This document shows, in pieces, positions 1 to 49,204 of a stretch of DNA of 49,204 nt; position 1 is the stretch's first letter, and each line of letters starts with the position of its first letter. A program made the position numbers and the translations under genes. The notes beneath the pieces were generated by a model. It worked only from the letters and a program-made list of their open reading frames with translations. It did not search any database and had not been told where the DNA came from. Origin of the DNA: an uncultured Spirochaetaceae bacterium. GTDB taxonomy: Bacteria > Spirochaetota > Spirochaetia > Sphaerochaetales > Sphaerochaetaceae. The stretch is from positions 1-49,204 of the forward strand of contig CALXLH010000018.1 of the NCBI GenBank assembly GCA_944389145.1, written 5' to 3'.

Positions 1-2
1 AT

Positions 3-179
3 GAGATACAGCGGAATATGCTGGCTGGAGAGGCCCTTGCTAGGGGAATGAGGATGTTTTGTCCTTACTGTGCCTCACTCTATCTTGATCAGTTCAAGGA
101 TGATGGCAGCGCGGATATCGGAGCTGATAAGGCGGTGAAGGCATGGGGCTTCGATCATAATCTCCTTGACTTCTCATAG
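3..179 (+). CDS. C-terminal fragment of an unidentified protein (5' end outside window)
   Basis: An open frame enters from the left edge and ends at TAG 177-179, giving 58 residues. The visible end has an FCPYC motif (a CxxC pair that could bind zinc) and finishes in NLLDFS. An in-frame ATG at 18 exists, so a short complete gene is possible, but nothing marks it as the true start. It ends 11 bp before the Sel1-repeat gene on the same strand, so the two are probably cotranscribed. I do not recognise the family. Confidence 0.45.
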   Translation, partial: EIQRNMLAGEALARGMRMFCPYCASLYLDQFKDDGSADIGADKAVKAWGFDHNLLDFS

Positions 180-190
180 GTAATCCGGGC

Positions 191-1720
191 ATGGCTGGGG
201 AGTGTCTTGTAAGCATATACAATGAATTCAATGACAGAGGTGCTATCTCTGATAGGCTTGGAAGGACAATCCCTATCGATGCTAAGGCAATAGAGAAAGG
301 TGAGGATCTTCCTTTTTGGGCTTTCGATGGGCCTGTGCCTGCCATTGCCTATTATGACGGTGAGTGCCTTGATATCTCATATGATGGAAGAATCCTATCC
401 TGCAGGGCTGGGGGTGAGAGCATCGAGATCCTTCGCTTCCTTGTACCGAATGGTCAGGTCAAGGAGACGGTGCGTGTGGAGATCCGACTGGTTGCGATAG
501 CTGATATAGGATACCCGGATCATCATGCTATGTTCATCCACGGTTCGTTCAATGTGCTGATACGCGGATTTCTTCATACCGTTCCCTCTGAGAGATCAAA
601 GGTCGCTATAAGCCGGTTCCTCTGGACGCTGAAGGCCGATGAGAATCTCTTTCTGCTGGATGGCCATACCATAAAGGCCCTTGAGGAATCTTCCGCGGGT
701 GGTGACTCTTATGCCATGTATGGCCTGGGACGCTACCATTATCTTGTCCGACCTGGATCCAGCTCATGTCAGATTGCCGGTTCCTGTCTGCATGAAGCCT
801 ATGATCAAGGGATCGCTGATGCGGGGGCGTGCCTTTCCATGATGTATCGCTTCGGCGATATGGGACCTGTCGATATGGAACAGGCCGATAGACTGTTTAA
901 TGAGGCAATGGATAAGGGAAGCAGCCTTGCCTTGTATGCACATCTGCGGTATCTGGTATTCGGGATAGGAGGGAAGGCTGAGGACCCGGAGGAAGCCATA
1001 TGCATCCTTGATGGGCTGATCGGGAATGATGATGATCCTTCCTGGCATCTTCTTAGAGGCTGGGCCCTGCAGGCTGCTCATTCCATCTCAGCGGCGGGCA
1101 ATGATTATGAAGAAGCTGCTCATGGAGGCCGTATAGCCGCATGGCTAGGCCTGGCTGTGACCGTATCATACGATGATGACGGTAACCTGCTGGACAGGAA
1201 TGGGTATCTCGCCGCCTTGGATATGGGAATAGCCCATAGGGACTGCCAATGCCTGTATCTGAAGGCACTGTCTGACATAGAGGGCTATGATGAGATGCCT
1301 GCTTATAGGAAAGCCTTTAGGAGTGCCATGCTCGTGGCAGCGCTGGAAAAGGCATATGATATGGGCTCTGCTCCTGCGGCTGAGACCCTTGGCGATATAT
1401 ACCGTAATGGCTGGTATGGAAACGACGAAGATCTTAATGCCGCATATGGTTGGTATAGGAAAGCCGCCCGGCTTTATAGCCCGACTGCCTATGAGAGCCT
1501 TTTCGACATGATGCGTTCAGGTGAGGCAGATGCGGATCCGGACGTCATGGATAGATGTGTGCTTGAAGGAGCCCGGCTCGGATCAGAGATGCTGCAGGAC
1601 GAGGCGATTGCCGCCTGTTCGCAGGGGCGCCTCCTGGAATATGCCGATGAGATCGCGCGTTATAATGCTCATGATCCTGATTATGCGGATGATGATGGTC
1701 GCTATGATGCGTATGTATAG
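191..1720 (+). CDS. Sel1-like repeat (TPR-related) protein
   Basis: A 509-residue protein with no signal peptide or membrane segment. From about residue 170 it carries helical repeats of the Sel1 type: G-G-Y repeats such as YAMYGLGRYHYL, DAGACLSMMYRFGDMG and AAETLGDIYRNGWYG followed by AYGWYRKAA. Sel1 repeats form alpha-solenoids that scaffold protein contacts, so a cytoplasmic adaptor role is likely; the partner is unknown. The N-terminal 160 residues match nothing I know. The ATG at 191 is the first start after in-frame stops, and no strong Shine-Dalgarno site precedes it. It converges on the VWA gene with 56 bp between stops. The acidic tail is rich in Asp, Ala and Tyr. Confidence 0.75.
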   Translation: MAGECLVSIYNEFNDRGAISDRLGRTIPIDAKAIEKGEDLPFWAFDGPVPAIAYYDGECLDISYDGRILSCRAGGESIEILRFLVPNGQVKETVRVEIRLVAIADIGYPDHHAMFIHGSFNVLIRGFLHTVPSERSKVAISRFLWTLKADENLFLLDGHTIKALEESSAGGDSYAMYGLGRYHYLVRPGSSSCQIAGSCLHEAYDQGIADAGACLSMMYRFGDMGPVDMEQADRLFNEAMDKGSSLALYAHLRYLVFGIGGKAEDPEEAICILDGLIGNDDDPSWHLLRGWALQAAHSISAAGNDYEEAAHGGRIAAWLGLAVTVSYDDDGNLLDRNGYLAALDMGIAHRDCQCLYLKALSDIEGYDEMPAYRKAFRSAMLVAALEKAYDMGSAPAAETLGDIYRNGWYGNDEDLNAAYGWYRKAARLYSPTAYESLFDMMRSGEADADPDVMDRCVLEGARLGSEMLQDEAIAACSQGRLLEYADEIARYNAHDPDYADDDGRYDAYV

Positions 1721-1721
1721 A

Positions 1722-1752
1722 TAGCCCGCTGGGCCATGTTGGCGGCGGGCTA
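1722..1752 (+). terminator. Possible hairpin between convergent genes
   Basis: AGCCCGC at the start of this stretch pairs with GCGGGCT at its end, just after the Sel1 gene stop. No T-run follows, so termination is only suggested by the position between convergent genes. Confidence 0.3.
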
Positions 1753-1776
1753 GGCGATGGGTGGCGTGGCCTATGA

Positions 1777-2418
1777 TCAGCGGTCCTTGAAATCCATATC
1801 GATATCCTTCCGCCATCTGCCGGTGATGCCTCCTGTCGTCCTGAGGCTTCTAAGCGCGGTGCCTACGGCCTCGAAGTTCAATTGCGTTCCCCTGCTGTCT
1901 GCATGGTAATTAACGGCCATCTCCGAATCCATCCCAAGGCCGTCAGCTGTTTCCTCGGCATCGATGTTCGCTCCAAGGAATATGAATTCCCAGTCCTTAT
2001 CCTTCCTTTTCCTCTGGATCATCTTACGTATCTGCTGATGGGAATACTCCCTGCTTGAATTCTCTTCTCCATCGGTGATGATGACGAAGATCGTATGGTC
2101 TGGCCTTCCTTCCATGCGCTTCTGCCGTCTTGATATGGCTGAGATCGTCGAGCCTATGGCATCCAGGAGGGCGGTGCTACCTCCGGCTTCATAGTCTTCC
2201 TCCGTCATATCCGTGACCTTGCCTATGCTTACTCCGTCATATAGCCTCTTTATCGACGTATCAAAAAGCACTGTCGTGACGAGCGCATCCCCCGCAAGCG
2301 TCCTCTGCTTCCTGATCATAGAGTTGAATCCTCCGATAGTGTCCTTCTCAAGTCCTGACATCGAGCCGCTCTTGTCCAGTATGAATACCATATCTGTAAG
2401 CCTTGCTTCATTTCCCAT
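1777..2418 (-). CDS. VWA-domain protein (TerY-like MIDAS protein)
   Basis: A 213-residue protein that is essentially a single von Willebrand factor A domain. The complete metal-ion-dependent adhesion site is visible: DKSGSMS near the N-terminus, the threonine in GGSTALLDA, and the aspartate in TDGEENS. Such cytoplasmic VWA proteins bind a divalent metal and dock partner proteins; TerY of tellurite/stress clusters is the best-known relative, but this gene has no ter neighbours. The ATG at 2418 is chosen because GGAGGG lies just upstream; a start 24 bp further up would add eight residues without a better ribosome site. It lies 72 bp downstream of the HTH gene on the same strand, so the two probably form an operon. 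Confidence 0.85.
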   Translation of the reverse strand: MGNEARLTDMVFILDKSGSMSGLEKDTIGGFNSMIRKQRTLAGDALVTTVLFDTSIKRLYDGVSIGKVTDMTEEDYEAGGSTALLDAIGSTISAISRRQKRMEGRPDHTIFVIITDGEENSSREYSHQQIRKMIQRKRKDKDWEFIFLGANIDAEETADGLGMDSEMAVNYHADSRGTQLNFEAVGTALRSLRTTGGITGRWRKDIDMDFKDR

Positions 2419-2490
2419 GGTTCTTTCCCTCCATCTAGGCAAAGCATAGCCTGAGTAATGGCGTCGGAGGTTGCTTCTGAGGCGACATTT

Positions 2491-2961
2491 TCAGACGCTT
2501 ATCGGTTCTTCTCCGAAGGAATAGAGAGCATCGTTTATGTCGGCAAGCCTCCAGATGCTGTTTACTATGAAGTATTCGATGATGAGATCGGCCTTGCTAG
2601 AATGGGATAGGGCGAATCCTGCTGTTTCCAGAAGCTCGGCTGTCTCCTTCAGCGAGAGGCAAAGGGATATCGCCAGCGCGATCGCGGTATTCCTGCTAGG
2701 ATTATAGCCGCTGTTGCTTCTGATCTTGGAGAAAAGCTGCCGGCTTATCCCGGCTCTCTTGTAACATTCGACCTCGCTGATCCCCTTTTCTCTTATCAGG
2801 CGGAATAGCATCTCGGAAAATGATTCCTTGGCATTGGCAATGGCGTCTTCGATAGTATCAAGATCGTAGCATCCGCAGAGCATCCTGAGGTGCCTTGCTC
2901 CATCTGCTGTGCGGTGTTTGCTTATGTATCTTTCTATCTTCTCATATAACAATGCGTCCAT
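2491..2961 (-). CDS. Helix-turn-helix protein encoded with the VWA gene
   Basis: A 156-residue protein. The central part (FSEMLFRLIREKGIS, then VECYKRAGISRQLFSKIR) resembles a helix-turn-helix of the Xre/lambda-repressor class. The C-terminal part (LSLKETAELLETAGFALS, then ADLIIEYFIVNSIW) is a conserved helical tail I associate with proteins found beside VWA or macro-domain genes in gut bacteria; that is recollection, not a search. It may regulate the pair or bind nucleic acid as an adaptor. It has no Shine-Dalgarno site: a TTGACA/TAGATT promoter ends 8 nt before the ATG, so the mRNA is probably leaderless. Confidence 0.7.
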   Translation of the reverse strand: MDALLYEKIERYISKHRTADGARHLRMLCGCYDLDTIEDAIANAKESFSEMLFRLIREKGISEVECYKRAGISRQLFSKIRSNSGYNPSRNTAIALAISLCLSLKETAELLETAGFALSHSSKADLIIEYFIVNSIWRLADINDALYSFGEEPISV

Positions 2962-2969
2962 CGATTACC

Positions 2970-2998
2970 AATCTATGGGCAGGGCTATACGCTGTCAA
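2970..2998 (-). promoter_or_regulatory. Promoter of the HTH-VWA operon
   Basis: On the minus strand, TTGACA (2993-2998), a 17-bp spacer and TAGATT (2970-2975) lie 8 nt before the ATG at 2961. Transcription would start at or within 1-2 nt of the start codon. Confidence 0.65.
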
Positions 2999-3092
2999 TT
3001 ATGATTTCCGAGGTGTGAGAGAAGATATGATGATTACGGTTCTATCTTGTTGCGTTTTGTTGCAGATGTGGTAATCTTGAATCGGAGGAACT

Positions 3093-4037
3093 ATGGATTC
3101 CAAGCTTATAGTCATTGCGATAGGCGGCAATTCGCTCATAGAGGACAAGGATCACGTAACGGTTGATGCCCAGTATCATGCGGCAGAGAAGACGGCGAGG
3201 CATATCGCCAGGCTGATCAGGGACGGCCACCGCGTCGTGATCGCGCATGGCAATGGACCGCAGGTCGGCTACATACTCCTTCGTGCCGAGTATGCAAGGA
3301 AGATCCTTCACCCGGTTCCCCTTGACTCCTGCGTCGCCGATACCCAGGGAGCGATAGGCTACCAGCTGCAGAAAGCACTTGGAAACGAGCTTCATGCCAT
3401 GGGCGTTGAGAAGCAGGTCGTGACCGTGGTGACGCAGGTGGAGGTCAATCCTGACGATCCGTCCTTCGGCAACCCGACCAAGCCTATAGGGTCATTCATG
3501 TCCGAGGAGGACGCGAGATACCATCAGGAACACTCCGGCTGGACGGTTGTCGAGGATTCCGGCAGAGGCTGGCGGCGTGTCGTGGCATCTCCCAGGCCGC
3601 TTTCCATCATCGAGCTTGATACCGTGAGGCTTCTCGTTGATTCCGGCTGCTGTGTCATAGCTGCAGGCGGCGGCGGTATTCCTGTGGTACGCAGCAGCGA
3701 TGGCCGCCTGGAAGGACGCGAGGCTGTCGTTGATAAGGATCTTGCTGCCGCGATACTGGCGAAGAGCCTCAATGCCGATGCCTTCGTCATATCCACGGCA
3801 GTGGAGAAGGTCTGCCTTGATTACGGCAAGAGCACCGAGAGGGCGATTGACGTGATGACCTGCGATGAGGCCGATGGATATGCCTCTGAGGGGCAGTTCC
3901 CTCCTGGGTCGATGCTGCCGAAGATACAGGCTATCGTGGACTATGTCAGGACTACGGGAAATGAGGGAATAATCACTGATCCTGAGCATCTTTCCGATGC
4001 GATCAGCGGATGTGGCGGTACCCGTATCGTGCGCTGA
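3093..4037 (+). CDS. arcC: Carbamate kinase
   Basis: A 314-residue cytoplasmic amino-acid-kinase-fold enzyme: carbamoyl phosphate + ADP <-> carbamate/ammonia + ATP, the last step of arginine-deiminase, agmatine or purine/allantoin fermentation. Diagnostic segments are AIGGNSL at the N-terminus, HGNGPQVG near residue 50, AAGGGGIPVV near 190, and the end GGTRI. Length is normal for the family (about 310). The ATG is preceded by CGGAGG. The gene stands alone: no arginine deiminase or ornithine carbamoyltransferase gene is nearby, so its carbamoyl-phosphate source must be encoded elsewhere. Its 3' end overlaps the convergent DUF4105 gene by 35 bp. Confidence 0.93.
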   Translation: MDSKLIVIAIGGNSLIEDKDHVTVDAQYHAAEKTARHIARLIRDGHRVVIAHGNGPQVGYILLRAEYARKILHPVPLDSCVADTQGAIGYQLQKALGNELHAMGVEKQVVTVVTQVEVNPDDPSFGNPTKPIGSFMSEEDARYHQEHSGWTVVEDSGRGWRRVVASPRPLSIIELDTVRLLVDSGCCVIAAGGGGIPVVRSSDGRLEGREAVVDKDLAAAILAKSLNADAFVISTAVEKVCLDYGKSTERAIDVMTCDEADGYASEGQFPPGSMLPKIQAIVDYVRTTGNEGIITDPEHLSDAISGCGGTRIVR

Positions 4038-5268
4038 CGGCCTCGGTGGCATAGAGTATCGCTGCCGATAGATAATATGGCGCGTTGCCTTGGTGGAACG
4101 GAGTGATGATCTGGAAGGCCAGGGCGGCCATGAGCATGGCCGATTCGACAAGAGTGATACGGAATAGCCCATTCCGTCTTTCACGCCTTCCGAGCGACAC
4201 GAGGTGGAGCGTTGCCGATACAAGCATCATCGGTGATATTATCAGCGGATTTATATTCCAGTAGGTGACGTCATGGTTCGTCACCGTCATCATGAATATG
4301 AGGACTGCGGACATTATCCCCAGAAACAGCTCTATGGCCGCGGTGATGGTATCTCCGGTACGCCTGAGCCAGCGTCTCTTAGAGAGCGTGAGCATGGGAG
4401 GGATGGCGAATGCCAGCCCTATCAGGATCGACCGCAGCGTAAGGGAATAGCTTTCAGGAACAGGACTCCTTCCTTTCGTGCGGTATACTACCTCGCTCTC
4501 CTGGCCTTCGAACCCTGATATGGCATCCTCGAGCACCTCCGGCAGGAAGCAGGCATCATATAGCGTGAGGTCCTCATCTATCTCCGGCCCCTGTAGGTAG
4601 TTCAGCAGGTATTCGAAGAAGAGGGAAGGAGAGATGTAGGGCATTGCCCATTCCCTGAAGCTCTTTCCGGTATCCTGTGACCGGGCCCATTCTCCGAACG
4701 CGCCGCCTGTCGCCTCATCATAGATATCCCTGACGCGCGTGGCACAGTTATCCTTGTAATAATGATAGAGATATGTCCTGTTCTCAGGCAGCATGTTCCT
4801 TGAGCAGAAGCGCATCACGGCGCTCTTCGCTTCCGGCGTCAGGTCAAGCGGAAGCAGCGTGACGGTCCTGTCATCCGCGATGAATCTCATCATCCCCGGC
4901 TCGGCCCAGCTGGATGAGATGCTGTAGTAGAGAAGGCCCATGGCGAAGTTGAGGTAGAAGCCATCCGAGAAGCTGAAGGTTCCCCAGTCATACATCACGG
5001 CATCACCGTCAGGAGGATCTATGACGATCCCTGAGTGTCCGAAGTATACGTACACCGGCTCTGATGGAGATGCTGTCATGAGATAGATATCCACGCTGCC
5101 GTAATAATCCTTCTCTGCTTCCGTGAGCGGGGTGCTGAAATCTTCCTTCTCCAGCTCCTCAAGGCTGTAGAACAGGTCTGGGCGGACCTTGCTTCCGCCG
5201 GTTATGGATGCGGCAGAGAGCATTAGCGATGACAATATGATCAGCGATACCATGAAAGCTCGGCGCAT
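4003..5268 (-). CDS. DUF4105 membrane protein, probable cell-envelope hydrolase/acyltransferase
   Basis: A 421-residue protein with an N-terminal signal/anchor (RRAFMVSLIILSSLMLSAAS), a periplasmic domain and about five hydrophobic helices in the C-terminal third. The domain has DUF4105 (Lnb-like) features: VYVYFGHSGIVI with a conserved histidine, then YHYYKDNCATRVRDIYD with a candidate catalytic cysteine. Lnb-family members act in bacterial lipoprotein N-acylation, but this protein's reaction is not proven. The start at 5268 is chosen for its signal peptide and for the -10 box 6 nt upstream; no Shine-Dalgarno site is present, so leaderless translation is likely. It is divergent from recO and overlaps the end of arcC by 35 bp. 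Confidence 0.8.
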   Translation of the reverse strand: MRRAFMVSLIILSSLMLSAASITGGSKVRPDLFYSLEELEKEDFSTPLTEAEKDYYGSVDIYLMTASPSEPVYVYFGHSGIVIDPPDGDAVMYDWGTFSFSDGFYLNFAMGLLYYSISSSWAEPGMMRFIADDRTVTLLPLDLTPEAKSAVMRFCSRNMLPENRTYLYHYYKDNCATRVRDIYDEATGGAFGEWARSQDTGKSFREWAMPYISPSLFFEYLLNYLQGPEIDEDLTLYDACFLPEVLEDAISGFEGQESEVVYRTKGRSPVPESYSLTLRSILIGLAFAIPPMLTLSKRRWLRRTGDTITAAIELFLGIMSAVLIFMMTVTNHDVTYWNINPLIISPMMLVSATLHLVSLGRRERRNGLFRITLVESAMLMAALAFQIITPFHQGNAPYYLSAAILYATEAVSARYGYRHIR

Positions 5269-5274
5269 GGGTTG

Positions 5275-5303
5275 ATGATAGCATAACGCGCCTTTGTTGA
5301 CAG
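5275..5303 (-). promoter_or_regulatory. Promoter of the DUF4105 gene
   Basis: Minus-strand CTGTCA (5298-5303), 17-bp spacer and TATCAT (5275-5280), followed by 6 nt and the ATG at 5268. The -35 box overlaps the -35 box of the oppositely oriented recO promoter. Confidence 0.6.
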
Positions 5304-5325
5304 TCTCCTGCCTCGTCCTTATCTT
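5297..5325 (+). promoter_or_regulatory. Promoter of recO
   Basis: TTGACA (5297-5302), 17-bp spacer and TATCTT (5320-5325), then 7 nt to the ATG at 5333. With no Shine-Dalgarno site, this predicts a leaderless mRNA. Confidence 0.65.
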
Positions 5326-5332
5326 CATTTCC

Positions 5333-6064
5333 ATGGATAGGGATTCCAAGGGACTGGCTGTTGTGCTGAGAAGCGAGAGGATAAGGGAGAATGACAGGCT
5401 CCTTACGCTCCTATCCGTCCCTTTGGGCCTTGTGAACGTAGTTTCCTATGGGGCCAGGAAGAGCATCCGCTGCGTCCGTGCTCCTCTGTATACGGAGGGG
5501 GTGTTCTCCCTTTCCCTGTCCCGGGGAAACCGCTGGAGCCTGAAGGATATCGATGTGATATCCACGCATGAATGCCTCCTTGATGACCTTGGAAGGAATA
5601 TGGCCGCGATGCTCTTCTCTGACATGGTCATTACCGGTAAGGATGCAGGTCCGGAGTCTTATGCGCTATATACCGGTGCGCTCGATCTCCTGGAGTTCTA
5701 TGACACCGAGAGCGTCGTTATCTCATTCATCGTCCATTTCCTTGCCGCTGCCGGGCTGGGCGGGGACTATGAGAGATGTCCGCGATGCCTCAGGCCATAC
5801 GGGGAGGATGAGGTTCTTGGCTTTTCCGATATAGAGGGTGTTGCCGTATGCTCGGAGTGTGATACGATGTCCGGTAGCCTGATCCTGCCTCCGAATGCAA
5901 GACGCTTCCTTTCGCGCACGCTGTCGCTGAGCCTGAAGGACTCGATGGAGCTGAAGGTGAGCCCTGAGCAGAGGCACAGGATATTCAGGTACATGCTGCG
6001 CTCCCTGTCCCTGTCATTTCCCGGGAGGCTTGGGAGCCTTGAGCATGGAATCTGGGAGTTGTAG
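5333..6064 (+). CDS. recO: DNA repair protein RecO
   Basis: A 243-residue protein, normal RecO length. RecO binds single- and double-stranded DNA and, with RecR, helps load RecA in the RecF pathway and anneal strands. The N-terminal OB-fold signature is present (AVVLRSERIRENDRLLTLLS, then the GARKS segment). A zinc finger follows at mid-protein: CPRC then CSEC about 30 residues later. The ATG at 5333 is preferred over a TTG at 5294 because homologues begin near here and a promoter ends 7 nt upstream. It is followed after 5 bp by recJ, so two recombination-repair genes share an operon. Confidence 0.9.
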   Translation: MDRDSKGLAVVLRSERIRENDRLLTLLSVPLGLVNVVSYGARKSIRCVRAPLYTEGVFSLSLSRGNRWSLKDIDVISTHECLLDDLGRNMAAMLFSDMVITGKDAGPESYALYTGALDLLEFYDTESVVISFIVHFLAAAGLGGDYERCPRCLRPYGEDEVLGFSDIEGVAVCSECDTMSGSLILPPNARRFLSRTLSLSLKDSMELKVSPEQRHRIFRYMLRSLSLSFPGRLGSLEHGIWEL

Positions 6065-6069
6065 CCAAG

Positions 6070-8181
6070 GTGAACGTCAGGATACCTCAGTCAGACCCCA
6101 CGAAGGTGAGGGCAATAAAGGAACGATATTCGCTCGATCTCCTGAGCGCTACCGTGCTTGAAAGGCGCGGGGTGAAGACAGGTGCTGACCTTCAGTACTT
6201 CCTTGAGAACGATGTGGTATACCATCACTCACCATTCGAGGCGGAGGATGTGCCTGCGGCCATCGATAGGATAGAGGCCGCGATAGAGGAAGAGGAGAGG
6301 ATACTTGTCTTCGGGGACAGGGATGTCGATGGAGTCACTGCCACGGCGATCATCGTCCGCACGCTACGGACGTTGGGGGCCAAGGATGTGTCATTCCGCC
6401 TTCCCGTCGGCGATGAGCCATACGGCATGACCTCTGACAGCGTCTCGGAGATACTTCAGGGCGGCTACACGCTCGTGATTACCGTCGATTGCGGGATTGC
6501 ATCCATCGATGAGATCGCGACGCTTGAGCGCAGCGGTGTCGATGTGATAGTCCTTGATCACCATATACCCGGCGATGAGCTTCCGCCTGCGGTTGCCATA
6601 TTCGATCCCCGTGTCGAAGGGGCAGGCTATCCATTTCCGGGACTTGCCGGCTGTGCCGTTGCCGCGAAGCTTTCCTGGGCCCTGGAGTTCGCGCGTACCC
6701 CTCTCTATGGAAGCGAGTGCATAGTCCTGCACGCGGAACCAAGGAACGGAACGGTGCGGATAAACGCCGTGCGGCTTGAGAACCTGGTCGAGATTGACAG
6801 GATCACGGAGGAGGTGGTGGAGGGGGCATTCTCCGCCGAGCGCAGCCGCCTTATGGATTTCCTCGCTGTCTCTCTTCCCATATTCGTGCTTGATGGCGAG
6901 ACTGAGAAGAAGATGCTTCGCCGCGCATTCGGTTCCAATGTCGATATCTCGCTGGTGGATATAAGGGAGCAGCTCGAACGCATCATGCCACGGGCGAAAG
7001 GCCATACGCTCTTTGATCTGGCGATGGTTTCCCGTGCCGCAAGGTATCAGGAGGGAGACAGGGAGATAGAGACGCTGCTCTCGCTCTTCCGATCGCTTTC
7101 GGTATATTCCTATCCTGCTCTCTCCTCCCGCTTCGATGATGTGCTGCAGCTTGCTGCTATCGGAACGGTTGCCGACCTCATGCCGATGAAGGACGAGAAC
7201 CGCATGATCGTCAAACGCGGCCTTGCCATGCTCTCACAGCGTCCGCTTCCATGCTTCGTATATCTGCTTGCCAAGCTCAATATGACAGGGAAGAAGCTCA
7301 ATACCCGCGATGTGTCGTTCTATATCGCCCCGGTGCTGAATGCGGCAGGGCGCATGGGGGATCCGACACCCGCTCTCAGCCTCCTTCTCTCCGATGATAG
7401 CGCGGAATGCGTATCGCTTACGGATACGCTCCTTGAGATGAACAGGGCAAGGCAGAAGAGCGAGGAAGACGTGCTCCTGAGCGTGAGGGAGAAGGCTGCG
7501 GAGAGCTATGCCTCGCATGAAGGACGCTTCATAGTGGTGGAGGATTCAAGGATGCCAAGGGGGCTTACCGGGGCCATCGCCTCGAAGCTTGCCAGCCAGT
7601 TCATGGTTCCCTGCATCGTCATGGCGACGATAGAAGGAGAGAGGATATCTGGATCTATGAGATGCCGTGACGGCTGGAACGCAAAGCAGTTCCTGGATGG
7701 CCTCTCACCGTTCTTCGAGAGCTATGGCGGGCATGCGAAGGCCGCAGGCTTCTCATTGCCGCAGGAGTCAAAGGCGGCATTCCTCTCCGCGCTTTCATCT
7801 GCCATCGAAGAGGCTGAAGGCTTGCCGCAGAGCGACGAGATCGTCGTTGATGCGCAGATTCCTGCGGAATACATGACCGAAGGGCTGTGGAGGCTTTCAG
7901 AGCTGATCGAGCCATGCGGGCAGGAGAATGGCGAGCTGATGCTCTATATAAAGGGAGCCCGGATCGCCGATGTGCTGCCGACTCGCGGCGACAGGCGCAT
8001 GATGAGGCTCACCGTCTCATTCGGACGCTTCTCGTGGCCCGCTGTGTGGTGGAGTCCTCATGATAATGAGAGTTTCTCCAAGGGCGCTGCCGTGGATATC
8101 GTGTTCACCCCTGATACCAACTACTGGAAAGGGCAGTCGAAGATGCAGATGGTGATAGCGGAGATGGAGAGGGCCGATTGA
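6070..8181 (+). CDS. recJ: Single-stranded-DNA-specific exonuclease RecJ
   Basis: A 703-residue DHH-family 5'-3' exonuclease acting on single-stranded DNA in recombination and mismatch repair. Metal-binding motifs: GDRDVDG (residues 82-88), VDCG (139-142), DHH (163-165), and the late DHHA1 motif YGGHAKAAGF. Bacterial RecJ is usually about 570 residues; the extra length lies mainly between roughly residues 205 and 345, where an acidic segment separates the two DHH halves. The GTG start at 6070 is supported by GGAG within the end of recO and by the 5-bp gap, which suggests translational coupling. Confidence 0.93.
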   Translation: MNVRIPQSDPTKVRAIKERYSLDLLSATVLERRGVKTGADLQYFLENDVVYHHSPFEAEDVPAAIDRIEAAIEEEERILVFGDRDVDGVTATAIIVRTLRTLGAKDVSFRLPVGDEPYGMTSDSVSEILQGGYTLVITVDCGIASIDEIATLERSGVDVIVLDHHIPGDELPPAVAIFDPRVEGAGYPFPGLAGCAVAAKLSWALEFARTPLYGSECIVLHAEPRNGTVRINAVRLENLVEIDRITEEVVEGAFSAERSRLMDFLAVSLPIFVLDGETEKKMLRRAFGSNVDISLVDIREQLERIMPRAKGHTLFDLAMVSRAARYQEGDREIETLLSLFRSLSVYSYPALSSRFDDVLQLAAIGTVADLMPMKDENRMIVKRGLAMLSQRPLPCFVYLLAKLNMTGKKLNTRDVSFYIAPVLNAAGRMGDPTPALSLLLSDDSAECVSLTDTLLEMNRARQKSEEDVLLSVREKAAESYASHEGRFIVVEDSRMPRGLTGAIASKLASQFMVPCIVMATIEGERISGSMRCRDGWNAKQFLDGLSPFFESYGGHAKAAGFSLPQESKAAFLSALSSAIEEAEGLPQSDEIVVDAQIPAEYMTEGLWRLSELIEPCGQENGELMLYIKGARIADVLPTRGDRRMMRLTVSFGRFSWPAVWWSPHDNESFSKGAAVDIVFTPDTNYWKGQSKMQMVIAEMERAD

Positions 8182-8207
8182 CAGAAGCCGCCTTTTGATG
8201 GTATCTT
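8178..8207 (+). promoter_or_regulatory. Promoter of rpsU
   Basis: TTGACA (8178-8183) overlaps the recJ stop codon. An 18-bp spacer and TATCTT (8202-8207) follow, leaving a leader of about 37 nt with a strong Shine-Dalgarno site. Confidence 0.6.
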
Positions 8208-8250
8208 CGCATGGTTGAATCTGACCCTCAAGGGAGAGGAGGTGATATAA

Positions 8251-8460
8251 ATGGCATTCGTTAAGGTAGACGAGAACGAACCGCTCGAGAAGTCGATCAA
8301 GCGCTTCAAGAGGATGGTCGAGAAGGAAGGCATCATCCGCGAGTGGAAGAAGCGCGAGTACTATGAGAAGCCTTCAACCATCCTCAACCGCAAGAACAAG
8401 GCGCTTGCGAGGAAGCAGATGAAGAAGGTAAGGAAGATGCACGCCTCCAAGGCGTACTGA
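8251..8460 (+). CDS. rpsU: 30S ribosomal protein S21
   Basis: A 69-residue basic protein of the small ribosomal subunit, important for translation initiation. The sequence is typical: [19 protein letters not shown] at the N-terminus, the EYYEKPS segment, and a lysine/arginine-rich end. A near-perfect Shine-Dalgarno sequence (AGGAGGTGAT) precedes the ATG, as expected for a highly expressed ribosomal gene. It has its own promoter and terminator, so it is probably monocistronic rather than part of the usual rpsU-dnaG arrangement. Confidence 0.97.
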
Positions 8461-8465
8461 TCTAT

Positions 8466-8491
8466 GAGGAGCTGCGGCTCCTCTATTTTTT
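8466..8491 (+). terminator. Rho-independent terminator of rpsU
   Basis: A perfect 7-bp stem GAGGAGC/GCTCCTC with a TGCG loop, followed by TATTTTTT. It also closes the region before the leftward MerR remnant, whose stop is 20 bp away. Confidence 0.9.
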
Positions 8492-8510
8492 CCTGCTGAC
8501 AGTGGCTAGG

Positions 8511-8945
8511 CTATGCCTTCCCGATATATATCTGCGTCTCGTAGTTCCATTGCAGTATTCCGGAGACTATCACGAGCTGTATGGTGAATAATGGGACCGC
8601 TCCATATTCCTCCTGCGCTATGCGCATAAGCTTCTGTAATGTCTTCTGCCGGTCTTCTTCCGTGCTTCTGGCATAGAGGTACCTTCCTGCGGGAAGCACC
8701 TTCAGCCCATCGGCCGATCCATGGCGGATGCAGACGGCGAAGAGCCTTGTAAGGCCCTCCTCGGAGTAGATGCCTGCGATATCCTCGAAACAGAAGCTGC
8801 TCTTCGATTCCGGCCCGACCTGCTCATAGAAATGCCTGAGATAGTCCCAAATGTTATCCAGCGTCGGCTGCGTAAGGGTATCGGAGAGCAGTATCGTACG
8901 CTCCTGGATCTCCTTTACGGATATAGTAGAACCGCAGATAACCCC
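8511..8945 (-). pseudogene. 5'-truncated MerR-like regulator (effector-binding part only)
   Basis: Read on the minus strand, an open frame of 144 codons runs from just after a stop at 8946-8948 to a stop at 8511 without any convincing start. The protein reads VKEIEQIERTILLSD, then LDNIWDYLRHFYEQVG, FCFEDIAGIY, LTRLFAVCIRHG, LPAGRYLYARS and SGILQWNYETQIYIGKA. This resembles the C-terminal effector-binding half of a MerR-family regulator, with the DNA-binding head missing; the family call is from memory. The break lies where the TnpB element's left end begins, so insertion and a local deletion probably removed the 5' part. The first few codons may already be element DNA. Confidence 0.6.
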
Positions 8946-8962
8946 TTATGCTCGCATAGGGG
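8942..8962 (+). repeat. Left-end bulged hairpin of the TnpB element
   Basis: CCCC and TATGC pair with GCATA and GGGG, with one unpaired T and a TC loop. A bulged subterminal hairpin is the form recognised by TnpA in the IS200/IS605 family. Confidence 0.6.
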
Positions 8963-8990
8963 CCGAATGCGGAGAAAACTGACTGATTTC

Positions 8991-9007
8991 GTATAGCTTT
9001 GCTATAC
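8991..9007 (+). repeat. Perfect hairpin in the left end of the TnpB element
   Basis: GTATAGC-TTT-GCTATAC, a perfect 7-bp stem about 25 bp before the tnpB start. Confidence 0.65.
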
Positions 9008-9031
9008 GAATCCCATATCATGCAGTAAAAT

Positions 9032-10279
9032 ATGATCATGCAGAAGGCGTATCGGTACAGGCTTTATCCGACAGACGAACAGAGGCAGCAGGTGACCCGC
9101 ATCATCGGCTGCTGTCGCTTTGTCTGGAACCGCCTTCTGGAATACTCCTCCAAGTCCTATAGGAGGCGTGGCGAGAGCCATTCGACCTTCGATCTCAACA
9201 ACTTCATCGCGCATACGCTGAAGCCGGCATTCCCATGGCTTTCTGATGCGCCTGCGCAGACGCTTCAGTGCGTGTCGGCTGACCTGGGCGCAGCTTTCAA
9301 GGCCTTCTTCCGCAAGGATGCAGCTTATCCTAGGTTCAAGAGGAAGCACGGCCTGAAGAAGAGCTTCCGGATTCCGCAGAGGGGAAAGGTCGATGCTGAT
9401 GATAACCGCATCTACGTGCAGGGAGTTGGATGGGTCGATGCCGTCATACACAGGAAGCCTGAAGGCAAGCTCAAGAACATCACGGTGACTGTGAATCCTT
9501 CAGGAACAGTATACGCCTCATGCCTCTTCGATGACGGCTCTGAAGCACCGGTGCCGAAGATGCCAGAGAGCCCAAGGGTACTCGGAGTGGATCTCAATCT
9601 TGGCAGGCTTGCCGTATGCTCGGATGGCACGGATTATGAGAACCCGAGGACGCTGAGGCAGCATGAGAGGAGGCTAAAGCATCTTCAGAGGATGCTGTCC
9701 AAAAAGAAGAAGGGCTCTGAGAACTGGAAGAAGCTTAAACATGAGATAGCGGCGCTTCATGAGAAGATAGCTTCCATCAGGAAGGATGCAATCCATAAGA
9801 TGACGAAAAGCATCGTCTGCGACAGCCAAGCGGACATCATCGTCATCGAGGATCTGAACGTATCCGGAATGATGAGGAATCATAAGCTCTCGAAGCGCAT
9901 ACAGGATGCGTCGTTCCATGAGATCAGGAGGCAGCTTGAGTACAAGTGCCTCTGGCATGGGAAGATGCTGATAGCGGCAGACAGGTTCTTCGCATCATCG
10001 AGGACATGCCATATCTGCAGCTGGCATAATGACGGCCTCACGCTCCGTGACAGGGAGTGGGTGTGCCCCGAGTGCAATACAAGGCATGACAGGGACCGGA
10101 ACGCGGCCCTGAATCTGGAATCCTTTGGCCTGATGGTCCTAGCCGGGGACGCCGGCGAAGTGAAGCCTCCGGAGATGCCCACTGTGGACGGACGTGCAGC
10201 GATGCACCTAAGGAGCATGGCATCAGTGAACGAGGAAAAGAACCGAGGATGCTCCCCGGAAGCCTCTAGGCTCGCCTAG
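9032..10279 (+). CDS. tnpB: RNA-guided endonuclease TnpB
   Basis: A 415-residue protein, normal for TnpB. TnpB is a RuvC-like nuclease guided by an RNA from the element's right end; it cuts DNA beside a short target-adjacent motif and is an ancestor of Cas12. The nuclease looks intact: GVDLNLG with D187, VIEDLN with E273, and HDRDRNAALNL (D353/D355). The zinc finger is complete (C326/C329 and C345/C348). The N-terminus has the usual YRYRLYPTDEQ and FVWNRLLE motifs. There is no Shine-Dalgarno site; TAAAAT at 9026-9031 lies 6 nt before an alternative ATG at 9038 (MQKAYRY), which may be the real, leaderless start. The next gene starts on the base after the stop. Confidence 0.92.
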   Translation: MIMQKAYRYRLYPTDEQRQQVTRIIGCCRFVWNRLLEYSSKSYRRRGESHSTFDLNNFIAHTLKPAFPWLSDAPAQTLQCVSADLGAAFKAFFRKDAAYPRFKRKHGLKKSFRIPQRGKVDADDNRIYVQGVGWVDAVIHRKPEGKLKNITVTVNPSGTVYASCLFDDGSEAPVPKMPESPRVLGVDLNLGRLAVCSDGTDYENPRTLRQHERRLKHLQRMLSKKKKGSENWKKLKHEIAALHEKIASIRKDAIHKMTKSIVCDSQADIIVIEDLNVSGMMRNHKLSKRIQDASFHEIRRQLEYKCLWHGKMLIAADRFFASSRTCHICSWHNDGLTLRDREWVCPECNTRHDRDRNAALNLESFGLMVLAGDAGEVKPPEMPTVDGRAAMHLRSMASVNEEKNRGCSPEASRLA

Positions 10280-10305
10280 ATGGTACCGTCACTGATGATG
10301 GCATG
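10140..10305 (+). ncRNA. Predicted omega/right-end RNA of TnpB
   Basis: By analogy with characterised TnpB elements, the guide scaffold spans the 3' end of tnpB and the right-end hairpin. The guide would be the roughly 16-20 nt outside the element, here the start of the DUF4097 lipoprotein gene. The 5' limit is a guess. Confidence 0.4.
10265..10280 (+). repeat. Right-end hairpin of the TnpB element
   Basis: TCTAGG-CTCG-CCTAGA, a perfect 6-bp stem preceded by GAAGCC, ending across the tnpB stop codon. It is probably the terminal stem of the guide RNA. Confidence 0.7.
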
Positions 10306-10909
10306 CCTGTCTTTCGCAGGATGCTCTGCGGAGCAGTTCGTTCCGGCGTCTTATTCAGCCGATGCCCAGGATGTGGATATGATCAGCATAAGCGTCCGCG
10401 ACAGGAGAATCGAGGTATTGCCGTCAGATGACGGCATGATAAGCATGGATTACTTCGTGAGCAGCAGGGAAGGCTATGATATATCCCTCTCTGATGGCGT
10501 GCTGGCGATGGATGCAGCGAGCGATAAGGAGTGGACTGACTTCATCGGCCTGAAGCCGTCTGCCTCGTATCGCAGGATCACGCTGCATGTTCCTGAGGGC
10601 CTGATCGATGATCTCTCGCTCTCGACCACGAATGAGGATATCATCGCAGAAGGGCTTGATGCGGCAGGAAGCGTGAGCCTTGCTTCCAATGGTAGCGATA
10701 TCCTCATTGAGGCGGTCAGCGTGGGAGATACACTCAGCCTCAGCGCGAAGAACGGTGATATACGTGGAAGCATACATGGAAGCTACGAGGAGTTCTCGAT
10801 CCATGCCGATACCAAGAAGGGCGAGTGCAATCTCTCATACAAGGAGGATGGCGTCAAGACGCTTGCTATCTACTGCAATAACGGAGATGTTGATATAGCG
10901 TTCATATGA
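10280..10909 (+). CDS. DUF4097-type lipoprotein, probably N-terminally altered
   Basis: A 209-residue envelope protein. A hydrophobic stretch ends in a lipobox (LSFAGC), so it should be lipid-anchored. The C-terminal half is a repetitive beta-solenoid of the DUF4097/adhesin-like type (DDLSLSTTNEDIIAEG, then SLASNGSDILIEAV, SLSAKNGDIRG, IYCNNGDVDIAF). The first residues MVPSLMMACL lack the usual positive charge. The ATG follows the tnpB stop codon directly and in the same frame, so the native 5' end was probably lost to the element. No Shine-Dalgarno site is seen; expression may depend on tnpB translation. It may be damaged in export. Confidence 0.7.
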   Translation: MVPSLMMACLSFAGCSAEQFVPASYSADAQDVDMISISVRDRRIEVLPSDDGMISMDYFVSSREGYDISLSDGVLAMDAASDKEWTDFIGLKPSASYRRITLHVPEGLIDDLSLSTTNEDIIAEGLDAAGSVSLASNGSDILIEAVSVGDTLSLSAKNGDIRGSIHGSYEEFSIHADTKKGECNLSYKEDGVKTLAIYCNNGDVDIAFI

Positions 10910-10927
10910 TCAGCCGGCATCCGCGGT

Positions 10928-10960
10928 GGGGATATCCGCATCGATCAGCCGGTTATCCCC
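10928..10960 (+). terminator. Hairpin after the DUF4097 lipoprotein gene
   Basis: GGGGATA (10928-10934) and TATCCCC (10954-10960) form a perfect 7-bp stem with CCG/CGG pairing inside the loop. No T-run follows; a role as terminator is inferred from position only. Confidence 0.35.
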
Positions 10961-11028
10961 ATTCCATCCCGCCCGCATCTGATTCACATCTTCATCATTT
11001 CACCAAAGCGCAGAAATCCACATTCTCT

Positions 11029-11057
11029 TTGACAGCTAGCTAAATGCATGGAATACT
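11029..11057 (+). promoter_or_regulatory. Promoter of the serA-serC-lrp operon
   Basis: TTGACA (11029-11034), 17-bp spacer and AATACT (11052-11057). The leader is about 30 nt and ends in a GGAG ribosome site. Confidence 0.6.
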
Positions 11058-11093
11058 ATTTGCGTAATATATTAAAGAAAGGAGAGGACTGGT

Positions 11094-11975
11094 ATGCTGA
11101 TTCTCATTTCCGATGCTTTCGATAAGAGCCTTCCTGAAAAGCTCTCTGCCTTTGGTGAGGTCACCGATGACAAGTCAAGACTAGGTGAGGCTGAAGTGGT
11201 CCTCATACGATCGAAGACCAAGGCTGATAAGGCCTATATCGACCAGGCTCCAAGGCTCCGCCTCATCATACGCGGCGGCGTGGGTATGGACAATATCGAT
11301 AAGGAGTACTGCAAGGAAAAGGGAATCATCGCCCTTAACACGCCTAAGTCCTCGGCTCCTGCGGTAGCTGAGCTTGCGTTCGCGCTGATGCTCTCGGTTC
11401 CGAACCATATTCCGTACTACGACAGCACGATGAAGAAGGGCGAGTGGATGAAGAGCGTCAAGCGTACGGAGCTGTATGGAAAGACGCTCTGCCTACTGGG
11501 CATCGGGAATATAGCGCGCCAGGTCGCCATCAGGGCAAAGGCGTTCGGAATGAGGGTCGTCGCGTACGATAAGTACGTGGAGACATCTGATCTTGCGGAG
11601 ATGATGAGCCTTGAGGATGCTGTGAGGGAGGCTGATTACATATCGATGCATCTCCCGTTCACGCCTGAGACCGATAAGATGGTGAACGCATCCCTGATAT
11701 CGAAGATGGAGAGGAAGCCGGTACTCATAAATACGGGACGAGGCAAGTGCGTTGATGAGGCGGCAGTTGCAGAGGCCCTCAAGGATGGACGCCTGACATG
11801 GTTCTGTACCGATGTGTATTCCTCTGAGCCGCCTGCTGCTGATAATCCTCTCCTCGGATGCGAGAACGTAACGCTTACGCCTCACGTGGGTGCCAATACG
11901 GTTGAGAACCTGCTGAGGATAGGAGAAGAGGTCGTAGAGACTATCGAGAAGCTTAGGAAGGAGGGAAGGATATGA
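11094..11975 (+). CDS. serA: D-3-phosphoglycerate dehydrogenase (short form)
   Basis: A 293-residue NAD-dependent 2-hydroxyacid dehydrogenase. Nucleotide-binding GIGNIA follows LLG near residue 140. Active-site residues are visible: Arg in IIRGGVGMDNID and NTGRGKCVDE, Glu in DVYSSEPP, His in TPHVGANT. Adjacency to serC makes 3-phosphoglycerate to 3-phosphohydroxypyruvate, the first step of serine synthesis, the likely reaction. It lacks the C-terminal ACT domain of long SerA proteins, so serine feedback through that domain is absent. GGAG lies 9 nt before the ATG. Its stop overlaps the serC start as ATGA. Confidence 0.88.
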   Translation: MLILISDAFDKSLPEKLSAFGEVTDDKSRLGEAEVVLIRSKTKADKAYIDQAPRLRLIIRGGVGMDNIDKEYCKEKGIIALNTPKSSAPAVAELAFALMLSVPNHIPYYDSTMKKGEWMKSVKRTELYGKTLCLLGIGNIARQVAIRAKAFGMRVVAYDKYVETSDLAEMMSLEDAVREADYISMHLPFTPETDKMVNASLISKMERKPVLINTGRGKCVDEAAVAEALKDGRLTWFCTDVYSSEPPAADNPLLGCENVTLTPHVGANTVENLLRIGEEVVETIEKLRKEGRI

Positions 11976-13051
11976 GGAAGATGAATTTCTTTGCTGGCCC
12001 ATCTACGCTTCCTCTGGAAGTGCTTGAGGAGATCAAGGCTGATATCGTGGATTATCATGGGAAGGGGCTTTCGATGATAGAGGCCTCCCACCGTGGCGGC
12101 ATGTTCGAGGAGATGTATGATGAATGCCTTCAGGACTTCAGGAAGCTGCTGTCGATACCTGATGGCTACGATGTCTATTTCCTCGGCGGAGGCGCGACGC
12201 TGCAGTTCACCATGATACCTATGAACTTCCTGCTTCAGGGGAGGAGCGCGGATTATGTACGCACCGGTTCCTGGTCGAACAAGGCTGCGGATGATGCCGC
12301 GAAGATCGGCAGCGTGAATGTCGCTTTCGATGGCAAGGAGTCAGGGTTCACGACCCTTCCTGATCCGGCGACGGTAAGGCCATCCGAGGGCGCATGCTAT
12401 TACTACCTCTGCTCCAACGAGACGATCGGGGGCATAGAATGGCAGGACTTCCCTGATACGGGTGACGTGCCGCTTATCGCTGATATGTCCTCTGATATCC
12501 TTTCTCGTCCCGTCGACGTGAGCCGCTTCGCGATGATCTACGGCGGAGTGCAGAAGAACCTGGGACCTGCCGGTGCGACCTTCATCATCATGCGTCATGA
12601 TATGCTTGAGCATCGCAATGGCAGCCTTACGGCGTATATGGACTATGCTAAGCATGCCAAGGATAGGGGATTGTACAATACCCCTCCCGTATTCTCCATC
12701 TGGGTCGTGGGCCTGATGCTCAAATGGATCATCCGCAATGGCGGGGTCGAGGGAATGCTTCACAATGCCATAGAGAAGAGCGGATATATCTACGACATCA
12801 TAGATTCCTCATCATTCTACCGCTCGCCTGTCGATAAGAGATACAGGTCTAGGATGAATGTCGTCTTCCGTCTTCCTTCCGAGGAGCTTGAGGCGAAGTT
12901 CGTGGCCGAGGCTCAGAAGGAAGGCATGCTTGGACTTAAGGGACACCGGTCGGTAGGCGGATTGAGGGCCAGCCTCTATAATGCGCTGCCGATGGAGGAT
13001 GCGGCGTCGCTGGCACAGTTCATGAAGGAATTTGAGAGGCGGAATGGATAA
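11972..13051 (+). CDS. serC: Phosphoserine aminotransferase
   Basis: A 359-residue PLP enzyme: 3-phosphohydroxypyruvate + glutamate -> phosphoserine + 2-oxoglutarate, step two of serine synthesis (also used in pyridoxal phosphate synthesis). Family marks are NFFAGPSTLP at the start, FLGGGATLQF, the PLP-lysine segment GGVQKNLGPAG, and GHRSVGGLRASLYNA near the end. Length is standard. The ATG at 11972 overlaps the serA stop and has GGAGGGAAGG upstream; an internal ATG at 11981 is possible. The gene overlaps the following regulator by 8 bp, so all three are one transcription unit. Confidence 0.94.
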   Translation: MRKMNFFAGPSTLPLEVLEEIKADIVDYHGKGLSMIEASHRGGMFEEMYDECLQDFRKLLSIPDGYDVYFLGGGATLQFTMIPMNFLLQGRSADYVRTGSWSNKAADDAAKIGSVNVAFDGKESGFTTLPDPATVRPSEGACYYYLCSNETIGGIEWQDFPDTGDVPLIADMSSDILSRPVDVSRFAMIYGGVQKNLGPAGATFIIMRHDMLEHRNGSLTAYMDYAKHAKDRGLYNTPPVFSIWVVGLMLKWIIRNGGVEGMLHNAIEKSGYIYDIIDSSSFYRSPVDKRYRSRMNVVFRLPSEELEAKFVAEAQKEGMLGLKGHRSVGGLRASLYNALPMEDAASLAQFMKEFERRNG

Positions 13052-13508
13052 GGCTCCCAGACGCATAGATGATACCAATAAGGATATAATCAGGTCGCTC
13101 CGCGATGGCCGCAAGCCATATAGTGCTGTCGCGGACGAGCTGGGGATAACGGAGAACACGGTCCGCAGCAGGGTGAACAAGCTTCTTGATGAAGGAGTGT
13201 TCTCCATTACCGGACTCGTGGATCCTGAGAAGGTCCCAGGAATGCAGGTCGTCATGATGGGAGTGAAGCTCAAGACGCTGGAACTTGATAGGAAGGCATC
13301 GGAGTTCTGCTCCTTGCGCGGGGTGTTCTCTGCCGCCGTCGTCACGGGCCGCTATGACCTGATCGTGCAGCTCGTGCTCTCTGAAGAGGAAGGCTTGTCC
13401 CTGCTTGACTTCTTCAAGTATGAGCTGGTGAAGGTTGCCGAGATCCTTGAGGTTGAGACCTTCGTCGTGTACCAGTCGCATAATTTCTGGGTGCCGTATA
13501 AACTCTGA
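13044..13508 (+). CDS. Lrp/AsnC-family transcriptional regulator
   Basis: A 154-residue regulator. The N-terminal winged HTH is clear (DIIRSLRDGRKPYSAVADEL followed by GITENTVRSRVNKLLDEGV), followed by the RAM ligand-binding domain (VVTGRYDLIVQLVL). Lrp/AsnC proteins sense amino acids, and placement as the last gene of the serine operon suggests it responds to serine or a related amino acid and may control this operon; that is inference. The ATG at 13044 has GAGGCGGA upstream and overlaps the serC end by 8 bp. It is slightly longer than AsnC and lacks nothing obvious. Confidence 0.88.
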   Translation: MDKAPRRIDDTNKDIIRSLRDGRKPYSAVADELGITENTVRSRVNKLLDEGVFSITGLVDPEKVPGMQVVMMGVKLKTLELDRKASEFCSLRGVFSAAVVTGRYDLIVQLVLSEEEGLSLLDFFKYELVKVAEILEVETFVVYQSHNFWVPYKL

Positions 13509-13528
13509 TAACGGCTCATAAGGCAGTT

Positions 13529-13556
13529 TTGCCCATCCTCCGCTTTGTGGTATAAT
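13529..13556 (+). promoter_or_regulatory. Promoter of the dihydroorotate-dehydrogenase-like operon
   Basis: TTGCCC (13529-13534), 16-bp spacer and a consensus TATAAT (13551-13556). The start codon is 21 nt further, with GGAGG between. Confidence 0.65.
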
Positions 13557-13577
13557 ACAGGGCGGAGGTCGATTAGC

Positions 13578-14549
13578 ATGATTGATACCGAATATCTTGG
13601 ACTGAAGCTGAAGTCCCCGGTCATTGTCTCTTCTGGCCCGCTTACCCAGAATCTCGTGTCGCTTAAGAAGTGCGAGGATGCGGGCGCAGGTGCCGTGGTT
13701 CTCAAGTCCATCTTCGAGGAACAGATAGACTCGGACGTGAATGCCGAGCTTGATGCGAATAAGGAGTATCTTGACTCTACCGGTTCGGAGGGCTTCTTCC
13801 TCTCATCATCCCGTGATTATTATATCGATAGATATATGAAGCTGCTTACGGAGGCCAAGAAGGAGCTTTCCATTCCCGTCATCGCCAGCGTCTCCGCGAA
13901 ATCGATGGCAAGCTGGATAGACTATGCGGAGCGCTTCGTTGCCTGTGGAGCAGATGCGATAGAGCTGAACTACTATCCTATATCCTCTGATAAGAAGGTC
14001 CCGGGCTCGGATGTCGATCGCAGGGCCCTGGAGTTCGCGAAGATCGCGAGGGAGAGGATAAAGGCACCGCTCTCGATAAAGATCGGCTATAAGTATTCCT
14101 CACTTGCCTCGCTTCTTGCCTCGTTTGATGAGATCGGCCTGGAAGGCGTGGTGCTTTTCAACCGCTTCTTCCGTCCTGATATCGACATAGAGAAGCTTGA
14201 GTTCACTTCCGGCGCTCCTACCTCATCCTCTGATGAGTATGGTGAGGCGCTGCGCTGGATCGGCCTGATGAGCGGTGAGCTTGATATGGACTTCTGCGGC
14301 AATACCGGCATACATTCCGGAGAGAGCGTCGTGAAGATGCTTCTCGCGGGGGCTAAGGCCGTGGAGGTGTGCTCTGCCATCATAAAGGATGGATTCTCAG
14401 CCATCGGACGCATGAACGCGTACGTGGAGGAGTGGATGGCTCATCATGGCTATTCATCGCTCAAGGATTTCGTAGGCCTGCTTGCCCAGGAGAACCGCAA
14501 GGACGGCTATAACTGGGAGCGCACGCAGTTCCTCAAGACGATAAGCTGA
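13578..14549 (+). CDS. Dihydroorotate-dehydrogenase-like flavoprotein
   Basis: A 323-residue TIM-barrel flavoprotein of the class I DHODH type. It starts with the usual IDTEYLGLKLKSPVIVSSGP, and the phosphate-binding end is recognisable in GNTGIHSGESVVKMLLAGA. Class I enzymes oxidise dihydroorotate to orotate in pyrimidine synthesis. However, the segment normally carrying the substrate motif reads IELNYYPIS, and no pyrimidine genes are adjacent. It therefore fits the stand-alone DHODH-like group of unsettled substrate, and pyrD is not assigned. The ATG at 13578 is chosen because GGAGG lies 10 nt upstream; an upstream ATG in frame lies within the promoter. An acyltransferase follows after 9 bp. 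Confidence 0.75.
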   Translation: MIDTEYLGLKLKSPVIVSSGPLTQNLVSLKKCEDAGAGAVVLKSIFEEQIDSDVNAELDANKEYLDSTGSEGFFLSSSRDYYIDRYMKLLTEAKKELSIPVIASVSAKSMASWIDYAERFVACGADAIELNYYPISSDKKVPGSDVDRRALEFAKIARERIKAPLSIKIGYKYSSLASLLASFDEIGLEGVVLFNRFFRPDIDIEKLEFTSGAPTSSSDEYGEALRWIGLMSGELDMDFCGNTGIHSGESVVKMLLAGAKAVEVCSAIIKDGFSAIGRMNAYVEEWMAHHGYSSLKDFVGLLAQENRKDGYNWERTQFLKTIS

Positions 14550-14558
14550 GAGGAGCCT

Positions 14559-15686
14559 ATGGACATAGAGAAGTATCGTGACATAGCCCCATATTGGGAC
14601 AAGGATTTCGATGCAGCCAAGGAACGCCTTCTCAATAGCAAGGATAAGATCGCATCATTCGTCGACATGCTTGCAGGTGATGAGGGGCCAGAGAAGGCTC
14701 AGGCCTATCTTAACGGCATCCTCGCAGGTATCTCGAAGGCTGGGAACTACTCGGAGTTCCAGACGATAATCACCGCAGGGATATTCGTTCCTACGATAAT
14801 CGGACGCACGATGACTGGATTCTCCTCATCGGGTGCGGAGAATCTGGATCCGGCCAAGGGCTACATATTCATCTCCAACCATAGGGATATAATCCTGGAC
14901 TGCGCCCTCCTTGATTATGCTCTCCTCATAGCCCGCAGGCCTCTCGTCGAGATGGCCTTCGGCGATAATCTCATACTCAACCAGTTCACGGAGGATCTGT
15001 TCCGGCTGAATGGCGGCGTGATAGTCAGGCGCGATCTGCCTATGAAGGAGAAGTACCTTGAGTCGAGGAGGCTCTCTGAATACTTCTACGAGCTGATAAC
15101 CGATGCCCATCGCTCGCTCTGGATCGCGCAGAAGTCAGGACGTTCCAAGGATGGCATAGATGAGACCCATCCTTCGATCATAAAGATGCTGTACCTCTCT
15201 AAGCGCGGCTCTGGCATGAGCTTCTCTGAGCTGATCAGCAGGATGAACATCGTACCCCTCTCCATAAGCTACGAGTATGATCCCAATGATATAAACAAGG
15301 GCAGGGAGGAAGTCATAAGGCTGCAGAATGATGGCGCGTACGAGAAGAAGAGGTATGAGGACCTCATCTCGATGTCCAAGGGCATGAAGGGACCGAAGGG
15401 CCGTGTCCACCTTGCCATAGGCACGCCCCTTTCCGGCGATTATGATACGCCGGAGGCTGTCGCGCGCGAGATCGACAGGCAGATACACCTCAGCTACAAG
15501 CTCTGGGATACGAATATGTTTGCCTATGATTACCTTGAGGGAACGGATAGGTTCAGCCGTGAGCTTGAGGGCTTCGATGGCAAGGCGTTCCTGCTTCATT
15601 TCGCCCATCTCTCTCCTGATGTGAGGACGTTCGTGCTTAACAGCTATGCCAATCCAGTCAGGATGGCGCTTAAGGAGATGTCTTGA
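14559..15686 (+). CDS. PlsC-type acyltransferase
   Basis: A 375-residue protein with a glycerolipid acyltransferase core. The acceptor site reads ISNHRDIILDCALLDYAL (about residues 105-122); the histidine-to-aspartate spacing is five residues instead of the usual four, a variant of the HX4D motif. Further marks are the GVIVRRDLPMKEKYLESRRL region and WIAQKSGRSKDG. It probably transfers an acyl chain to a lysophospholipid or related alcohol at the inner face of the membrane. There are no clear transmembrane helices. It follows the DHODH-like gene after 9 bp with GAGAGGAG upstream, and its stop overlaps the next start. Confidence 0.8.
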   Translation: MDIEKYRDIAPYWDKDFDAAKERLLNSKDKIASFVDMLAGDEGPEKAQAYLNGILAGISKAGNYSEFQTIITAGIFVPTIIGRTMTGFSSSGAENLDPAKGYIFISNHRDIILDCALLDYALLIARRPLVEMAFGDNLILNQFTEDLFRLNGGVIVRRDLPMKEKYLESRRLSEYFYELITDAHRSLWIAQKSGRSKDGIDETHPSIIKMLYLSKRGSGMSFSELISRMNIVPLSISYEYDPNDINKGREEVIRLQNDGAYEKKRYEDLISMSKGMKGPKGRVHLAIGTPLSGDYDTPEAVAREIDRQIHLSYKLWDTNMFAYDYLEGTDRFSRELEGFDGKAFLLHFAHLSPDVRTFVLNSYANPVRMALKEMS

Positions 15687-16255
15687 GGCGTCTTGCTTTG
15701 CTGCCATTGATCCTTGCGATGCTGTTCTCCTCCTGCGCCCAGGAGGAGTTTACCGTAACATCATTGTCACTGAGGAGAGCGCTTGATGTGACGGCAGAAG
15801 GATCTGATGTCATTGCGGAGGATGTGTCCCTCACGCTCTCTGCATCGTTCTCAGATCCTGATGAGAGCTATACGTTCCGCCTTGTCTCTCCTGATGGAGG
15901 CCTGTGGTGGGAAGGAAGCCTCTCTGGTTCTGATATCCTCTCCTCCGATTCTCTTGAGCTGACGCCAAGAGCCTCCTTTCCAGAAGGCGATTATTCCGTG
16001 CTTTTCTACTCGACGAACGGGACTGAGCTGAATACGGCGGTATCATATCATGCGGATAGGGATTATCCATTATTCATCGATGGCATCCTTTCTGCTCCTG
16101 CCTATGTGTCCGAGTTCCTTGCTGATGGGACGATAGCGGCGGAAGGGGAGCGTGGCGACGGATATGAAGCTGCGGCTGATGCCGCGCGTGCCGTGATATC
16201 CAGCACCGACCGGTACGGCAACAGCGTCTCAGTCAGCCAGTCCTTCCAGCCATGA
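15683..16255 (+). CDS. Hypothetical lipoprotein
   Basis: A 190-residue protein with a clear lipoprotein signal peptide (RRLALLPLILAMLFSSC). The mature part has beta-sandwich character (YTFRLVSPDGGLWWEGSLSG, then PEGDYSVLFYSTNG), resembling extracellular Ig-like domains, but I recognise no family. The TTG at 15683 overlaps the acyltransferase stop (TTGA) and has GGAG 7 nt upstream, so a non-ATG coupled start is likely. Its last 23 bp overlap the convergent mutL gene. Confidence 0.75.
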   Translation: MRRLALLPLILAMLFSSCAQEEFTVTSLSLRRALDVTAEGSDVIAEDVSLTLSASFSDPDESYTFRLVSPDGGLWWEGSLSGSDILSSDSLELTPRASFPEGDYSVLFYSTNGTELNTAVSYHADRDYPLFIDGILSAPAYVSEFLADGTIAAEGERGDGYEAAADAARAVISSTDRYGNSVSVSQSFQP

Positions 16256-18029
16256 GCCTGAGCTCCTTCTCGCTAAGCCTTATCATGAATGTACGTCCGT
16301 GAGGACATGCAGGCTCGCTGAGGCTGAATGCCTTCTGCAGCAGCTCCTCGGCGCTCCATCTGTCGATATCATCACCGGCCTTGATGGCGGCCTTGCAGGC
16401 TATGATGGCGAACAGCTTTGACTCAAGCTCCTTCTCATCGGCTCTTGCAGACTGTATGAAATCAACGATTTCCGTCTCTAATGAGCGGCAGGAAGCAGGC
16501 ATCGCCGTGATTTCCCATACGCCATCCTCCTTCCGCCTGATCGTGATGCCGAGCTTCTCATAGACGCTGAGATGCTCTGCCAGGAAGCTGTCCGTCAGCT
16601 GGTCGACCTCGATGCGGATAGGGACGAGCAGAGGCTGTACCGAACGCTTAGACAGAAGCTCATCATAGAGTATCCTCTCATGCGCGGCATGCTGATCCAC
16701 CAGATAGAGATCATGGCCCTTTTCCGCGATCAGGAAGAGATGGAATGCCTGTCCTATATATCTTATCCTCTCTTCGGGAGGATTCTCCTCCTTTTCCTTA
16801 GGCCTTTCCGGGGCAGGGGATTCCCTTCGGCTCTTCTCCCTCTTCTCCATCAGCGCCTTTGCCTTCTCCAGCCAGGCCCGGTCCTTCTCCGCATATGGTA
16901 TCTGCGGCTCCGCTATAGGCGGCACGCTGCGGCAGCTCTGGTGGTATGAGGCAGTCCCCGTACCGCCTTCCGTCCTCCTAACACCCTCCGTTCCGGAGAG
17001 ATAGAACTCCTGCTGCATCGGCTTGATTTCCGGTATGCGCCGCTTCACGCCGTCCTGGATGAGGGTGACGATAGCATGATGGATCTCCGCCTTGTTGCGT
17101 ATCTTCACTTCCTTCTTCGTGGGATGGATGTTGAAGTCTATCAGCTCTGGATCGTCGTTTATGAATACTACGGCATAGGGAAACGCGCCTCCGGGGAGCA
17201 GCTCGCCATAGCCATATGATACGGCCTGCTGGAGCGAGTATTCCTCAACCGCGCGTCCGTTTACGTATATCCTTATCTCCTTGCGATCCGAGCGCCTTAC
17301 CGCCTGATTGCCTGCTACTATGTCGATAGAGAAGCCATCTCCATCGCCATGAAGCTCTACCACGTCAGCATCGGCTATTCCTTCGCCGCGATAGAGCATC
17401 ATCACGCGTTCCTTGAGGCTTCCAGCCTTCGGCCAGTCAAGCCTTAGCGCTCCATCGGATGAGAACGTGAATCTTATCGAGGGGAAGGCAAGGGCCTTGG
17501 AAACCACCATCGCCCGGCACATGGACGCTTCAGTCGACGGACGTTTCAGAAAGCTCCTGCGTGCCGGGATATCCATGAACAGGTCCTCAGCAGTCACCGT
17601 CGTCCCTTTCTCCGGTCCGCCGTCCATGACCTCGCTCCGCATGCCATTGTCTATGACGAGCGTGGAAGGCTCTCCCGTGGCGGCAGAGCGCGTGGAGACT
17701 GTGAGCTTAGTCACTGCGCCGATAGAGTAGAGAGCCTCTCCGCGGAAGCCTAGCGTGTGTATGTCATAGAGATCATCGACAGAATGTATCTTGCTTGTCG
17801 CGTGCCGGTTGCCCAGGATCCTCAGATCATCGCGGTCGATGCCGCTTCCGTTATCAGAGACAGAGAGGCGGTCGATACCGCCTCCGTCTATGCTTGTCCT
17901 TATCTCATCGGCTCCGGCATCTATCGCGTTATCCAGGAACTCCCTGAGTATAGAGAGCGGACGTTCTATTACCTCGCTGGCCGCGATCCTCTGCGAGAGC
18001 AGCGGATCGAGCAGATTGATCCTTGCCAT
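16233..18029 (-). CDS. mutL: DNA mismatch repair protein MutL
   Basis: A 598-residue GHKL ATPase linking MutS mismatch recognition to strand incision. The ATPase motifs are in order: REFLDNAIDAGA, SDNGSGI, NRHATSK and GFRGEAL. The C-terminal domain has the endonuclease-type set: DQHAAHERILYDE, ACKAAIKAGD and CPHGRTF. In the DQHA(X)2E(X)4E motif the last glutamate position is aspartate. The protein is therefore probably a nicking MutL like those of bacteria without MutH. Its ATG overlaps the stop of the upstream barrel-protein gene (TGATG), implying cotranslation. No mutS is present in the window. Confidence 0.94.
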   Translation of the reverse strand: MARINLLDPLLSQRIAASEVIERPLSILREFLDNAIDAGADEIRTSIDGGGIDRLSVSDNGSGIDRDDLRILGNRHATSKIHSVDDLYDIHTLGFRGEALYSIGAVTKLTVSTRSAATGEPSTLVIDNGMRSEVMDGGPEKGTTVTAEDLFMDIPARRSFLKRPSTEASMCRAMVVSKALAFPSIRFTFSSDGALRLDWPKAGSLKERVMMLYRGEGIADADVVELHGDGDGFSIDIVAGNQAVRRSDRKEIRIYVNGRAVEEYSLQQAVSYGYGELLPGGAFPYAVVFINDDPELIDFNIHPTKKEVKIRNKAEIHHAIVTLIQDGVKRRIPEIKPMQQEFYLSGTEGVRRTEGGTGTASYHQSCRSVPPIAEPQIPYAEKDRAWLEKAKALMEKREKSRRESPAPERPKEKEENPPEERIRYIGQAFHLFLIAEKGHDLYLVDQHAAHERILYDELLSKRSVQPLLVPIRIEVDQLTDSFLAEHLSVYEKLGITIRRKEDGVWEITAMPASCRSLETEIVDFIQSARADEKELESKLFAIIACKAAIKAGDDIDRWSAEELLQKAFSLSEPACPHGRTFMIRLSEKELRLMAGRTG

Positions 18030-20557
18030 CAGAACTCGACTCTTCCTGTAAGCTTGAGAAGAAGGTAGTTCTCCTCGGTCAGCTCATAGATGTTGAACGA
18101 GCCGTTCTTCGTTCCTCCTGTCGGCAGATGCACGGTCCTGGCCTCTGCGTTGAAGCCGAAGTGACCGAAGTCAAGGTCGACTCCGAGCGCGAAGAGCGTG
18201 TCAGGTCCCATGAAGAATTCCCTTGCATCGAACTGCTTGAATCCAGTCACAAGATTCCTTCTGGCAAATGATCCATATACCTTCACCATGTCTGCGGCAT
18301 CGACAAGGAAGCTTATCCTTGCCACGTCCTGCGGATCGGTTGAGAACTCCAGGATGTCATTCACGGAGTAGGAGAGGTCGATACCGAAGACTCCGAAGTC
18401 AAGTCCGAGGGCAGCCTTGGCGAATACAGCCGTTCCCACATCCCCATTCTTGTCAGCGATCGTCTCGTTCAGCGCTGCAGTGAACTCATTGAAGTATTCA
18501 GGCGAGAGCATCCCGTTCCTGTAGCCTCCGGTGAGCGTCACCGTGACAGGGGAGATGTCGATGGCGATCTCTCCGCCGGCCATGAACGGCAGCATGCTCT
18601 TCTGCTGGAAGTCGTAGATGATCTGGCTCTCCTCAAGGCCTCCGTCAGAGTAGCTGGTGTAGGCCATTCCCATGGCGAATGCGGATAGCCTGAACGCATC
18701 GTCAGTGAACGGCAGGTCGATCCTCACCTCGGGGAAGAGCGATATCATATAGTTCTCACTATCTCTTGCCACCATCTCAAGCGGCACGTTGAGGCTTATG
18801 GATGCACCGCCCAGGCGGAATGGGTAGAGCGAGAACTGCACCTCTCCGATCGATGGGGCCTGGATATTCGCCACATATGCCCTGAACGCAAGATTCGGGA
18901 AGTTGAAGCCGAAGCGTAGCGAGAGGCCCTCGTCATAGCCGAAGGATGAGAAGATCGTTCCGTTCCTTACATATCCACGTTCAGCCCTGAGGTATGCCAC
19001 GGTCTGATCGGCATCACCCAGATAGATGTGATCGATGAGTGCGAACGAATCGGTGACAGCATAGTAGATCCTTTCAGCATTCGTGTATCCGTCACCGATG
19101 CCGAAATCCCAGAGCTCGCGGCCATTGAAGCCTACCAGGCGGAATGGACCATTCGTGAAGGCCATCTGCAGCGGAGCCCTGAGTCCTATCTGCCAGTTCC
19201 CTCTTCCGATGTTCACATAAGGTGTTACGAGGATGACCGGATCGCTTGGTACGTCACCCTTGTTCCAGTTGAGGGGATAGCGTACGCCTGCTTCGACGCC
19301 ATAGGAGAAGAACGGCTCATCGCTCTCCTCTGCGATCTGGACAGGCTCCTCAGCGATCGTGGCTGCCGCTTCCTGGCTTTCCGTCAGATTAGTGTCTGAA
19401 AGCAGGATCGGAACGATCTCTCCGGTAGCTTGCTCAGTCACCTCTGCCTCATAAGCCGCCACAGGCTCCTCTTCCTCATAGGCAGCCTCAGACTCCTCGT
19501 GTATCTCATGAGTGACCACGGGTGCCTCTGCCGTCTCGATCCATGCGGTGTTCGTCACGATGGGAGAGGATGGCTCTTCAAGCCATGATGTGCTGGTTAC
19601 CACAGGGGCTGCCGGAATGTCAGCTGGCTCTATCCAGCTCTCGTATCCGACCTCAGGCGATGCCGGAGGCACCTCATCGGCGATCAGTGACTGGATCGGC
19701 TCGATGATGAACGGGCTGGATGGCTCCCTGACGGGCTCTTCAACAGGCTCTGAAAGGCTTACGATCGGCTCAAGCACGATAGGTGCGGATGGAACTGCAG
19801 GAACCGCTTCTTCCTCTGCTTCTGCCTCCACTTCCGCCTCAGCCTCTGCTTCAGCTACTGCCTCTGCTTCAGCCACTGCCTCTGTTTCTTCTTCCTCCGG
19901 GATCACTATTATAGGAGGAATGGTGGTTTCTTCCTCTTCAATCGGCTCTATCGGCTCGACGACCTCAGGAATCTCATCGTACACGAGCTGGTCAGAAAGG
20001 ACCGTATGCCTGTAGTAGCTTGCCTGGGTGGCCTTGGCAACGCTTGCATCAGCATACCTCAGTTCCTCCATTGCTCCGACCTCTATCGTGGTTGCCCTGA
20101 GCGAGTCATAGGAGTACGCGCTGGTTGAAGAGTAGTTCATGAAGGCCTCTTCATCGTCGGTGGATATGAACGCATACTCTCCCTTTCCTTCCACTAGCGT
20201 GCATGTGGTCGGCGTGTAGAACGTCAGCCTCATGTCCTCATCGAGGACAAGATTCGTCTCGCCTGAGATGAGATACAGCGTCGGGTCCGCGGTGGTGAAT
20301 CCGGTAATGGCAAGGATAGTGTCTCCCTTGAGATACAGCTTGCCGAACGGAGATGTGAACACCTCCTGTCCATCGCCTTTGGATCTGATGATGAATCCGC
20401 TCTCGTCTATATCCGAGAGTACGCTTAATGAGGAACCATCAGGGGCATAAAGCTCAACATCATCTATGTTTCCCTCGTAAAGCGTAAGGGCCGGCGAAGC
20501 AGCGAAGAGCAGCGCCATTGACAGCAGCGTAAGGATTGCCGATAGGAATTTCTTCAT
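18029..20557 (-). CDS. Outer-membrane barrel protein with FecR-like head and repetitive acidic linker
   Basis: An 842-residue exported protein. Signal peptide: KKFLSAILTLLSMALLFAAS. Residues about 25-180 look FecR-like (LYLISGETNLVLDEDMRLTF, then CTLVEGKGEYAFIS). Residues about 200-440 form a low-complexity linker: an Ala-Glu tract, proline-rich stretches, and three tandem W-[IL]-E...P-[VI]-V-T units. The last 400 residues alternate polar and aromatic strands and end in LLLKLTGRVEF, a terminal phenylalanine as in outer-membrane beta-barrels. It probably anchors or senses across the periplasm; its function is unknown. The ATG at 20557 (MKKFL) has GAGG 6 nt upstream. It overlaps mutL by one base at TGATG. 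Confidence 0.75.
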   Translation of the reverse strand: MKKFLSAILTLLSMALLFAASPALTLYEGNIDDVELYAPDGSSLSVLSDIDESGFIIRSKGDGQEVFTSPFGKLYLKGDTILAITGFTTADPTLYLISGETNLVLDEDMRLTFYTPTTCTLVEGKGEYAFISTDDEEAFMNYSSTSAYSYDSLRATTIEVGAMEELRYADASVAKATQASYYRHTVLSDQLVYDEIPEVVEPIEPIEEEETTIPPIIVIPEEEETEAVAEAEAVAEAEAEAEVEAEAEEEAVPAVPSAPIVLEPIVSLSEPVEEPVREPSSPFIIEPIQSLIADEVPPASPEVGYESWIEPADIPAAPVVTSTSWLEEPSSPIVTNTAWIETAEAPVVTHEIHEESEAAYEEEEPVAAYEAEVTEQATGEIVPILLSDTNLTESQEAAATIAEEPVQIAEESDEPFFSYGVEAGVRYPLNWNKGDVPSDPVILVTPYVNIGRGNWQIGLRAPLQMAFTNGPFRLVGFNGRELWDFGIGDGYTNAERIYYAVTDSFALIDHIYLGDADQTVAYLRAERGYVRNGTIFSSFGYDEGLSLRFGFNFPNLAFRAYVANIQAPSIGEVQFSLYPFRLGGASISLNVPLEMVARDSENYMISLFPEVRIDLPFTDDAFRLSAFAMGMAYTSYSDGGLEESQIIYDFQQKSMLPFMAGGEIAIDISPVTVTLTGGYRNGMLSPEYFNEFTAALNETIADKNGDVGTAVFAKAALGLDFGVFGIDLSYSVNDILEFSTDPQDVARISFLVDAADMVKVYGSFARRNLVTGFKQFDAREFFMGPDTLFALGVDLDFGHFGFNAEARTVHLPTGGTKNGSFNIYELTEENYLLLKLTGRVEF
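19802..19894 (-). repeat. Ala-Glu codon repeat in the barrel-protein gene
   Basis: A short-period GAG/GCx tract encodes alternating Glu and Ala. Such tracts can change length by slippage, so linker length may vary between strains. Confidence 0.6.
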
Positions 20558-20587
20558 AACCACCCTCAGGGCATATCAGCCCGACTA

Positions 20588-20602
20588 GTGATAGTTTATC
20601 AC
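20588..20602. promoter_or_regulatory. Perfect inverted repeat upstream of the barrel-protein gene
   Basis: GTGATA-GTT-TATCAC, arms of 6 bp, 31 bp before the start codon. It has the size of a dimeric regulator's operator; no convincing promoter boxes could be placed around it. Confidence 0.4.
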
Positions 20603-20611
20603 AGGAGAGGA

Positions 20612-20631
20612 GGAAAGCACTACTGCTTTCC
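20612..20631 (-). terminator. Hairpin after the TtcA-type gene
   Basis: GGAAAGCA-CTAC-TGCTTTCC, a perfect 8-bp stem, begins just past the stop codon. It is followed on the minus strand by a pyrimidine-rich TCCTCCTCTCC rather than pure T. Confidence 0.5.
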
Positions 20632-20633
20632 GC

Positions 20634-21428
20634 TCACTTCTTTCTTATCATGTAAAGCGATGGATCTTTTTCCGGTAGCACTGATGAGGAGAAGTCATGC
20701 GCGTTGTAGATGTGTTCCCTCGTGAGCTTGTCTATGCGTGACAGCTCGGAGATTATCGGCTTGAGGCGCGCCCTGACGTTCGTCTGATCGTATGGACATA
20801 CCGGCTTTACCACTGGCAGATCGTAGCATTCCGCGAGGCGCCTTACCACGCTTTCACGCGTTTCTATCAGGGGACGGATGACATGGATCCTGCCTGAGAA
20901 GAACTCCTGCACGGGATGCATCGTCTGGAATGAGGCCCTGAAGCAGAGGTTCATCAGCGTCGTTTCTGCCAGATCGTCCAGATGATGCCCCATCGCGATC
21001 AGGCTTATCCCATCCCTTTCCGCCCGCTCGAAGAGGATGCGGCGTCTGTTGCGCGCGCAGAGATAGCAGTTGAAATCTCCCCTGAATGATTCAGGATACT
21101 GCGCTTCCTCCTGTATCTCGAATCCTATTCCCAGCGCATCGAAGTAGTCATGGAGAAGCCGATGGCTTTCCTTTGGTATCGGATGCTCCTTCCAGTCAAT
21201 CATCAGCGCCTTCAGCTCATAGTCCACGGGAAGCCAGCGGCGCCTGATCGAGAGGGCGAGAGCCAGGGCAAGCGAGTCCTTGCCTCCTGATGCGGCAAGG
21301 AGGACCTTGTCTCCGCCCTGTATCATGCGATAGTCATTCACAGCCTTTCCCACACCTTTGATGAAACGCATGACCCATGGTGGGATATCTCCATCGATGA
21401 TGCTTTGGTACGGTAGCTTACTCTCCAT
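20634..21428 (-). CDS. TtcA-type tRNA sulfurtransferase
   Basis: A 264-residue PP-loop ATPase. The ATP-binding loop LLAASGGKDSLALA is intact, and CYLCARNRRR plus the later PVCPYDQ supply cysteines of the type that bind an iron-sulfur cluster. GHHLDDLAETTLMN is also typical. TtcA makes 2-thiocytidine at tRNA position 32; related members of this group modify other positions, so the exact base is not certain. The ATG at 21428 is chosen because GGAGG lies just upstream, inside the end of the HD-domain gene, which it overlaps by 11 bp. Confidence 0.85.
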   Translation of the reverse strand: MESKLPYQSIIDGDIPPWVMRFIKGVGKAVNDYRMIQGGDKVLLAASGGKDSLALALALSIRRRWLPVDYELKALMIDWKEHPIPKESHRLLHDYFDALGIGFEIQEEAQYPESFRGDFNCYLCARNRRRILFERAERDGISLIAMGHHLDDLAETTLMNLCFRASFQTMHPVQEFFSGRIHVIRPLIETRESVVRRLAECYDLPVVKPVCPYDQTNVRARLKPIISELSRIDKLTREHIYNAHDFSSSVLPEKDPSLYMIRKK

Positions 21429-22689
21429 CGACAACCTCCATGAATGCCCTTTCAGCATCGCTCTCATCTACATATTCCGGAAGGAATAGCGATGCCTTGC
21501 TAAGCGCTTGGCTGAAGAGGCTTCCCGCCTTCTGGAATACCATGCCTTCGCATTCTGCGTCACTGAGCGTACCATCAGGAAGAAGTATCCTGATATGCGT
21601 CTCGAAGCTTATCGGCTCAGGGATATCTATGATCACATCCTCAGGCTTCAGCTCTGGATAGCGCCCCTTCAGGGTGCCACGCATGCGCTCCTCGGCAAGG
21701 AGGCGGCTCGTCACATCCATCGCCTCAGGGCATAGCGTGCGGCCGCTCCTGAGTGCCAGCTCCGCCTTGCGTTCCAGAAGCCTGCCTCTCTCCACATCCC
21801 GTATGAGGGAGAAGGGGCCATAGTCCCTGTAGCGTTCCTGCAGCGAGTAGAACTCGTAGTCATCCTTGAGATAGAGATCATCGAATGTGATGATATCATC
21901 ACGGAGGGCCGTGAGGATTGCCTTCTTTATCATCGCGGTGGCGCTTCTTACGCCCTTATGCCAGTACAGGCTGCGGTACATCATGTATTTGGAGAACAGC
22001 ACCTGTTCAACGGATCCTATCGCCTCGCTTTCCAGCGCCAGGGCGCCGTCCACGAGGGAGAGGGCAGAGATGATGTAATCGGTATCCTGCCTGCCATACG
22101 GTATGCCTGCGAAGAACGCGTCACGCGAGAGATAGTCCAGCTTGTCTGGATCGAGCGTGCCGGAGAGGATTGATCTGTACGTCCCTGTCTCCTTGTCGCT
22201 GCATGGCTCATCCTTGTCGATTATGAGTCCGGTCATCGCTGGATCGGCTCCCGCAGCCTCTATGGCGCAGCGGAGGGCCTTGTCGCTGCGTATCAGGGAG
22301 CGGGCAATCTCCTCATGCTCCCTTGGAACGACTTCTTTCAGGGAATGTGCGTATGGGAAGTGGCCTATGTCATGAAGTAGGCATGCTGAGAGAAAGCTCA
22401 TCATCCCATGCTCCGTGAATGGAAGATCATCGAGCTTCCTGGCAATCGAGAGAAGCATCATCCGCCCTATATGATATACGCCGATCGAGTGGTTGAGCCT
22501 TGTATGCACCGCGCCTGGATAGATATGATACGCCGGTCCGTTCTGCTTTATCCTTGACAGCTTCTCCACGGACTCCGCCGCAAGCAGGTCCTTGAGCTCC
22601 TTCGTGAAAGGTATGTTGCCCCATAGCGGATCCTTCACCGAATGCGTGAAGCCGTCGTTGAGTAGATTAAGTGCCGTCTCTCTTCTCAT
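21418..22689 (-). CDS. HD-domain phosphohydrolase
   Basis: A 423-residue protein of the dGTPase/HD family. Metal-binding residues: HTRLNHSIGVYHIG near residue 60, then LLHDIGHFPYAHSLK about 50 residues later with the HD pair, and YLSRDAFFAGI further on. Relatives hydrolyse nucleoside triphosphates or phosphorylated nucleotides; the substrate here is unknown. The start at 22689 (MRRETALN) is preferred because TATCTT lies 7 nt before it and no Shine-Dalgarno site exists. It overlaps the downstream TtcA-type gene and is divergent from a small exported protein with only 47 bp between start codons. Confidence 0.82.
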   Translation of the reverse strand: MRRETALNLLNDGFTHSVKDPLWGNIPFTKELKDLLAAESVEKLSRIKQNGPAYHIYPGAVHTRLNHSIGVYHIGRMMLLSIARKLDDLPFTEHGMMSFLSACLLHDIGHFPYAHSLKEVVPREHEEIARSLIRSDKALRCAIEAAGADPAMTGLIIDKDEPCSDKETGTYRSILSGTLDPDKLDYLSRDAFFAGIPYGRQDTDYIISALSLVDGALALESEAIGSVEQVLFSKYMMYRSLYWHKGVRSATAMIKKAILTALRDDIITFDDLYLKDDYEFYSLQERYRDYGPFSLIRDVERGRLLERKAELALRSGRTLCPEAMDVTSRLLAEERMRGTLKGRYPELKPEDVIIDIPEPISFETHIRILLPDGTLSDAECEGMVFQKAGSLFSQALSKASLFLPEYVDESDAERAFMEVVDGE

Positions 22690-22696
22690 TACAAGG

Positions 22697-22702
22697 AAGA
22701 TA
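22697..22702 (-). promoter_or_regulatory. -10 box of the HD-domain gene
   Basis: Minus-strand TATCTT, 7 nt before the ATG; no good -35 box. It would make a leaderless mRNA. Confidence 0.5.
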
Positions 22703-22723
22703 GCATAATTCTCTCTCTCCAAC

Positions 22724-22729
22724 TATAAT
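22724..22729 (+). promoter_or_regulatory. -10 box of the small exported protein gene
   Basis: Consensus TATAAT, 7 nt before the ATG at 22737. The expected -35 position falls on the opposing -10 box and matches poorly. Confidence 0.55.
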
Positions 22730-22736
22730 GTTCCGC

Positions 22737-23120
22737 ATGGAAAGGATTGCCATCATCGTTCTCTGCCTGTTCCTGGCGCTGCCTCTGGCAGCTCTTGCGC
22801 CTGTCTCTGATGACATAGGGACAGTGGCTGTCTCAGTGGAGGAGGGGACGATCACGGATACTGCCCTCAGGGCCGTGCGCGAGGAGTATACGGAGTCATG
22901 GCTTGAGCGCTATGCCGCCTCTCCGCTTATCTTCGGCGAGGCATATTCCTCTCTTCTCTCCGGCCTGCTTCCGCTTGGCAATCCCATCGCAGGGATCGAA
23001 AGGAACGGTGCCGTGGATATCCAGGATCTGGAAAGCGGCACCGTGCTGTCATTCATATTCCAGGATGGACGCCTTGCGGCTGTCTATCCGTCAAAGGTTC
23101 CTGAGCTCCCTGAATCTTGA
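22737..23120 (+). CDS. Small exported protein of unknown function
   Basis: A 127-residue protein with a signal peptide (ERIAIIVLCLFLALPLAALA) and no lipobox cysteine, so it is probably periplasmic. The mature part (VAVSVEEGTITDTALRAVRE, GLLPLGNPIAGIERNG, SGTVLSFIFQDGRLAAVYP) matches no family I know. The ATG at 22737 is taken because a consensus TATAAT ends 7 nt upstream, indicating leaderless translation. A second in-frame ATG 9 bp upstream overlaps the -10 box. Its end overlaps the convergent oligoendopeptidase gene by 30 bp. Confidence 0.65.
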   Translation: MERIAIIVLCLFLALPLAALAPVSDDIGTVAVSVEEGTITDTALRAVREEYTESWLERYAASPLIFGEAYSSLLSGLLPLGNPIAGIERNGAVDIQDLESGTVLSFIFQDGRLAAVYPSKVPELPES

Positions 23121-24869
23121 GAGCAGGGTGGCGAAATATCCTGCGGCAGCCTTCACCGGTGCGGTGGAACCCATGTCAACGCCTGCCTTCCTGAGCGATC
23201 TGATAGGCGTGGTTGAGCCTCCGCTCCTGAGGAATGACAGGTATTCATCCCTTTCCTTCTCTCCCCCGGATAGTACCCGTTCCGACAGCGCTATCGATGC
23301 AGATATCCCCGTGGCGTACTTGTAGCAGTAGAAGGCCCTGTAGAAATGCGGGATCCTCAGGCATTCGAGGTCGCTTACATCCTCGAACTCCATCGCATCT
23401 CCGAAGTATAGGCGCTGAAGGCGTCCATATTCGCTTCTGAGCGTATCGAGCGTGATCGGCTCATCACGCTCCGCCTTTTCGTGGATGATCAGCTCGAACT
23501 CCGCGAACATCGTCTGACGGAATAGCGTAGCCACGATATCATCAAGGTTCTTGCCGATGATATATGCTTCCTCTTCTGCCGATGAGGCATGGCTCCTGAG
23601 ATAGCGGGAGAGCAGGTTCTCGTTGAAGGTCGATGCTACCTCCGCCTCGAAGATCGAGTAGTCATAGCACATATACGGGTTGTTCCTTACGGAGTACCAT
23701 GAGTGCATCGAGTGGCCACCCTCATGTATCAGCGTGAATACCGAGTCAAGCACTCCCTCCTCGAAGTTCGTGAGGATGTATGGATTCCCCATGTAGCTTC
23801 CGGCTGAGAATGCGCCGCTCCGCTTTCCCTTGTTCTCGTATCTGTCTACCCAGCGGTCGGTAGTGAGTCCCTTGACCAGCGTTGACCTGTACTCCTCTCC
23901 GAGCGGCCTTACCGCCTCTGATATCAGCGCTACGGCCTCGTCATAGCTATGATGGCTATCTATTCCATCCACCATCGGGATGTAGCAATCCCAGTGCCTG
24001 AGCTTCTCCTTGCCCAGTACGCTGGCCTTGACGCGATAGTATTCATGAAGGACTGGAAAAGCCTCATGCACGGAATCTATCAGCGACGTATATACCTTCC
24101 TCGGTACATCATCTGGAAAGAGCGCTGCATCAAGCGACGATCGGAATGAACGGGCCTTTGCCCGGAATATATCCTCGCTTACGGATGCGGCATAGAGATC
24201 AGCGATGGTGTGCTTATGCTCATCGTAGGCCTTGTAGTAGCTTCCGTATGCAGCTTCCCTTACGCTCTCGTCCCTATCCTTCAGGAAGCGGGAGTAGTTG
24301 CCGTGGGTAAGCGTCTCGCCTCCGACCTCTCCGAATGAAAGCTCGATGTTGTTCAGGTCCATGAATGCCTTCTCCGAGCTTCCTGATACTGGCGCGAAGA
24401 GGCTCATGATGCGCTCTTCCTTCTCTGACAGCACATGCTTCTTCTCCCGAAGCTCCTTCTTCAGCCATACGCGGAATTCCCTGAAGCGCGGCTCCTTCAT
24501 CCATGCCTTGAGCTTCTCGTCATCTATCGACATCAGCTCCGGCGTGAAGTATGATATGGCCTCTGAATACGATGCGGCTGCTGCCTGATACGTTCCGAGC
24601 CGCCTCTGCACATCCTTGTCCATGCTGTCCGCCTCATAGGAGAGGAATGCCCAGTTGCCTATGCGCTCGGAGAGCATCGATGTCTCCTTGATATAAGTGA
24701 GCGCGGCATACAGTGAATCAGAGGAGGCCGAGAGCGTCCCCTTGAAGGACCCTGCCTTCCTGAAGGCCTTCCTTAGCCTCTTCATTCCTCTTTCCCACTC
24801 GTCTCCGTCCTTGGCAAGGAGCGAGAGATCCCATGTATCCTCGATCCTCTGATCCTTCCTTTCCATCAT
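23091..24869 (-). CDS. pepF: Oligoendopeptidase F-type metallopeptidase (M3 family)
   Basis: A 592-residue cytoplasmic zinc peptidase that cleaves short peptides. The zinc site is LIHEGGHSMHSW (HExxH form), with downstream FEAEVASTFNE supplying the third ligand. The N-terminal helical part and the YCYKYATGISAS segment are typical of PepF. Length fits the family (about 600). The start at 24869 has AAGGAGGAAGG upstream and overlaps the rdgB stop as ATGA. It is probably cotranscribed with rdgB, a nucleotide-pool sanitiser, with no evident functional tie. Confidence 0.93.
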   Translation of the reverse strand: MMERKDQRIEDTWDLSLLAKDGDEWERGMKRLRKAFRKAGSFKGTLSASSDSLYAALTYIKETSMLSERIGNWAFLSYEADSMDKDVQRRLGTYQAAAASYSEAISYFTPELMSIDDEKLKAWMKEPRFREFRVWLKKELREKKHVLSEKEERIMSLFAPVSGSSEKAFMDLNNIELSFGEVGGETLTHGNYSRFLKDRDESVREAAYGSYYKAYDEHKHTIADLYAASVSEDIFRAKARSFRSSLDAALFPDDVPRKVYTSLIDSVHEAFPVLHEYYRVKASVLGKEKLRHWDCYIPMVDGIDSHHSYDEAVALISEAVRPLGEEYRSTLVKGLTTDRWVDRYENKGKRSGAFSAGSYMGNPYILTNFEEGVLDSVFTLIHEGGHSMHSWYSVRNNPYMCYDYSIFEAEVASTFNENLLSRYLRSHASSAEEEAYIIGKNLDDIVATLFRQTMFAEFELIIHEKAERDEPITLDTLRSEYGRLQRLYFGDAMEFEDVSDLECLRIPHFYRAFYCYKYATGISASIALSERVLSGGEKERDEYLSFLRSGGSTTPIRSLRKAGVDMGSTAPVKAAAGYFATLLSRFRELRNL

Positions 24870-25465
24870 AGCCTTCCTTCCTCCTTCTCAATCAGCGCCG
24901 CCATCAGCCTCGCAGCCTTTCCCCTATGGGAATATCTGTCCTTCTCTCCTTCCGGAAGCTCTGCTGAGATGCAGCCTGCTTCCTTTATCCAGAACACTGG
25001 ATCATATCCGAAGCCTGACGTACCGGATGGTGAGAGCGCGATCGCGCCTTCACAGCTTTCCTGGATTATATAGCGCCTGTTCTCGTCAAGGATCAGGCAG
25101 AGGGCCGTGGTGAATACAGCGCTCCTGTCCGCGGCTCCTTCCATGTTCTTCAGGAGGAGCATATAGCGCTCGCGTGAGGAAAGCGCATGGTCCGATCCTT
25201 CATCGCCATACCGTGCGGTATGTACGCCGGGCTGCCCCCCCAGAGCCTTTACCGAGAGGCCTGAATCATCGGACAGCACAGGTGCATGGACGATAGAGTA
25301 TAGCGCCTCAGCCTTTATGATCGCATTCTCTATATATGTGCTTCCTGTCTCCTCCGGATCGAAGGCTATGCCTTCATCCTTTGGCAGCACCAGCGTGTGT
25401 CCGCCGAGCAATCTCATCATCTCGATCCTCTTATGATCGTTCCCAGATGCAAAGTAGATACGCAT
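24866..25465 (-). CDS. rdgB: XTP/dITP pyrophosphatase (RdgB/HAM1)
   Basis: A 199-residue housecleaning enzyme that hydrolyses dITP, XTP and other non-canonical purine triphosphates to monophosphates. Recognisable parts are FASGNDHKRIEM at the N-terminus, VLSDDSGLSVKALGG with the catalytic acid pair, GFGYDPVF and SHRGKA. The ATG at 25465 agrees with the family start. It lies 13 nt after the stop of the sigma-like gene; there is no Shine-Dalgarno site, but TATATT lies 6 nt before the ATG, so a separate leaderless transcript is likely. Confidence 0.93.
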   Translation of the reverse strand: MRIYFASGNDHKRIEMMRLLGGHTLVLPKDEGIAFDPEETGSTYIENAIIKAEALYSIVHAPVLSDDSGLSVKALGGQPGVHTARYGDEGSDHALSSRERYMLLLKNMEGAADRSAVFTTALCLILDENRRYIIQESCEGAIALSPSGTSGFGYDPVFWIKEAGCISAELPEGEKDRYSHRGKAARLMAALIEKEEGRL

Positions 25466-25478
25466 ATTGAGAATATAA

Positions 25479-26474
25479 TCAACTTTCGGCTTTCCTTCCA
25501 TCATATGGATCATGTCCTATCTTCCTCAGCATGTCCCTCATCCTGCAGATGTCGTTGGAGACAGTGGAGCGGGGGAGGCCTAGAAGATCCGAGATCTCCT
25601 TCTGAGTCATGCCCTTCCTGGCCTTCATCACCAGCTTCCGTCTCTTGAAGTATATATCCCTTGTGCGACCGTATGCCGTATTGAGGCGGTCCAGCTTATC
25701 CCTATCGGTCTCCAGCGCTATGGCCTGACGGAGCCTTGCAAGCGTCTTCCAGTATCGTCCGGCGCTCTCTTCTGCCTTCTCCTTTTCCTTCTCGTTCCCT
25801 GATAGCTGCTCGTGCCTTAGAAGATAGAAGCGCGAGATTAGCCGGCCATCTACGCGAAGCACCCTGGACACTCCTGCGATGAATGACGAGGTCTCAGTCT
25901 CAGGCAATGATAGCAGCAGGGCAAGGAATCTCCTCCTCGTCACCCTGTCATGCAGCATCTCCTGCAGCTCTCTCTCGGATCCTGCCGCAGCTATCTCCGG
26001 ACCATCTGCCGCGACGATCCTCTCGAAAAGTACCTTGAGATCGGTTATCTCAAGTCCGCTGCATCTTTCATTCCTGTACTCTATCGCCTTCTCGGCTGCA
26101 TGGCTCTCATAGATCGTCATGTCAGAGTAGAGCAGGGCCCGCTCCGTCAGTTCCCTGGACGCCTTCTGCTTCATATAGCCTTTGCATCTGTAGCGGCATA
26201 TCTGCGTTAGATATCCGTTGAATGTGAGCCCTGATGCGCGGAAGTCCCTTATGATCCTCTCCACATCATCGAGCATATACATGAAGAACGCGGATGAATC
26301 CTCGGCACTTAGGTAGAGGTTCCTCTGCGGAATCATGTACAGCAGTACCTTTGCCCTCTCCTGTATCGCATTCTCCATCGCACCACGCTCTTCCGACCCC
26401 TCTTCAAGAGCGTTGTATCTGAGGACCATCCTGCTGAATCGCCGATCCTCCGCCTCCGAAAATAACCTTAGCAT
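25479..26474 (-). CDS. Sigma-factor-like HTH protein (spirochaete type)
   Basis: A 331-residue cytoplasmic protein. The C-terminus has a clear sigma region-4-like helix-turn-helix (KGMTQKEISDLLGLPRSTVS, then NDICRMRDMLRK). The middle part (LSAEDSSAFFMYMLDDVERI, then FNGYLTQICRYRCKGYMKQK) resembles a divergent sigma region 2. I associate this architecture with uncharacterised spirochaete proteins; that is from memory. It may be an alternative sigma factor or a regulator. The ATG at 26474 is preferred over GTG at 26477 because GGGAGG is 5 nt before it. Confidence 0.65.
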   Translation of the reverse strand: MLRLFSEAEDRRFSRMVLRYNALEEGSEERGAMENAIQERAKVLLYMIPQRNLYLSAEDSSAFFMYMLDDVERIIRDFRASGLTFNGYLTQICRYRCKGYMKQKASRELTERALLYSDMTIYESHAAEKAIEYRNERCSGLEITDLKVLFERIVAADGPEIAAAGSERELQEMLHDRVTRRRFLALLLSLPETETSSFIAGVSRVLRVDGRLISRFYLLRHEQLSGNEKEKEKAEESAGRYWKTLARLRQAIALETDRDKLDRLNTAYGRTRDIYFKRRKLVMKARKGMTQKEISDLLGLPRSTVSNDICRMRDMLRKIGHDPYDGRKAES

Positions 26475-26621
26475 CACAGCCTCCCTTTGCGGTAGTGATT
26501 ACCATGCAGGAAGCGTGCCAATGCAAGCTTATTCGTTTATATATAAGTAATCATTTATGTGCGAAAGAGTTGCTGTGTGCTGTAATATGTAACACCTGTC
26601 TAAATATAATATTTTTGTGCT
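26475..26621. other. AT-rich intergenic stretch at the edge of the low-GC block
   Basis: Rich in TATATA/AATATT runs. On the minus strand a weak TTGCAT/GGTAAT pair may serve the sigma-like gene. No gene or RNA is recognised. Confidence 0.4.
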
Positions 26622-27164
26622 TTAGTTGAGTATATATTCCTTCAATTCGCAATTACCAGGATGAATTGACCTATATTCTTCCAATGAGTAACTGTTGAAA
26701 TACGTATCGATCAATCTCATTATCGTTCCATGGCAGACAATAAGAGAATTATCGCTGTATGTTGTTTTAATGCTATCGAGGAAGTTATAGACTCTTTGCG
26801 CTGCGGTGACGATAGTTTCACCATTCGGAAATCTCATGAACGGCTCATATTTGATTACCTGGAATCCAGGATCATACCAATCAGCTCCTTCGTATATCCC
26901 GAAATTGACTTCATGGAGGTTATCTACGATGGTAGCTTTTATATTCAAGGCCTTTTCTATCGGTGATGCTGTTTCGAGAGCTCTCTTTAAAGGGGAAACG
27001 AATATGTTATGTATGTTATTTGATTCCTTGTTCTTTTCAAGGATCTCTGCAAGCTTCTTGGCTTGTTCTTTCCCTGCTTCTGAAAGACTTACATCAGAGA
27101 TGCCACAGACCATATGCTTGCTGTTCCAATCCGTCTCACCATGTCGCGTTACAAAAAGCCTCAT
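26622..27164 (-). CDS. Histidine phosphatase (phosphoglycerate-mutase family)
   Basis: A 180-residue branch-1 histidine phosphatase. The phospho-histidine motif is TRHGETDWN at residues 6-14; other catalytic parts are SPLKRALETA, HEVNFGIYEG and VCHGTIMRL. Members dephosphorylate sugar phosphates, phosphoglycerate or cobalamin intermediates. Its place behind a sugar-responsive LacI gene suggests a sugar-phosphate substrate, perhaps to relieve toxic accumulation (inference). AGGTGA precedes the ATG; the gene starts 6 bp after the regulator ends, so the two are cotranscribed. Confidence 0.85.
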   Translation of the reverse strand: MRLFVTRHGETDWNSKHMVCGISDVSLSEAGKEQAKKLAEILEKNKESNNIHNIFVSPLKRALETASPIEKALNIKATIVDNLHEVNFGIYEGADWYDPGFQVIKYEPFMRFPNGETIVTAAQRVYNFLDSIKTTYSDNSLIVCHGTIMRLIDTYFNSYSLEEYRSIHPGNCELKEYILN

Positions 27165-27170
27165 ATTGAT

Positions 27171-28259
27171 TCACCTATTATAAATCTTATTTACCATAGT
27201 GCTTCGATAATTTGAATAGATTTCAGATTGAGATGTATCAAGTATATCTTCTGTAGCAATTTCAAGAGGAATGTCGATTATCTTAGGAATCTTTATCTTT
27301 GATTTATTTTTATAGTCAAATAGAAGATGCAATAGAAGTGCACCTGTCATTTCAGGATTCTGACCTATCGCAAAATCAAGGACCTTGCTATCAAAATACC
27401 TTCTAGTATCTGCATTATAGTCATGGCATATAAGACGGATATCTTTTCTCTTCAAATATTCTATAGCGTTTGCGACTCCAGATATTCCCCCTCCTGTAAT
27501 ATAAATACCTCCAATGTTTTTGTTCCGTTCTATTAGATCAAGGGTTCCAGAGAAGGCAAGATCGTCTCTATCTTGATTTTCTAATGTCATACAGATGCTT
27601 AGATTTCTATAACGCGCATTAAGTCTATCCTGAAAACCCTGAAACCGATTTATATGGCAGTCTAGGTATTTAGAGCTTATGATTACTCCGATATCCTTTG
27701 TTGTCCGTATTAATCGCCCCATGAGATTTGCTGCACATACGCCTCCCTTGTAATGGTCTTGGCCCACGAAGCACAGCTGGTATTTCGAATTAATCTGAGA
27801 GTTGAATGTTATTATCGGAAAACCTTTCTTCCCTAGGCTGTCTACTTTATTTACGATCTTTTCTGACATAAGCGGAATCATCGCGATGCCACTGACTTTA
27901 TTTGATATCATTTCATCGATAAGCTGATCTTGCTCATCGATGTCCAAGGATCTTAGCATCCTTATATCAGTATGGACCCCGAATTCTTTTAGTTCTTCTT
28001 CCGCCTTCTTTATTCCGTTTGTGATCTGCCAGACAAAAGGATTGTAATCAGGGGTTAATATGAATCCGAAAGTTTCTATCGAATTGATTTTGACTAATGA
28101 TTTACCAATCAGGTTCGGATGATAATCAAGGGCCTTGATTATCTCTTCCACGCGTTCTCTTGTCTGAGGGTTTACGCCGGGTCGGTTATTCAGCACCCGA
28201 TCGACGGTTCCTCTTGATACATTTGCCAGTTCTGCTATTTTCTTCGATGTTACTTTCAT
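27171..28259 (-). CDS. LacI-family transcriptional regulator of the ketose/polyol-type operon
   Basis: A 362-residue repressor-type protein. The N-terminal HTH is canonical (SKKIAELANVSRGTVDRVLN with the hinge NLIGKSL), followed by a periplasmic-binding-protein-like sensor domain (FGFILTPDYNPFVWQ, then GIAMIPLMSEK). It probably binds a sugar or sugar phosphate and controls both itself and the divergent operon through two identical CACGTG-centred sites at 28330 and 28714. No Shine-Dalgarno site is evident before the ATG. Its base composition is strikingly AT-rich: one 60-base line inside it counts 32% GC. Confidence 0.88.
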   Translation of the reverse strand: MKVTSKKIAELANVSRGTVDRVLNNRPGVNPQTRERVEEIIKALDYHPNLIGKSLVKINSIETFGFILTPDYNPFVWQITNGIKKAEEELKEFGVHTDIRMLRSLDIDEQDQLIDEMISNKVSGIAMIPLMSEKIVNKVDSLGKKGFPIITFNSQINSKYQLCFVGQDHYKGGVCAANLMGRLIRTTKDIGVIISSKYLDCHINRFQGFQDRLNARYRNLSICMTLENQDRDDLAFSGTLDLIERNKNIGGIYITGGGISGVANAIEYLKRKDIRLICHDYNADTRRYFDSKVLDFAIGQNPEMTGALLLHLLFDYKNKSKIKIPKIIDIPLEIATEDILDTSQSEIYSNYRSTMVNKIYNR

Positions 28260-28329
28260 TTTGGTATCACATTATTATTGAGATTATCACAGAAAGAATG
28301 GGAGTGGGCAATTGGAAAATGAATTTTTT

Positions 28330-28341
28330 GTGCACGTGAAC
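28330..28341. promoter_or_regulatory. Probable LacI-type operator 1
   Basis: GTGCACGTGAAC, centred on CACGTG, begins 1 nt downstream of the -10 box of the regulator's own promoter. It is the exact reverse complement of the site at 28714. Confidence 0.7.
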
Positions 28342-28342
28342 A

Positions 28343-28370
28343 AAAATAAGTTGAATCCCACAGTGTTCAA
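28343..28370 (-). promoter_or_regulatory. Promoter of the LacI-family regulator gene
   Basis: Minus-strand TTGAAC (28365-28370), 16-bp spacer and TATTTT (28343-28348), directly abutting the operator. Confidence 0.5.
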
Positions 28371-28669
28371 GTTTGAGCGATCGGCCCATGAGAGAGGCCT
28401 GCTGGGGCTGTTCAAAATGGCATATAAAGGTGATCAGCTTTTTCTTATCTCTCATGTCATCGTATATGCCTCTAGAATGGGATACTAATTCACTTAATAA
28501 ATAATTATCTATATAATAATTAATTATATTTGTTTGCATCCTGTGGCTAACATAATTATCCATGCGGTTAGACAATCAGTATAGCAAATGTTACCGTTGC
28601 TATGATTATAGATATAGGGATTTGTTATTGCCACTGCTTTCCTTATTCGCAAAAAAACGCATAAATTTC

Positions 28670-28697
28670 TTGCAATATAGAAAAGTTGGGTTATAGT
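28670..28697 (+). promoter_or_regulatory. Promoter of the ketose/polyol-type operon
   Basis: TTGCAA (28670-28675), 16-bp spacer and TATAGT (28692-28697). The operator at 28714 covers the early transcribed region. Confidence 0.55.
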
Positions 28698-28713
28698 CGT
28701 ATATAAGAGCATC

Positions 28714-28725
28714 GTTCACGTGCAC
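28714..28725. promoter_or_regulatory. Probable LacI-type operator 2
   Basis: GTTCACGTGCAC, 16 nt after the -10 box and 17 nt before the first gene; reverse complement of operator 1. Confidence 0.7.
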
Positions 28726-28742
28726 AATAAAAGGAGATAATA

Positions 28743-29858
28743 ATGAAGAAGGTAAACATCGGAGTTGTTGGCTTGGGATTCGGAAAGGAGTTCTTGGCGA
28801 TTTATAAGGAGCATGAGGATGTCGGGACGATCGCGATATGCACGAGGAATCCAAAGACATTGAACAGCGTAGGTGATGAATTCGATATACCTCAGGAGCT
28901 TCGTTTTACTAATTATGATGATATGGTTGCATGCAAGGAGCTAGATGCGATACATATCGTTACTCCGATTGCTGAGCATGTTCCACAGACGCTTAAGGCT
29001 CTTGAAGCTGGGAAGCATGTTGCTTGCACAGTTCCGATGGCTACGTCACTTGAGGACCTTCAGAAGATAATCGATGCAAAGGAGAAGTCAGGTAAGTATT
29101 ACATGCAGATGGAGACTTCTCTTTATACAAGGGAATTCCTTGCGGTAAATAAGATGTATGAGAATGGTGAGCTAGGAAGGATACAGTTCCTGAAGGGCGA
29201 TCATATGCAGAACATGTCCTTGGAGGGATGGGGTGATTATTGGAGAGGATTTCCACCTTTCTACTATGGAACGCATGTCATGGCTCCTATACTTACCCTT
29301 GCCCATGCGGAACCGTTGTCAGTACGGTGCCTCGGATCAGGACATGTTTCGCAGGATAAGGCTGAAAAGTATGGATGTAAGTATGCCGTAGAGACAGCTA
29401 CGTTCCGCTTTAAGGATTCGGATATCGTTGCAGAGGCTCACAGGTGCTTGTTTGAGACTGTTCGTCAGGTAAGAGAATGCTTTGATGTATATGGTACGAA
29501 GAAGTCATTTGAATGGGAGCCTACAGTGGACGAAGGTCATACGATTTTCTATGGTATTGATGATTTCGAGAAATTCACGGCACCTGATACCGCTGAGCTT
29601 CTACCTGATTGTATAAAGAAATTCACCTTACGCCAGAATATCAATGATCCATCCCAGCCATCTTTCCGCCAAGGCTCTGGTCATGGTGGTTCACATCCTC
29701 ATCTTTGTCATGAGTTCATAAGATCGATAATCGAGGATCGAGAGCCGTCTATTGATGTCTATAGGTCTGCGAATATAAGCGCTGCAGGTATCTGTGCTCA
29801 GCTTTCAGCATTCCAGGACGGGGCAGAGGTGGAAATTCCTACATTCCGTAAGAAATAA
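28743..29858 (+). CDS. Gfo/Idh/MocA-family oxidoreductase-like protein
   Basis: A 371-residue protein with an N-terminal Rossmann fold (GVVGLGFGKEFL) and a C-terminal alpha/beta domain. Members are NAD(P)-dependent dehydrogenases for sugars, inositols or amino sugars. Here the usual E-K-P catalytic motif is replaced: AGKHVACTVPMATS has T-V-P, so the usual lysine is absent, while a histidine-containing GTHVMAPIL segment remains. It may be an atypical enzyme or use another base. AAGGAG precedes the ATG. First gene of the operon, directly downstream of operator 2. Confidence 0.82.
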   Translation: MKKVNIGVVGLGFGKEFLAIYKEHEDVGTIAICTRNPKTLNSVGDEFDIPQELRFTNYDDMVACKELDAIHIVTPIAEHVPQTLKALEAGKHVACTVPMATSLEDLQKIIDAKEKSGKYYMQMETSLYTREFLAVNKMYENGELGRIQFLKGDHMQNMSLEGWGDYWRGFPPFYYGTHVMAPILTLAHAEPLSVRCLGSGHVSQDKAEKYGCKYAVETATFRFKDSDIVAEAHRCLFETVRQVRECFDVYGTKKSFEWEPTVDEGHTIFYGIDDFEKFTAPDTAELLPDCIKKFTLRQNINDPSQPSFRQGSGHGGSHPHLCHEFIRSIIEDREPSIDVYRSANISAAGICAQLSAFQDGAEVEIPTFRKK

Positions 29859-29879
29859 GTCTGACTTTAGGAGAGAAGG

Positions 29880-31370
29880 TTGGCTATGGGGACATTTCTT
29901 CAAATGCATGGTATTCGTAAGTCCTTTAATGGTAACGAGGTACTTCATTCTGTGGATTTTGAGGTTCAGGCAGGTGAGGTTCATGCATTGATAGGTGAGA
30001 ATGGTGCGGGAAAGAGCACGCTCATGAAGATACTGATGGGCGTGTATCCTTCTGATTCTGGATCTGTGACAGTAAATGGAGTACAGGTCAACTTTCACTC
30101 TCCAAAGGATTCTGCGAATGCAGGGATTGCTATGGTGAGCCAGGAATTATGCCCGATCCTTGATATGACCGTTGCAGAGAATATCTTTGTCGGGAAAGAA
30201 ATCTGCAGAGGCGGCTTCGTGAGCAAGAAGCGACAGAATGAACGGGCTAAGGAGATACTGGCAACGCTTGGCATGACCTTCCCTCCTGATACATTGATGA
30301 GACGATTGAGTATTTCTGAGATGCAGATGGTTGAGATTGCTAAGAATGTTTCATTCGGAGCAAGACTCGTCATTATGGATGAGCCTACATCTGCTATAAC
30401 GGAAAAGGAAGTCAATCGTCTTTTTGATGTAATCAAGATGCTGAAGCAGCAAGGAATAAGCATCGTTTACATATCTCACAGATTAGAGGAACTGTTCCAG
30501 ATATCAGATAGGATAACCGTGCTCAGGGATGGCAATATGATTGCTACTGTCAAAACATGCGATACATCCCAGGATGCCCTTATCAGCATGATGGTAGGAC
30601 GGGAGATAAGCAATATCTATCCAGAAGCTACCAATGCTCCGAAAGATGATGTCTGCCTTGCTGTTGAGAATTTCTCTCGAAGGGGAGAGTTTGAGGATAT
30701 CTCCTTTTCGCTGCATCGTGGGGAGCGGTTAGGTATTGCAGGCCTTATCGGAGCAGGTAGATCTGAATTGGTACAGACTATCTTCGGCGAAAGATTGCCT
30801 GATAGTGGTAAGTTGATTCTCAATAACCGTGAAATCCGTATAAAGTCTCCCTCCGATGCGATTAAGCTTAAGATTGCTCTGATAACAGAGGATCGCAAGA
30901 AGTATGGGCTGAATTTGATAGGAACCGTACAGGACAATCTGACTTCCATAATCGAAAGCAACCTATGTCATTATGGTTTCTTCGACAACGCGGAATCCAT
31001 ACGATTGGCTAATAAGATGATTGCTGACCTGAATATCAAGGTGCGATCGACGAAACAGCTCGTAGGTTCCTTGTCTGGAGGAAACCAGCAGAAGATCGTA
31101 TTGGGGAAATGGTTGCTTTCAGATATTGATATATTCATTTTCGACGAGCCGACAAGAGGCATAGATGTTGGTGCAAAGAATGAGATTTATAAGCTTATAA
31201 ATCAGCTGGCTTCAGAGGATAAGGGTGTGATCATCATTTCGTCTGAAATGCCTGAGTTAATAGGCCTTTCAGACAGGATCCTTGTCCTGCATGAGGGAAG
31301 GCTGTCCGGAGAGCTGGCAGGGAATGATATCTCTCAGGAAAATATCATGAAGCTGGCATCTGGCGTATGA
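29880..31370 (+). CDS. Sugar ABC transporter ATP-binding protein (RbsA/MglA type)
   Basis: A 496-residue duplicated ATPase. Half 1 has GENGAGKST (Walker A), LSISEMQMVEIA (signature) and VIMDEPTSA (Walker B). Half 2 has the degenerate IGAGRSE, then LSGGNQQKIVLGKWL and IFDEPTRGIDVG. This is the layout of ribose/galactose-type importers, where one polypeptide supplies both ATPase sites. The TTG at 29880 has AGGAG at ideal spacing; an ATG six bases further is also possible. It acts with the next two genes; together they form one importer. Confidence 0.93.
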   Translation: MAMGTFLQMHGIRKSFNGNEVLHSVDFEVQAGEVHALIGENGAGKSTLMKILMGVYPSDSGSVTVNGVQVNFHSPKDSANAGIAMVSQELCPILDMTVAENIFVGKEICRGGFVSKKRQNERAKEILATLGMTFPPDTLMRRLSISEMQMVEIAKNVSFGARLVIMDEPTSAITEKEVNRLFDVIKMLKQQGISIVYISHRLEELFQISDRITVLRDGNMIATVKTCDTSQDALISMMVGREISNIYPEATNAPKDDVCLAVENFSRRGEFEDISFSLHRGERLGIAGLIGAGRSELVQTIFGERLPDSGKLILNNREIRIKSPSDAIKLKIALITEDRKKYGLNLIGTVQDNLTSIIESNLCHYGFFDNAESIRLANKMIADLNIKVRSTKQLVGSLSGGNQQKIVLGKWLLSDIDIFIFDEPTRGIDVGAKNEIYKLINQLASEDKGVIIISSEMPELIGLSDRILVLHEGRLSGELAGNDISQENIMKLASGV

Positions 31371-31381
31371 GGAGGTTTATC

Positions 31382-32335
31382 GTGAAGATTTCCAAGCAGC
31401 AGGCCATGGGTATTTTAAGAAAGACAGGCATTCTGTGGGCCCTGCTTATACTTATAATAATCCTTTCAAGTGTTTCTCCCGTATTTCTTACGGTAAGGAA
31501 TTTTATAAATATATTCCGTCAGGCTTCGATTACATCGATACTTGCCATCGGAATGACATTTGTCCTTCTAACCGGAGGAATTGACCTTTCTGTTGGTTCT
31601 GTAACAGCGTTAGCCGGTGTGTTTGCGGCTTATGTGGGTATTGCTGACAAGGGGTTGCCCCTTGCGGTATGTTATGTCGTTGCAATAGGGACAGGTCTTA
31701 TCTGTGGATTAATAAACGGCTTCGGTGTTGCTTACATAGGTTTCCCGGCGTTTATCATGACGCTTGGGATGATGGGCATAGCCAGGGGCATGGCGCAGGT
31801 GTTCACCGGAGGTTCACCGATCTTTGGCGTGTCAGATGCATTTGCTGATATTGCTGGTGGGGTGACATTTGGTATACCGAATCTTGTTTATTACATGCTT
31901 GCTATATTCGTTGTCGCATATATCATGCTTACAAAGACTCTTCCTGGCCGTAGGATATATGCTATAGGCGGTAATTCAGAAGCAGCTCGTTTATCTGGCG
32001 TGAATGTTAAGCGATATCTTGTATATGTATATGGCATATGCGGTGCGCTGGCTGGGCTATGTGGGATACTTATGGCCTCTCGGATCACTTCTGGTAATCC
32101 AATAGCCGCTACGAATTATGAGATGGATGCTATATCTGCTGCTGTCATAGGCGGGGTAAGCATGACAGGAGGAAGCGGGAGCCTTCTTGGAACCATTGTC
32201 GGTGCTTTTATCCTTATCGTCATACAGAATGGTTTCGATATCTTAGGTATTTCTCCATTCTACAAGCAAATCGTTCAAGGTGCGATTATTCTCTTCGCGG
32301 TCTTTATAGACCTCAGGAGTAAGAAATCAAAATAA
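31382..32335 (+). CDS. Sugar ABC transporter permease (RbsC type)
   Basis: A 317-residue inner-membrane protein with about eight to ten hydrophobic helices. The branched-chain/ribose permease motif is clear: FVLLTGGIDLSVGSV, then GGNSEAARLSGVNV and AAVIGGVSMTGG. It forms the channel for the imported sugar. The GTG at 31382 has AGGAGG 6 nt upstream; an ATG at 31367 overlapping the ATPase stop would add five residues but has no ribosome site. The DNA is AT-richer than the flanking genome. Confidence 0.93.
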   Translation: MKISKQQAMGILRKTGILWALLILIIILSSVSPVFLTVRNFINIFRQASITSILAIGMTFVLLTGGIDLSVGSVTALAGVFAAYVGIADKGLPLAVCYVVAIGTGLICGLINGFGVAYIGFPAFIMTLGMMGIARGMAQVFTGGSPIFGVSDAFADIAGGVTFGIPNLVYYMLAIFVVAYIMLTKTLPGRRIYAIGGNSEAARLSGVNVKRYLVYVYGICGALAGLCGILMASRITSGNPIAATNYEMDAISAAVIGGVSMTGGSGSLLGTIVGAFILIVIQNGFDILGISPFYKQIVQGAIILFAVFIDLRSKKSK

Positions 32336-32352
32336 ATAAAAAGGAGAGCGGA

Positions 32353-33291
32353 ATGAGAAAAGTATTGGTTTTCACATTGATTGTCTGTCTGACTGTTACC
32401 TCTGTATTTGCCCGTGGTGCGGCTGAGGGATCCAGTGATGGATCTTCTAAGGGAAAGGTCGTCATGACTATCTCGAATCAGCAGAATGAGTTTATCGTCG
32501 GTATGGGGAATAGCTTTAAGGAGGTTGGTGCATCCCTTGGTTATGATGTCCAGCTTCTTGATGCGCAGGTTGATCCTACTAAGCAGCTTTCCCAGATTGA
32601 GAGTGCAATTACTCAGGGAGCTGTTGCCATCTTCCTTGAGCCATGCTCATATGATGGACTTACTGCTGGACTCAAGATGGCCCATGAGGCAGGAATCCCT
32701 GTCTTTACGATCCATAATGGTGTTTCCGCGACAGAGTATGTGACTTCTGCTTTTTATGTAAATGTCCATGATGGCGGCGTACTCAAGATGCAGAGGGTCA
32801 TGGAAGATATCGGAGGAAAGGGTGATATAGCTATCATGACTGGTACTACAGGTCAGGATACTACTAACCAGATCTGCGGTGGATATGAAGAGGTCCTTGC
32901 TGATTACCCAGATGTGAATATTGTATTTACCGGTGCTGCCAATTGGAGTGCTGCTGATGCTGCTCCTCTTGCAGAGAACTGGATTGCTTCCGGCAAGCAT
33001 CTTGATGCGATCGTATGCAATAATGATGGAATGGCTCTTGGGGTCCTCCCTGTGCTTAGGACAACCGGTAATGTCGGAAAGATTAAGCTTTATGGCCTTG
33101 ATGGAACATCTGAGGGACTAAAGGCTGTTAAGGACGGAGAGATGACTGCAACTATCTATGTTGATGCTCATGCTGAGATCGTCCAGGCCTTTGAGGCTCT
33201 CGAGCAGATTCAGGCAGGGAATACGGTTGAGAAGGAATACATTATTCCACCAGTGCTTGTTGATAGTTCAAACGTGGATCAGTATATCTGA
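32353..33291 (+). CDS. Sugar-binding periplasmic protein (RbsB type)
   Basis: A 312-residue type I periplasmic binding protein. The signal peptide (KVLVFTLIVCLTVTSVFA) ends before RGAAEG with no lipobox cysteine, a pattern typical of spirochaete sugar-binding proteins. Two lobes follow, with FIVGMGNSFKEVGA, GAVAIFLEPCSYDGLTAG and AIVCNNDGMALGVL characteristic of the family. It captures the sugar for the adjacent permease; the ligand cannot be read from sequence. AAGGAG precedes the ATG. A strong hairpin follows the gene. Confidence 0.92.
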   Translation: MRKVLVFTLIVCLTVTSVFARGAAEGSSDGSSKGKVVMTISNQQNEFIVGMGNSFKEVGASLGYDVQLLDAQVDPTKQLSQIESAITQGAVAIFLEPCSYDGLTAGLKMAHEAGIPVFTIHNGVSATEYVTSAFYVNVHDGGVLKMQRVMEDIGGKGDIAIMTGTTGQDTTNQICGGYEEVLADYPDVNIVFTGAANWSAADAAPLAENWIASGKHLDAIVCNNDGMALGVLPVLRTTGNVGKIKLYGLDGTSEGLKAVKDGEMTATIYVDAHAEIVQAFEALEQIQAGNTVEKEYIIPPVLVDSSNVDQYI

Positions 33292-33301
33292 TAATTTCTG
33301 A

Positions 33302-33332
33302 TTTGGAGAGGAGGGTGGCCTCCTCTCCCAAA
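33302..33332 (+). terminator. Strong hairpin after the binding-protein gene
   Basis: GGAGAGGAGG (33305-33314) pairs fully with CCTCCTCTCC (33319-33328) around a GTGG loop, extended by TTT/AAA past one bulge. No T-run follows, so it more likely attenuates transcription or protects the upstream mRNA end, raising binding-protein output over downstream enzymes. Confidence 0.6.
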
Positions 33333-33346
33333 GATCTTAGGAAAAT

Positions 33347-34228
33347 ATGAGAATCGCAATTTCTGGAGAAGTCCCCGCTAAGGGATACGATCTAAATGAA
33401 TTCTTATGGATAGTCAAATCTCTTGATGTCTCTGCCATAGAGATTTGGCCAGAGAATATTCCATATCATGATGGTACTAATCCTTATACACGATCTTACG
33501 ATGGCCGTGATATCGATTATGCAAGAGAGATGCTATCAAGATACGGAATTACGGTTGCCTGTGTATCATTTGGCGGTGCCTTTGATAAGCGTTTTACCGA
33601 TGATCCAGATTTTTATGCGAGGGAGCTTATCCTCTCGGTCCGTACTGCTGCTAGCCTAGGATCCAAATATGTCAACAGTTATCTGTATCATCTTTCGATG
33701 AGTAAGGATCCTGATATTAGCAGGCTGTCTTCTATATATGCTCCTGCGGTAGAGGAAGCGGAGCGCCTTGGAGTGGTGATTCTGTTAGAGAACGAAGCGC
33801 ATGATTCCACTCGTGATCCTGCTGTCATGCGATCAATCATAAAGAATATCGGAAGCCAGAATTTCAGAGTGAATTTTGATGCTGTGAATTATTATCAGTC
33901 TTCATATGAGTGTTTTCCCTATTCGTTTGAAGTTCTTAAGGATTGCTTTTCATATATCCATATAAAGGATGGATGTATTTATAACAAGGATGATATTTCC
34001 CAGAATCCTAGATGTGTAGGAGGGGAAATGTCGGGAGCTAATGAAGGGAATAGCATCTATTATCCGATAATGGGTAATGGCGTTTTCAATATACCGGCTG
34101 AGATCAAGGCCTTGAAGTCCATGGGATATGATGGGTGGTGTACGCTTGAGCCTCATGTTCCTATTGATCTTTGGGGTATATATATAACTAAGGAAGTCGA
34201 ATATCTGAAGAAGCTGGGGCTTGAATAA
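33347..34228 (+). CDS. Sugar phosphate isomerase/epimerase (xylose-isomerase-like TIM barrel)
   Basis: A 293-residue TIM barrel of the AP-endonuclease-2 superfamily. Metal ligands typical of the fold are visible: Glu in ILLENEAHDS, Asp in VNFDAVNYY, His in YIHIKDG and Glu in CTLEPHVP. Such enzymes isomerise or epimerise sugars or polyol derivatives such as hydroxypyruvate or keto-inositol. The substrate is unknown. AGGA lies 4 nt before the ATG. It sits between transporter and kinase genes of the same operon, so it should act on the imported sugar or its oxidised form. Confidence 0.82.
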   Translation: MRIAISGEVPAKGYDLNEFLWIVKSLDVSAIEIWPENIPYHDGTNPYTRSYDGRDIDYAREMLSRYGITVACVSFGGAFDKRFTDDPDFYARELILSVRTAASLGSKYVNSYLYHLSMSKDPDISRLSSIYAPAVEEAERLGVVILLENEAHDSTRDPAVMRSIIKNIGSQNFRVNFDAVNYYQSSYECFPYSFEVLKDCFSYIHIKDGCIYNKDDISQNPRCVGGEMSGANEGNSIYYPIMGNGVFNIPAEIKALKSMGYDGWCTLEPHVPIDLWGIYITKEVEYLKKLGLE

Positions 34229-34243
34229 CAATGGGAGGTAGAC

Positions 34244-35188
34244 GTGGTTAAGATCTGGACGATGGGAGAAATCATAGTTGAGATCATGCGTAAGAGGGTC
34301 GATTGCGACCTTTCTTGTCCTGGAGATTTCCTTGGACCATTTCCAAGTGGAGCTCCGGCAATATTCATTGATACCGTTTCCAGGCTTGGAGGCAATGCCG
34401 GTATCATCGGTTCTGTCGGTACTGATGATTTTGGTACATGTGTCTTATCAAGGCTGAAGGAAGATGGCGTTGATTGTTCTCATGTGCAGGTAATAGAGAA
34501 TGGTCTTACCGGGGTGGCTTTTGTTACATATTTCTCTGACGGAGAAAGAAAGTTCATATTCCATCTAGAGAATTCTGCAGCAGCTGAAATGAAGGCACCT
34601 AAGAATCCTCTGAATGGAGATCTGTTTCATGTAATGGGTTGTTCTCTAACGATAAATGATAATACATATTCAGAGATCCTTAAGACCATGGAGGAATTCC
34701 TCAGCAATGGCGCTAAGATATCATTCGATCCAAATATCCGGCCTGAGCTTCTGAAAGGAAAATCAATGAAGGAGTATATCGGAAGGATCGTCGAAAATAG
34801 TTCATTCCTTCTTCCCGGAGTCTCTGAGCTTCTGATGATTGCTGGAGAGGATACCGTGGAGTCTTCTGTCGCAAAGCTATTTAAGAATCCTAGGCTTGAG
34901 GTGATTGCGCTTAAGAGGGGCAAGCATGGTTGTTCTATATTCACGCGTGAGGGCAGCCATGATTTCGGCATCTATGATATTCCTCCCATAGACGCGACAG
35001 GCGCTGGGGATTGCTTTGATGCATCCTTCCTTCTCTGCTACCTGGAAGGACGTCCTATGGATGAATGTATTAAGGTCGCAACCGCTGCCGCATCTCTTAA
35101 TACAGCAGCATTTGGTCCAATGGAAGGGAAGGTAACGCCTTCTATGATTTCGAATCTTATAGAGCAAGGCCCGTATAGGGAATTGTGA
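34244..35188 (+). CDS. PfkB-family carbohydrate kinase
   Basis: A 314-residue ribokinase-fold sugar kinase. The N-terminal signature region shows SRLGGNAGIIGSVGTDDFG; the C-terminal PfkB signature DATGAGDCFDASFLL contains the catalytic aspartate. It probably phosphorylates a ketose or 2-keto sugar from ATP; fructokinase, tagatose kinase and 2-keto-3-deoxygluconate kinase are all family members. GGAGG precedes the GTG start. Together with the neighbouring 3-epimerase and GatZ-like genes a ketohexose substrate is the most economical reading (inference). Confidence 0.87.
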   Translation: MVKIWTMGEIIVEIMRKRVDCDLSCPGDFLGPFPSGAPAIFIDTVSRLGGNAGIIGSVGTDDFGTCVLSRLKEDGVDCSHVQVIENGLTGVAFVTYFSDGERKFIFHLENSAAAEMKAPKNPLNGDLFHVMGCSLTINDNTYSEILKTMEEFLSNGAKISFDPNIRPELLKGKSMKEYIGRIVENSSFLLPGVSELLMIAGEDTVESSVAKLFKNPRLEVIALKRGKHGCSIFTREGSHDFGIYDIPPIDATGAGDCFDASFLLCYLEGRPMDECIKVATAAASLNTAAFGPMEGKVTPSMISNLIEQGPYREL

Positions 35189-35206
35189 TAAAGCAAAGGA
35201 GAGTTT

Positions 35207-36079
35207 ATGAAATACGGAGTTCTTTACGCCTATTGGAAAAGTGAATGGAGAACCGATTATAAGGAATGCCTGAAGAAAACGAAGGAAGCCGGATTTGACA
35301 TCATGGAGGTTGGTGCCGGTCATCTGCTTGATATGAGCGATGGTTACCTTAAGGAACTTAAGGCTGCTGCCGATGATCTTGGAATGATCATTACATCAAA
35401 TATCGGTCCGGCAAAGGATAAGGATGTTGCTTCTGCTGATCCTGAAGTCCGGAAGAATGGAATAAGGTTCCTTTCAGATATAATGAGACAGATGGATAAG
35501 GTAGGTTCTAAGTCCCTCGTTGGAGTTACTTATACTTATTGGCCGAATGATTTTTCTGATCTTGATAAGCCCGCGTTATGGGCTAGGGGTGTAGAAAGTG
35601 TCAAGAAATTCGGAAAGGTTGCCCTGGATCTTGGAATCGATGTATGCCTTGAGGTTGTAAATCGTTATGAGACGGTAACTCTCAATACGGCAGAAGAGGG
35701 AATAAGATTCTGTGATGAGGTCGGGAATCCTAATGTAAAGCTACTTTTGGATACATTCCATATGAATATCGAAGAGGATAATATTGCTGAGGCTTTCCGC
35801 AAGACTGGACGTAAGTACATTGGACATATTCATGTTGGCGAGGCCAATCGTAAGCTACCAGGAATGGGAAGCCTGCCATGGAGAGAGATTGGCCGGGCTC
35901 TTGCAGATATTGGTTATGATGGCAACGTAGTCATGGAACCATTCTTGCGGAACGGCGGAAGCGTCGCAAAGGATATTAAGGTCTGGAGAGATCTTACCAA
36001 TGGAGCAAGCGAGAAAGAGCTTGACCGCATGCTAAAGGATTCGTTGGTATTCCTGAAGCATGAATTCGAGACAGTCTGA
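35207..36079 (+). CDS. D-allulose (psicose)/D-tagatose 3-epimerase-like protein
   Basis: A 290-residue TIM barrel strongly resembling ketose 3-epimerases: KYGVLYAYWKSEW at the start, then CLEVVNRYETVTLNTAEEG with the first catalytic Glu, LLLDTFHMNIEE, GHIHVGEANRKLPG and VVMEPFLRNGG with the second Glu. Known enzymes interconvert D-fructose with D-allulose or D-tagatose with D-sorbose using Mn2+ or Co2+. The full catalytic set appears present. AAAGGAG precedes the ATG. Its 3' end is 13 bp from the GatZ-like gene. The exact ketose cannot be read from the sequence. Confidence 0.87.
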   Translation: MKYGVLYAYWKSEWRTDYKECLKKTKEAGFDIMEVGAGHLLDMSDGYLKELKAAADDLGMIITSNIGPAKDKDVASADPEVRKNGIRFLSDIMRQMDKVGSKSLVGVTYTYWPNDFSDLDKPALWARGVESVKKFGKVALDLGIDVCLEVVNRYETVTLNTAEEGIRFCDEVGNPNVKLLLDTFHMNIEEDNIAEAFRKTGRKYIGHIHVGEANRKLPGMGSLPWREIGRALADIGYDGNVVMEPFLRNGGSVAKDIKVWRDLTNGASEKELDRMLKDSLVFLKHEFETV

Positions 36080-36092
36080 AAAGGAAGAGCTT

Positions 36093-37394
36093 ATGAACGG
36101 AATTCATCCACTTAGGGAAATCGTAGATAGAAACAGATTTGGAGAACACATAGGGATGTATTCCGTATGTTCTTCTAGCTCGATCGTCATACGTGCGGCA
36201 TTGCGTGATGCCGCGCAATATGATTATCCGGTAATAATCGAAAGTACAGCGAATCAGGTTAATCAGGATGGTGGATATACTGGAATGCAACCTGGTGATT
36301 TTGTTTCCATGGTGATGCAGATAGCAAAAGATGAGCATGTTCCTAATGCCCGCATCATATTAGGAGGCGATCATCTGGGACCGCTCACATGGACAGATAA
36401 GAACGAGAGCGAGGCTATGGCTCTTGCTTGTGATCTTGTGCGTTCTTATACGCTTGCTGGATATACTAAGATTCATCTTGATACGAGCATGAAGGTCAAG
36501 GATGATCCAGATGGCAGGCTTGACCCCCACGTATGTGCAAGAAGGGGAGCTGAGCTGGCTTGTGTGGTGAACGAAGCTTTTGAGTCCTATCATAGGATTA
36601 ATCCAAATGCGATAAGGCCTGTTCTTATCGTTGGTAGTGAGGTTCCTATTCCTGGTGGTAGCCAGGAACATGAGAATACCTTGACGCCTACTGATTCCTT
36701 GGATTTTCTAGAGCAAGTAGATATATTTCGTAATACGTTCAAGGAAAAAGGCTTGGATTTTGGACAGGTGGTAGCTTTTGTCGTACAACCCGGCGTAGAG
36801 TTCGGGGATGATTTCGTAATACAGTACGATAGGCCTAAGGCTTTGAAGCTAATGTCAGCATTAAAGCAGGTCCCCGGAATAGTATTTGAAGGTCACAGTA
36901 CGGATTATCAAATCAATAGGAGCCTTTACGATATGGTTTCCGATGGAGTTGGAATACTGAAGGTCGGACCTGCTTTTACTTTTAGGCTAAGGGAAGCCTT
37001 ACTGCTGCTAGAGGAGATTGAGAGGATAATCTGTACAGACAGAGGAAAGCCTCTTTCTGTGTTTAAGGATACATTATTAGCTGATATGGCAGATAATCCA
37101 AGATACTGGAAGAAGTATTACCAAGGTACTTTGGAAGAGATAACCTTCAAGAAATTATATAGTTATAGTGACAGATGTAGATATTATCTTCCCGACATAA
37201 TCGTTCAGAAGGCTATTGACACTCTTTTTTATAATCTTGATTCAATTCCAGAAGTTTTGCTTAGTCAGTATTTCCCGATACAGTATAAGCATTATATGGA
37301 ACATCGGATTGAGAATGACGCGTTATCCGTTGCGATTGATTATGTCCAGGAAACATGCCACGACTATGCTGTAGCTGCAGGGTTGTGCAGATAA
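36093..37394 (+). CDS. GatZ/KbaZ-like protein (tagatose-bisphosphate aldolase subunit family)
   Basis: A 433-residue TIM-barrel protein of the GatZ/KbaZ family. Marks are IIESTANQVNQDGGYTGM, ILGGDHLGPLTW, HLDTSMKVKDDP and VFEGHSTDYQ. In enterobacteria GatZ is a non-catalytic partner of the aldolase GatY. No GatY is encoded here. Some stand-alone members are reported to act as tagatose-6-phosphate 4-epimerases (recalled from work on Agrobacterium galactitol use), which would fit here. The ATG at 36093 has GGAAGAG upstream. Last gene of the operon. AT-rich, like its neighbours. Confidence 0.82.
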   Translation: MNGIHPLREIVDRNRFGEHIGMYSVCSSSSIVIRAALRDAAQYDYPVIIESTANQVNQDGGYTGMQPGDFVSMVMQIAKDEHVPNARIILGGDHLGPLTWTDKNESEAMALACDLVRSYTLAGYTKIHLDTSMKVKDDPDGRLDPHVCARRGAELACVVNEAFESYHRINPNAIRPVLIVGSEVPIPGGSQEHENTLTPTDSLDFLEQVDIFRNTFKEKGLDFGQVVAFVVQPGVEFGDDFVIQYDRPKALKLMSALKQVPGIVFEGHSTDYQINRSLYDMVSDGVGILKVGPAFTFRLREALLLLEEIERIICTDRGKPLSVFKDTLLADMADNPRYWKKYYQGTLEEITFKKLYSYSDRCRYYLPDIIVQKAIDTLFYNLDSIPEVLLSQYFPIQYKHYMEHRIENDALSVAIDYVQETCHDYAVAAGLCR

Positions 37395-37645
37395 GAGAAC
37401 TAAGCTATTGTGCTGCGGGATATGTTTGGCTAGCTTGATCTAGAGGTTGCTGTTTATGTTCCGCAGCTGGCTTAGATGGAAGCTGTTGGATGCCAGCTTC
37501 GGCGTTTTACGTGATATCGTCACTCGAAACTGAGATCCACTTGAGTTCAAGAAGGAACCGTACAAGGCCAACGCTGAAGTAGGGTCAGCTCTTTTTAAGC
37601 ATCCTGATTGCGATATGCCCCGGCCTTGATTGCCGAGGCCTGGTA
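37395..37645. other. Intergenic stretch between convergent operons
   Basis: No gene is supported. It contains a candidate terminator at 37479 for the sugar operon and a weak GGCCT/AGGCC stem near 37622 for the clp operon. Short stop-broken frames could be remnants, but I recognise nothing. Confidence 0.4.
37479..37500 (+). terminator. Candidate terminator of the low-GC sugar operon
   Basis: GAAGCTG pairs with CAGCTTC (7 bp, 8-nt loop), followed by GGCGTTTTAC. The stem is good but the T-run is short and displaced. Confidence 0.45.
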
Positions 37646-38620
37646 TCAGAGGATTGATGAAAAGCGTTCCAGGAGTACCCTGCGAGCCTCTTCCACGCCC
37701 ATCCGGACAGTCGCCCCTGCTGCGTGCATATGGCCGCCGCCGCCAAACGATGAGGCAATTGCTCCAACATCGATTCCTGAGTGGTGCTTGCTCCTGAATC
37801 CTATCTCGACTGAGTCTGGCTTCTCCTTGAGGAATATGACGGCCTTGACGTTCTCTGCCTCGAGCAATGTCGCATAGACTCCGTCGCTGAGCCTCTCATC
37901 TCCCATCGAGAGCGGCTGATGGCATATGATAAGCTGTCCATCCAGCTCAGGTGAGGCAGAGAGGATTATCGAGGCTGTGTCCCTTATCTCCCTGAGGCTG
38001 CGCCCATCATGCATCTCGTCATACACGTCGTATGGCGATATCCCCATTTCCGTGAAGTCCGCAACGCGCCTAAGGCATTCAGGCGCGTTCTTCTCGCCCA
38101 GGAAATGGAAGAAGCCGGTATCGGTAGCGAATCCGATATAGAGATAATAGGCCATATCCCTGGTCAGCCCTACGCCAAGCTCCCGCCTCACCTCATCGAC
38201 GAGCATCGTCGTCGATGGTGACTGGGGCACGATATAGCTCATTCCCTCGGCGGTGAATGGCTCTCCCGAAGAATGATGGTCTATGCAGATCGTCTCCAGT
38301 CCGGAAAGCGCCTTGAAGGGCTCCCCCGGCCTGTCTGGAGTGGAGCAGTCGAGGACTATCACGAGGGGAGACTGGGCTATGAGCGAAGAGGGGGCTTGCT
38401 TGAGGAATTCTCCTTCATACGCCTTTATATCCGTGCGTGAGAACGTACCCTCATTGAGGAGGACTGCGTCCTTGCCCATGCTTCTCAGAACCTCCCTCAT
38501 CGCGAGGGAGGAAGCGACAGCATCACCGTCAGGGTTGCGATGCGCGATAACGATTGCCTTATCGGCCTTTCGGATTGCTGTCAGGAGACGGCTGTCAGCT
38601 TGCGGAAATATACTTGCCAT
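37646..38620 (-). CDS. nrnA: DHH phosphoesterase NrnA (oligoribonuclease/pAp phosphatase)
   Basis: A 324-residue DHH-DHHA1 enzyme. Motifs: [11 protein letters not shown] near residue 27, [11 protein letters not shown], the IDHHSSG triad near 115, [10 protein letters not shown], and the C-terminal [12 protein letters not shown]. NrnA degrades 2-5-nt RNAs and converts pAp to AMP. It is the last gene of the tig-clpP-clpX-nrnA operon and overlaps the end of clpX by 26 bp, so translation is likely coupled. Assignment to NrnA rather than a related nuclease rests on length and motif order. Confidence 0.87.
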
Positions 38621-39851
38621 CGTCCGTTATCATCCTAGGCTCGGTACGGTTGATCACGTTGTCCTTATCGACAATGACCTTCCTGACTCCCTTTATCGAG
38701 GGGATGTCATAGCTGATGCCGAGCATGAGGTTCTCCACTATCGATCTCAGGCCCCTTGCTCCCGTCTTCTGCTCGAAGGATTGATTGGCTATCGCATCGA
38801 TCGCGTCATCGGTGAAGCTCAGGTCTATGCCATCAAGGGCGAATGATGTCTCATACTGCCTGATGATGGAGTTCTTAGGCTCAGTGAGGATACGCTTGAG
38901 GTCATCGCGCGTAAGGTTGTTGAGCGTAACATGCACAGGAAGGCGGCCGATGAACTCAGGGATAAGGCCGAACTTCACCAGGTCATCGGGATGAAGTTCC
39001 CTGTACAGGGATTCCAGATCCTTCTCCTCCTTGTTCACGATCGTGGCACCGAAGCCCATCGATGATGTGGCTACACGCTTCTCGATGATCTTATCAAGTC
39101 CCACGAAGGCTCCTCCGCAGATGAAGAGTATGTTCGAGGTGTCGATCTTTATCATCTCCTGATTCGGATGCTTCCTGCCGCCCTGAGGCGGGACTGATGC
39201 GACCGTGCCCTCTATGATCTTCAGCAATGCCTGCTGCACGCCCTCGCCGGAGACGTCACGCGTGATGGAGACGTTCTCTCCCTTCTTTGAGATCTTGTCG
39301 ATCTCATCGATGAAGATGATTCCATGCTGGGCGCGCGGAATGTCGTAATCGGCAGCCTCAATCAGCTTGAGAAGGATATTCTCAACATCCTCACCGACAT
39401 ATCCGGCCTCTGTGAGCGTGGTCGCGTCAGCTATCGCGAAAGGAACATCCAGCTTCTTTGCCAGCGTGCGTGCCAGAAGCGTCTTTCCCGTGCCTGTCGG
39501 TCCGATCACGAGTATGTTCGACTTGTCTATCTCAACGCCGGATTCTGCGATCTTCTTGGCGTACTTGACCCTCTTGTAATGGTTATAGACGGCTACCGAA
39601 AGCACCTTCTTCGCTGCTTCCTGTCCGATGACATACTGGTCAAGGTACTCCTTGAGCTCGCTTGGGGTAGGGATCTCCTTGAGCTCAGACTCGCTGTCGG
39701 CAGAGCCATCGGATGAGCCTAGCTGCCCAAGGATATCATTGCATGTATCTATGCATGTCTCGCAGATTGCCACGCCAGGGCCTGAGACGAATCTCACGCT
39801 TCCATCCAGCGGTCTTCCGCAGAAGGAGCAGTATTTGGAGTTCCTAGCCAT
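38595..39851 (-). CDS. clpX: ATP-dependent Clp protease ATP-binding subunit ClpX
   Basis: A 418-residue AAA+ unfoldase that feeds substrates to ClpP. The N-terminal zinc-binding domain (CSFCGRPL then CETC), Walker A (GPTGTGKT), Walker B (IIFIDEIDK), the RKHP pore loop and the sensor region [10 protein letters not shown] are all present. At the ClpP-docking loop the usual IGF appears as MGF (SSMGFGA), a mild variation. GAGAAGGAAAG precedes the ATG. It overlaps clpP by 8 bp upstream and nrnA by 26 bp downstream. Confidence 0.97.
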
Positions 39852-40434
39852 CTTTCCTTCTCATTATCCTATCGACGATGCCGTAATCGAGAGCGGCCTC
39901 GGCGTCCATATAGCGATCGCGGAGTATATCCGCGGCAATCTCTTCCTCGCTCCGTCCTGTGTGCTGAGACATCAGGCGACGAGTGACCTCGTTGATCCTC
40001 TGCAGCTCCCGCGATGATATGATGATATCGCTGGCCTGGCCCTCGGCTCCGCCTGAAGGCTGATGGATCATGACACGGGCATTCGGCAGTATCGCCCTCT
40101 TGCCGGGAGCACCCGACGCGAGGAGGATCGCTGCCATCGAGCATGCCTGGCCCATGCAGATCGTTGCCACGTCGCAGCTGATATACTGCATCGTGTCGTA
40201 GATCGCGAGGCCTGCAGTGACGCTTCCTCCGGGACTGTTGATGTAAAGGCTCACATCCTTGGTCGGAGATTCGCTTTCAAGGAATATAAGCTGAGCCACT
40301 ACCAGATCGGCAGTGGCGTCGGTGATCTCGCCGTCAACGAAGATAATCCTGTCCTTCAGGAGGCGGGAGAAGATATCGAACTGTCTTTCGCCCGTTCCCG
40401 ACTGCTCTATGACATAAGGAACGAGCGTATTCAT
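39844..40434 (-). CDS. clpP: ATP-dependent Clp protease proteolytic subunit ClpP
   Basis: A 196-residue serine protease that forms a 14-mer chamber with ClpX. Catalytic triad: Ser in [11 protein letters not shown], His in VMIHQPSGG, Asp in [13 protein letters not shown]. The ATG at 40434 gives [11 protein letters not shown], the typical ClpP N-terminus. A GTG at 40452 overlapping the tig stop would add six residues but does not match the family. The gene lies 14 bp after tig. Confidence 0.97.
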
Positions 40435-40448
40435 CCTTTCTTTCAAGA

Positions 40449-41798
40449 TCACTCCTCTGCATAGGAGCCGGAAAGGTAGCTTTCGTAGCTTACTTCCTTG
40501 CCGGCCTTGAATGTGTTGTTCTCAAGGAGGAACGGAACCACGCGCTCGAACTGGAGCTCATCGCGGAGTATGTTCTCATAGTACTCCTTGTTCTCCTCTC
40601 CGACGCTTGAGTATCTCTCCTCCCACTTCGCCTTGAATTCATCCTCAGGGATCTCGAAGTTCTCCTTCTCCTTGATCTTCTCCAGGATAAGCTGATCCTT
40701 GAGATCGCTGGTGCAGCTATCGCGCCATGAATCAAGCAGCGCCTCCTTGGTCGTATCCTGCATCTTCAGGAATCCAAGAAGCTGCTCCTCTGTCAGCCCT
40801 GACTGGCGGTAGAAGTTCCTCCATGCCTGGTCAAGCTGGGCGTCGAGCATCGACTTCGGGACCGTGATCTCCGTCTCTCCCTTGAGCTTGGCAAGGAGCG
40901 CATGGATCTTGTCGTTCTTCATCTTCTCCTCGACATTCTTCTCAAGGTCGGCACGGATGCCATTCCTCATATCAGCGACGGTCTTATATTCTTCCTTCAC
41001 GTCCTGTGCGAACTCATCGTCTACGGCGGGAAGCTCGCGGACCTTGACGTTCGTCACCTTGATCGAGAGCCTGATCGTCTTGCCCTCGTATCCTGGGACA
41101 TGATCGTCTTCCGTGTAGCTCTTCTCAACGGTCTTCTCATCGTCCTTCTTCATCCCGATGATATCCTCATCGATCTTGTAGAAGTTGTAGCCGGAACCGA
41201 TCGTGAAGGTGAAATCCTTTCTCTCCGTGGAGGATACAGGGTTGCCATCCTCTCCGATCTCGACATAATCGACCGTGACGATATCGCCATTCTCGGCGGC
41301 TCCGTCCTTGGTCTTCACGACGGAGTTCTGCTCCCTCTTCTTCTCGACTTCCTTCTCTACGTCCTCATCGGTCACGGAAACGGAAGGAACCTCGATCTCG
41401 AGTCCCTTGTAATCGCCAAGCTCGAAGCGTGGGTAGATATCATAGACGACGGTGTATGTCACATCCTCGCCCTTCTTGAATGGAAGGAGCTTCTCCTCGT
41501 CCTGAAGCACCGGAGTGGAGAACGCAAGCGGCTTGTCCTCAAAGCTGAGTCCCTTGATCTCCTCCTCAAGCTTCTTCTCCATGGCCTCGAAGGAGCTTTC
41601 CTCCCTGATCATGTCACCGTACTTCCTCTCGACGACGGATGCAGGGACCTTGCCCTTCCTGAATCCATCGACCTGGATCGTCTTGGCATACTTCGCCAGC
41701 TTTTCCTGATAAGCCTGCTCAAGGGCATCGGCATTGATAGTAAGAGTCAGTGAAGCCTGGGAATCATCCAGCAACCTTACGCTTTTCTCTGCATCCAT
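40449..41798 (-). CDS. tig: Trigger factor
   Basis: A 449-residue ribosome-associated chaperone and prolyl isomerase. The ribosome-binding domain carries GFRKGKVP near residue 45; a FKBP-type middle domain (about 150-240, [19 protein letters not shown]) and a long charged helical C-terminal domain follow. Length is standard. GAAGGAAG precedes the ATG. First gene of the tig-clpP-clpX operon, a conserved protein-quality-control arrangement. Confidence 0.96.
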
Positions 41799-41848
41799 AG
41801 TGAACTTCCTTCTTTCTATATTTCCGAACTAAACGCTCTAGCTAAGTA

Positions 41849-41877
41849 AATATACTGAAATTCCATCCGGTTGTCAC
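41849..41877 (-). promoter_or_regulatory. Promoter of the tig-clpP-clpX-nrnA operon
   Basis: Minus-strand GTGACA (41872-41877), 17-bp spacer and TATATT (41849-41854), giving a leader of about 45 nt. Confidence 0.6.
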
Positions 41878-41998
41878 TAGTGGGGGAGGGAGGGCTGGAT
41901 CTCCTTGCTGGAAAAAGGGAAAAGGAAAGGCCCGTAGCATAAAGGAAAAACCATCCCATGAGTCTCTGCCCCCGCGCGGAATATCTTCTCTTTTTTGC

Positions 41999-42026
41999 TT
42001 GACAGGTGGAAAAGGTGGTTTAGAAT
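41999..42026 (+). promoter_or_regulatory. Promoter of the second sugar cassette
   Basis: TTGACA (41999-42004), 16-bp spacer and TAGAAT (42021-42026). The operator at 42032-42045 covers the transcription start. Confidence 0.7.
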
Positions 42027-42031
42027 TTTGA

Positions 42032-42045
42032 TTGAAACGGTTCAA
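42032..42045. promoter_or_regulatory. LacI-type operator at the regulator's promoter
   Basis: TTGAAACGGTTCAA: arms TTGAA/TTCAA around a central CG, placed over the start of transcription, so the regulator should repress itself. Confidence 0.75.
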
Positions 42046-42058
42046 AAGGAGGACTGCC

Positions 42059-43072
42059 ATGGGGAAGATAACCATCAAGGATGTTGCAGCTCTTGCCGGC
42101 GTCTCCGTGGGAACCGCTTCAATGGCGCTCAATGATTCTCCGAAGGTCTCCGCAGAGACGAAGAAGAATGTGATGGCAGTGGTCCAGAAGCTCGGATACC
42201 GCCGCGATCCATATGCAAGATCGCTCAGCCTCTCATCCTCAAGATCGATAGGCTTCCTGGCTCCGGGATTCCGCAATCCGTTCTTCGGCGAGGTTGCAGA
42301 GGCGCTCCAGCTTGCGGTAGAGGAGAAGAACAACAGCCTGATGTTCGGCATCACGAATGACAGCACCGAGCAGGAGGCGAAGCTTGTCGACCAGTTCCTG
42401 GACAGGGGAGTCGATGGACTGATCATCATACCCGCAGAGGACAGCAATCCCGATCTCTCGCATATAAGGAACCTCCTCAATCATGATTTCCCGCTCGTAT
42501 TCCTTACCGGGTATTATCCTGAGATTCCGTTCCATGCAGTCATGGCGGATCTCGCGGAAGGCTCATATGAGCTGACGAAGGGAATGCTCGATGCAGGGCT
42601 CAGAAACATCATAATGATTGCTGGAAACCCGTCTCTCATACCGTTCCGTGAGAGGATAGAGGGTTTCAGGAGAGCATTGGATGAATGCAGCGTGGCATTC
42701 GATGAGAGCAAGGTGATCATCTCCGATGGCATGAGCTATGAAGGCGGATATGCCGCTATCGACAAGGTATACGATGAGATAAAGCCCGATGGGATCATTG
42801 CGATAAACGATGTGATGGCAATGGGTGTCATAGGCCGCCTGAGATCCAAGGGGATAAGGGTTCCGGAGGATGTATCCGTTGCCGGCTATGATGACATCTC
42901 GGTTTCCTCGATACAGGAGACGCCGCTTACGACAGTCGAGCAGCCGATAGCCTTGATGTGCTCGGAAGCTGTGGATATGCTCTTCTCCCTCATGGAAGGG
43001 AAGGCTGTTGCCGAAGGGGTGGTGAGGATTCCTGTTTCGGTGAAGCGCAGGAGGTCTGCAAAGACTGGCTGA
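42059..43072 (+). CDS. LacI-family transcriptional regulator of the second sugar cassette
   Basis: A 337-residue repressor. Canonical HTH (TIKDVAALAGVSVGTASMAL) and hinge (PYARSLSLSSSRSIGF), then a sugar-sensing domain (DGLIIIPAEDSNPD, DGIIAINDVMAMGV, VAGYDDISVSSIQ). The ATG at 42059 has AAGGAGG upstream. Its own promoter carries a TTGAA-N4-TTCAA operator, and a second copy lies before the next gene, so it very likely controls the epimerase and ABC importer that follow. Base composition matches the main genome, unlike the LacI gene at 27171. Confidence 0.92.
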   Translation: MGKITIKDVAALAGVSVGTASMALNDSPKVSAETKKNVMAVVQKLGYRRDPYARSLSLSSSRSIGFLAPGFRNPFFGEVAEALQLAVEEKNNSLMFGITNDSTEQEAKLVDQFLDRGVDGLIIIPAEDSNPDLSHIRNLLNHDFPLVFLTGYYPEIPFHAVMADLAEGSYELTKGMLDAGLRNIIMIAGNPSLIPFRERIEGFRRALDECSVAFDESKVIISDGMSYEGGYAAIDKVYDEIKPDGIIAINDVMAMGVIGRLRSKGIRVPEDVSVAGYDDISVSSIQETPLTTVEQPIALMCSEAVDMLFSLMEGKAVAEGVVRIPVSVKRRRSAKTG

Positions 43073-43079
43073 ATGAGTT

Positions 43080-43109
43080 CCGGCCCAGTGTGGAGGTCAC
43101 GGTGGCCGG
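43080..43109 (+). terminator. GC-rich hairpin after the LacI gene
   Basis: CCGGCC/GGCCGG with an inner GTG/CAC pair, 8 bp past the stop. No T-run; it may attenuate transcription or be an RNA processing site. Confidence 0.4.
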
Positions 43110-43117
43110 GGGATAGG

Positions 43118-43170
43118 GAATCAGCTGAATCATCAGGAGAAGCGGAGGCTCCGGATGATTGAACTGATTC
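43118..43170 (+). repeat. Long inverted repeat before the epimerase gene
   Basis: Two 17-bp arms (43118-43134 and 43154-43170) pair at 15 of 17 positions, with an inner GGAG/CTCC stem. The right arm contains most of the second operator. A-rich DNA and the AAGGAGG ribosome site follow at once. Confidence 0.65.
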
Positions 43171-43172
43171 AA
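43159..43172. promoter_or_regulatory. Second LacI-type operator, before the epimerase gene
   Basis: TTGAACTGATTCAA has the same TTGAA/TTCAA arms and 4-bp spacer as the operator at 42032 but lacks the central CG. No separate promoter is evident nearby. Confidence 0.65.
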
Positions 43173-43186
43173 AAAAGGAGGTTGCT

Positions 43187-44455
43187 ATGGATTTCAAGAC
43201 AGTTCGCAAGGAGCTGTTCGATACTCTGCAGAAAGAGATAATACCGTTCTGGCTCAACAACTCTATCGACAAGGAATATGGCGGATATATCACATCTTTC
43301 GATGAGAATGGCCATTTCGATGGTAACGGAATAAAGAATATCGTTACCCAGGCGAGGATGGTCTGGGGCTTCTCGAGGCTCATGCCCTATGCATCAGAGG
43401 AGAACAAGCCCCGGATGAAGGAAGCTGCCGAGTATGGAAAGCGCTTCCTCATCGACAGATTCTGGGATAAGGAATACGGTGGATACTACTGGCTCCTCAA
43501 CAGGGATGGCTCGGTGCATGATGACTCCAAGCTCACCTATGGTGAAGGCTTCGCTGTCTATGCGCTTGCCCAGTGCTATCTGACATATGGGGACAAGGAA
43601 GCGCTTGAGTATGCGGAGAAGGGCTTCGATTATCTCCTCAAGTACAGCGCTGATACGCTCCGCGGCGGTTATTTCGAGAACGTGGAACGCGACTGGACGC
43701 TCTCTCCTGCGGGAAAGGCAGCAGGTGACCGCAAGTCCCTGGATATCCACATGCATCTTCTCGAAGCATATACGACGCTCTATGAGGCAACGGGAAAGGA
43801 AATCCATGGCAGAAGGCTCCGCGAAGTCTATGAGCTCATCGTGCGCCACATGGTCAATGCCGTGGAGGGCTATGGCTACAACCAGTTCGATCTTGAGTTC
43901 AATAAGGTTCCTGCCGTCAACATCCCGCGCACATGGAATGCAGAGCGCGAGAGCAACGAGAAGATCGATACCCCGACCGATACGACAAGCTATGGGCACA
44001 ACGTAGAGCTCAGCTGGCTTGCCGATCTTGCTCTCAAGGTTCTCGGATCACGCACGGAAGAGGACCAGAAGCTTCTCGTGAAGCTTCTCGATCATGCGCT
44101 TGCCCATGGCTATGACTGGGAGCATGGCGGCGTATTCCGCGATGGAGTCGGCACAGGCCCTGCCCTCGTAAGGGACAAGGAATGGTGGCAGAACTTCGAG
44201 TCAATGACCGGCTTCCTCAATGGCTACATGATGACGGGCGACGAGAAGTACTACGATGCCTTCAGTCGCACATGGGATTTCGACAACAGGTATTTCATGA
44301 ACCATGAAGTCGGTGAGAGCAGACAGCTCCTCAGAGAGGATGGCACGCCGCTTGTCGCCAATATCGGGAACCCATGGAAGGGAATCTACCACACGGGCAG
44401 AGCATTCGCAGAGTGCATCGACAGGCTCGACGAGTGCATTGCGAAGGAGGGATGA
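43187..44455 (+). CDS. AGE-family epimerase/isomerase (N-acylglucosamine/cellobiose 2-epimerase type)
   Basis: A 422-residue (alpha/alpha)6-barrel enzyme. Conserved histidines are in place: SLDIHMHLLEAYTTLYE, TTSYGHNVELSWL and WKGIYHTGRAFAE; aromatic stretches such as EYGGYYWLLNRDG line the barrel. Family members epimerise N-acetylglucosamine, cellobiose or mannose at C2, or isomerise mannose to fructose. The motif set looks closest to mannose/cellobiose-type enzymes, but the substrate is not certain. AAAAAAGGAGG precedes the ATG. The ABC importer genes follow directly, so it probably acts on the imported sugar. Confidence 0.87.
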   Translation: MDFKTVRKELFDTLQKEIIPFWLNNSIDKEYGGYITSFDENGHFDGNGIKNIVTQARMVWGFSRLMPYASEENKPRMKEAAEYGKRFLIDRFWDKEYGGYYWLLNRDGSVHDDSKLTYGEGFAVYALAQCYLTYGDKEALEYAEKGFDYLLKYSADTLRGGYFENVERDWTLSPAGKAAGDRKSLDIHMHLLEAYTTLYEATGKEIHGRRLREVYELIVRHMVNAVEGYGYNQFDLEFNKVPAVNIPRTWNAERESNEKIDTPTDTTSYGHNVELSWLADLALKVLGSRTEEDQKLLVKLLDHALAHGYDWEHGGVFRDGVGTGPALVRDKEWWQNFESMTGFLNGYMMTGDEKYYDAFSRTWDFDNRYFMNHEVGESRQLLREDGTPLVANIGNPWKGIYHTGRAFAECIDRLDECIAKEG

Positions 44456-45985
44456 GTGGCAGACAGCATTGTACGCATGGAGCATATCTCCAAGTCATTC
44501 CCGGGCGTAAAGGCGCTTGATGATGTCTCATTCGAGCTGAGGGCCGGAGAGGTCATGGCCCTCCTCGGTGAGAACGGAGCAGGCAAATCGACGCTCATGA
44601 AGATACTCAGCGGCATCTATACCCGCGATGCCGGCGATATCTATCTCTATGGGAATAAGATCGACGTGCTTAATTCGAAAGTCGCTAAGGAGAACGGCAT
44701 TGCGATCATCCATCAGGAGCTCAATATGTGCCAGCATCTCACCGTAGCCGAGAACATGTTCCTCGGGCGTGAGATAGGCAAGGGCTTCCTCATCGACAAG
44801 GGAAAGATGAATGAAGAGGCTGAGAAGGTGCTTTCAAGCCTCCACGTGGATATCTCGCCGAAGACGCTTGTCGGCAACCTGCCTGTATCGAAGCAGCAGA
44901 TGGTAGAGATCGCGAAGGCGCTTTCGGTCAATGCCCGCGTGCTTATCATGGATGAGCCTACCAGCGCTCTCTCCAGCAAGGAGATCGATGATCTCTTCGT
45001 GATCATAAGGAATCTCAGGGCTGCCGGCTGCGGCATCGTCTACATCTCGCATCGCCTCGAGGAACTGAGCCATATCGTAGACCGCGTAACCATCATGCGT
45101 GACGGGCACTTCATCAGCAAAGGCAATTTCTCCGACTACACGATGGACTCGATCATCGCTGATATGGTCGGACGCGAGATCAAGGAGAAGTTTCCCCATG
45201 TTGACTGCAAGCCGGGCAAGACGATATTCGAGGTCAGGCATCTCAATGCTGGACGCATGGTCCGTGACATAAGCCTCTCCGTCCGCGAGGGAGAGATTGT
45301 CGGAATCGCAGGCCTCATGGGCGCCGGACGTACCGAGACTACGAGAGCGATCTTCGGTATCGACCCGAAGGAGAGCGGCCAGATTCTTGTCGACGGCAAG
45401 GAAGTGACGATAAACAAGCCCATCGATGCGATAAAGCACGGCATCGTCCTTGCACCGGAGGACAGGAAGAAGGATGGCCTCTGCACGAAGCTGCCTGTGA
45501 AGCACAATATCTCGCTTCCGAACCTGGACCTTCTTTCAGATAAGATCGGCAAGGTCAGCAGGGGCAAGGAAGATAAGATGACGTCCGATGCGATCAGCAA
45601 CTTCAGCATCAAGGTTGCTTCCCCTGAGGTCGCGGTTGCTAACCTCTCCGGAGGAAACCAGCAGAAGGTCGTTGTCGCTAAGTGGCTTTCCAGGAAGTCC
45701 AGGATTGTCATATTCGACGAACCTACGAGAGGAATCGACGTTGCGGCGAAGGTTGAGATCTACAACCTGATGAACCAGCTCAAGGAGGAGGGAATCGGCG
45801 TTCTCTTCGTCTCATCCGAAATGCCTGAGATCATCGGTGTATCCGACCGCGTGATCGTCATGTGCGATGGACGCATAACAGGCGAGCTGATGAGGGGTGA
45901 GGCAACGCAGGAGAAGATCCTTACGCTTGCAACGCATTTCGAGAATAAATTCGAGGAAAAAGGGGAAGAAGATGGAGAAAACTGA
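44456..45985 (+). CDS. Sugar ABC transporter ATP-binding protein (RbsA/MglA type)
   Basis: A 509-residue double ATPase. Half 1: GENGAGKST, LPVSKQQMVEIAKAL, LIMDEPTSALSS. Half 2: LMGAGRTE, LSGGNQQKVVVAKWL, IFDEPTRGIDVA. The GTG start lies directly after the epimerase stop, with AAGGAGGGATGA upstream. It differs clearly from the ATPase at 29880 in both sequence and base composition, so the two importers are separate systems rather than a recent duplication. Confidence 0.94.
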   Translation: MADSIVRMEHISKSFPGVKALDDVSFELRAGEVMALLGENGAGKSTLMKILSGIYTRDAGDIYLYGNKIDVLNSKVAKENGIAIIHQELNMCQHLTVAENMFLGREIGKGFLIDKGKMNEEAEKVLSSLHVDISPKTLVGNLPVSKQQMVEIAKALSVNARVLIMDEPTSALSSKEIDDLFVIIRNLRAAGCGIVYISHRLEELSHIVDRVTIMRDGHFISKGNFSDYTMDSIIADMVGREIKEKFPHVDCKPGKTIFEVRHLNAGRMVRDISLSVREGEIVGIAGLMGAGRTETTRAIFGIDPKESGQILVDGKEVTINKPIDAIKHGIVLAPEDRKKDGLCTKLPVKHNISLPNLDLLSDKIGKVSRGKEDKMTSDAISNFSIKVASPEVAVANLSGGNQQKVVVAKWLSRKSRIVIFDEPTRGIDVAAKVEIYNLMNQLKEEGIGVLFVSSEMPEIIGVSDRVIVMCDGRITGELMRGEATQEKILTLATHFENKFEEKGEEDGEN

Positions 45986-46988
45986 GACAAAGGTAAGCCT
46001 CAAGAAGAGGATTCTTTCGATAAACGGAATGGGGCAGGTCCTGACCGTCAGCGCAGGCCTTGTTGTTCTGTGCATAGTATTCGGGATAATCAATCCGACA
46101 TTCTTCTCCACGAGGAATATCGGAAACCTCCTGAGGCAGATAGCGCCGTTCATCCTTATCGGCATCGGCCAGTCATACGTACTCATCACCGGCAATATCG
46201 ACCTCTCGATCGGATCGGTGATCGGCATGTCGACGATGCTCAGCGCCACGATGATGACGAAGGGCGTGAATCCATGGGCTGCGGTGTTCATCACGCTTGT
46301 GGCATGTCTTGTCGTCGGTGTCCTCAATGGATACCTCGTAGCAGGATTCAGCATCCCTCCGTTCATCGCAACGCTCGGAACGATGACGATCGCAAGGGGT
46401 ATCGCGCAGATCGCCAACGGCAATTACAACACGAACAGCATCGGCGAAGCAGCTGAAGGCTTCAGGAACTTCTTCTACTATGGGAAGACGCTAGGCATCT
46501 ACAACACGTTCTGGATCGCTATCGTCATCTTCCTCATCTTCAACTTCTACCTGAGCAAGACGAAGACAGGACGCCATATCTACGCAGTAGGAAGCAACAT
46601 CAATGCTGCCAAGCTCTCTGGCGTGAGCGTCACGGCTGTGACGATCAAGGTCTATGTCGTCTCCGCATTCTGCGCAGCCCTCACAGGCTTCACGCAGTGC
46701 GCTTCGGCAGGCATGGGCGCCATGGATGCTGGCAACTCCTATGAGATGTACGCTGTTGCAGCTTCCGTCATCGGCGGCGTTTCCACGCTCGGCGGCCAGG
46801 GTATCCTCTTCGGAACCGTTATCGGCGCAGCCATCTGGGCTGTTCTCCAGAACGGTCTCCAGTTCGCAGGAGCTCCTGTTGCCATCAGGAACATCGTGAT
46901 CGGAATCATCGTCATCATCTCTGTTCTTATAGATATAATCGTAAGAGGACGCGCACCGAAGAAGGGAGCGCATAAGAAATCGAAATAG
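45972..46988 (+). CDS. Sugar ABC transporter permease (RbsC type)
   Basis: A 338-residue inner-membrane protein with several hydrophobic helices and the family motifs YVLITGNIDLSIGSVIGM, VGSNINAAKLSGVSV and AASVIGGVSTLGG. The ATG at 45972 has AGGGGAAG upstream and overlaps the ATPase gene by 14 bp, giving translational coupling. The C-terminus is strongly basic (GRAPKKGAHKKSK), probably cytoplasmic. Confidence 0.93.
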   Translation: MEKTETKVSLKKRILSINGMGQVLTVSAGLVVLCIVFGIINPTFFSTRNIGNLLRQIAPFILIGIGQSYVLITGNIDLSIGSVIGMSTMLSATMMTKGVNPWAAVFITLVACLVVGVLNGYLVAGFSIPPFIATLGTMTIARGIAQIANGNYNTNSIGEAAEGFRNFFYYGKTLGIYNTFWIAIVIFLIFNFYLSKTKTGRHIYAVGSNINAAKLSGVSVTAVTIKVYVVSAFCAALTGFTQCASAGMGAMDAGNSYEMYAVAASVIGGVSTLGGQGILFGTVIGAAIWAVLQNGLQFAGAPVAIRNIVIGIIVIISVLIDIIVRGRAPKKGAHKKSK

Positions 46989-47003
46989 CATTGCCTGGCA
47001 ATG
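46989..47003 (+). repeat. Small hairpin between permease and binding-protein genes
   Basis: CATTGC-CTG-GCAATG, a perfect 6-bp stem directly after the permease stop. It could set a processing site that favours binding-protein mRNA. Confidence 0.4.
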
Positions 47004-47033
47004 TCTATATAAAAACATGAAAAGGAGAAAAGA

Positions 47034-47972
47034 ATGAGTAAGAGAAAAGTTTTGCTTACCGCTCTTGTCATGGCTCTGGCAGCAGTATCAGTGTTCGCCA
47101 GTGGAGCAGCTGAGGATTCCGGAAACTACAGCGTGTACCTCATCACCATGGACCAGATGGACCAGCACTGGGTGAACGTGAACAGAGGCGCAGAGGATGC
47201 AGCTGCAGAGCTCGGTGTTGACCTCACATGGCTTGCTCCTGACGTCAAGGATGATGCCAAGCAGATCGAGTGTATCAACAATGCTGTCGCAGCAGGTGCT
47301 GACTGCATCCTTCTCGCAGCTAACGGACCTGAGGCCTGCGTCGCAGCTCTCAAGGAAGCATCTGAAGCCGGAGTAGAGATCGTCTACGTCGACTCAGCAG
47401 CTAACTTCCCCGGAAGAAGGCTTCTCGCAACTGACAACCGCGCAGGCGGAAAGCAGATCGGCGAAAGGCTCATCCAGGAGCTCACAGCTAAGGGAATCAC
47501 ATCAGGTATGATCGGTGTCATCGGCGTCAACGCAGCTACAGAGTCCTGCAACCAGCGCGAGTATGGTTTCAGGGATGCCTTCGAGGGAACGGATTTCACT
47601 CTCCTCGAGACACAATACTGCCAGGGTGATGCTGCTCAGGCAAAGGATATGGCAGCTAACTTCATCGCACAGGGATGTATCGCTGTCTACGGTGCTAACG
47701 AAGGCTCGACAGTCGGCGTCGGCAACGCAGTTATGGAAGCTGGATCCGGTGTCATCGGCTGCGGTTCCGATTCTTCCGATATGAACCTCTCGCTCGTCGA
47801 GAGAGGCGCTCTCCTCTGCATCATGGCTCAGAACCCGTATGCAATGGGATACGAAGGCGTCAAGAGTGCTGTTGAGGTTCTCTCCAGCGATATGGCTCCT
47901 GAGGCAACGCTTGATCCGTACTATGTCGACACGGGAGTCGAGGTCATCACAAAGGACAACCTTCCGGAGTGA
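47034..47972 (+). CDS. Sugar-binding periplasmic protein (RbsB type)
   Basis: A 312-residue type I binding protein. The signal peptide (KRKVLLTALVMALAAVSVFA) is followed by SGAAEDSG with no lipobox cysteine. Lobes contain DQHWVNVNRGAEDAAAELG, GADCILLAANGPEACV and CIAVYGANEGSTVGVGNA. It supplies the sugar to the permease encoded upstream. AAAAGGAG precedes the ATG. Last gene of the cassette; a terminator-like hairpin follows 25 bp later, interrupted downstream by a group II intron. Confidence 0.93.
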   Translation: MSKRKVLLTALVMALAAVSVFASGAAEDSGNYSVYLITMDQMDQHWVNVNRGAEDAAAELGVDLTWLAPDVKDDAKQIECINNAVAAGADCILLAANGPEACVAALKEASEAGVEIVYVDSAANFPGRRLLATDNRAGGKQIGERLIQELTAKGITSGMIGVIGVNAATESCNQREYGFRDAFEGTDFTLLETQYCQGDAAQAKDMAANFIAQGCIAVYGANEGSTVGVGNAVMEAGSGVIGCGSDSSDMNLSLVERGALLCIMAQNPYAMGYEGVKSAVEVLSSDMAPEATLDPYYVDTGVEVITKDNLPE

Positions 47973-47997
47973 TCGATGATTGCTTAGAAGCAGATGG

Positions 47998-48020
47998 GAC
48001 CGTCGCAAAAAGCGGCGGTC
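47998..48020 (+). terminator. Terminator-like hairpin of the second sugar cassette
   Basis: GACCGTCGC (47998-48006) pairs with GCGGCGGTC (48012-48020) through one T-G wobble around an AAAAA loop. Only TTCTGC follows before the intron begins. Confidence 0.75.
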
Positions 48021-48026
48021 TTCTGC

Positions 48027-49204
48027 GTGTGACTGGCATGGTTCATTGCTAGGGGGTGAGAGACCCTTGAGGGAGTTGCAGTGCTTACCTCTAGCTGAAC
48101 AGCAAGGGTGTCCATCGCGAGGTGGGATCTGAAGGAAGCTGTAGGCAAAGCCACGGGCTTGTGACGAGTGAGGCATTTATGGATGGATGAGTCTGCTGAA
48201 CAGGGCGAAATCCAACACTGCACGGAATCCATGGATGTAGATGCCACAGGCTATATGGGGCGAAAGCAATGAATCTTACCCAGTGAGGTCTCGCCAGCGC
48301 CGAGGCTGCAATATCGCTTATGACAGCGCAGTAACAACGAATGGCGAGAAGTCAGCAGAGGTCATAATACCGCCGAAGATGGATGAGGCGGGAAGGACTG
48401 AACCTAAGTCAGGATGAGTACAGATGGAAGTACCGAAGCAGAAAGACATCCGAAATGAACAGTTAGAACTGGAGCTGTCTCCTGAGGAGGCGACGGAATC
48501 GTCAAAAGAGGAACAGTCGGAGATGAATGCGGAGAAGGAACCGGAGAGAAAATCCAGCGGCGAAAGAGCCATCAGGAATGAAGACATTGTACTCAGGAAT
48601 GAGACAATGGCATTCATCGTCTCATACAAGACGATGGAAGATGCCTTCCGAAAGGTAGCATCCAACAAAGGCTCAGCCGGGGTGGATGGGATGACGTGTG
48701 AGGAACTCATGCCATACTTCCATAAGCACTGGCAGGAGATAAGGGAAGCGCTATTAGGAAGGACATACAAACCCACGCCCGTCAAGAGGGTTGAGATACC
48801 GAAGGATAACGGGAAGACAAGGAGCCTTGGGATACCTACTGTCATAGACAGAGGGGTACAGCAGGCAGTGGCAACGGTACTGTCATGGATATATGAACCG
48901 ATGTTCAGCGACAGCAGTTTCGGATTCAGACCGGGACGGAGTGCCCATGATGCCCTCAGAAGATGCGTACGGTACGCAAATGAGGGGTATGAATGGGTGG
49001 TCGATATGGACTTGGAGAAATACTTTGACACGGTACCGCAGAGCAAGCTGCTTGAGATGGTAAGCCAGACGGTGAAGGACGGAAGGGTCATCTCCCTTCT
49101 CTATAAGTTCATGAAGGCAGGAGTCGTGATGACTGATGGAGTAGTCATAGGCAGTGAGCAGGGCATACCGCAAGGAGGACCTCTTTCGCCGATACTAGCG
49201 AACA
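48027..49204 (+). mobile_element. Group II intron, 5' part (continues past window)
   Basis: The element starts with GTGTGAC at 48027, a group II 5' boundary. About 400 nt of structured domain I-IV RNA follow, including the AGTCAGCAGAGGTCATAATA stretch that typically precedes the intron ORF. The reverse transcriptase gene begins at 48424. Domains V/VI and the 3' boundary lie beyond the window. The insertion point 6 nt after a terminator hairpin is the pattern of group IIC-type introns, though the class was not tested. Confidence 0.85.
48424..49204 (+). CDS. ltrA: Group II intron reverse transcriptase/maturase (3' end outside window)
   Basis: The first 260 codons are visible. After a charged N-terminal extension of about 70 residues comes the RT0/RT1 region (MEDAFRKVASNKGSAGVDGM, then VKRVEIPKDNGKTRSLGIPT), RT2-3 (SSFGFRPGRSAHDAL, VVDMDLEKYFDTV with the first catalytic Asp) and RT4 (GIPQGGPLSPILAN). 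The YADD box and the maturase (X) domain would follow outside. The protein splices the intron and copies it into DNA during mobility. An in-frame TGA 6 bp upstream fixes the ATG at 48424. Confidence 0.93.
   Translation, partial: MEVPKQKDIRNEQLELELSPEEATESSKEEQSEMNAEKEPERKSSGERAIRNEDIVLRNETMAFIVSYKTMEDAFRKVASNKGSAGVDGMTCEELMPYFHKHWQEIREALLGRTYKPTPVKRVEIPKDNGKTRSLGIPTVIDRGVQQAVATVLSWIYEPMFSDSSFGFRPGRSAHDALRRCVRYANEGYEWVVDMDLEKYFDTVPQSKLLEMVSQTVKDGRVISLLYKFMKAGVVMTDGVVIGSEQGIPQGGPLSPILAN

Follow-up and report, generated by a model that had tools for sequence, protein, structure and literature searches.

The annotation of GatZ proteins still describes them as aldolase subunits without catalytic activity. 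The locus analyzed here raises the question of what such a protein does in an operon where, as the preliminary description pointed out, it has no catalytic aldolase partner; indeed, no class II aldolase gene was found in this operon. The window, that is, the whole analyzed stretch of 49,204 nucleotides, comes from contig C18 of a 2.13 Mb draft genome (42 contigs; 95.3% complete, about 5% missing). The gene content suggests that the bacterium is a spirochaete. We consider it fairly probable that the operon encodes an aldolase-free catabolic route from a ketohexose to fructose 6-phosphate, the likeliest substrates being the C3 epimers D-tagatose and D-sorbose. This reading is drawn from the observed gene content and compactness of the operon, the conserved active sites, the recurring gene partnerships, and the operator copies, from which we infer all substrates and activities.

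Operon structure, regulation, and origin

The preliminary description placed four open reading frames at 33347-37394; this location is exact, and the Pfam families match at each frame. The features of the region are as follows.

26622..27164, minus strand: histidine phosphatase (PF00300), directly downstream of lacI
27171..28259, minus strand: LacI-family regulator, divergent from the operon and facing it
28330..28341, plus strand: putative LacI operator GTGCACGTGAAC, lacI side
28714..28725, plus strand: putative LacI operator GTTCACGTGCAC, a second copy in inverted orientation, 17 nt ahead of the Gfo/Idh start codon
28743..29858, plus strand: Gfo/Idh/MocA oxidoreductase, with CTVP in place of EKP
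29880..31370, plus strand: CUT2 sugar ABC transporter, ATP-binding protein
31367..32335, plus strand: CUT2 sugar ABC transporter, permease
32353..33291, plus strand: periplasmic sugar-binding protein, ribose-binding type
33347..34228, plus strand: ISO1, AP_endonuc_2 (PF01261) TIM-barrel isomerase/epimerase protein
34244..35188, plus strand: KIN, PfkB-family sugar kinase (PF00294); best-matching NCBIfam model that of tagatose kinase, with a score under the cut-off
35207..36079, plus strand: DTE, ketose 3-epimerase (PF01261) of the D-psicose/D-tagatose 3-epimerase family (NF051856)
36060..37394, plus strand: GatZ/KbaZ-family protein (PF08013), probable D-tagatose 6-phosphate 4-epimerase

Eight genes stand in a row at 28743-37394, in the order Gfo/Idh, ABC ATPase, permease, binding protein, ISO1, KIN, DTE, and GatZ, with successive intergenic distances of 21, -4, 17, 55, 15, 18, and -20 nt. 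Since the gaps range from -20 to +55 nt, these genes probably form one transcription unit.

The divergently encoded LacI protein would control the operon from the two putative operators. Perfect copies of GTKCACGTGMAC occur twice in the 2.13 Mb genome, both in the operon promoter region (28330 and 28714); as the motif was derived from the inverted 12-mer at these two positions, the count shows that there are no further sites and carries no independent significance. Two GTGC[AT]CG[AT]G sites, as in the window, are present in each of the promoter regions of loci L145 (from another genome of the class) and L146. Two other genomes of the class also have a lacI gene next to this 3-epimerase and kinase; the window LacI is 45% and 44% identical to the products of these genes.

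The histidine phosphatase gene starts 6 nt after lacI on the same minus strand. Its product is possibly a sugar-phosphate phosphatase acting on a sugar phosphate of the ketose pathway, and its membership in the system is uncertain. Elsewhere in the window, at 42032-44455, a LacI-type regulator is followed by a protein that, judged by eye, reads like an N-acylglucosamine 2-epimerase or cellobiose 2-epimerase.

The operon has a G+C content of 44% and lacI one of 38%, compared with 54% for the remainder of the window. None of the six same-genus and six same-family genomes sampled yielded a PF08013 gene. The low G+C content of the operon and lacI (27171-37394), together with the absence from sampled congeners, makes horizontal acquisition of the operon likely. 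In one further genome of the same family, GatZ adjoins AgaS, and a more divergent kinase is encoded nearby.

Enzymes of the operon and their relatives

For KIN, the best model by far is that of tagatose kinase (NF049991), although its score of 280.5 lies below the cut-off of 420; the protein has the PfkB signature with the catalytic Asp (DATGAGD at residue 250). DTE exceeds the cut-off of the D-psicose 3-epimerase model NF051856 (381.8 bits, cut-off 300) and shares 50% identity with the PDB 3vnk enzyme. Its metal ligands and catalytic residues E149, D182, H209, and E244 are intact (E150, D183, H209, and E244 in 3vnk). The substrate pocket has L6, I66, and V107, compared with Y6, H66, and A107 in the 3vnk enzyme. 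Because of these differences the substrate preference of DTE is not predictable, and it may be different from that of the 3vnk enzyme. At two loci (L206:7200-9097 and L210:6078-8774), close relatives of KIN and DTE adjoin each other without GatZ; at the latter, the pair lies beside a FucA/AraD-type protein. Thus, the kinase and the 3-epimerase are not tied to the GatZ pathway alone, and the pair may be combined with different last steps in different genomes.

The GatZ-family protein is the product of the only PF08013 gene in the genome. It matches this Pfam profile with 498.3 bits (curated cut-off 26.7) over positions 1-419 of 420, and its alignment to the solved GatZ-family structures 3txv and 2fiq covers almost the entire protein. 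Its scores are below the equivalog cut-offs of the TIGR02810 (431 vs 568.8), GatZ (348 vs 579), and KbaZ (383 vs 707) models. The active-site residues of E. coli GatZ given in PMC11907403, a paper of 2025, are C20, E44, D87, H88, E171, H257, and K279. Their counterparts in the window, C37, E61, D104, H105, E194, H279, and K301, are all identical to them, and the same seven residues are found in 42/42 aligned family members (the window protein and 41 others). Such conservation shows that catalysis is possible and does not distinguish the protein from E. coli GatZ: as the residues are common to the whole family, GatY-linked members included, they are no proof that the window GatZ differs from it. 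According to the same paper, E. coli GatZ and KbaZ have C4-epimerase activity on fructose/tagatose 6-phosphate and supply the epimerization of fructose 6-phosphate to tagatose 6-phosphate in vivo, which GatY/KbaY do not; the 4-epimerase mechanism presented there is a computational proposal. The preliminary description had suggested a tagatose-6-phosphate 4-epimerase for this protein. With all seven active-site residues kept and no GatY beside it, the window GatZ is indeed a probable D-tagatose 6-phosphate 4-epimerase.

The window GatZ is 51% identical to the protein of a Clostridiales MAG, 45% to that of S. meliloti pSymB, and 38% and 41% to E. coli GatZ and KbaZ, respectively. The Clostridiales protein is its closest relative, which raised the idea of separate histories for GatZ and the rest of the DTE-KIN-GatZ triad. 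In a smaller tree, however, the window groups with L034 and L145 with support, and we therefore do not claim gene replacement. A scan of genome contigs with the GatZ protein yielded two loci only.

Besides the window, a kinase and GatZ are neighbors without GatY at 14 loci, found in S. meliloti pSymB, Ensifer, Paracoccus, Neorhizobium, Rhizobium, Palleronia, Rhodobacter, the Clostridiales MAG, where a CUT2 transporter is also present, and several genomes of the phylum to which the window belongs. Among the GatZ loci with adequate flanks, GatY lies near GatZ at 0/11 kinase-linked loci compared with 14/24 others (Fisher p = 0.0009), or 0/11 compared with 6/16 after near-identical clostridial loci are collapsed (p = 0.054). 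The GatY-linked loci in Clostridia also contain AgaS, NagA, and PTS genes. This genomic context is evidence that GatZ acts independently of GatY where a PfkB kinase accompanies it, which agrees with the 4-epimerase activity published in PMC11907403. Kinase-linked versus GatY-linked context was rejected as a clean subfamily marker, as several changes of this label are needed on the GatZ tree.

The whole triad recurs at L145, where DTE, KIN, and GatZ are 64%, 55%, and 46% (BLAST segment) identical to the window proteins, respectively. The L145 triad is faced by a LacI gene 45% identical to that of the window, and no Gfo/Idh or ISO1 gene was found next to it. LacI, DTE, and KIN are also present at L146, where the kinase gene is cut off by the end of the contig. 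Another DTE-KIN-GatZ triad lies beside SDR dehydrogenases on a plasmid of Rhodobacter sp. CZR27 (L059).

The EKP motif with its lysine was not found in the Gfo/Idh protein, which has CTVP instead; CTVP or CTIP is present in 12/12 relatives at 42-51% identity from other genomes of the class. Most of these relatives (L218-L226) lie in a second gene cluster conserved in the class, which encodes a CUT1 transporter and two ABC ATPases along with AP_endonuc_2 proteins and a zinc alcohol dehydrogenase; a class II aldolase is often present as well, and at L219 also an FGGY kinase. This second cluster possibly represents an undescribed sugar or polyol pathway. ISO1 keeps the four metal ligands typical of its fold, the invariant E148, D178, H205, and E268. 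No close relative of ISO1 was found in 148 genomes of the class, where identities reach only 22-35% and extend over just part of its length; a phmmer search of PDB gave no match, and a profile search gave many AP_endonuc_2 enzymes of mixed function and no substrate hint. Our guess is that the Gfo/Idh protein and ISO1 channel another sugar derivative to this ketose; the polyol or aldose that the preliminary description proposed as their input is likewise a guess.

Substrate of the pathway and alternative explanations

In the proposed route, the CUT2 ABC transporter would import the ketohexose, the 3-epimerase would interconvert D-sorbose and D-tagatose, and the PfkB kinase would phosphorylate D-tagatose to D-tagatose 6-phosphate. 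The GatZ-family protein would invert C4 of the latter by a metal-dependent retro-aldol/aldol reaction, and the resulting D-fructose 6-phosphate would enter glycolysis. Tagatose 6-phosphate and fructose 6-phosphate are C4 epimers of each other. The C3 epimer pairs, as also listed in PMC6432756, are fructose/allulose and tagatose/sorbose. By stereochemistry, all three enzymes are used by D-sorbose only; D-tagatose needs the kinase and GatZ only. D-Allulose would reach fructose 6-phosphate through D-fructose without GatZ, DTE and a fructokinase being sufficient, and L-sorbose does not fit. This narrows the choice among the ketoses named in the preliminary description, allulose, sorbose, and tagatose; the order of steps proposed there, 3-epimerization, phosphorylation, and 4-epimerization to fructose 6-phosphate without an aldolase, is supported. 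Because only entry through D-sorbose employs all three enzymes, D-sorbose, or D-sorbose together with D-tagatose, is the most economical guess for the natural substrate. Tentatively, the operon may even be a dedicated pathway for D-sorbose, or for a derivative converted to D-sorbose by the Gfo/Idh protein and ISO1, in which two epimerases replace a dehydrogenase and an aldolase. We know of no natural route of D-sorbose catabolism; if this suggestion is true, the operon would be the first.

The kinase, 3-epimerase, and GatZ could also act on a different ketose, such as an L-ketose, a pentulose, or a sugar derivative that the Gfo/Idh protein and ISO1 produce, with GatZ being a 4-epimerase or an aldolase for that other phosphate. 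We regard this as unlikely, although the same unit contains two more enzymes without an assigned substrate, the Gfo/Idh protein and ISO1, the latter lacking close relatives among the 148 class genomes, the DTE pocket differs from that of 3vnk, and members of the kinase clade are also found at loci without GatZ. Against this explanation, the kinase-GatZ core recurs widely without Gfo or ISO1, the L145 triad has neither of them adjacent, and the S. meliloti core has been linked with tagatose (Kohlmeier 2019, cited in PMC11907403).

Another explanation is a classical tagatose pathway split between loci. No PF01116 genes were found on contig C18, and there are three elsewhere in the genome, on C7, C14, and C32. 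The C32 aldolase scores above the cut-off of a class II fructose-bisphosphate aldolase model, and the C14 aldolase adjoins genes that, as read from their sequences, are triosephosphate isomerase-like, phosphofructokinase-like, and NagB-like. The aldolase at C7:24867-25709 is GatY/FbaA-like and is the candidate partner: GatZ would stabilize or activate it, and before the aldolase step tagatose 6-phosphate would be phosphorylated a second time, either by the LacC/FruK-like kinase encoded on C1, a hexose-phosphate kinase of the 1-PFK/LacC group, or by a phosphofructokinase. Both the aldolase and the second kinase are thus available in the genome, and the accessory role was the first one described for GatZ (Brinkkotter 2002, cited in PMC11907403). 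Nevertheless, we find a split pathway quite improbable. The C7 aldolase scores below every equivalog cut-off, those of the tagatose-bisphosphate aldolase models included, and belongs to an operon of its own (L036:5364-15682), which also encodes a CUT1 transporter, one kinase each of the FGGY and PfkB families, IolB-like and ManA-like proteins, and DeoR and AraC-type regulators. Furthermore, the operator motif is found at the window operon only, GatY is absent from every kinase-linked GatZ locus examined, and the window GatZ is below the NCBIfam cut-offs for the aldolase subunit, GatZ, and KbaZ. The search of the genome for gatY/kbaY proposed in the preliminary description thus did reveal a GatY-like aldolase, on C7, but no sign of its co-regulation with the operon.

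Under the preferred reading, an aldolase-free route through two epimerases, the operon would be a source of enzymes of interest for rare-sugar production, and its 3-epimerase pairing points to the use of D-sorbose and D-tagatose in these bacteria. It also makes an annotation rule testable, namely that kinase-linked GatZ is to be called a 4-epimerase.

Comparison with known systems

The preliminary description knew of no pathway with exactly this gene set, which is only partly right. The kinase and GatZ core was already described in rhizobia; the new part is the pairing of this known core with a ketose 3-epimerase, plus the Gfo/Idh and ISO1 genes. No described D-sorbose pathway or 3-epimerase-kinase-GatZ pathway was found in the literature searched, which most subscription papers fall outside.

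Agrobacterium tumefaciens C58 is reported to combine a PfkB tagatose kinase, a PF08013 tagatose 6-phosphate 4-epimerase, and an ABC transporter without an aldolase (Wichelecki 2015, cited in PMC11907403). As in the D-altritol/galactitol pathways of this strain, the window has an ABC transporter, a PfkB kinase, a PF08013 protein, and no aldolase. Entry into the C58 pathways in that 2015 work is reportedly through polyol dehydrogenases, and to our knowledge their gene set includes neither a ketose 3-epimerase nor a Gfo/Idh protein with a second AP_endonuc_2 protein. The E. coli gat and aga/kba systems have GatZ/KbaZ homologs with the same active-site residues; unlike the window, they contain GatY/KbaY and use PTS import, and gat also contains a galactitol-1-phosphate dehydrogenase.

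The S. meliloti pSymB cluster shares with the window the combination of a CUT2 ABC transporter, a sugar kinase, a GatZ-family protein, and LacI, whereas the 3-epimerase, the Gfo/Idh protein, and the first isomerase are present in the window only. We take this cluster to be the tagatose operon of Kohlmeier 2019. A tagatose operon on pSymB has been published (Kohlmeier 2019, cited in PMC11907403). The Rhodobacter sp. CZR27 locus resembles the window in having an adjacent 3-epimerase (37%), sugar kinase (39%), and GatZ (39%); a CUT1-type transporter and SDR/ADH dehydrogenases stand there in place of the CUT2 transporter, the Gfo/Idh protein, and ISO1 of the window.
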